Origin: Gammaproteobacteria bacterium
GTDB taxonomy: Bacteria; Pseudomonadota; Gammaproteobacteria; Steroidobacterales; Woeseiaceae
NCBI GenBank assembly: GCA_004357475.1
Contig: SMWE01000171.1
Span: forward strand, 1-36,276
Length of the DNA stretch: 36,276 nucleotides
Direction: 5' to 3'
Position numbers and translations under genes: made by a program. Position 1 is the first letter of the stretch. Each line of letters opens with the position of its first letter. Of this stretch, positions 1-36,276 are shown in pieces. The notes beneath the pieces are model-generated. The model was not told where the DNA came from. It saw only the letters and a list, made by a program, of their open reading frames with translations, and ran no database searches.

Positions 1-475
1 CCCGGTCAGTACCACCGAACTCATGATTGGCAAGGTTGTTCCGTACATCCTGATCGGCATCGTGCAACTGGCGTTGATCATTGCTGTCGGGCATTTTCTC
101 TTCAATGTGCCAATCCGTGGCAGCATTCTGGACCTTTACCTGGCAGCATCGGTCTTCATTGCCGCGAACCTGGCGCTTGGCCTGTTCATTTCTACCATCG
201 TCAAGACACAATTTCAGGCGATTCAGATCACATTTTTCATCCTGCTGCCTTCGATTCTTATAAGCGGCTTTGTGTTCCCCTTCGAAGGTATGCCAAGAAT
301 CGTGCAATACCTCGGTGAGATTCTGCCTACGACCCATTTTATTCGCATAACGCGCGGTATCATGTTGCGGGATACGCCGCTTGGCGATATGTCTCAGGAA
401 TTGCTTGCCCTGGGCGTATTCGCGCTGGTGGCGATGACTGCTGCGACGATTCGCTTTTCAAAGCGGCTGGACTGA
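1..475 (+). CDS. ABC-2 type transporter permease, C-terminal part (truncated by window start)
   Basis: Open frame continues to the window edge (PVSTTELMIGKVVPYILIGIVQLALII...); hydrophobic helices and the 'FPFEGMPRIVQYLGEILPTTHFIRITRGIMLRD' signature typical of ABC-2 permeases. Confidence 0.85.
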   Translation, partial: PVSTTELMIGKVVPYILIGIVQLALIIAVGHFLFNVPIRGSILDLYLAASVFIAANLALGLFISTIVKTQFQAIQITFFILLPSILISGFVFPFEGMPRIVQYLGEILPTTHFIRITRGIMLRDTPLGDMSQELLALGVFALVAMTAATIRFSKRLD

Positions 476-529
476 TAAGAACCTGGCTCAGCATTCCGCG
501 GCATTGTAATACGGCCGCCGCCACCTGAT

Positions 530-738
530 CGTGAGCGGCACGGCGATATTCAGGCAGAATGCCGTCGGGTCTTTTTTGCCGCGACGACGGCGACGAAAAC
601 AGCGGTCCAGATCACCGCAAGGTGTGCTAGCGGGTGCATTTCATTTTGCCTGCAATCATGGCCAAGCCGTCAGTTGGCGCGAATGCGACTACAGGTATGC
701 CTTCAGACGTGGTAAACAGGGCGATCCAGGACTCGTGA
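530..738 (+). pseudogene. Degraded histidine kinase C-terminal remnant
   Basis: Fragments resembling an HATPase C-terminus in different frames: 'RHGDIQAECR' near 530-575 and 'RVHFILPAI' at 631-657, ending at TGA 736-738; in-frame TAG at 628-630; lies directly upstream of a FixJ-type regulator. Confidence 0.4.
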
Positions 739-752
739 GGACCCCCTGAACA

Positions 753-1473
753 GTGAATACAGAGCCCCAGTCAGAATTCTACTGTATACATCGTTGACGA
801 CGATCAGGCGATCCGCCACGCCATGGAACTCCTGATGCGGTCGGTTGGCCTTGATTACGAAATATTTCATTCGGCGGATGAATTCCTCGCCAGCCATACC
901 AACGACAGGGCCGGTTGCCTGGTTCTCGACATCCGCATGCCCGGCCTGGGTGGCCTGGAGCTGCAGGAGAAACTCAACGAGCTCGGCAGCACCCTGCCGA
1001 TCATATTCATCACCGGTCACGGTGACGTGCCAATAGCGGTCGAGGCCATGCAAAAGGGCGCGGTTGATTTCATTCAGAAGCCGTTTCGGGACCAGGAATT
1101 CCTGGATCAAATATTCGAGGCACTCAAGACCGACCAGCGAAGGCGCTCGGCCCGCGATCGAAAAGCGTAGGTTTCAAATCGGGTTGAAAAGCTGACCAAA
1201 CGCGAGTGCGAGGTAATGGACCTGGTCGTCACCGGCAAACCCAACAAGGTCATCGCCTATGAACTCGGCGTCAGCCAACGCACAGTGGAGATTCATCGCG
1301 CCAGGGTCATGGAAAAAATGGAGGCAAGATCGCTGGCCGACCTGGTCCGCATGCACCTGGCGATCCGACAAAAGGCCGCTGCTAGTTCCGTGCCCCGGTT
1401 GCCTCCTTTATCGTCGCGCACTCAATACACTCGCCGGCATATGGATAAGCCTCGATCCGTTTTGCACCGATAG
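753..1473 (+). pseudogene. FixJ/LuxR-family response regulator, disrupted
   Basis: REC domain (VYIVDDDQAIRHAMELLMRSVG...LDIRMPG...FITGHGDVPIAVEAMQKGAVDFIQKPF) and LuxR HTH ([43 protein letters not shown]) are in the same frame but separated by TAG at 1168-1170; the likely GTG start (753) is in another frame, implying a +1 shift near 779-783. Confidence 0.75.
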
Positions 1474-1732
1474 CCGAGCCACAACGCGAACACAGACCAT
1501 ATTTTCCGGCGTCCATACGGCGTAACGCCTGGGAAACTTTCTCCAGCTCCTTGCGCGCTTCGTTGCCGAGCGCATCGACTACCTCGCTGTCCTCAAGCTG
1601 AATCGCCCGCTCCTTGGAATCGCTCTCCAGGCCGCGGCGCAGATTGTCAGTGATACGCTCGAGCCGGGCGCTGAACTCTAATTTCTTGTTTTCCAGGCGA
1701 TCGCGGAGTCCGTCCGGCTGGTTCGGGTCCAT
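1382..1732 (-). CDS. DksA/TraR-family zinc-finger protein
   Basis: [20 protein letters not shown]...[27 protein letters not shown]4 zinc finger; AAGGAGG upstream of the ATG at 1732. Confidence 0.85.
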
Positions 1733-2024
1733 TGTTGAGTGCCTCCTTTCGCGTCGGCGGGCGCCGGCGCGCGCAACCCTGCGACGCCGGTAACCGGCCA
1801 TGGCTCATTTAATAGTACCGCAGAAGTCACAAGAATCAGTAAATACACCTATGGCGGCCGACAGTACCCCATCATTCTGCAAGTAAAATGCAGTCTGTTG
1901 AAAATAATACGTAAATTCCGAGATCCGCTAGGCAACAGGACTTATAGGCGCGGTCCCGGCTTGCGACTAGTCTCAAGCTGACGCCCTGGAGGGCTATAAT
2001 CCGCCGTTCCGAGACGGCAGGACC

Positions 2025-2422
2025 ATGCAAAATATCAGCCAGATCATGTGCGTCATCGATCCGACGACGACCGCGCAACCGCGAGCGCCTACATCCCAGT
2101 GTCAATACCGTTCGAAGAACTTGAAGAACTGGTCATTTCAGACCATAAGAAACAGTTTGCTGAAGTAACCGCAAGGCACAATATCGATTCCGCCCATGCA
2201 CACCTTGTCGCAGGACTGACCCACGAAGAACTGCCAGAGTTTTGCAGTAATATAGATGCCGCCGTCGTGGTCATGGGTGCCATATCCAGGAATCGCTGGA
2301 AGCGGCTGTTCATCGGTGCCACGGCAGAACGAACCCTTGAACATCTGCCCTGCAATCTCCTGATCGTCAAACCGGACTGGTTCCGCATACCGGACGAAAT
2401 TGCTGAAGACCGCACAGCATAG
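2025..2422 (+). pseudogene. Universal stress protein (UspA) with large internal deletion
   Basis: N-terminus MQNISQIMCVIDPTTTAQP in one frame, then a frame change to ATASAYIPVSIPFEELEELV...LLIVKPDWFRIPDEIAEDRTA, matching the two ends of the intact paralog at 2436-3398. Confidence 0.8.
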
Positions 2423-2435
2423 ACAAGGAAAAGCA

Positions 2436-3398
2436 ATGCAGGAAATCTCGAAGATACTGTGTGTCATTGACCTGGAGGTAGAGGCACAGCCGGCAATGCA
2501 GCGCGGCGCCTGGCTCGCAAAGCATTTAGATGCCGAACTCGAGTTACTGATCTGTTATTACAACGAATATCTCACCGGCGGCCGCCTGAGCAATTATCCG
2601 TCACTCGAGAACGCCCAGGAGGACATCCGTAATGGCCTCAAGCGGCGTCTCGAGTTGCTGGCCGAGCCGCTCCGTGAATCCGGCCTCGTCGTCAATACGG
2701 CCTCAACCTGGGATCACCCGCTGTACGAGGGCATTGTCCGCCACGCAATCGCCTGCGATGCCGATATCGTATTCAAGGATACGCACCATCATTCAGCCGT
2801 CTCGCGTGCATTGCTGACCAACACCGACTGGAACCTGATTCGGATCTGCCCGGTACCGCTCTGGCTGGTCAAACCGCATGATATTTCGGATAAGCCGACA
2901 TTTGTCGCTGCCATCGATCCCTTGCATGAACACGACAAACCGGCAGCACTGGACGATGAGATCCTGGTCATCACTAAAGCGCTCGCCGATGCGACCAACG
3001 CAGAAGTTCGCGCATTTCACTCCTACGACCCACGAATCGCCGTTGCGACCGCCACTGCGAACGCATACATTCCAGTGTCGTTGCCATTTGATGAAATCGA
3101 GAAACAAATGCATGAGCAGCACGAGAAACGCTTCAACGAGGTCGTAAATTTCCACGGCATTGACGCCGAGAAATCGCACCTCGTTGCAGGCGTAACGCAT
3201 GAGGAATTGCCGGAGCTCTCAAAGAGCGTCGGAGCCGATGTCGTGGTAATGGGCGCTGTCTCGAGAAATCGCTGGAAAAGGCTGTTTATTGGCGCCACGG
3301 CAGAGCGCACACTCGAACACCTGCCGTGCGACCTCCTGATTATCAAACCTGACTGGTTCCAGGTACCGGCCGAAATTGCCGAGGGAAAAGCCGCGTAG
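2436..3398 (+). CDS. Universal stress protein, tandem UspA domains (UspE-like)
   Basis: MQEISKILCVIDLEVEAQPAMQRGAWLAKHL...VVMGAVSRNRWKRLFIGATAERTLEHLPCDLLIIKPDWF. Confidence 0.9.
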   Translation: MQEISKILCVIDLEVEAQPAMQRGAWLAKHLDAELELLICYYNEYLTGGRLSNYPSLENAQEDIRNGLKRRLELLAEPLRESGLVVNTASTWDHPLYEGIVRHAIACDADIVFKDTHHHSAVSRALLTNTDWNLIRICPVPLWLVKPHDISDKPTFVAAIDPLHEHDKPAALDDEILVITKALADATNAEVRAFHSYDPRIAVATATANAYIPVSLPFDEIEKQMHEQHEKRFNEVVNFHGIDAEKSHLVAGVTHEELPELSKSVGADVVVMGAVSRNRWKRLFIGATAERTLEHLPCDLLIIKPDWFQVPAEIAEGKAA

Positions 3399-3411
3399 CC
3401 CGGCTGACTGG

Positions 3412-4690
3412 CTAATCGCGGAATATTCTGAGTAATTCGGCGGTGCCGTGCGGTGCATCACCCTCTTCGTTCGTCAGAACGTAGAGGGCGCCATCAGGCC
3501 CTAACCCGGGCTTCGCGAATACGTTGTGCACGATCGACGAGCAGCCTTTCTTCGGCAACGACGCGATCACCGTCGAGCACCAGCCTGCTCAGATGCTGCC
3601 CGGCCAATGACGTGACGAAAATATTTCCGCGCCATTCAGGAAACATGCTACCCGTATAAAAAATCAGGCCCGACGGCGCGATCGATGGCCGCCAGAAATA
3701 ACGTGGCTGTTCCATGCCTGCCTGTTTCGTGAGCCCATCGCCGACCGGCGCACCGCTGTATTCCGTACCGTAGGTAATAACCTTCCACCCGTAGTTGGCG
3801 CCGGCACGGATACGATTCAGTTCGTCTCCACCGCGCGGTCCATGCTCGGTAATCCATATCTCGCCGGTATCAGGGTGGCTCGCGAACCCGGAGATATCGC
3901 GATGCCCGAGACTGAATATTGCGGAGGGAACACTCGGATCCGCGCTCCAGGGATTGTCGTCGGGCACAGAACCGTCCGGGTTGAACCGCAGCAACTTGCC
4001 GAACGTAATGCCGAGGTCCTGCGCATCTTCTGTGAAAACGTCACCCGCCCCGGAAACCAGCAGCTTCCCATCCGCCGCAAAATGAATTTCCTGCGAACCG
4101 CTGCCGTCAATGATGATTTCGACATCCACAATTTGCAGATTGGCCCGATCAAGACGGCCGCGACCCACCCGTGGAATATTCTTGCCATCGGGTACCTGTG
4201 GTTTGCCTGTGAACGAGAAATAGGCCAGCTGATTCTCCGTAAAGTCAGGGTCGAGCGCAACGTCGAACAACCCGGCCCAGCCCTCGTGTGACATTTCCGG
4301 CAATCCGTGGAGTGGCTCGGACAATTGCCCTTTGGTGTCCAGAATTCGCATATTCCCGACATATTCGGTGATGAGGATCTCACCACCCGGCAGAAATGCC
4401 AGCGCCCACGGCGCGGACAGGCCAGACGCAATGGAAACAACTTCGTACGCCGTTTCCTCGGCGGAGACTGCCCTGGTTTGTCCTGAAAATGCGGGTGCGG
4501 AGGGAATGCGATCTACCCTGAAGGTTGGCAGCTCTTCTTCCTGTGCAACCAGCGGCGGCGCCAGCAACAAGACCGCAAGCAGCGGCAAAGTTACAGTTGC
4601 CAGCGACAATTCGTGACTCAATGACAATGGATGCCCCTTACAATTCCCTGCAACCCGGACTATAAGACGAGAACGTCGTATTATCATCAT
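3412..4690 (-). pseudogene. PQQ-dependent sugar dehydrogenase (glucose/sorbosone dehydrogenase family), frameshifted near the 3' end
   Basis: Beta-propeller signatures (GLSAPWALAFLPGGEILITEYVGNMRIL...GHRDISGFASHPDTGEIWITEHGPRGGDELNRIRAGANYGWKVITYG); after ...RIREAR the reading frame shifts and continues as LGPDGALYVLTNEEGDAPHGTAELLRIFRD to TAG at 3412-3414; start codon uncertain. Confidence 0.75.
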
Positions 4691-4717
4691 TCCCCGCGCT
4701 AATGAAGGAATTTTATA

Positions 4718-5029
4718 ATGATCAAAGTAAGCGTTATGTATCCGAACAGCGAAGGCGCCTCGTTCGACATGGACTATTACCGCAACAGCCATATGCCAAT
4801 GGTTCGTGAGAAGCTCGGCGACGCCTGCAAAGATTCGGCGATCGATGGTGGCCTCGGTGGCGGCACGCCGGATTCACCGCCCACCTATATAGCGATGGGG
4901 CATCTTTACTTCGATTCGGTTGAAGATTTTCAATCTTCCTTCGGCCCTCATGCCGACGAGATCATGGGCGACATTCCAAACTATACCAACATCGAACCAG
5001 TCATCCAGGTTAGCCAGGTACACAGCTAG
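4718..5029 (+). CDS. EthD family protein
   Basis: MIKVSVMYPNSEGASFDMDYYRNSHMPMVREKLGD... typical EthD ferredoxin-like small protein. Confidence 0.85.
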   Translation: MIKVSVMYPNSEGASFDMDYYRNSHMPMVREKLGDACKDSAIDGGLGGGTPDSPPTYIAMGHLYFDSVEDFQSSFGPHADEIMGDIPNYTNIEPVIQVSQVHS

Positions 5030-5056
5030 TTCTTATTCGACCCGATTAAGGCGCCC

Positions 5057-5797
5057 ATGTCGCCAGAGGATTTCGTCATGTTGTTACGCAAGTGGATGCT
5101 CGATTGTGGGGGGATGGCATTAGTCGCCGGACTGTTGGCATCGGTGCCGGTTACTGCAGACACCATTGCCGTGATTGGCACCGGCGACGTTGCCGGCGCC
5201 CTCGGTCCGGAGTTCGCAGCCCTTGGTCATACCATCGTCTATGGCTCGCGCGACCCGTCGCGAGACAAGGTGCGCGCGCTTGTCGAGCGCACGGGCAACG
5301 GTGCCTCAGCGACGACGCCAGCGGAATCTGTCGTCGGCGCCGACATTGTGGTGATGGCAGTACCCGGCACTGCCGTCGAAGCGATCACGAATGGACTGGG
5401 TGACCTGTCGGGAAAAATTATTATCGATCCGACTAATGCAATTGACCGCAGTGATGATGGCTACTTCAAACTGGTTTACGACTCCTCGACCGCCGAGATA
5501 ATTCAGGACGCCGCGCCGGCCGCGTATGTCGTCAAAGCGTTCAATACCCTGAACTGGCGGACCATGGTTGATCCTGACTCCTCCGGCGGTCCGGTCAGCA
5601 TTCCCCTGGTCGGCGATAGCGCTGAGGCAAAAGCGACGGTTGCCGAACTGGTCGAAGGTATGGGACTGGAAGCCATCGACTTAGGACCCCTGCGTTATGC
5701 CCGCCATATCGAGGGCATGCTGCTGGTCTGGATTCACAACCGCTATGGCGGGGGTGATGGTCCTGCGTTTGATTATCATCTGCGCAAAGAACAATAA
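5057..5797 (+). CDS. NAD(P)-binding protein, F420-dependent NADP reductase-like, with N-terminal signal-like segment
   Basis: TIAVIGTGDVAGALGPEFAALGHTIVYGSRDPSRDKVRALVERTG...VVKAFNTLNWRTM; hydrophobic leader MLLRKWMLDCGGMALVAGLLASVPVTAD before the Rossmann motif; start could be 5078. Confidence 0.8.
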   Translation: MSPEDFVMLLRKWMLDCGGMALVAGLLASVPVTADTIAVIGTGDVAGALGPEFAALGHTIVYGSRDPSRDKVRALVERTGNGASATTPAESVVGADIVVMAVPGTAVEAITNGLGDLSGKIIIDPTNAIDRSDDGYFKLVYDSSTAEIIQDAAPAAYVVKAFNTLNWRTMVDPDSSGGPVSIPLVGDSAEAKATVAELVEGMGLEAIDLGPLRYARHIEGMLLVWIHNRYGGGDGPAFDYHLRKEQ

Positions 5798-6009
5798 TGC
5801 CGTGCAACAGCTGGGAACCACTGGGCGAATTTCTTGAGTGCCCCGTGCCGGCAATCGCCGAAAAAATACGCTGTCAGGCCAACTGATTTTAGTCATTTTT
5901 TTGTTTAACAACAACGAGTTATCGCGAAATGTTTTACGCGTAAAGTGCATCCGGGCCCTGGCTGGGTGACCGCCTTCGACCACCAGCAGCGGACACCATC
6001 GTTACTGAT

Positions 6010-6381
6010 TCAAGCGGCCTGGTTACCGATACGATCCAGCCAGAAATCAAATGGTCTCCCAGGCACAAAAATGTCCAATCCGACGGCCGGCTCGTTCGAC
6101 GGGTTGATCACAGAATGGGGTTCGCCGCCAGGCAAAAAGGCACAGTCGCCCTCGTTAAGAGTCCGTTCCCCATCAGCATCCGTCTTAATGACAAGTGTTC
6201 CCTTCAATACGACGAGAATTTGCAGGTTTTCATGATGATGAACCGGCGAGGCATGTCGCGCAGGCTTGACAAAGTGTTCGATCGAAATTTCCGGTTCTCC
6301 ACACAATCTGATTCGCTTCCAGCCTTTCTCTGGTTCACAAGATTCGGCTGCTTCAAATCGAACAATCTTCATCGCTTGCAC
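6010..6381 (-). CDS. Cupin domain-containing protein
   Basis: PARHASPVHHHENLQILVVLKGTLVIKTDADGERTLNEGDCAFLPGGEPHSVINPSNEP. Confidence 0.85.
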   Translation of the reverse strand: MQAMKIVRFEAAESCEPEKGWKRIRLCGEPEISIEHFVKPARHASPVHHHENLQILVVLKGTLVIKTDADGERTLNEGDCAFLPGGEPHSVINPSNEPAVGLDIFVPGRPFDFWLDRIGNQAA

Positions 6382-6447
6382 CCCATTGGCTCATAACATG
6401 AATAGCTCAAAGTATTCCACACTTGTCAGTACTTCGGTTTGTAAAAC

Positions 6448-8148
6448 TTATACGGGTCCGACCCCACTCTTGATGTGGTGGCGGGCGTCGACAGGCCGCA
6501 TGAATGCGTTGCTGATGAGTGCAACGGCGAGTAATGCGGCCATCAGGATCATCGTCGTATTGTAAAGACCGCTGGTCGGATCGATGGTACCTGGTGGTGC
6601 AATTTCCATCAGGCTCGCGATCGTGACCGTCTTTTGTTCGATGAGAACATTCAGTTGCTCAACGGGCGCACCGAAGTGCGCGGCGAATGCGTTCGCGTCG
6701 ATTCCTGACATCAAATCCTGTATTGCCTGATTGACTGAGCTCTGACGTAAGGACGTGATTGCCAGCGGGCCGAGAACGCCGGCCGTGCTCCAGGCGGTCA
6801 GCAGGCGTCCATGGATTCCGCCCACAAATTTCGTGCCGAAGATATCCGCAAGATAGGCGGGAATAGTTGCGAAGCCTCCGCCGTACATCGTGAAGATGAT
6901 CATGGTTGCGGCATAGAAATAAACCAGCCAGACAACGGCCGGATTGACGCTGACCTGCTGCGCCGTGAAAGGCACCGACAGGTAAAGCAGAATCCCGAGA
7001 ATGAAAAATATCCAGTAAGTATTGCGGCGGCCGATGTGGTCGGAACTGCTGGCCCAGAAGAAACGGCCGATCATGTTGAACACACTGATCATTACGACAT
7101 AGGTTCCTGCAAATGTCGCGTCGACGATATGCGGCAATGTGGTGCCGAATATTTCGGTAATCATTGTTCTCGCCACACCCAGTACGCCGATACCTGCAGT
7201 CACGTTCAAACACAACACGATCCACAGCTGATAAAACTGCGGTGTTTTTAATGCCTGGTCGATATCGACATCGTGCGTCGTAACCAGGTGCTGCCGATCA
7301 TCTTCCGGTGGCGGCTGCCAGCCGGCCGGCTGCCAGCCCGCTGCCGGTAATCGATACGAAAATGCAGCAAGCAACATGACAATCAAATAAATTAAACCGA
7401 TAGCCACGAAAGTCTCGGCGACTCCAGTTGCGCCGGTGCCAACAACATAGACGCCTTCAGGCCCGGGCATTGTCATGCCGCGCACATCAGCGGCACTGGC
7501 CACGACCACTTCCTGCAGGACACCGGATACATCGACGAAACGTCTGCCGGCCTCGGTGATCAGTTCAACCGACTCTGTTGCACCCAGATACTCTGGAGCG
7601 CGATAGAACATTTTCAGGAAGTATTCTTTCAACGGCGCGCCGATCATCGCGCCGCCGCCGAAACCCATGATCGCCATGCCCGCGGCCATGCCGCGCCGGT
7701 CCGGAAACCAGCGAATCAGGGTGCTGACGGGTGATACATAGCCAAGCCCGAGGCCGCATCCGCCGATAACGCCGTAGCCCAGGTATATCAGCCACAGCTG
7801 ATGGGTGAAGATGCCGGCCGCACCGACGATGTAGCCACCCCCCCAGCAACAAGCGGCAACAGTGCCGACCAGGCGGGGCCCGACTTTTTCCAGCCAGCGA
7901 CCGGCGACTGCTGCGGATAAGCCGAGGGACACGATGGCGACCGTGAAAATCCAGACGACTTCACCGAGATTCCAATCATCCGCTGCGCTGCCTACAACGC
8001 CGAATACTTTGCTCAGTGGCGGGTTATAGATGCTCCATGCATAGACGGAACCAATGCAAAGGTGAATTGCGACCGATGCAAGAGGCACACGCCAGCGGTT
8101 GTAGCCCGGAGGCGCAATGATTCTTTCCCTGGAAAGCAGTCCGGCCAT
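6448..8148 (-). CDS. OFA-family MFS transporter (oxalate/formate antiporter-like)
   Basis: 12-TM pattern; GSVYAWSIYNPPLSKVFG, YGVIGGCGLGLGYVSPVSTLIRWFPDRRGMAAGMAIMGFGGGAMIGAPL; likely start is the internal Met (MAGLLSRERII). Confidence 0.88.
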   Translation of the reverse strand: MAGLLSRERIIAPPGYNRWRVPLASVAIHLCIGSVYAWSIYNPPLSKVFGVVGSAADDWNLGEVVWIFTVAIVSLGLSAAVAGRWLEKVGPRLVGTVAACCWGGGYIVGAAGIFTHQLWLIYLGYGVIGGCGLGLGYVSPVSTLIRWFPDRRGMAAGMAIMGFGGGAMIGAPLKEYFLKMFYRAPEYLGATESVELITEAGRRFVDVSGVLQEVVVASAADVRGMTMPGPEGVYVVGTGATGVAETFVAIGLIYLIVMLLAAFSYRLPAAGWQPAGWQPPPEDDRQHLVTTHDVDIDQALKTPQFYQLWIVLCLNVTAGIGVLGVARTMITEIFGTTLPHIVDATFAGTYVVMISVFNMIGRFFWASSSDHIGRRNTYWIFFILGILLYLSVPFTAQQVSVNPAVVWLVYFYAATMIIFTMYGGGFATIPAYLADIFGTKFVGGIHGRLLTAWSTAGVLGPLAITSLRQSSVNQAIQDLMSGIDANAFAAHFGAPVEQLNVLIEQKTVTIASLMEIAPPGTIDPTSGLYNTTMILMAALLAVALISNAFMRPVDARHHIKSGVGPV

Positions 8149-8424
8149 CGATGCTATTCCCCAAGCACAGGTGCGCAAGGGCCATATGTTGGCACGATGG
8201 GGCGAAAGGAATCCAGTCCGGACGTCAGCCCGCATCCACTCGGGTACTCAATAAAAATGGCCTGCTCAGTAGTTTGCCGTCAACATTATCCAGAATTTGC
8301 TGGTGTCGGGGTCGCGTGCTGATCGGCGTCATACAATGCCGCCTTGAACAGCACTCCGTAGCGATCGCCAAGGCTGCGCCCAACTCAGGCAAATATATTG
8401 CGTCAAGGATTCGTCAGCAGACGC

Positions 8425-9270
8425 CTATACGTATAGAACACTTGCGTGATACTGCAGATGCTTTTCCATGAATGTCGAGATGAAGTAGTAGCCGTGGTCA
8501 TACCCATCATGACGACGCAATTCCAGCGCCACACCATGCTCCTTGCAGGCCGCCTCGAAAAGATGCGGATGCAATTCCTGCTGTAGAAACTGGTCCGCCA
8601 TCCCCTGGTCGATCAGGATTTCATGCTCGGGAATGGCATCCAGCCTTTTTACAAGTTCTGTTGCGTCGTATTCGATCCAGGTCGACTGATCCGCTCCGAG
8701 ATAATTGCGTAGCGCCTTCTGCCCCCAGGGACAATTGATCGGACTGCAGATCGGCGCGAATGCGGAAATACTCTTATATATATGCGGGTTCCTCAGACCC
8801 AAAGTCAACGCGCCATGGCCGCCCATCGAGTGACCGCTAATGCTCTGCCGATCGCGATCGCCCGGAAAATTCGCAAACAGGACTTCTGGTAATTCCCTGG
8901 TCACGTAGTCGTACATGTGAAAGTGCTGGTTCCACGGCGCTTCAGTCGCGTTCAGGTAAAAGCCGGCGCCCAGCCCAAAATCATACGCTCCGTCCGGATC
9001 GTCCGGCACGCTATCGCCGCGGGGACTGGTATCCGGGTTGACCAGCATCAGCCCAAGTTCAGCAGCAAAACGCTCTGCGCCGCTTTTGATCATGAAAGTT
9101 TCTTCGGTGCAGGTCAGGCCGGACAGAAATGTGACGACGGGGACCGGCCCGTCAGCCGCCTGCGGCGGCTGAAAGACGGAAAACTGCATATCGCAGTTGT
9201 TCACTGTCGATGCGTGCCGATAGAAGCCGACCCTGCCGCCAAAGCAGGCGTGTTCACTGATGATGTCCAT
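8425..9270 (-). CDS. fghA: S-formylglutathione hydrolase
   Basis: CNMQFSVFQPP-type N-terminus, TFLSGLTCTEETFMIKSGAERFAAELGL, SGHSMGGHGALTLGLRNP, HDGYDHGYYFISTFMEKHLQYH. Confidence 0.93.
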   Translation of the reverse strand: MDIISEHACFGGRVGFYRHASTVNNCDMQFSVFQPPQAADGPVPVVTFLSGLTCTEETFMIKSGAERFAAELGLMLVNPDTSPRGDSVPDDPDGAYDFGLGAGFYLNATEAPWNQHFHMYDYVTRELPEVLFANFPGDRDRQSISGHSMGGHGALTLGLRNPHIYKSISAFAPICSPINCPWGQKALRNYLGADQSTWIEYDATELVKRLDAIPEHEILIDQGMADQFLQQELHPHLFEAACKEHGVALELRRHDGYDHGYYFISTFMEKHLQYHASVLYV

Positions 9271-9282
9271 TCTTATCTCAGT

Positions 9283-9360
9283 ATCGCCCGCTTAGGAAGG
9301 GCCCCTACAGATTTTTTCTAAGCAGCGAATTACCGTAGGAGCCCTTCCTAAGCGGTCGAT
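9283..9360. repeat. REP-like palindromic element, copy A
   Basis: atcgcccgcttaggaagggcccctacag ... gtaggagcccttcctaagcggtcgat; imperfect inverted repeat with the GTAGGAGC core shared with three other loci. Confidence 0.8.
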
Positions 9361-9364
9361 TTCC

Positions 9365-10588
9365 TCAAAGCTTTTGGAAGATCAGGGTTGCGTTGGTGCC
9401 GCCAAACCCAAAACTGTTTGTCATGACCGTCTTTATCCCGGCGTTATCGATTCTCTCGGTCACCAGCGGCATGCCCTCGGCAGCAGGATCGAGGTCTGTG
9501 ACGTTTATGGACGGAGCGATGAAGTCGTTATCCAACATCAGCAAACAATGAATCGACTCCTGTGCCCCCGTGGCGCCCAGCGAATGACCGCACAGCGATT
9601 TACTCGACGCGAACCGGGGCACGTCATCGCCAAACACTTCCTGCATGGCTTCGAGTTCCCTGGTATCTCCGACCGGCGTACTGGTGCCGTGCGTATTGAT
9701 GTAGTCAATCGGTGCATCAACTGTCGAACGGGCGAGCTGCATGCAGCGGACTGCACCTTCTCCGGACGGTGCAACCATGTCGAATCCATCCGAAGTTGCC
9801 CCGTATCCCTTAATCTCGGCATAAATTTTAGCACCACGCGCCTGTGCATGTTCGAGTTCTTCGACGACAACCATGCCGGCGCCCGCCGCCATAACGAAGC
9901 CATCACGGTTGACGTCATACGGTCTCGACGCCGTCGACGCCGCATCATTGTAATTTGATGACAAAGCGCCCATCGCATCGAACAGGCTTGCCAGCGTCCA
10001 GTCCTCTTCCTCACCGCCACCGGCAAACACCAGGTCCTGCTTGCCAAGCTGGATCTGCTCCATCGCCGCACCAATGCAATGCGCGCTGGTCGCACACGCC
10101 GAGGTAATTGAGTAATTCACACCTTTAATATGAAACGGTGTCGCAAGGCAGGCCGACACGGTGCTGCCCATGGTACGCGGAACCATGTAGGGTCCGATCC
10201 GGCGAACCCCTTTTGCGCGCAAGGTATCGGCGCTAATCACGATATTGGCGCTTGAAGCACCGCCGGATGCCGCGATCAGGCCGCTGCGCGGGTTGGAGAT
10301 ATCGGACGCTTCGAGCCCGGCATCATCGATAGCCTGCTGCATCGCTATATAAGAGTATGCCGCGGCGTCTCCCATGAATCGCCGCACCTTGCGATCGATA
10401 AAATCGGCCGTGTCGATATCGACGCTACCACTGACCTGGCTGCGCAGGCCCCTTTCTGCGAACCCTTCGTTAAAGGTGATTCCGGAACGGCCATCGCGCA
10501 GCGAGTCGAGCACTTCCGACTGAGAATTGCCCAGGCACGAAACCACGCCAAGTCCCGATATCACGACACGGCGCACATTAACCCCCAT
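9365..10588 (-). CDS. fabB: 3-oxoacyl-ACP synthase I (KAS I)
   Basis: [37 protein letters not shown]...[14 protein letters not shown]...[11 protein letters not shown]...[15 protein letters not shown]...[15 protein letters not shown]; adjacent to fabA. Confidence 0.95.
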
Positions 10589-10626
10589 GAAACGACTCCA
10601 AGTCCCGATATCACGACACGGCGCAC
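10548..10626. repeat. Direct repeat of the fabB 5' end (29 bp exact, 50 bp offset)
   Basis: ccaagtcccgatatcacgacacggcgcac at 10548-10576 and again at 10598-10626. Confidence 0.95.
10561..10626 (-). other. Putative 21-codon leader ORF overlapping the fabB start
   Basis: aaggagtcggc-GTG then [21 protein letters not shown]; ribosome-binding-site-like AAGGAG just upstream; overlaps the fabB ATG at 10588 in another frame. Confidence 0.5.
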
Positions 10627-10635
10627 GCCGACTCC

Positions 10636-11193
10636 TTAAAAATCGTCGGTTGACGTAAACAAGCCGACGCGCAGATCTTCCGCTTTATAAATTTCCCGTC
10701 CATCGACGGTGACGGTTCCGTCTGCGACGACCAATACAAGCCTCCGCGTAATCATGCGCTTGATCTGCAGCTTGTACGTTACCAGTTTTGCGGCAGGCAG
10801 CACTTGTCCGCGGAATTTGACCTTGCCGGCGCCGAGTGCACGACCGCGCCCCCTGGACCCCGACCAGCTAAGGAAGAACCCGATCAGCTGCCAGAGCGCA
10901 TCAAGCCCGAGACACCCCGGCATGACCGGGTCGCCCTCGAAGTGGCATTTGAAAAACCACAGATCCGGGTTGATATCCAGCTCGGCGTGAACCTCGCCCT
11001 TGCCGTATTCGCCGCCGGTATCCGTGATCAATGTTATCCGGTCGATCATCAGCATGTCGGGCAGCGGCAACCTGGCACTGTCGGGATCGAACAGCTCACC
11101 ATGCGCGCAGGCGAGTAGCTCTTGCCGATTGTAGGCGTTCTGGCGCCCGGGCGGGCAGCCGACCGGACTGGCAGATGAATCAGATTTGCTCAT
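10636..11193 (-). CDS. fabA: 3-hydroxydecanoyl-ACP dehydratase/isomerase
   Basis: [37 protein letters not shown]...[31 protein letters not shown]. Confidence 0.95.
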
Positions 11194-11325
11194 ACGCTCT
11201 CCGGCGCATCCTGTAATGATCGTTCAATCAACGTTGCCTGATTGAAGCAGGCTCTGATATGACAACTCAATGGTCGCGTATCTTACCGGACAACCACGTT
11301 TGATGCTCTAAAATGGCGCAGCGCA

Positions 11326-12396
11326 TCATATCTTATCGTAGTCCAGAGTAACTCTGTCGCTGACAGGATGGGACTGACAGGCGAGCACATAGCCTTTCTC
11401 TATCTCCCAGGGCTCGAGTCCATAGTTCGCATCCATGCGGACTTCGCCTGCGCGCACATAGGTTCGACAGGTTGCACACACACCAGCCTTGCAGGAAAAC
11501 GGCAGCTCAATACCGTGCTTCGCCGCGGCATCGACGATGCTGCCAGCTTCGGATGACATCTGAAACGATTTCTGGTGGCCGTCCATGATTACGGTGACGT
11601 TGAAATCCAGCTCGCCCGTTGCCGGCTCCGAAGGACTCGCGACCGGATTTTTCCTCGGTGCACCGTAACGCTCCGCATGAATGACTTCGTTATCCATGCC
11701 CAGCTCGCGAAGCGCGCCACGAACGGTCTCAATCATCGTATCCGGACCACAGATAAATGCTTCGTCGGGCTCGAGGCCGTTGCAAAACTTTCTGTACAGT
11801 TCACCGGTTTTCTCGTGATTCAATCGGCCGCTGAAGATCGGGTATTCCTGTTCTTCACGCGTGAATAGAAAGTAAAGCTGCAGGCGTTCCGGAAAACTGT
11901 TCTTGAGCGCATAAAGGTCGTCAATGAACATGGTTGTGTTCTGACGGCGGTTTCCATAGAACAACAGGAAGCGGCTGCCTGGCTCCTGCTCAAGCGTTGC
12001 CTTCATGATCGAGATCATCGGCGTGATTCCGCTTCCCGATGCAAACGCAAGATAGGTCTTCTCGTTTGCAGGATCGATGGTGGCGTGAAATTGCCCGAAG
12101 GGCGGCATAACTTGCAGGACGTCCCCGGCATGCAGCTGATCAGCAACGAATCCGGAAAATCGTCCACCGGGCTGGATGCGGACGCCGATTTCCAGCGGCC
12201 CCTCGCCGGGAACCGAGCAAATGCTGTACGTTCGCCGCACCGGCTTTCCTTCGATTTCAATTTGAATTGGCAGATGTTGTCCGGGCAGGAATTCAAATTC
12301 GCTCCGCACGTCATCCGGTACCTGCAACGACAGTCGCATCGAGTCTGCAGTTTCGTTTCTCAGCTCAGAGACGGTCAATGAATGAAACTTTCTCAT
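11326..12396 (-). CDS. paaE: 1,2-phenylacetyl-CoA epoxidase, reductase subunit PaaE
   Basis: FNR-like flavin/NAD domains (RTYSICSVPGEGPLEIGVR, ASGSGITPMISIMK) plus C-terminal 2Fe-2S (PFSCKAGVCATCRTYVRAGEV); operon context. Confidence 0.95.
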   Translation of the reverse strand: MRKFHSLTVSELRNETADSMRLSLQVPDDVRSEFEFLPGQHLPIQIEIEGKPVRRTYSICSVPGEGPLEIGVRIQPGGRFSGFVADQLHAGDVLQVMPPFGQFHATIDPANEKTYLAFASGSGITPMISIMKATLEQEPGSRFLLFYGNRRQNTTMFIDDLYALKNSFPERLQLYFLFTREEQEYPIFSGRLNHEKTGELYRKFCNGLEPDEAFICGPDTMIETVRGALRELGMDNEVIHAERYGAPRKNPVASPSEPATGELDFNVTVIMDGHQKSFQMSSEAGSIVDAAAKHGIELPFSCKAGVCATCRTYVRAGEVRMDANYGLEPWEIEKGYVLACQSHPVSDRVTLDYDKI

Positions 12397-12402
12397 GAGC
12401 GA

Positions 12403-12912
12403 TCAGATGCACTTGAAATATTCGAAGGGTTCAAGGCAGTCGTCACACTTGTACGACGCCTTACATGGCGTGGAACCGAATTCACTCACAAGTGAAGTGG
12501 TTGTCGCGCCGCACCGGGGACAGGCAATGGATTTTATGCTGCCCAGCATTGCGCGCTTGCTCGTACCATCTGCGGGCGGCGCGATGCCGTAGGCCCGCAA
12601 TTTTTCGCGCCCCTCATCCGTGATCCACGCCGTGGTCCAGGGCGGAGACAGCACGCGCTTCAGGACGACATTGCCGATGCCTCGATCCAGCAGGCTGTCT
12701 ACAATATTTTTCTCAATGACTTCCGTTGCCGGACATCCGGAATAGGTCGGCGCGACCTCCACTTCCACGCCGTCGCTCAAAGCTGACACTCGTCGCACGA
12801 TGCCGAGATCGACGACGCTCAGAACCGGTATTTCAGGATCCGGTACCGCTTCCAGCCACTCCCAGACCTGCTGAACGCAATGTTTTTTGTTGGTTGCATG
12901 CTTTGCGGTCAT
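12403..12912 (-). CDS. paaD: 1,2-phenylacetyl-CoA epoxidase subunit PaaD
   Basis: VWEWLEAVPDPEIPVLSVVDLGIVRRV...PTYSGCPATEVI...IACPRCGATTTSLVSEFGSTPCKASYKCDDCLEPFEYFKCI. Confidence 0.95.
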   Translation of the reverse strand: MTAKHATNKKHCVQQVWEWLEAVPDPEIPVLSVVDLGIVRRVSALSDGVEVEVAPTYSGCPATEVIEKNIVDSLLDRGIGNVVLKRVLSPPWTTAWITDEGREKLRAYGIAPPADGTSKRAMLGSIKSIACPRCGATTTSLVSEFGSTPCKASYKCDDCLEPFEYFKCI

Positions 12913-12918
12913 GATTGC

Positions 12919-13677
12919 CTACCAGTTCAATCCAGGATAGGCGCGTTGCAATTGCTGCATGTCGGCGATCAGGTAGCCGAAATCTTCAGAATGCCGGCCG
13001 TCCCGCCCGCCGCCCGCCATCCACTGATCCTCAGGCAGCGCAAGTGTTGCTTCCTCAACAATGGCGGCAACCGCGCTGGTCCATGCGACCTGCAGTTCAC
13101 CGAGATCCGGGCCCGCAATCCCGGCGAGTACCCATTCATCGGTTTCATCGCCGCTAAAAAGTTCGCCGGTAAACCTCCACAGCTTGTCCAGTGAGTCCTG
13201 GACACGCCCATGACTTTCCTCGGTTCCGTCGCCGAGCCGGATAAGCCACTGCGACCCATAGCGAAGGTGGTATCGAATTTCCTTTGCAGTTTTGAGTGAG
13301 ATTTCCGCAAGGCGTTGATCGCTGCATTCCGACAACGCTTCCAACTGCAGCAGATAGAACACATCGAACAGCACTGAGCGAACAATCACATCACCGAAAT
13401 GACCGTTTGGCTGCTCAACGAGCAACACGTTTTCGAATTCTCGGTCTGGACGTCTGAAGGCGAAATCATCTTCCATGCGGCCCTCACCTTCAATTTCACC
13501 GGCATAGGAATAGAACATGCGAGCCTGACCGAGGTAGTCGAGAGAAAAATTGGCGTTCGCCAGTTCTTCCTCCAGTTCCGGTCCGTCCGCGACAATTTCG
13601 ATAAGCCGTTGCGCGAGAACGAGCGCGTTATCGCCAAGCCTTACGACATACCTGAAGAGTGCCTGTTCGTTGTTCAT
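12919..13677 (-). CDS. paaC: 1,2-phenylacetyl-CoA epoxidase subunit PaaC
   Basis: MNNEQALFRYVVRLGDNALVLAQRLIEI...ELANANFSLDYLGQARMFYSYAGEIEG...AKEIRYHLRYGSQWLIRLGDGTEESHGR; ATG at 13677. Confidence 0.94.
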   Translation of the reverse strand: MNNEQALFRYVVRLGDNALVLAQRLIEIVADGPELEEELANANFSLDYLGQARMFYSYAGEIEGEGRMEDDFAFRRPDREFENVLLVEQPNGHFGDVIVRSVLFDVFYLLQLEALSECSDQRLAEISLKTAKEIRYHLRYGSQWLIRLGDGTEESHGRVQDSLDKLWRFTGELFSGDETDEWVLAGIAGPDLGELQVAWTSAVAAIVEEATLALPEDQWMAGGGRDGRHSEDFGYLIADMQQLQRAYPGLNW

Positions 13678-13679
13678 GG

Positions 13680-13967
13680 TCAAAGATTCTCGACACCCTC
13701 CGGAATCTCATAAAACGTAGGATGCCGGTAAATCTTGTCCTTCGCCGGTTCAAATAACGCCGCGGACTCGGCCGGATCCGAGGCAATAATTTCGCTGGAT
13801 TTCACGACCCAGATACTGACACCTTCATTGCGTCGCGTGTACACGTCGCGTGCATGATTTAGCGCCATCTCGTCATCTGCAGCATGCACGCTGCCTGCAT
13901 GGCGATGGCTCAGGCCGGATTTTGCGCGTATGAACACTTCGTACAGTGGCCAGCTTTTGTCGGTCAT
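13680..13967 (-). CDS. paaB: 1,2-phenylacetyl-CoA epoxidase subunit PaaB
   Basis: MTDKSWPLYEVFIRAKSGLSHRHAGSVHAADDEMALNHARDVYTRRNEGVSIWVV. Confidence 0.95.
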   Translation of the reverse strand: MTDKSWPLYEVFIRAKSGLSHRHAGSVHAADDEMALNHARDVYTRRNEGVSIWVVKSSEIIASDPAESAALFEPAKDKIYRHPTFYEIPEGVENL

Positions 13968-14048
13968 TTTTCCCTTCCTAACATCGTCATTCTCACTTGT
14001 TGCGCTAAAGATCAATCCGCACCGCTCATAGCATACTTAATCCGCTAT

Positions 14049-14092
14049 GTGGGCGGATTGGGGGCGAGCTCCTACAGGCGAGCTCCTGCGAT
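14049..14092. repeat. REP-like palindromic element, copy B (within the paa operon, between paaA and paaB)
   Basis: gtgggcggattgggggcgagctcctacaggcgagctcctgcgatt; GAGCTCCTAC core shared with other copies. Confidence 0.6.
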
Positions 14093-14112
14093 TCGTCGTT
14101 TCAAGTTTCGGG

Positions 14113-15105
14113 CTAAGCCGCTGCTTGCGCGGCGTGTTTTTCGGCGTATGCCTGTGCCGCTTCGCGGACCCAGGCGCCGCCCTGCTGCGCATCGCGGCGC
14201 ACCTGCATGCGCTCGCGGTTGCAGGGTCCGTTGCCGGCGAGCACGTCATAGAATTCCTGCCAGTCGATCTCGCCGAATCTGTAATGCGCAGTCTCCTCGT
14301 CGAACTCGAGCTCATCATCGGGCACTTTCAGTCCGAGGAAGTCTGCCTGCGGCACCGTCACGTCGATAAATTTCTGGCGCAACTCGTCATTTGAAAAACG
14401 TTTGATCTTCCATGCCATCGATTGAGCAGAGTGTTTTGAATCTTTATCACTCGGACCGAACATCATGATCGATGGCCACCACCAGCGATTCAGGGCGTCC
14501 TGCGCCATGGCCTTCTGCGCGGCCGAGCCGCGGCTTAAGGCCAGCATGATTTCGAACCCCTGACGCTGATGAAAACTTTCCTCTTTGCATATGCGAACCA
14601 TCGCTCTCGCATATGGACCATAGGAGCATCGGCAAAGCGGAATCTGATTCATGATGGCGGCACCGTCTACAAGCCAGCCGATGGTGCCGATGTCCGCCCA
14701 GGTCAGCGTCGGGTAGTTGAAAATACTCGAGTATTTTGCTTTGCCGCTCAGGAGATCTGCGACCATCTGATCGCGCGACGTGCCCAGCGTTTCAGCGGCG
14801 CCGTAAAGGTATAAACCGTGCCCAGCCTCATCCTGCACCTTGGCCAGCAAAATGGACTTGCGGCGCAAGGTCGGGGCCCGTGTGAGCCAGTTCCCCTCCG
14901 GCTGCATACCAATTATTTCCGAATGTGCGTGCTGCGAAATCTGCCGCACCAGGGTTCGCCGGTACGCTTCGGGCATCCAGTCCTTGGCTTCGATTTTCTC
15001 CTCGGCGTCGATACGCTCCTGAAACGCGGCGAGGCGCTCAGCAGATTCGCGTGGTTGCAGTCCTTGCGGCTCCTTACCCTGCTGGTCCAGTCCCTGTGTA
15101 TACAC
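14113..15105 (-). CDS. paaA: 1,2-phenylacetyl-CoA epoxidase catalytic subunit PaaA
   Basis: [54 protein letters not shown]...; GTG start ([10 protein letters not shown]) preferred over the ORF-track ATG. Confidence 0.95.
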
Positions 15106-15180
15106 ATCACACCTCGAAAAAGTTATAGCCGTTAAATATGTCACATTTTTTATGACTTTTCAATTATTTCTGTATCATAA

Positions 15181-15603
15181 CTACGTGAATAACGTGTCCC
15201 GGGTGCTGTGCGACCGGCCGCGGAACAAGGCGATCTCCTGACCATCCTGGTTGCTCACCACGACATCATAAAATCCGGTTTTGTGACCCCGGTGCCGCTC
15301 GGTTGCGATCGCAACGATGTGATCACCAAGCTTCGCCGCACGCAAAAATTCGATTGATGCCCCTGCCGCAAGCGTTTTTTTATTATAGGAGTTACAGGCA
15401 TAGGCAAACGCGGTATCAGCAAGCGTGAACAGATAACCGCCGTGGCAAACGTGGAAGCCGTTAAGCATCTCCGCCCGAACCTCGAATCGCGCCTCAGCCT
15501 GGCCCACTGCGGTAACCTCTATGCTGATATCCAGCACGTGTATGGCGGCATCGGTTTCGTACATCGTGTCCGTGCTTTGCTTCGCAATCGCTAAATCGTC
15601 CAT
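15181..15603 (-). CDS. paaI: Hydroxyphenylacetyl-CoA thioesterase PaaI
   Basis: Hotdog fold: FEVRAEMLNGFHVCHGGYLFTLADTAFAYACNSYNKKTLAAGASIEFLRAAKLGD. Confidence 0.93.
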   Translation of the reverse strand: MDDLAIAKQSTDTMYETDAAIHVLDISIEVTAVGQAEARFEVRAEMLNGFHVCHGGYLFTLADTAFAYACNSYNKKTLAAGASIEFLRAAKLGDHIVAIATERHRGHKTGFYDVVVSNQDGQEIALFRGRSHSTRDTLFT

Positions 15604-15621
15604 CGTTTTCCTCGTGGTTTT

Positions 15622-16545
15622 CTAGTTAAGACCACCAAATCGATCATAAAACTCCGGCGCCGGGGGCGGTAACGGACCGTTGGCGGTTTCAAATTCGTTG
15701 CTCATGAAGTCGTCCGCCTGCGAAAAAATCAGCCGGTACAGGTTGCGGCACAGTTGATAGGCTGCCGTACCGTGCCAACCGGCAGGCAGCATCTCGGCTG
15801 GCAGCAATGGGTCGCGCAAGAGAATCCTGCGGTATTCCTGGATCATCAGCGTCCGTATCTGGAACGCTGTCCGGCCATCAGCTTTGCGGAATTTTTCAAC
15901 CGCCCTGAACACCGGGCGGAACTGTGTGATGAATTCTCCGTAGCGTCGATCGATTTCATCGAGATTCCAGCTCTTGTGTACCAAAGCGCGCATCGCGTCG
16001 TCCTGATTCTTCCCCAGTGTCCTGCCCCGCATCACGACCAGGTCGCGCTCGATGCCAATCTGCTTGAGCGTCCGTTCCAGGTCCGACATCGCTGGCGAAG
16101 GATGCGCCAGCACATTGGGCGATATCGCACCAAAGCCGAGCCAACCCAGTTCCTTGCGCACCGTTTCTTTTTGCCCGGCATCGAGCTCCGCGAGCAGCAC
16201 CAGACACCAGTCTCCCGACCAGCTTTGCCTCGGCTCCCCATAAATTCTCTGTGTCGCCTGTTCAAACCTGCGCACACCGTCCTCGGTCAGGCTGTAGTAA
16301 CTGCGCCGGCCGACCGGGTTCACGTCCAGCCAGTTGTCCCGGGTCAGCCGAAAGACTGAAGTCCTGACCAGCCGCTCGCTTACGCCGAAATCGCCCAATA
16401 CCCGGATGAGACTGCCGATCCATACGACGCCACCACGCGGCAGAACTGCATCGCCGAACACGGTAATGATTAGTGAGCCAGCCCGCATGGTAGGTCGCGA
16501 ACGAAACTCGTCCAGTAATACCCTGGCTGAATTTTCAATGGTCAT
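15622..16545 (-). CDS. paaX: Phenylacetic acid degradation repressor PaaX
   Basis: RAGSLIITVFGDAVLPRGGVVWIGSLIRVLGDFGVSERLVRTSVFRLTRDNWL...GRRSYYSLTEDG; divergent from paaZ. Confidence 0.94.
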   Translation of the reverse strand: MTIENSARVLLDEFRSRPTMRAGSLIITVFGDAVLPRGGVVWIGSLIRVLGDFGVSERLVRTSVFRLTRDNWLDVNPVGRRSYYSLTEDGVRRFEQATQRIYGEPRQSWSGDWCLVLLAELDAGQKETVRKELGWLGFGAISPNVLAHPSPAMSDLERTLKQIGIERDLVVMRGRTLGKNQDDAMRALVHKSWNLDEIDRRYGEFITQFRPVFRAVEKFRKADGRTAFQIRTLMIQEYRRILLRDPLLPAEMLPAGWHGTAAYQLCRNLYRLIFSQADDFMSNEFETANGPLPPPAPEFYDRFGGLN

Positions 16546-16673
16546 TTTCTTCTGCGGGCTACCTGGAGTAAAAACGTCGTGAACGGTGCATTGTGACACC
16601 AAATATTACAAGATTATTTTTCTTGTGTATCCTTGTATGCGGCCATAATCGCGGCCGGACCGGGAATCGAATA

Positions 16674-18725
16674 ATGAAACTTCAGAATTTTGCAGAAAAC
16701 AACTGGTTCACTGGCGCCGACGACGGCAAGTTGCTAACCAGTGCAGTTGACGGCGATACGATCGCCAGTATTACGAGCTCAGGTCTCGATTTCGCTGCGA
16801 TGCTGGATTACGCGCGGCGTACCGGCGGCAGCAATCTTCGCCAATACACCTTTCACGAACGCGCAATCATGCTCAAAGCACTCGCCAAACACCTGCTGGA
16901 GCACAAAAAGGAATTTTACGAGCTATCCACAAAAACAGGGGCAACGCGAGACGACACCTGGATCGACATCGATGGTGGCATTGCAACGCTATTCGCGTAC
17001 TCAGGCAAAGGCCGGCGGGAGATGCCGAACGACAAGGTGTACCTCGATGGCGCTCCCGAGATGCTATCAAAGAACGGCACCTTCGTCGGTCAGCATATTT
17101 TCACGCCGCGGCTCGGTGCGGCCATTCACATCAATGCCTTCAATTTCCCCTGCTGGGGAATGCTCGAAAAACTGGCTCCAGCGATCCTTGCCGGCGTCCC
17201 TGCAATCATCAAACCGGCATCGAGCACCGCCTACCTGACGGAACTGGTCTTTCGACGCATGATCGAATCGGAAATCCTGCCGCAAGGATCGATACAGCTG
17301 ATCTGCGGCGGCGTTGGCGACCTTTTCGATCACCTGAATTGCCAGGACACCGTGGCATTTACCGGGTCGAAATCGACCGCCGAAATACTGCAACAGCATC
17401 CGCGCGTCGTATCCGAATCAGTGCGTTTCACGGCGGAAACAGATTCCCTGAATGCCTCGATTCTTGGCCCCGATGCAACACCCGATACGCCGGAGTTCGA
17501 ATTGTTCATCAAGGAAATAACGCGGGAGATGACCAGCAAGGCCGGCCAGAAGTGCACGGCCATTCGCAGGATCATTGCACCATCGGCATTGGCAGCCGAT
17601 CTCGTCAAAGCACTATCGACAGCGCTTGGCGAGATTCGCATCGGCAACCCGTCCAGCACTGAGGTCGACATGGGTGCACTCGCTACATTAAGTCAGCGCG
17701 AAGAGGTCCGTACACGCGTTGCAGAGCTTTCTGGCGAAGCCACGATCGTGTATGGGAACCGAGTTGATTTTGACTTGGTCGACGCCGACATTGAAAAAGG
17801 GGCGTTTTTCATGCCCACCCTGCTCCACTGCGAACACCCGTTGTCCGCGACTGCCGTGCATGCGGTCGAGGCATTCGGACCTGTGAGCACTATCCTCCCT
17901 TACGAGAACCTGGATGAAGCAATCGAGCTGGCGCGCCTCGGGGAGGGCAGCCTGGTCGGCTCCATTATTACCAATGACAATGACGTTGCGCGCCAACTCG
18001 TGCTCGGCACCGCTGCCTGGCATGGCCGTATGCTGATCATCAACCGCCACTGCGCCGCCGAATCGACCGGTCACGGGTCTCCGTTACCGCAGCTCGTGCA
18101 CGGCGGCCCGGGCCGCGCCGGCGGTGGCGAGGAACTGGGCGGCATTCGCGGTGCACTGCACTACATGCAGAGAACGGCGATCCAGGGATCGCCCGATACG
18201 CTTGCCGCAATCGGCAATCGCTGGATTCGAGGCGGTTCGGAGACCGAATCCGACCTGCACCCGTTTAGAAAAACGTTCGAAAAACTCAACCTAGGCGATA
18301 CGCTGCACACGAAGTCCCGGCAGGTGACACTTGATGATATCGATCACTTCGCTGAATTTACCGGGGATAATTTCTACGCACATATGGATGAAGAAGCTGC
18401 GAAGAAGAATCCCTTTTTCGATGGACGGGTCGCACATGGTTACCTGATCGTGTCATTCGCCGCAGGATTATTCGTCGATCCCGACTTCGGTCCGGTGCTG
18501 GCGAATTACGGACTGGATGACCTGCGTTTCGCACAACCGGTTAACTTTGGCGATACCCTGAAAGTGCGTCTTACCTGCAAACGAAAATCGTTGCGCGAGG
18601 GATCAGGATACGGAGAAGTCCGCTGGGATACGGAAGTTACGAATCAGGATGATGAGATCGTCGCAACCTATGATGTCCTCACAATGGTTGCGACAGAAGA
18701 AGAATGGGGAAAAATTCGCGGCTAA
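16674..18725 (+). CDS. paaZ: Bifunctional oxepin-CoA hydrolase / 3-oxo-5,6-dehydrosuberyl-CoA semialdehyde dehydrogenase PaaZ
   Basis: Aldehyde dehydrogenase domain (NAFNFPCWGMLEKLAPAILAGVPAIIKPAS, SKAGQKCTAIRR) plus C-terminal MaoC hydratase (DNFYAHMDEEAAKKNPFFDGRVAHGYLIVSFAAGL). Confidence 0.96.
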   Translation: MKLQNFAENNWFTGADDGKLLTSAVDGDTIASITSSGLDFAAMLDYARRTGGSNLRQYTFHERAIMLKALAKHLLEHKKEFYELSTKTGATRDDTWIDIDGGIATLFAYSGKGRREMPNDKVYLDGAPEMLSKNGTFVGQHIFTPRLGAAIHINAFNFPCWGMLEKLAPAILAGVPAIIKPASSTAYLTELVFRRMIESEILPQGSIQLICGGVGDLFDHLNCQDTVAFTGSKSTAEILQQHPRVVSESVRFTAETDSLNASILGPDATPDTPEFELFIKEITREMTSKAGQKCTAIRRIIAPSALAADLVKALSTALGEIRIGNPSSTEVDMGALATLSQREEVRTRVAELSGEATIVYGNRVDFDLVDADIEKGAFFMPTLLHCEHPLSATAVHAVEAFGPVSTILPYENLDEAIELARLGEGSLVGSIITNDNDVARQLVLGTAAWHGRMLIINRHCAAESTGHGSPLPQLVHGGPGRAGGGEELGGIRGALHYMQRTAIQGSPDTLAAIGNRWIRGGSETESDLHPFRKTFEKLNLGDTLHTKSRQVTLDDIDHFAEFTGDNFYAHMDEEAAKKNPFFDGRVAHGYLIVSFAAGLFVDPDFGPVLANYGLDDLRFAQPVNFGDTLKVRLTCKRKSLREGSGYGEVRWDTEVTNQDDEIVATYDVLTMVATEEEWGKIRG

Positions 18726-18735
18726 TTGACGGATG

Positions 18736-18795
18736 ATCGCCCGCTGGGGCGGGCTCCTACAGCAAAACCCGTAGGAGCCCGCCCCAGCGGGCGAT
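18736..18795. repeat. REP-like palindromic element, copy C (perfect 25-bp inverted repeat)
   Basis: ATCGCCCGCTGGGGCGGGCTCCTAC agcaaaaccc GTAGGAGCCCGCCCCAGCGGGCGAT. Confidence 0.95.
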
Positions 18796-18804
18796 ATAAA
18801 TTTT

Positions 18805-18893
18805 TCAATGGCAGCGCGGTATCGGCCTTGATTTCCTTCAGCACGATATTTGAACGAACCTGGGAGGCGCCCGGAATTCGAAAAATGAAGTCG
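18805..18893 (-). pseudogene. Duplicated 3' fragment of the adjacent Lrp/AsnC regulator gene
   Basis: ~89 bp near-identical to 18921-19009 (offset 116 bp), encoding DFIFRIPGASQVRSNIVLKEIKADTALPL versus DFIFRIPGVSQVRSNIVLKEIKADTALPL. Confidence 0.85.
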
Positions 18894-18918
18894 TGGAATA
18901 AACGGGATCCGAACCCTT

Positions 18919-19374
18919 TTATAACGGCAGGGCGGTGTCGGCCTTGATTTCCTTCAGCACGATATTTGAACGAACCTGGGATACCCCCGGAATTCGAAAA
19001 ATGAAGTCGTCGAGAAACTTGTTATAGGCATTGATGTCTTCGACGACGACCCTCAGGTGAAAATCAGCTTCACCACTGGTCGCAAAACATTCCAGCACTT
19101 CCGGGTGCCGCATTACTTCCTTGATGAAATTTTCGACACTTCTTTCTTCGTGCCTGGCGAGCGATACCAGCGTCATTGACGACAGCGAAAACCCGGCTTT
19201 GGCTGGATTGACGATGACCGCATAGCGATCAATGACGCCCGATTCTTCGAGGCTCCGCACGCGGCGCCAGCAGGCGGAACTCGACATGCCGACCTTTTCC
19301 GCCAGCTGCTGCATCGTCAGGCGGCTGTCGCGTTGCAGCTCACTGAGAATTGCCCGGTCCTTCTTGTTCAGCAT
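18919..19374 (-). CDS. Lrp/AsnC family transcriptional regulator
   Basis: MLNKKDRAILSELQRDSRLTMQQLAEKVGMSSSACWRRVRSLEESGVIDRYAVIVNPAKAGFSL...; divergent from the indolepyruvate oxidoreductase gene. Confidence 0.93.
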   Translation of the reverse strand: MLNKKDRAILSELQRDSRLTMQQLAEKVGMSSSACWRRVRSLEESGVIDRYAVIVNPAKAGFSLSSMTLVSLARHEERSVENFIKEVMRHPEVLECFATSGEADFHLRVVVEDINAYNKFLDDFIFRIPGVSQVRSNIVLKEIKADTALPL

Positions 19375-19539
19375 CAGCTATATCACTTTATTGAGTAATT
19401 TGGGATATATTATCATTTTATAACAGTTTACGGGTTTCTATCCCTATTTATAACCATAAACCGGGTATTTCTGGCATACGCTGACCGGCAATTTCTGCCA
19501 TCATAAGCGCTCAAACCGGCGATTGGTTCAGGAGACCCG

Positions 19540-22500
19540 ATGGCTGCCTCAGGCGCACTGCAACAGGCGCACTTCCCGCTGGATAACTATGAACTCGATG
19601 ACCGCTACCGGAGGGAATCGGGACGCGTTTTCCTGACCGGCATCCAGGCCCTGGTACGCATCCCATTGATGCAGCGAACGGTGGATCACGCGGCCGGCCT
19701 CAACACTGCGGGATTCATCAGCGGCTATCGCGGTTCACCGCTGGCCACCTACGACATTGAATTGTGGCGCGCAGGTAAATTTCTCAAAGAAAGCAATATC
19801 TCGTTTCTCCCCGCCGTCAACGAGGAACTTGCTGCGACCGCCATTCTCGGCACGCAGCAGGTCGAGGCCGATCCCCACAAGCAAGTGGATGGCGTTTTCG
19901 GCATCTGGTACGGCAAAGGTCCTGGCGTCGATCGCGCCGGCGATAGTCTGAAACACGGCAACGCATACGGAAGTTCTCCCCATGGCGGTGTACTCGTTAT
20001 TGCAGGAGACGATCACGGCGCCGTTTCTTCGTCGATGCCACATCAGTCTGATGTCGCCTTCCTGAGCTGGCTCATGCCAAACCTGAACCCGGCGAATGTT
20101 GCGGAGTACCTTGAATTCGGACTTTACGGTATCGCCCTGTCCCGCTACTCCGGCATGTGGGTCGGATTCAAGGCAATCTCCGAATCGGTCGAGTCGGCGA
20201 TGTCCGTAGAACTACCGCCTTACCGGAACTTCGTGACGCCTGAGCATGAGATTCCGCCTGACGGACTGCATATTCGCTGGCCGGACTACCCGGGCCCGCA
20301 GATCGAAGAACGTCTCGAAGCCAAGAAAGCGGCAACGCTCGCCTTTGCCGCCGCAAATCCGATTGACCGCAAAATCTTCAATACGCCGAACGCCCGCTAC
20401 GGCATCGTAACCACCGGTAAGGGCCATCTCGATCTGATGGAGGCGCTCCGTCTGCTCGGAATTGACCGTAATGAGGCCCGGCGAATCGGCCTTGATGTCT
20501 ACAAAGTAGGCATGGTATGGCCGCTGGCGCACGATGCCGCACTCGAATTCGTGCGCGACAAGCACGAGGTGCTGGTCATCGAGGAAAAACGCGGCCTGAT
20601 CGAAAGTCAGTTCAAGGAATACTTTTACGACTACCCGGGCCGCAAACCGCAGCGCATGGTTGGCAAGGAAGACGAATTCGAAAATCGCCTAGTCCCTTGG
20701 GTAGGCGAGTTATCGCCGATCCAGCTGGCTGGCATCGTGGCGAAGCGGCTGGATGCTGCCATGCCCGGACTGGGATTCAGCGAACGGGCGGCAGGAATGA
20801 TCGCCGGAGAATCCACAGTTATCAAGATCAGCGGCGCAACCAGAACGCCGTATTTCTGCTCCGGCTGTCCGCACAGTACGTCGACGCGCGTGCCCGAGGG
20901 GTCGCAGGCGCTGGCGGGCATCGGCTGTCATTTCATGGCGAACTGGATGAACCGGGATACCGATGGGCTGATCCAGATGGGCGGCGAAGGCATAAACTGG
21001 GTCACCCGGTCCCTGTACAACGGTGGCCGCCACATTTTTCAGAATCTTGGTGACGGTACCTTCTATCACTCGGGGTCACTGGCTATTCGCCAGGCGTTCG
21101 CCGCAAAGACCAACATGACATTCAAGATTCTTTACAACGATGCGGTGGCAATGACCGGTGGCCAGCCTGTCGACGGCCCGATCACCGTGGAGCGCATCGC
21201 TCACTCTGTCCGTGCGGAAGGGATCGAGCGAATTGCACTGGTTTCGGATGAGCCGGAGAATTTCGATCTCGCCGATTTTCCAGCCGGTACGACGCTCTCG
21301 CACCGCGAGGATCTCGATACGATTCAGCGTGAACTGCGCGAGATTCCGGGCGTGACCATTCTGATTTATGCGCAAACCTGTGCGATCGAAAAACGGCGGC
21401 GCATAAAACGGGGTACCCTTGCAGATCCGAACAAGTTCGTCGTCATCAATGATCTCGTTTGCGAAGGCTGCGGTGACTGTTCCGTCGAATCGAACTGCCT
21501 GTCCGTCATTCCAAAGGAAACGCCATTTGGCCGCAAACGGCAAATCGATCAGAACAGCTGCAACAAGGATTTCTCCTGCATCAACGGTTTCTGCCCGAGT
21601 TTCGTCACTGTCGAGGGCGGCAATCGCGTCAAAAGCAACAAGGCCAGGGACAGCGAGTTTCCCGGGGAAAAACTCGCGTCGCTACCGCTCCCGGAAGCAC
21701 CGACCCTTGACGCGCCCTACGATCTGCTGGTGACAGGCGTTGGCGGTACCGGCGTCATTACGGTCGGCGCGTTGATTACAATGGCGGCTCACCTTGAAGG
21801 TAAAGGCGCCAGTGTGCTGGACTTTATGGGATTTGCGCAGAAATTCGGCCCAGTGCTGAGTTACATACGGATTGCACGCGACCCGGCCGACCTTTACCAG
21901 GTACGCATCGACGAACAGCAGGCAGATGCGCTAATTGCCTGCGACCTCGTTGTCAGCTCGTCACCGAAGGCCTCAAGCACCTTGCGAAAAGGACATACGC
22001 GTGTCGTATTGAACACGACCGAAATGTCGACCGCCGACTTTGTCAAGTTCCGCGATGCCAGTCTAAAGGCGTCAGACAGGGTCGAGGCGATACAAACTGT
22101 GGTGGGCAAACAGAATCTGTCGACAATCGCGGCAAATCAGGTGACGGAGTCGCTACTCGGCAACACGATTTATTCAAACGTCTTGATGGTTGGCTACGCC
22201 TGGCAGAAGGGTCTGCTGCCAATATCACTTGACGCGATGCTGCGCGCAATTGAACTGAATGGCGTAGAGGTCGAGCAAAACCAAAAAGCGTTTGGCTGGG
22301 GTCGCATCGCGGCGGCCGATCCGGAATTCGTGCAGGAGCAAATTGGGGATCCGCAGCAGACTGTCAGAGGCATCGAGTCGCTGGACGAGATCATCCTCCG
22401 CAGGGCCGATTTCCTGGTAGATTACCAGGACCAGGCACTGTCCAGGCGTTTTACCGATCTCGTCGAAAGAGTCCGGCAAACTGAAACGGCAGTTGGTGGC

Positions 22501-23031
22501 GGCGATAAGCTGCCACTAACCGAGGCTTGCGCCCGCAGTTACTTCAAGACACTTGCTTATAAAGATGAGTATGAAGTTGCGAGGCTGCATACGGCTACCG
22601 GCTTTCTTGAAAAAGTGCGGAGGGATTATGGTGACAAGGCTAAACTGCGGTTTCACCTCGCTCCACCGTTATTGAGTCGCGGCGTCGATGCCCGTGGCCG
22701 TCCCCGTAAACGGGAGTTTGGTGCTTGGATAATTCCGGCTTTTCGATTGCTTGCCCGGCTCCGCAAGCTTCGTGGAACGCGTCTCGACCTGTTCGGCATA
22801 ACCGCTGAGCGACGCATGGAACGCGCGCTGATCAGCGAGTTCGAAAAAAATATCGAGATCCTGCTGCAACATCTTTCGCCGCACAATATCGACCTCGCGA
22901 TAGAAATCGTAAACGAATATCTGGAGATACGCGGCTACGGCCCGGTCAAGGTAGACGCCGCCGAAAAAGCGCGCGCCCGGATCACGTCGAAACTCACCGG
23001 ATACGTGCAGGTAACGAGCCAGGCAGCCTGA
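19540..23031 (+). CDS. Indolepyruvate ferredoxin oxidoreductase, fused alpha/beta (IorA-IorB type)
   Basis: 1163 aa; GFISGYRGSPLATYDIELW, CSGCPHSTSTRVPEGSQALAGIGCHFMANWM, CEGCGDCSVESNCLSV, LLVTGVGGTGVITVGALITMAAHLEGKGASVLDFMGFAQKFGPVLSY. Confidence 0.94.
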   Translation: MAASGALQQAHFPLDNYELDDRYRRESGRVFLTGIQALVRIPLMQRTVDHAAGLNTAGFISGYRGSPLATYDIELWRAGKFLKESNISFLPAVNEELAATAILGTQQVEADPHKQVDGVFGIWYGKGPGVDRAGDSLKHGNAYGSSPHGGVLVIAGDDHGAVSSSMPHQSDVAFLSWLMPNLNPANVAEYLEFGLYGIALSRYSGMWVGFKAISESVESAMSVELPPYRNFVTPEHEIPPDGLHIRWPDYPGPQIEERLEAKKAATLAFAAANPIDRKIFNTPNARYGIVTTGKGHLDLMEALRLLGIDRNEARRIGLDVYKVGMVWPLAHDAALEFVRDKHEVLVIEEKRGLIESQFKEYFYDYPGRKPQRMVGKEDEFENRLVPWVGELSPIQLAGIVAKRLDAAMPGLGFSERAAGMIAGESTVIKISGATRTPYFCSGCPHSTSTRVPEGSQALAGIGCHFMANWMNRDTDGLIQMGGEGINWVTRSLYNGGRHIFQNLGDGTFYHSGSLAIRQAFAAKTNMTFKILYNDAVAMTGGQPVDGPITVERIAHSVRAEGIERIALVSDEPENFDLADFPAGTTLSHREDLDTIQRELREIPGVTILIYAQTCAIEKRRRIKRGTLADPNKFVVINDLVCEGCGDCSVESNCLSVIPKETPFGRKRQIDQNSCNKDFSCINGFCPSFVTVEGGNRVKSNKARDSEFPGEKLASLPLPEAPTLDAPYDLLVTGVGGTGVITVGALITMAAHLEGKGASVLDFMGFAQKFGPVLSYIRIARDPADLYQVRIDEQQADALIACDLVVSSSPKASSTLRKGHTRVVLNTTEMSTADFVKFRDASLKASDRVEAIQTVVGKQNLSTIAANQVTESLLGNTIYSNVLMVGYAWQKGLLPISLDAMLRAIELNGVEVEQNQKAFGWGRIAAADPEFVQEQIGDPQQTVRGIESLDEIILRRADFLVDYQDQALSRRFTDLVERVRQTETAVGGGDKLPLTEACARSYFKTLAYKDEYEVARLHTATGFLEKVRRDYGDKAKLRFHLAPPLLSRGVDARGRPRKREFGAWIIPAFRLLARLRKLRGTRLDLFGITAERRMERALISEFEKNIEILLQHLSPHNIDLAIEIVNEYLEIRGYGPVKVDAAEKARARITSKLTGYVQVTSQAA

Positions 23032-23105
23032 CCTTCCGATTGATTGCTTGCGCGATGTTCCGCGACACTTGAGTATTTCCTTTCTCCACGTGCGATGATC
23101 CGTCG

Positions 23106-24123
23106 ATGCTTGCCATAAAACCCAGCGACCAGATCGCCTACGAATTCTCCGAGCGACCCGAGACCGGCGAAACGATGGCGGTTGCGCCGGGCATCGTTTG
23201 GTTGCGCATGCCGCTGCCGTTTGCACTCGGCCACATTAATTTGTGGCTACTGGAAGACAGCGACGGCTGGGCAATAGTCGACACCGGCGTCGATGTCGAC
23301 GAGTCCCGGGCAGTCTGGCAAAAGACCTTCACCAAAGTAATGCAGGATCAGCCGGTCAAACGTGTTCTCGTTACGCACCTGCACCCGGATCACGTAGGGT
23401 GCGCCGGCTGGCTCACCAAAATATTCGATGTTCCTCTCTGGATGTCGCGTGAAGAGTATTTCCTGTGCCGCATCCTGGTAGCCGACACCGGGCGCAAGAC
23501 GCCGCGCGAGGGAAATCGCTTTTATGCGGCCGCCGGATCAGATGGCGTCCTACCACAAGATGTTCGGTATGTTTGGCAAGTATGTTGCAGAACTGCCGGA
23601 GTCCTACACCCGCCTCGAGGACGGCGACAAGCTGCAAATTGGCGCCAATCACTGGGAAGTCATCGTTGGCCGCGGCCATTCTCCGGAGCACGCCTGTCTT
23701 TACTGCAGTGAGGCTAACGTCCTGATTTCCGGTGATCAGCTCCTGCCAACAATATCCTCGAACGTCAGCGTCTATCCGACCGAACCGGACGCAGATCCGC
23801 TTGCGGACTGGCTTGAATCACTGAGCCTGCTGAAAAACCGAATTACCGCGGACGTGCTGGTACTTCCGGCGCACGGCAAGCCATTTCGCGGCGCCCATGA
23901 ACGCCTCGACGCGCTGATCGCAGAACATGTTGACAGCCTCAACAAACTCGAGACGACTTGCGCCGAACCGAAGCGTGCGGTCGATGTTTTCCCGGCCCTG
24001 TTCAAGAGCAAGATCAACAAGCACAATTTGATCATGGCGACGGGCGAATCGATCGCTCATCTCCATTACCTGGTCAACCAGGACCGGCTGACGGTTGAGC
24101 GGGACGGCGACGGCGTTAACTAG
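23106..24123 (+). pseudogene. MBL-fold metallohydrolase, frameshifted
   Basis: N-part with VTHLHPDHVGCAGWL in frame 23106; C-part (DQMASYHKMFGMFGKYVAELPESYTRLEDGD...VGRGHSPEHACLYC...GDQLLPTISSNVSVYP...VLPAHGKPFRG) in the next frame; switch near 23530-23542. Confidence 0.85.
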
Positions 24124-24188
24124 TATCGCTCGCATACCTGATAATTTCGTGAAAAAATCGGCGTTCCCCAGATTGTCGGAAAAATAAT

Positions 24189-25934
24189 ATGGCGTTTCCC
24201 AGGATCATTCGGCCTTTCGCTCCAGTACTTTGCCTAGTTTTAGCTGCCTGCTCGCAGCCAACCGACGAATCTGTTGCGACGACCCAATCGGCGATCGTCA
24301 CCAGGCAAGCGGCGATTGCCATTCCCGATCCCTTTGCGGCGAAAATTGCTGAACAAATACTCAGACAAGGCGGCAACGCGGTGGACGCAGCGGTAGCGAC
24401 AGGATTTGCGCTCGCCGTAACCTATATCGATGCCGGCAACATCGGCGGCGGCGGGTTTATGCTGACCCACATGGATGGCGAATCGGCGTTTCTTGATTAC
24501 CGCGAAAAAGCAGCGCTCGCGGCACATCGTGATATGTATCTCGACCAGCATGGCGAGGTCATTCCGAACGCGAGCCTGATCGGTGCACAGGCCGCGGCGG
24601 TCCCCGGCACAGTCGCGGGAATGTGGAAAGCACACCAGCGCTATGGAATTTTATCCTGGAGAGATGTCGTTCTGCCAGCAGCGGAACTGGCCGAAGACGG
24701 TTTTTATCCTGCCGAAATTCTTGTTAATGATATTCGAGATCACTATGCGCGATTTCGTGATCGCACTAACTTCAGTGAATACTTCGGCGCTATCAGTACT
24801 GATGAACTATTTAAACAGCCCGAGCTCGCTGGTACATTGCGTCGCATCGCCGAGTCCGGTCAGGACGAGTTCTACCGCGGAAAAACTGCAGAGTTGCTTG
24901 TCGAGCAAATGGCCAGGAGCGACGGGCTGATCACGATGGAGGATCTGGCCGCGTACCAAGCGGTGTGGCGGGAGCCACTCCGCGCCGACTGGCGCGACTA
25001 CGAAATACTATCCGCGCCACCGCCGAGCTCCGGCGGTTTTGCGATCGTGCAGATGCTGAAGATGAAGGATTTTCTGAAGCATCGCTTCGAGGGCGTCACA
25101 CATAATTCGCCGCAATACATTCACCTCGTTGCAGAAATGGAAAAACGAGTATTCGCGGATCGCGCCGAGTACATGGGTGATCCGGATTTCGTCGATATCG
25201 ACATCGATGCACTGCTCGCCGAGGATTACATCGCGCGCCGGGCGAAAGAGGTCAATCCGGACACCATCTCAAAACCTGACGCGGTGGTGCCCGGTAACGG
25301 CTCACCGAATACGACCCACTTTTCGATCATCGATCCATGGGGCAACGCAGTATCGAATACCTACACAATCAACTGGGACTACGGCAGCGGTGTCGTCGTC
25401 GCTGGAGCCGGCTTCCTGCTCAACAACGAGATGGATGATTTCAGCGCAAAACCCGGGGTGCCGAACGTCTACGGCGTGGTGGGCAAAACGGCGAATGAAA
25501 TTCAGCCAGGCAAACGGCCGCTGTCATCGATGTCGCCGACGATACTATTAAGAGACGGCACGGTTGAACTGGTGGTTGGCACTCCGGGCGGGTCGACGAT
25601 ATTTACCTCCGTATTTCAAATTATCGTTAACATCCTGGATTTCGGCATGAGTCCGCTCGAAGCTGTTGGCGCAACACGGTTCCATCACCAGTTGCTGCCG
25701 CCGGACCTGATCACGATGAGCATCAGCCGGCCGCTGCCGCAGGAAACCATCTCCGCACTTGGCGATCGCGGTTACCGGGTCGAGCCGCACAGTTGGGAAT
25801 TTGGTGACGTTCAGCTTATCTGGCGTGACCAGGGCGAGCTTCGGCCCGCGGCAGATCCCCGGGATCGGGGCGTCGGCAGGGTCATCCGGATTGAGATGGA
25901 AGCGGGGGCGACCCGGACCATCGCAACGCAATAA
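24189..25934 (+). CDS. ggt: Gamma-glutamyltransferase, putative lipoprotein
   Basis: Lipobox-like LVLAACS; EQILRQGGNAVDAAVATGFALAVTY, GGGFML, catalytic region NTTHFSIIDPWGNAVSNTYTINWDYGSGVVVAGAGFLLNNEMDDFS, RPLSSMSPTILL. Confidence 0.94.
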   Translation: MAFPRIIRPFAPVLCLVLAACSQPTDESVATTQSAIVTRQAAIAIPDPFAAKIAEQILRQGGNAVDAAVATGFALAVTYIDAGNIGGGGFMLTHMDGESAFLDYREKAALAAHRDMYLDQHGEVIPNASLIGAQAAAVPGTVAGMWKAHQRYGILSWRDVVLPAAELAEDGFYPAEILVNDIRDHYARFRDRTNFSEYFGAISTDELFKQPELAGTLRRIAESGQDEFYRGKTAELLVEQMARSDGLITMEDLAAYQAVWREPLRADWRDYEILSAPPPSSGGFAIVQMLKMKDFLKHRFEGVTHNSPQYIHLVAEMEKRVFADRAEYMGDPDFVDIDIDALLAEDYIARRAKEVNPDTISKPDAVVPGNGSPNTTHFSIIDPWGNAVSNTYTINWDYGSGVVVAGAGFLLNNEMDDFSAKPGVPNVYGVVGKTANEIQPGKRPLSSMSPTILLRDGTVELVVGTPGGSTIFTSVFQIIVNILDFGMSPLEAVGATRFHHQLLPPDLITMSISRPLPQETISALGDRGYRVEPHSWEFGDVQLIWRDQGELRPAADPRDRGVGRVIRIEMEAGATRTIATQ

Positions 25935-25936
25935 AA

Positions 25937-25967
25937 AAGGCCCCGACATCGAAATGTGCGGGGCCTT
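25937..25967. terminator. Bidirectional intrinsic terminator between convergent genes
   Basis: aaaaaaggccccgacatcgaaatgtgcggggccttcc: stem AAGGCCCC/GGGGCCTT with a further ACAT/ATGT pairing, between ggt (+) and the repeat protein (-). Confidence 0.85.
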
Positions 25968-25993
25968 CCCAAACGCCAGAATTTTGCTGTCGT

Positions 25994-26503
25994 TTACTGC
26001 GAATGGCGGCGGTTATTGCGACGGCCACGATTATCGTGGCGCTGATCAGCGCGATTGCCCTTTCGGTCCAGGCGGCGATCAATGCGATTACCCTTGTTAT
26101 CAAGGCGCCGGTCCACTCGATCACCCCGATTGTCCAGCCGGCGATTAATACGGTCGCCCTGGTTGTCCAAACGACGATCGATGCGATCACCCTGGTGATC
26201 GAGCCGACGTGAAACACGATCTCTGCCCGCGTCAGATGCACGATCAGATGCGCGATCCAAACGCGCATTGATGCGGTCACCCTTGTTGTCAAGACGGTCG
26301 TCAATACGATCGCCGCGCTTGTCCAGGCGATCGTCGATCCGATCACCCCGTTCGTCGAGTCGATCTTCAATGCGGTCACCGCGATCATCAAGCCTGTCGG
26401 CAATACCATCGATCTCGCCAGCCATAACAGCGCTGCTGACCATCGCTATTCCAGCGATAAGCAGGCCGACTTTGATTGCGTTCCTTGCGTTCCATGTATT
26501 CAT
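25994..26503 (-). CDS. Exported hendecad (11-residue) repeat protein, R/D-rich
   Basis: MNTWNARNAIKVGLLIAGIAMVSSAVMAGEI signal peptide then ~11 repeats such as GDRIDDRLDNK / GDRIDRRLDNQ; GGAG upstream of the ATG at 26503. Confidence 0.85.
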   Translation of the reverse strand: MNTWNARNAIKVGLLIAGIAMVSSAVMAGEIDGIADRLDDRGDRIEDRLDERGDRIDDRLDKRGDRIDDRLDNKGDRINARLDRASDRASDAGRDRVSRRLDHQGDRIDRRLDNQGDRINRRLDNRGDRVDRRLDNKGNRIDRRLDRKGNRADQRHDNRGRRNNRRHSQ

Positions 26504-26662
26504 GTTTCTACTCCGTGAAATCGAATATTTCTCTGCTGTCTGCCTGTTTAACGCGCTGCATCGGCTGCCGTTGACAACGAATCCGGCCAGTTTCTGTTTA
26601 TTGTCAAATTGGCTTGACGGACTCCGATCTGGCAAGCTGAACTGCCCGGACAAGGACGAACA

Positions 26663-27967
26663 ATGGCTGTAGCAGAGTCCAGCACCCCGCCTGCCGACAT
26701 CAACGCACAGTTTCGCAGGCATCGTATTCGAGTGATGCTGGCGATCACGCTCGGCTACGGCTTTATCTACACCTGCCGGCTAGGCCTCTCGATTGTCAAG
26801 AAACCGATCATCGACAACGGTATTTTCACAGTCGAGGAACTCGGCCTGATTGGTACCGGGTTTTACATCTGCTACGCCGCAGGGAAGTTCATCAACGGTT
26901 TCCTGTCTGATCATTTCCAGCCAAGATTGTTTTTTTCCGCCAGCATTTTCATCGCTGCGGTTATTAACCTGTTCATGGGCTGGTCCACGTTATTGTGGGT
27001 CGCTGTCGGATTGTGGGCGCTCAATGGCTGGTTCCAGGGCATGGCGGCGCCCTCAGCGGTCATCTCTATCACCAACTGGTTCAGCCTCCAGGAACGTGGG
27101 CGCCGGTACGGCTTGTGGAATGCTTCGCACTCTATTGGCGAGGGCCTGACTTTTTTCGTGGTCGCCGCTGTTGTTGCGACCTATGGCTGGCAATATGGCT
27201 TTATCGCACCCGGCCTGTTTTGCATATTTGCCGCCTTGTGGGTGTATTCATTCCTGCAAAACGCCCCCCCGACCATAGGATTGCCGGACGTGCATGAATG
27301 GGCCGGCGAAGAATCGGAACAAGTAAGGGAAATGTCGACCTGGCAGACGCAAAAGGTCGTTTTCGGCATCCGGGCGATGTGGATTGTCGCACTGTCAAGC
27401 AGCCTGATGTACGTCACGCGTTATGCGATTAATAGCTGGGGCATTCTCTACCTGCAGGAAATTCGAGGGTATTCGCTGCTTGACGCCGGTTTGTTTCTCA
27501 GTATTAACACCGCCGCCGGCATATTCGGATCTATTGCTTACGGCTATCTTTCGGATAAGGTTTTCGACACGCGTCGTCCCCCTGCGAACCTTTTCTTTGC
27601 GATGGTCGAGGTGGTTGCGTTAATCGTCATCTTTTATGGACCGCAGAATTACTTCGTGCTAATGGTTGCTTTCGCGTTTTACGGAGCAGCGCTTAGCGGA
27701 CTGGTTGCTTCTATTGGCGGCCTGTTCGGCGTTGACATCGCACCGCGAGGCGCCACCGGTGCCGCAATGGGCTTCGTTGGCGTATTCAGCTATGTCGGCG
27801 CCGCGACTCAGGATTTCCTGACCGCCAGATTGCTCGGTGAGGAGATGACAGTGATCGACGGCGTACGCACCTATGATTTCGATACCCCAATCATGTTCTG
27901 GATCGGTGCGTCTGTGCTGTCCATGCTGCTGGCCGCAACGTTATGGAACACGAAGATTCGAGACTGA
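26663..27967 (+). CDS. MFS transporter, organophosphate:phosphate antiporter type (UhpC/GlpT-like)
   Basis: YGFIYTCRLGLSIVKKPIIDNGIFTVEELGLIGTGFYICYAAGKFINGFLSDHFQPR...ALNGWFQGMAAPSAVISITNWFSLQERGRRYGLWNASHSIGEGLTF. Confidence 0.9.
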   Translation: MAVAESSTPPADINAQFRRHRIRVMLAITLGYGFIYTCRLGLSIVKKPIIDNGIFTVEELGLIGTGFYICYAAGKFINGFLSDHFQPRLFFSASIFIAAVINLFMGWSTLLWVAVGLWALNGWFQGMAAPSAVISITNWFSLQERGRRYGLWNASHSIGEGLTFFVVAAVVATYGWQYGFIAPGLFCIFAALWVYSFLQNAPPTIGLPDVHEWAGEESEQVREMSTWQTQKVVFGIRAMWIVALSSSLMYVTRYAINSWGILYLQEIRGYSLLDAGLFLSINTAAGIFGSIAYGYLSDKVFDTRRPPANLFFAMVEVVALIVIFYGPQNYFVLMVAFAFYGAALSGLVASIGGLFGVDIAPRGATGAAMGFVGVFSYVGAATQDFLTARLLGEEMTVIDGVRTYDFDTPIMFWIGASVLSMLLAATLWNTKIRD

Positions 27968-28575
27968 TGGCGTACGATGAGCAGTTCAAAGTAATACTGT
28001 TCGATCTCGGCGGTGTATTGCTGAATCTGAACGACCCCATCGAAACCTTCGGGTTGAAGATCAGCGAAGTTGAATTCATGGAGCGGTGGCTGCGCTCTCC
28101 CGCCGTTCGCGAATTCGAAAGTGGCGCAATTGATGCTGAGTCTTTCGCCAGACGTATCGTAAGCGATGCTGAATTGCCGTATGACTGGCAGGAATTTCTG
28201 CAGCGATTCGACTCCTGGCCCGATCGACTCTTTGACGAAACAATCGGCGTACTGAACGCAATACCGAACAATATCAAGCTGGCCCTGCTGTCAAATATCA
28301 ACGCGCTGCACTGGAACCGTGACGACATCGCGGGTCAGATCGGCGAACTTTTTGACCACGCATTCCTGTCATTCAAGACGGGTTTGGTAAAACCGGACAG
28401 GGAGGCGTTCGAAATGGTTACGAAAAGGTACAACTGCCGGCAGGACGAGATCCTCTTCTTCGATGACAATCCGCTGAACGTCTCGGCAGCCGCAAACTAT
28501 GGCATCCAGGCCGTGCTGGTTGTGGGAATCGCTGCGGCCAGACAGGCGCTGCGGAAGCGCGGTGTCCTGAATTAG
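27967..28575 (+). CDS. HAD-IA family hydrolase
   Basis: VILFDLGGVLLNL, LALLSNINALHW, LSFKTGLVKPDREAFEMV, ILFFDDNPLNVSAAANYGIQAVLV; ATG at 27967 or 27943. Confidence 0.9.
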   Translation: MAYDEQFKVILFDLGGVLLNLNDPIETFGLKISEVEFMERWLRSPAVREFESGAIDAESFARRIVSDAELPYDWQEFLQRFDSWPDRLFDETIGVLNAIPNNIKLALLSNINALHWNRDDIAGQIGELFDHAFLSFKTGLVKPDREAFEMVTKRYNCRQDEILFFDDNPLNVSAAANYGIQAVLVVGIAAARQALRKRGVLN

Positions 28576-29816
28576 TCTCGCCGTTCCAGCCGTGACTCGA
28601 GTTCCGCAATTTGTTGCTGCTGCAGTTGAACCACACGCGTTAAGACCGCGACAATGTCCATCGCGCTAAGCCCGGTGCGATCCGCACTGGCGACAAGCTG
28701 TGGAACATCCTCGGCAATAAAGCCGACATACTGTTCCTTAATGTCCTGCTTGTAATTGAAAGTCACAGGCTCGAGATTTGCCAGCGCAGCGAGCGCCTCT
28801 TCCGGTGTCAAGTCAACTATATTTTCCTTTTTCTCGCGCGAGGAACTGTCAGTCCAGACACCGCCGGCGCTCACGTATGCGCCGCTCGCCATCTCGATCG
28901 GGTAGAGCGGACGGGACGTGCCGAAACCGACGTTGCCATCCCGGTCGATCGTGATTCGGTCGACCGAGCCCGCACCGATCGTAAGCGTGCTGGCGCGATT
29001 GTGCATGATGTAGCCGGACTCGCCTGACGACTGTGTCATTATCAATCCAGCAACGTGGCCAGTGCGCTCGTGAATCTGAATGTTGCCGTTGACTTCGAGC
29101 CGTTGTTTCGGGTCGGTGGTGCCGATTCCGATATAGTTGCCATCATCGAAGACCAGCGAGTTGCCGCCAATCGTCGCCGAGGTGAATTTCATCAGGAAAT
29201 TTTTCGAACCTTCGATGGTTGCGGCGCCAGGTAAGCCCTGCGGTCCTGGCGGGCCCATTATACCTGGAGGCCCTTGTGGTCCGGCTTCACCGGCTGCGCC
29301 GACGACGACTGGCACGATGGTCTCCCCGGCAACCGGTTCATCGACATCGGTAGTTTCGCCAATCGCTTCTTCTACGGGTTCGACTGCCTCGGAATCTGTT
29401 CCTGCTACGGCTTCTGTTTCAGAAACTATCCCGACTTCCACAATTGCCTCTTCGGCAAACTCCAGTTCCTCGACATCCGCTGCTAAATCCCCGGCCGGTT
29501 CCTCTTCGTCGGCGATGAATTCCCCGGACACCACTTCGGCCACTGGAGCAGGCGCGTGGTCGAGTACGTTGGTCCAGTCAGCGCTGATGAAACCCGTTGC
29601 ATCACCGGCGATTTCAACCTCGTGCCATTCCGGGATCGACCGAACGATCGGTGTTGACTCGCCCTGCTGGAGTCTTCCAACAATTTCGGACTTCGCGTCC
29701 GGGGACAGGCGAATGTTGACGAAGTTCTCAACGGAATCGATTGGTACTACGACCTCTGCTGCAGCCAGCAGTGACAGCATGCATACCGACAGCCCAAGCA
29801 CGAGCACGAGTTTCAT
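28572..29816 (-). CDS. Exported SH3 / acidic / collagen-like / intramolecular chaperone (peptidase S74-type) multidomain protein
   Basis: Signal peptide MKLVLVLGLSVCMLSLLAAA; SH3-like VNIRLSPDAKSEIVGRLQQGESTPIVRSIPEWHEVEI; acidic linker; GEAGPQGPPGIMGPPGPQGLPGA; C-term VWTDSSSREKKENIVDLTPEEALAALANLEPVTFNYK...VGFIAEDVPQLV + coiled coil. Confidence 0.88.
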   Translation of the reverse strand: MKLVLVLGLSVCMLSLLAAAEVVVPIDSVENFVNIRLSPDAKSEIVGRLQQGESTPIVRSIPEWHEVEIAGDATGFISADWTNVLDHAPAPVAEVVSGEFIADEEEPAGDLAADVEELEFAEEAIVEVGIVSETEAVAGTDSEAVEPVEEAIGETTDVDEPVAGETIVPVVVGAAGEAGPQGPPGIMGPPGPQGLPGAATIEGSKNFLMKFTSATIGGNSLVFDDGNYIGIGTTDPKQRLEVNGNIQIHERTGHVAGLIMTQSSGESGYIMHNRASTLTIGAGSVDRITIDRDGNVGFGTSRPLYPIEMASGAYVSAGGVWTDSSSREKKENIVDLTPEEALAALANLEPVTFNYKQDIKEQYVGFIAEDVPQLVASADRTGLSAMDIVAVLTRVVQLQQQQIAELESRLERRD

Positions 29817-29996
29817 GACAAGTTCCTGACATCGCTTAGTCAGGTCTTTTTGACACAGTCCGCACGATAAATAAGTGACGCAGGTCCAGCTACCGTCATT
29901 TATTTGAAAATCAACAACTTACTTCGACATTTTTCGCCAAATTGCGACAGTCTAAGGGTCTTTAAACGGTCGCGGCCGGCGCCTGTGGCGCAATGC

Positions 29997-30893
29997 TCAG
30001 AGCGACCGGATGAATGCCTGCATGCGTGCCCTTTCCCGCTCATCGGGCAGGCGTCCGAGTCCGGCCGACAGGTTGTCGATGGCGTGATGTAGTTTGGTCG
30101 TTTCAGTCAGTGTGCAATTGACGATTCCGTTCGCAAGAATCCACTTTAACGAGAATTGTGCCCAGGTCTGACAATCGAAATCCGCGGCCCACTCGGGCAA
30201 TTCCCTGTCCACAACCTTAAGGAAATACTGACCATTGAGAAATGGCCGGTTGGTGACGACAGCAACCCCTTTGTCTTTTGCCAGCGGCAGCAGTCTTTCC
30301 CCAGATTCGGGCTCCATCATCGAATAATTGATCTGAATAAAATCAGGCTGGCCATTTTGCAGCAGCGATTCGACAGTACCAAAAAAGCGCTGGCCGGTAA
30401 CCGCAATACCAATGTAACGCGCGTGTCCCTCCTCCTTCCATCGCTGCACAATCGGCCATTGCGCATCAATGTCTGTCGGTCTCGGGAGTTGAATCAAATC
30501 AAGCGTCTGCTTTCCCTGGCTCTCTTTCGCGGTCGTTAGCGCCCGTAAATCCAAATCGGCATTTCCCGTCGATATATTTGTGCCGAGAAACAAATCATCA
30601 TGCGCCGAATTTTCCCGGGCATATCGACCCAATGTAGACTGGGCGGGTGGCCAGGTGTCGATGAATTTGCCACCGAGGTCTCGCAAGACATCGAGTAACC
30701 TGGCGGCGCCTTCGAAATCGTCCCCGCTGAATATCGCCGAGCTGCCAAATCCGACTATTGGCAATGGTTCGCCGGTCGAAGGAATCGGGCGCGTCGCAAT
30801 TTTTCCCAGCGCTGCCTGCGCACCAATTTGCAGAGGCAATGATGCGAGCGTAATGGACGCACCTGCATCCTTCAAAAATTTTCTGCGATTCAT
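29997..30893 (-). CDS. Aldo/keto reductase-fold protein with Tat-like leader
   Basis: MNRRKFLKDAGASITLASLPLQIGAQAALG; IPSTGEPLPIVGFGSSAIF, KFIDTWPPAQSTLGRYARENSAHDDLFLGTNIS, ARYIGIAVTG, FIQINYSMMEP. Confidence 0.88.
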   Translation of the reverse strand: MNRRKFLKDAGASITLASLPLQIGAQAALGKIATRPIPSTGEPLPIVGFGSSAIFSGDDFEGAARLLDVLRDLGGKFIDTWPPAQSTLGRYARENSAHDDLFLGTNISTGNADLDLRALTTAKESQGKQTLDLIQLPRPTDIDAQWPIVQRWKEEGHARYIGIAVTGQRFFGTVESLLQNGQPDFIQINYSMMEPESGERLLPLAKDKGVAVVTNRPFLNGQYFLKVVDRELPEWAADFDCQTWAQFSLKWILANGIVNCTLTETTKLHHAIDNLSAGLGRLPDERERARMQAFIRSL

Positions 30894-31894
30894 TGCTGCT
30901 CCTTCACAATCACCGAAAAACCATCGAACTGATACTCACGAAGTCCGTCGCTGATCGTGTAATCGTTCGCGTTACCTGATTGAATATCCGCAAATGCCTG
31001 GCCAAGTGCCGTCATATAGCGCCCGTCAACGACCGGAACGTTGTGCGATGTCAGTGCGCGATCGATGCTGCCGGCCAGGCCCGAGAGGCGCGCTGCCGTA
31101 CTCGCGTAGTCCGCGAAACTGCCGCCGGGAATATGCGTATAAAGGGGTGCTAAGTAGAAGCTGTCACCGGTGAACAGGATGCGATTTTCGCGATCGATCA
31201 GGCAAATTGAATCCGGCGCGTGACCCGGTGTGTGCAGAATCTCCAGCACCCGCCCACCAATATCAATCTGGTCGCCCTCGCCGACAATCTTGCTGATGGT
31301 AAAGGCACGGCTTCGATAGGCGGATTTCGAAAAACCTTGCGGAAACGGCTTCCACACCCAGCCTTCCTGCAGGAAATCGGCAACGGCCTCGGGCAGGCTA
31401 CCGAGCGCCCGGCGCCGCGTATATTCCAGATCGGTGCCGTATATGGTATCGAACAGGTGATTGCCACCGATGTGATCGTAGTGCGTGTGCGAGTTCAGAA
31501 CGACGACATCGAGATCCGTCAACTGGTCAACCACGATGCGAATGTTGCCGATGCCGAGACCGGTATCGAACATCAGGGCAAAATCCTCGCCGATAATCAG
31601 AAACGAGATGACCTCTTCAAACTGGCCCGGCTCGTAAATCGCGTAGATGTCGTCATCCACCCGATAAACCTCGAACCAGTCCTCGCTTTGCTCGACTTTC
31701 TCAAACGCGCTCCACTCCGGGCGCGGCAAGGCGTCCCACCAGTTGTCCTTGTTGGCGCCACGACCCTGCACCTGCTCGTTGCCAACAAGCTCCGGTGCCG
31801 CGTCCGGCGATACAGCGTTATTTTCAGAAGGATCTCCGCAAGCAGCGATCGCGGTTGCCAGGATCAGTAAGAAGATCAAGTAGAAAGACTTCAT
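30890..31894 (-). CDS. MBL-fold metallohydrolase, putative lipoprotein
   Basis: MKSFYLIFLLILATAIAACGDPSENN lipobox; NSHTHYDHIGGNHLF, LEILHTPGHAPDSICLID, LFTGDSFYLAPL. Confidence 0.92.
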   Translation of the reverse strand: MKSFYLIFLLILATAIAACGDPSENNAVSPDAAPELVGNEQVQGRGANKDNWWDALPRPEWSAFEKVEQSEDWFEVYRVDDDIYAIYEPGQFEEVISFLIIGEDFALMFDTGLGIGNIRIVVDQLTDLDVVVLNSHTHYDHIGGNHLFDTIYGTDLEYTRRRALGSLPEAVADFLQEGWVWKPFPQGFSKSAYRSRAFTISKIVGEGDQIDIGGRVLEILHTPGHAPDSICLIDRENRILFTGDSFYLAPLYTHIPGGSFADYASTAARLSGLAGSIDRALTSHNVPVVDGRYMTALGQAFADIQSGNANDYTISDGLREYQFDGFSVIVKEQQ

Positions 31895-31980
31895 CAGTGC
31901 CCCCTCGCCAGGATGAAGGAAGATTCTATCCCGTGGAACAAGCCTTTGCATACCAGGGCGGCGCCAGCAATACTCTGACG

Positions 31981-32541
31981 ATGTTGCAGGGAATTGCCAG
32001 GTTGATATTGTGGGTCGCAGGCTGGACGCCGGTTGGCGACCCGCCAGATCTGGACAAGGCAGTCTTTATTGCGGCGCCGCACACGACGAACTGGGACGGC
32101 TTCTGGCTGATGGTTTACAAGACAGAACGCAATATGGACATACATTTCCTGGCAAAACATACAATCTTCTGGTGGCCGCTCGGCCCTGTGCTCAGGGCAA
32201 TGGGTGCGATGTCGATCGATCGTACTGTGAGCGCGTCCACCGTACAACAAGTGGTGGACGCCTTTGCCGAACGCGATCATTTCTGGTTCGCGCTGTCACC
32301 GGAGGGCACACGAAAGTGGCAGCCCTACTGGAAGACCGGCTTTTACCGGATAGCCAAATCTGCGAACGTGCCAATCGTGCTTTCATTTATCGACTACAAG
32401 AAGAAAGAATTGGGTATTGGCATCACACTGCCTGATAGCCAAACCATGGAACAGGATCTGCACGCGATCCGGGAATTCTATGCGCCCTTTACCGGACGCT
32501 GGCCGGAGCGGCAGGGACCCATCGAGTTTCCACCTGTTTAG
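31981..32541 (+). CDS. 1-acyl-sn-glycerol-3-phosphate acyltransferase (PlsC-like)
   Basis: HTTNWD (HX4D motif) in FIAAPHTTNWDGFWLMVY; FALSPEGTRKWQPYWKTGFYRIA (EGTR motif); start at internal ATG 31981. Confidence 0.9.
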   Translation: MLQGIARLILWVAGWTPVGDPPDLDKAVFIAAPHTTNWDGFWLMVYKTERNMDIHFLAKHTIFWWPLGPVLRAMGAMSIDRTVSASTVQQVVDAFAERDHFWFALSPEGTRKWQPYWKTGFYRIAKSANVPIVLSFIDYKKKELGIGITLPDSQTMEQDLHAIREFYAPFTGRWPERQGPIEFPPV

Positions 32542-32549
32542 TTTAGTGA

Positions 32550-32617
32550 CGATAGGAAGGGCTCCTACAGCAAAAAGCCATGTGAACGTATCGCAGGAGC
32601 TCGCCCCGGCGGGCGAT
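32550..32617. repeat. REP-like palindromic element, copy D
   Basis: cgataggaagggctcctacagcaaaaagcca...tcgcaggagctcgccccggcgggcgat; between convergent genes. Confidence 0.8.
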
Positions 32618-32625
32618 TACCACTC

Positions 32626-34629
32626 TTACCAGGAATAGTGCAGGCTCAAAAGCAGGTTCCTGCCGGTCGCGTCGATTCCCGAACCGTGCAAGCGGTACTG
32701 CTTGTCCAGGATATTCTCAACTCGCGCCATCGCCTGCCAGCGCTCGCTCGCCTGCCAGTTTGCTGCGATATTTGCCGTCACCCAGCCGGGTGTGCCGGCC
32801 GGGTTGATACGCACGTCTCTTGCATCACGCGGGCTCAACCGATCCTGCGAGCCTGCAAAGAGTACGTAAGGCTCGATGGTCAATGAATTATTTGCCTGGA
32901 AATGGAATGACAGTCTTCCGTTGAACGGTGGAATCCGATCTGCCGGGCTTTCGCTTCCATCCGATTCAGTCTGCTCGCCATGCAAATAATTGACGACCAG
33001 GTCCGCCGTTAACAGCGGCGATAATGTCAGACGAAACGCTCCCTCGACGCCACGGATATCCGCATTCGATACATTCCGGCTTTGCACGATGTCCCGTCCG
33101 TCCGCCGTTACAGCACCGGTCAATACCGACGTGATGCGATCGGTGTAGTGCAACGTAAACAGAATTACCTCGATGTCCCAGTTCTCTATACGGCGCCGGA
33201 CTCCGATATCAAACTGGGTGATCCGTTCGGATGCGAGATCCGGATTCGGGATATTGAATCGATTACCCGGGCGTTCGCCGAGCGACCCCAGGTCGAAGAC
33301 ATTCGGCGCACGAAAGCCAAAACCTATATTTGCGATTAACTGTGTGTGTTTTGTTACGTCAAATATCCAGCCAAGGTCGCCGCTGACGTCATCCTGGTTG
33401 GTGGATGATCCGACAAGATCGGTGTCAATCGCGCTAAATCGCAAACCACCCGAGACCGTGTGGCGATTTCCCAGGCGCTGCAGGAGGTTGCCGTAAACAG
33501 CTGCCTGGTCGACGGTTGAGCCATCCGGGAATCGCGGTTGCACGATCTGGGTCAGGCCACTCGCGATATCCTCTTCGACTCGCTGGCTTGCGACCCGATC
33601 GTGATAAAACTCGGCGCCGACAATCCAGGAACCATGTTTCGTCTCTTTTGCCGCGCTGGCGGTTAATCCGAAAAGGTCGCTGCTGTTTTTTTCGTGCCGG
33701 CGAACCTGTGAGCCGAAATTTCGTGTAATACGATCGTCGACGATCTGTTGCCAGCCGGCATCGAAGGTCCAGTTGGCAGACCATAACCAGCTTTCGCGCG
33801 TATGGCGAAGGTGCGCGAACAGCCGATCGTTTGGAGAGAAAAGAAATTCTGACGATGACGGTTCCGTCTGGCCGAAGCCGGGCACCAGCTCGTCCACTCG
33901 CGGTGTCGAGGGTTGCCTCGCGAACTGCAGATCGAAGAGCCAGCTGTTTGCGTCATTGGGAGTCGCGGCTAACGCGATCCTCGCCCCGAGGGATTCATAA
34001 GCACTGGGCCCGATGCGTCGCCCGCCGCCAATGCGCCGGTTGCCGGTGTCGAGATATTCACCGCTGACAAGGCCTGCTATACGCTCATTGCCGGTTTCAT
34101 AGTCGGCACGCACGATCTTGCCGAGATCGGCAGTATCGAATGCAAGGTATGCCGAACCCCTTGATCCCGGCGCATCGAAAGATGGCATGCGCGACAGGAT
34201 CTGAATCACACCACCCACGGCATCGCTGCCATAAAGCGATGCCGGTGCACCACGGACGACTTCAATCCGCTCAACAGTGCCCGGCGCAACCAGCGCCAGA
34301 TATTGAGTCGGCGCGTTTCGAAAAATTGCATTGTTCAGCCGAAAACCGTCGACGAGATGCAGGACCTCGGAGCCCTTCAAACCCCGAATAATAACCGCGC
34401 CCTGCCCCGGCGTCGTCTGCTGCAGGAATACGCCCGGCTGCATCATCAGGGCATCGGTGGTCAGCTTTTTGTTCTGAATTTTTTCGCCGGGGACCAGCGT
34501 CAGTGCCGCAGAGACGTTTGCCGTTTTCGCCGGCCTGCGGGTCGCCGTGATCTGAATCTCGTCGATTGCTGCATCGTCCTGGGCGAGCACGGGTACCGTC
34601 GCTACCAGCAGGAACGGCAACCATGCCAT
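32626..34629 (-). CDS. TonB-dependent outer-membrane receptor
   Basis: Signal peptide MAWLPFLLVATVPVLAQ; DEIQITATRRPAKTANV TonB box/plug, PGVFLQQTTPGQGAVIIRGLKGSEVLHLVDGFRLNNAIFRNAPTQYLALV, VERIEVVRGAPASLYGSDAVGGVIQI; C-terminal aromatic HYSW. Confidence 0.93.
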   Translation of the reverse strand: MAWLPFLLVATVPVLAQDDAAIDEIQITATRRPAKTANVSAALTLVPGEKIQNKKLTTDALMMQPGVFLQQTTPGQGAVIIRGLKGSEVLHLVDGFRLNNAIFRNAPTQYLALVAPGTVERIEVVRGAPASLYGSDAVGGVIQILSRMPSFDAPGSRGSAYLAFDTADLGKIVRADYETGNERIAGLVSGEYLDTGNRRIGGGRRIGPSAYESLGARIALAATPNDANSWLFDLQFARQPSTPRVDELVPGFGQTEPSSSEFLFSPNDRLFAHLRHTRESWLWSANWTFDAGWQQIVDDRITRNFGSQVRRHEKNSSDLFGLTASAAKETKHGSWIVGAEFYHDRVASQRVEEDIASGLTQIVQPRFPDGSTVDQAAVYGNLLQRLGNRHTVSGGLRFSAIDTDLVGSSTNQDDVSGDLGWIFDVTKHTQLIANIGFGFRAPNVFDLGSLGERPGNRFNIPNPDLASERITQFDIGVRRRIENWDIEVILFTLHYTDRITSVLTGAVTADGRDIVQSRNVSNADIRGVEGAFRLTLSPLLTADLVVNYLHGEQTESDGSESPADRIPPFNGRLSFHFQANNSLTIEPYVLFAGSQDRLSPRDARDVRINPAGTPGWVTANIAANWQASERWQAMARVENILDKQYRLHGSGIDATGRNLLLSLHYSW

Positions 34630-34726
34630 CTTGCGAATGTTGACGATTGCTGCTCTCGGACGACAAGCCGTGGCAAGGAAGGGAGTGCCAATTAACCGAA
34701 ACAAAGACTGGTCTTGCCGGGCGAGC

Positions 34727-35383
34727 CTATCGGCCATCTTCCACGACATTGACATTGAAAGCGATGGAAATACGCACGCCCTCGCCAACGTAGGGATGCA
34801 CCATGTGCTTGACCCAGCTCGGCCATAGCAACATACGTCCCGGTTTGTTCTCGTAGAAATTTCGCGCGTCCATTACGGTGTTTGCGATTTGTATGTAGTT
34901 ATGCGCCTCTCTCGGATCGAGCAGCTCCAGCAGGCCACCGTAGGGCACATCGGGATCGGGCTTGCCCGGCGTGACGTAATAGACGCCGGACCACATGCAG
35001 TTCGGATGCGTGTGCACGACATTGTAATCACCCCTGCGACTGACATTGGCCCAGGAGTCGATGAGCAGCCGGAACGAACGGTCTCTGCCCTCGTCACGAA
35101 TGAGTTCCTGTAGCAACTTCGTGACGAGTTTCTCGATCCGTTGGCGCAACGTCTCTATGCAGGGCTCTTTCCGGGTACTCAGGTTGCCCGCGGACTGCCA
35201 GCCGCCGGCATTTGATCGCGTTATGTCGTTCTTTGCGTCGTCGGCTGCCTTTCCAAGCACCAGGTGCTGCAGTTCGGCATTGTGCGACTCACTGTTAGGC
35301 CAGTCATGCACGACCAGCGGCGTCGCGAACACCATGGAAAGGCTCTTCCGGATATTGAAATCCGGGACCTGATCGTCTGACAT
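34727..35383 (-). CDS. 2OG-Fe(II) oxygenase superfamily protein (TIGR02466-like)
   Basis: SWANVSRRGDYNVVHTHPNCMWSGVYYVTPG...GRMLLWPSWVKHMVHPYVGEGVRISIAFNVNV. Confidence 0.9.
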   Translation of the reverse strand: MSDDQVPDFNIRKSLSMVFATPLVVHDWPNSESHNAELQHLVLGKAADDAKNDITRSNAGGWQSAGNLSTRKEPCIETLRQRIEKLVTKLLQELIRDEGRDRSFRLLIDSWANVSRRGDYNVVHTHPNCMWSGVYYVTPGKPDPDVPYGGLLELLDPREAHNYIQIANTVMDARNFYENKPGRMLLWPSWVKHMVHPYVGEGVRISIAFNVNVVEDGR

Positions 35384-35397
35384 CGTGATGGGTCCTT

Positions 35398-36216
35398 CTA
35401 TTGAACGCGCCGGATTCTCACCATACGACCATTATCGCCAATCCGCAGCCGGTAATCGCCCATCATGCCACGCGTAATGTAGATCTCGAATTCGCCGCTT
35501 CTCGGATACTCGAGGTGGCGGGCCTCCATTTGCCGCCAGACCTGGCCGTTGTCGAAATGAAAGTAAAGTATCTTGTTGCGGCCCCGGGTAACCTCGGTCA
35601 CCTTCGCGTGAAACACTTCGTCCTCATTGGCTTTCTTGTCTGCCTCCGGGCGGTCCAGGTGTTCCTCCCCTAGCTGACTGCTGGCCAACGGTTCCGGTGT
35701 TGTGGTCACAGTGGCAGCGGATGGCTCCGGCGTTACGGCCACAGCAGCGGTCCACGTGGCTACGGCGGCCGGCGTACTTTCAGGTGTGGCATCGACAGCC
35801 GGCGCTTCCTGCGGCACTACTTCGACTGGCGGCTCCGTCGTTACTGTTACAGCAGCAGTCGACGTGGACACAGCGGCCGGCGTACTTTCAGGTGCGGCAT
35901 CGACAGCCGGCGCTTCCTGCGGCATTACTTCGGCGGGCGGCTGCGCCTCCGGCCTCGCTTCGATGTCGGCGACCGGCGATTCATACTCAGGAAAGTCTAT
36001 GGCCTCAGGCTCCGAGGTATCCGGTGTTTTGCTGCTGGCAATGATCGCCTCGAAACAGGCCAGCTTGAGTTCCTGTGTTTCAAGGCCGGCACATTGTTCC
36101 AGCGTGGAAAGGTCGACCGTTTGTGCGGTCGCAATTTTTACAGATACCAGTAGCAACGCTACCGCAGAATAGAAAAGAGGGGCACGAGGCCCCTCTAATC
36201 GTCTGGCTTTTGTCAT
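35398..36216 (-). CDS. Exported protein with LACF-type N-terminal motif, Pro/Ala/Glu/Val tandem repeats and C-terminal beta domain
   Basis: Hydrophobic leader FYSAVALLLVSVKIATAQ; STLEQCAGLETQELKLACFEAIIAS; 36-residue repeats (EVxPQEAPAVDAxPESTPAAV...); C-term FHAKVTEVTRGRNKILYFHFDNGQVWRQME...YRLRIGDNGRMVRIRRVQ. Confidence 0.8.
   Translation of the reverse strand: MTKARRLEGPRAPLFYSAVALLLVSVKIATAQTVDLSTLEQCAGLETQELKLACFEAIIASSKTPDTSEPEAIDFPEYESPVADIEARPEAQPPAEVMPQEAPAVDAAPESTPAAVSTSTAAVTVTTEPPVEVVPQEAPAVDATPESTPAAVATWTAAVAVTPEPSAATVTTTPEPLASSQLGEEHLDRPEADKKANEDEVFHAKVTEVTRGRNKILYFHFDNGQVWRQMEARHLEYPRSGEFEIYITRGMMGDYRLRIGDNGRMVRIRRVQ
35720..35945. repeat. In-frame 108-bp tandem repeat inside the CDS
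   Basis: gcggccggcgtactttcaggt..ggcatcgacagccggcgcttcctgcggca at ~35765 and ~35873. Confidence 0.9.
36172..36196 (-). terminator. Intrinsic terminator-like hairpin inside the 5' coding end of the downstream gene
   Basis: Minus strand: AGAGGGGC CTCGT GCCCCTCT TTTCT; 7-8 bp GC-rich stem followed by a U-rich tract. Confidence 0.6.
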
Positions 36217-36218
36217 AC

Positions 36219-36276
36219 TTAGAACGCGTGCTTGAATCGCACGTACACGATGCGTCCGCGAATATCAGCGCCGGAA
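36219..36276 (-). CDS. C-terminus of an outer-membrane protein, probably a TonB-dependent receptor (truncated by window end)
   Basis: Minus strand encodes SGADIRGRIVYVRFKHAF*; amphipathic strand ending in C-terminal Phe. Confidence 0.45.
   Translation of the reverse strand, partial: SGADIRGRIVYVRFKHAF

Follow-up and report, generated by a model that had tools for sequence, protein, structure and literature searches.

A small repeat protein of the exported type, encoded on the minus strand of the 36,276-nucleotide stretch of gammaproteobacterial DNA analyzed here (the window), is very probably a dedicated target of an ECF sigma factor of the NF006550 type, judging from its promoter and gene context. 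We read the protein as a secreted, probably periplasmic helical hairpin that would act as a charge-based partner in envelope stress, and we regard this reading, taken as a whole, as evenly poised between right and wrong. Its computational basis comprises the repeats, the hinge between them, homology, linkage to a sigma operon outside the Woeseiaceae, and a promoter common to the repeat gene and the sigma operon. The promoter and operon are the strongest clue to function and had been missed by the first-pass annotation of this DNA, which knew of no assigned function for such proteins; we likewise found none for this one.

Gene, start site, and selection

The repeat-protein gene (P0001) starts with an ATG at 26503 and ends with a stop codon whose last base is 25994; the earlier coordinates were right and lacked only the strand. 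The start in the list of open reading frames would be 26722. We prefer the ATG at 26503 because it follows a ribosome binding site, opens a signal-peptide-like N terminus, and has a conserved promoter upstream. The features of the gene and its product are as follows.

26511..26514, minus strand: ribosome binding site GGAG, 8 to 11 nt before the ATG (read directly from the sequence)
25994..26503, minus strand: repeat-protein coding sequence, 169 amino acids (translation, homologs, dN/dS below 0.3)
26420..26503, minus strand: signal peptide, residues 1 to 28, ending SSAVMA^GE (read directly from the sequence; homologs have a similar hydrophobic N terminus and an AxA-like end)
26249..26419, minus strand: N arm, acidic-to-neutral hendecads, mature residues to about 85, net charge -5 (AlphaFold2 helix 31 to 91)
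26225..26248, minus strand: hinge SDRASDAG, residues 86 to 93, a hendecad shortened to 8 residues (homolog conservation; model helix break at 92 to 94)
25997..26224, minus strand: C arm, basic hendecads, residues 94 to 169, net charge +13 (AlphaFold2 helix 95 to 168)
25932..25965, minus strand: terminator-like hairpin GGCCCCGCACATTTCGATGTCGGGGCC, then a T run, after the repeat gene (read directly from the sequence, by eye)

The gene is under purifying selection, with a dN/dS of 0.25 against its closest homolog and of 0.07 to 0.14 among other homolog pairs. Between repeats within the gene, ~79% of synonymous sites differ as against 25% of nonsynonymous sites, and the repeats therefore appear to be old and kept at the protein level. 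Near saturation of synonymous sites among the repeats, together with dN/dS values of 0.07 to 0.25 between homologs, argues that this is a real, old, and selected protein. Homology, dN/dS, and the divergence of codons among the repeats rule out coding on the plus strand or a chance open reading frame, and the near-saturated synonymous sites rule out a recent tandem expansion of DNA. The N terminus agrees with the earlier description of an exported protein, and cleavage of the signal peptide and a periplasmic location would follow from it. The source genome is a MAG that is 76% complete.

Neighboring genes in the window, which encode an MFS transporter and a gamma-glutamyltransferase, were dropped as the main functional clue because their association in the loci read is with Woeseiaceae-type relatives, while the promoter and sigma linkage reach further. 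Also in the window, the minus-strand gene at 28572-29816 encodes an exported protein with an SH3-like region, a collagen-like Gly-x-y stretch, and a C-terminal Peptidase_S74 (endosialidase chaperone) domain; this architecture is phage-tail-like and the gene is chromosomal.

Two arms of hendecads joined by a conserved hinge

The mature protein of 141 amino acids is built from hendecads with the repeat unit GDRIDxRLDxx, and its lag-11 identity is 0.60, compared with a mean of 0.15 and a maximum of 0.27 in 2,000 shuffles. A hydrophobic stripe, a period of 11/3, and helical structure are the marks of a hendecad helix, and all three were found: an I/L stripe with a period of 3.69 residues (11/3 = 3.67) and helices modeled by AlphaFold2 with a pLDDT of ~90. 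This bears out the hendecad helical repeat originally proposed, for which periodic hydrophobic positions had been set as a test. On a helical wheel drawn with 11/3 residues to the turn, the center of the I/L stripe falls at -17 degrees, that of the acidic residues at +104 to +111 degrees, and that of the basic residues at -108 to -120 degrees, such that the helix is predicted to be three-faced, with a hydrophobic stripe between an acidic and a basic flank.

The repeats do not form one run. About 11 hendecads had been counted, and clean repeats are indeed present, but they fall into ~5 acidic repeats, an 8-residue hinge (SDRAxxAG), and ~5 basic repeats, with degenerate ends. The polarity from acidic to basic likewise stands, but as a step across the hinge rather than as the gradient first described. 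The hinge consensus among homologs is (S/A)(D/E)RAxxAG, after which the next repeat has R/H/K/N in place of its first glycine. Its glycine region is present in all distinct homologs examined, and in 83 of 84 the distance to the next repeat glycine is exactly 12 residues. N-arm length among relatives often changes in steps of 11 (35, 46, 57, 68), and in 80/83 homologs the more basic of the two arms is the C arm. Position-wise statistics over 366 N-arm and 427 C-arm repeats indicate a framework common to both arms, G-D-R-I-(D/E)-x-R-L-D-x-(K/R). The difference in charge lies mainly at position 6 (-0.37 in the N arm, +0.40 in the C arm) and position 10 (+0.31 and +0.68), both on the back of the helix. 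Two loci (L026 and L028) have the same hinge with the arm charges reversed, the N arm being neutral to basic and the C arm acidic.

Run with the family alignment, AlphaFold2 places helices at residues 31-91 and 95-168, broken only at the hinge (pLDDT 85, including the signal peptide); the mature form alone is modeled with a pLDDT of 90.3 and a pTM of 0.64. The single polar rod envisaged earlier thus gives way to two arms. We consider a hairpin fold probable and the packing of the two helices against each other likely, as judged from the model. A Foldseek search of the PDB returned no significant match, and its nonsignificant alignments were to antiparallel helical hairpins, namely PLCbeta3 (TM 0.73 by query length, 2.6 A, 126 columns) and iSH2. 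Arm lengths correlate across 83 proteins (Spearman 0.57) and across 40 sister pairs (0.32, P = 0.047). Matched arm lengths had been entertained as proof of a hairpin, but the correlation is moderate, and we keep it as weak support. A simple antiparallel hairpin would, we infer from the charge pattern, put like-charged flanks face to face, which argues for further assembly or for partners.

Arms of 60 to 75 helical residues, or ~10 nm, on an exported-type protein whose C arm is strongly basic could also suit a spacer or bridge that links the outer membrane or lipopolysaccharide (LPS) to peptidoglycan or other anionic polymers, in line with the bridging role suggested by the first-pass annotation. 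We think this improbable, given that the protein has no lipobox and that OmpA-like, LysM, and other wall-binding domains were unmatched in Pfam. Moreover, arm length differs about twofold between homologs, which would be odd for a fixed spacer.

A widespread family without a matching profile

A match to the repeat protein was found in 32/60 related genomes, and a single scan of 84,980 species genomes returned 306 loci encoding relatives, mainly in Gammaproteobacteria, 80 of which were kept for analysis. Hosts include Woeseiaceae, Microbulbifer, Simiduia, Sedimenticola, Methylophilaceae, Nevskia, and Gallionellaceae, as well as MAGs labeled Desulfobulbaceae, Myxococcota, and others. When the class was sampled evenly, the gene was present in 16 of 185 genomes. 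The first-pass annotation had called for homologs with conserved repeats in variable number; many were found, and their repeat count does vary. No repeat gene was found in viral contigs or phage records, and plasmids gave only weak matches of the Borrelia Bdr type and one match in Nonomuraea, so phage or plasmid cargo is ruled out. A second copy in the same genome (C68:10989-11336; L002 1408-1878) is divergent from an MFS transporter gene, as is the window copy, and has GTCAAC-N16-CGTT upstream; the two loci are possibly a duplicated gene pair.

No family model in Pfam or NCBIfam reached its cutoff for the repeat protein, and literature searches on the repeat sequence, DUF3106, and DUF3619 found nothing. 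Homology and distribution place the protein in a widespread, unnamed bacterial family. With PF01442 (Apolipoprotein) as its best Pfam match (E = 1.9e-8) and ApoA-IV chains matched by phmmer at ~4e-4, the protein might be taken for an amphipathic helix that binds lipid in the manner of apolipoproteins. We consider this very improbable, since the match scores 34.7 bits against a cutoff of 90 and the hydrophobic stripe is narrow, with only two residues per 11. The match arises because an 11-residue period and a charge pattern are common to both. The repeat protein shares 11-residue amphipathic helical periodicity and weak sequence similarity with apolipoproteins A1, A4, and E and with Borrelia Bdr proteins, but it falls below the family cutoff, has a three-faced charge pattern and a hinge, and is only 20 to 28% identical to Bdr and similar matches. 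Membership in the apolipoprotein, phasin, or LEA families was not borne out by the Pfam profile search.

An ECF promoter shared with a sigma operon

Two elements lie upstream of the repeat gene.

26550..26575, minus strand: ECF-type promoter, -35 GTCAAC (26575-26570), 16-bp spacer, -10 CGTT (26553-26550); the sole exact match in the window
26598..26608, minus strand: conserved upstream element TTTGACAATAA, preceding the -35 by 33 bp in the window and by 29 to 33 bp in many Woeseiaceae homologs

GTCAAC-N16-CGTT occurs upstream of 69 of 83 distinct homologs, as against 0.1 in shuffled sequences. With small variants allowed, the count rises to 74, all with a spacer of exactly 16 bp and mostly 60 to 87 bp before the start; nine upstream regions have no motif even then. 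Related loci totaling 838,544 bases contain 68 exact sites. In 63/80 loci, such a site is found no more than 150 bp upstream of the repeat gene; among 532 other genes, only 3 are preceded by one, an ECF sigma gene being one of the 3. The same promoter stands upstream of 17/21 sigma operons in relatives, counting that of the source genome, where it lies at C27:9301-9327. A stricter pattern yielded 21 sites in 40 relatives, compared with 3 for a reversed control; of the 21, 7 lie before repeat genes and 5 before sigma operons. A scan of the source genome was not significant by itself (9 sites versus 7 in the reversed control), and the evidence for the promoter is thus its position and conservation. 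GTCAAC-N16-CGTT agrees with the rule published for ECF sigma factors, which pairs AAC at -35 with CGT at -10 and includes autoregulation (PMC8103513). Since the promoter marks repeat genes and sigma operons and is rare before other genes, it points to a dedicated target, and we regard regulation of the repeat gene by an NF006550-type ECF sigma factor as highly probable.

Because the upstream element, or a close variant of it, is also seen in loci whose upstream gene runs in the same direction, it cannot simply be a divergent promoter; it is possibly an activator site. In relatives, the strict promoter precedes genes for other exported proteins as well (L154, L157, L163, L165, L167, and L169), which we consider candidate regulon members. 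L154 is an R/E-rich repeat protein and L169 is basic and of low complexity, while L157 and L165 are related lipoprotein-like proteins and L163 and L167 are related exported proteins.

The repeat gene adjoins an ECF sigma gene in 21 loci, nearly always directly upstream and as the first gene of the operon. Outside the Woeseiaceae, the order is often repeat protein, ECF sigma factor (NF006550), a protein with one transmembrane segment and an acidic tail, and DUF3106. The one-segment protein (~125 amino acids) is weakly DUF3619-like, just under the cutoff, and from its position and topology is likely an anti-sigma factor. Its short conserved tail around ELLEDLEFYxWL, putatively periplasmic, has a net charge of -9 to -18 in nearly all loci read. 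The DUF3106 protein is secreted, passes its family cutoff, and has a net charge of +8 to +36. In the source genome, the sigma operon lies elsewhere, on contig C27 (L129). The sigma factor it encodes shares 50% identity with that of Methylotenera, and both pass NF006550 (237.8 and 217.2 bits; cutoff, 173). This separate operon and the common promoter suggest that the Woeseiaceae repeat gene parted from the sigma operon and retained its promoter. The class sample lends independent support to the link: DUF3106 is present in 14/16 genomes with the repeat gene and in 28/169 others (P = 1e-8), and the two genes are neighbors in 11 of those 14. Many genomes have a sigma/DUF3106 module and no repeat gene, and therefore the repeat protein is an accessory rather than an essential part.

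Proposed role at the envelope

We propose that the sigma factor, once released, would transcribe its own operon and the repeat gene, and that the exported protein would fold into two charge-striped helices, one arm rich in acidic and the other in basic residues, and serve, through electrostatic forces, as a partner in envelope stress. The basic arm could make contact with acidic targets in the periplasm, among them the conserved tail of the putative anti-sigma factor, beside the basic DUF3106 protein. By net charge alone, the arms and that tail are complementary. The charges of the tail and the DUF3106 protein, the bipolar repeat protein, and the logic of CpxP and RseB lead us to favor a periplasmic partner or effector that would act through charge, a role to which we give an even chance. 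It might serve as a feedback brake or a protective scaffold, like CpxP in the Cpx response and RseB in the sigmaE response.

CpxP forms an antiparallel helical dimer that binds acidic CpxA through its positive surface and is released when salt is high (PMC4160245). Like CpxP and Spy of the Escherichia coli periplasm, the repeat protein is a small, exported, all-helical candidate stress protein, and like CpxP it would be induced by the pathway it possibly modulates, with charge contact to an acidic periplasmic partner as the proposed mode. In contrast to both, it is a predicted hendecad hairpin under an ECF sigma factor rather than a two-component system, its feedback is putative, and the LTXXQ (CpxP/Spy) profile in Pfam did not match it at E values up to 10. 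RseB is encoded in the rpoE operon, and the repeat protein resembles it as an exported protein encoded with an ECF sigma factor and a membrane protein that is likely an anti-sigma factor (PMC8103513). Unlike for RseB, anti-sigma binding is putative and the repeat gene often heads the operon or lies elsewhere; no homology between the two was found. Known NF006550 sigma genes stand with DUF3619-like and DUF3106 genes, and the linked sigma factors and DUF3106 pass their cutoffs here. To that operon as defined, the repeat protein adds one more member of the operon or regulon, of which we found no description.

Alternatively, the protein may be an ECF target and yet a pure protectant, a hydrophilin or LEA-like protein that coats envelope components when cells meet osmotic, drying, or membrane stress and does not feed back on sigma. 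Hydrophilins are defined by a glycine-rich, strongly hydrophilic composition, and the mature protein, with 9.2% Gly and a mean hydropathy of -2.06, resembles them. Its 11-residue period recalls group 3 LEA proteins, and two other apparent regulon members (L154 and L169) are likewise exported, low-complexity, and charged. No LEA model appears, however, among the 13 Pfam matches at E values up to 10, and confidently predicted helices with a precise conserved hinge are not what is expected of a disordered protectant; arms of unlike charge also set the protein apart from group 3 LEA proteins and hydrophilins. We judge this alternative somewhat unlikely.

A bolder form of the charge-based reading, which we offer as a long shot, is that the ECF system senses and buffers periplasmic charge: hairpins stacked acidic to basic flank would form an assembly sensitive to salt, and sigma would be tuned when ionic, polycation, or LPS stress freed them from the acidic anti-sigma tail. 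If true, hendecad repeats would here make up an electrostatic envelope sensor of a new kind. More broadly, a family of 306 loci that reaches no Pfam or NCBIfam model gains a cognate sigma factor, a promoter, a hinge, and likely partners, and the NF006550 and DUF3106 sigma group, for which we found no description, gains a specific target. Cultured hosts, Microbulbifer, Simiduia, and Sedimenticola among them, make the stress signal testable, and helices that present a hydrophobic, an acidic, and a basic face offer a clean natural design for studies of charge-driven helix association. In the Woeseiaceae sigma operons, including that of the source genome (L129 1125-1424), a short acidic secreted protein (around EFLEYLGSWEESDEDW) is encoded between the putative anti-sigma factor and DUF3106.
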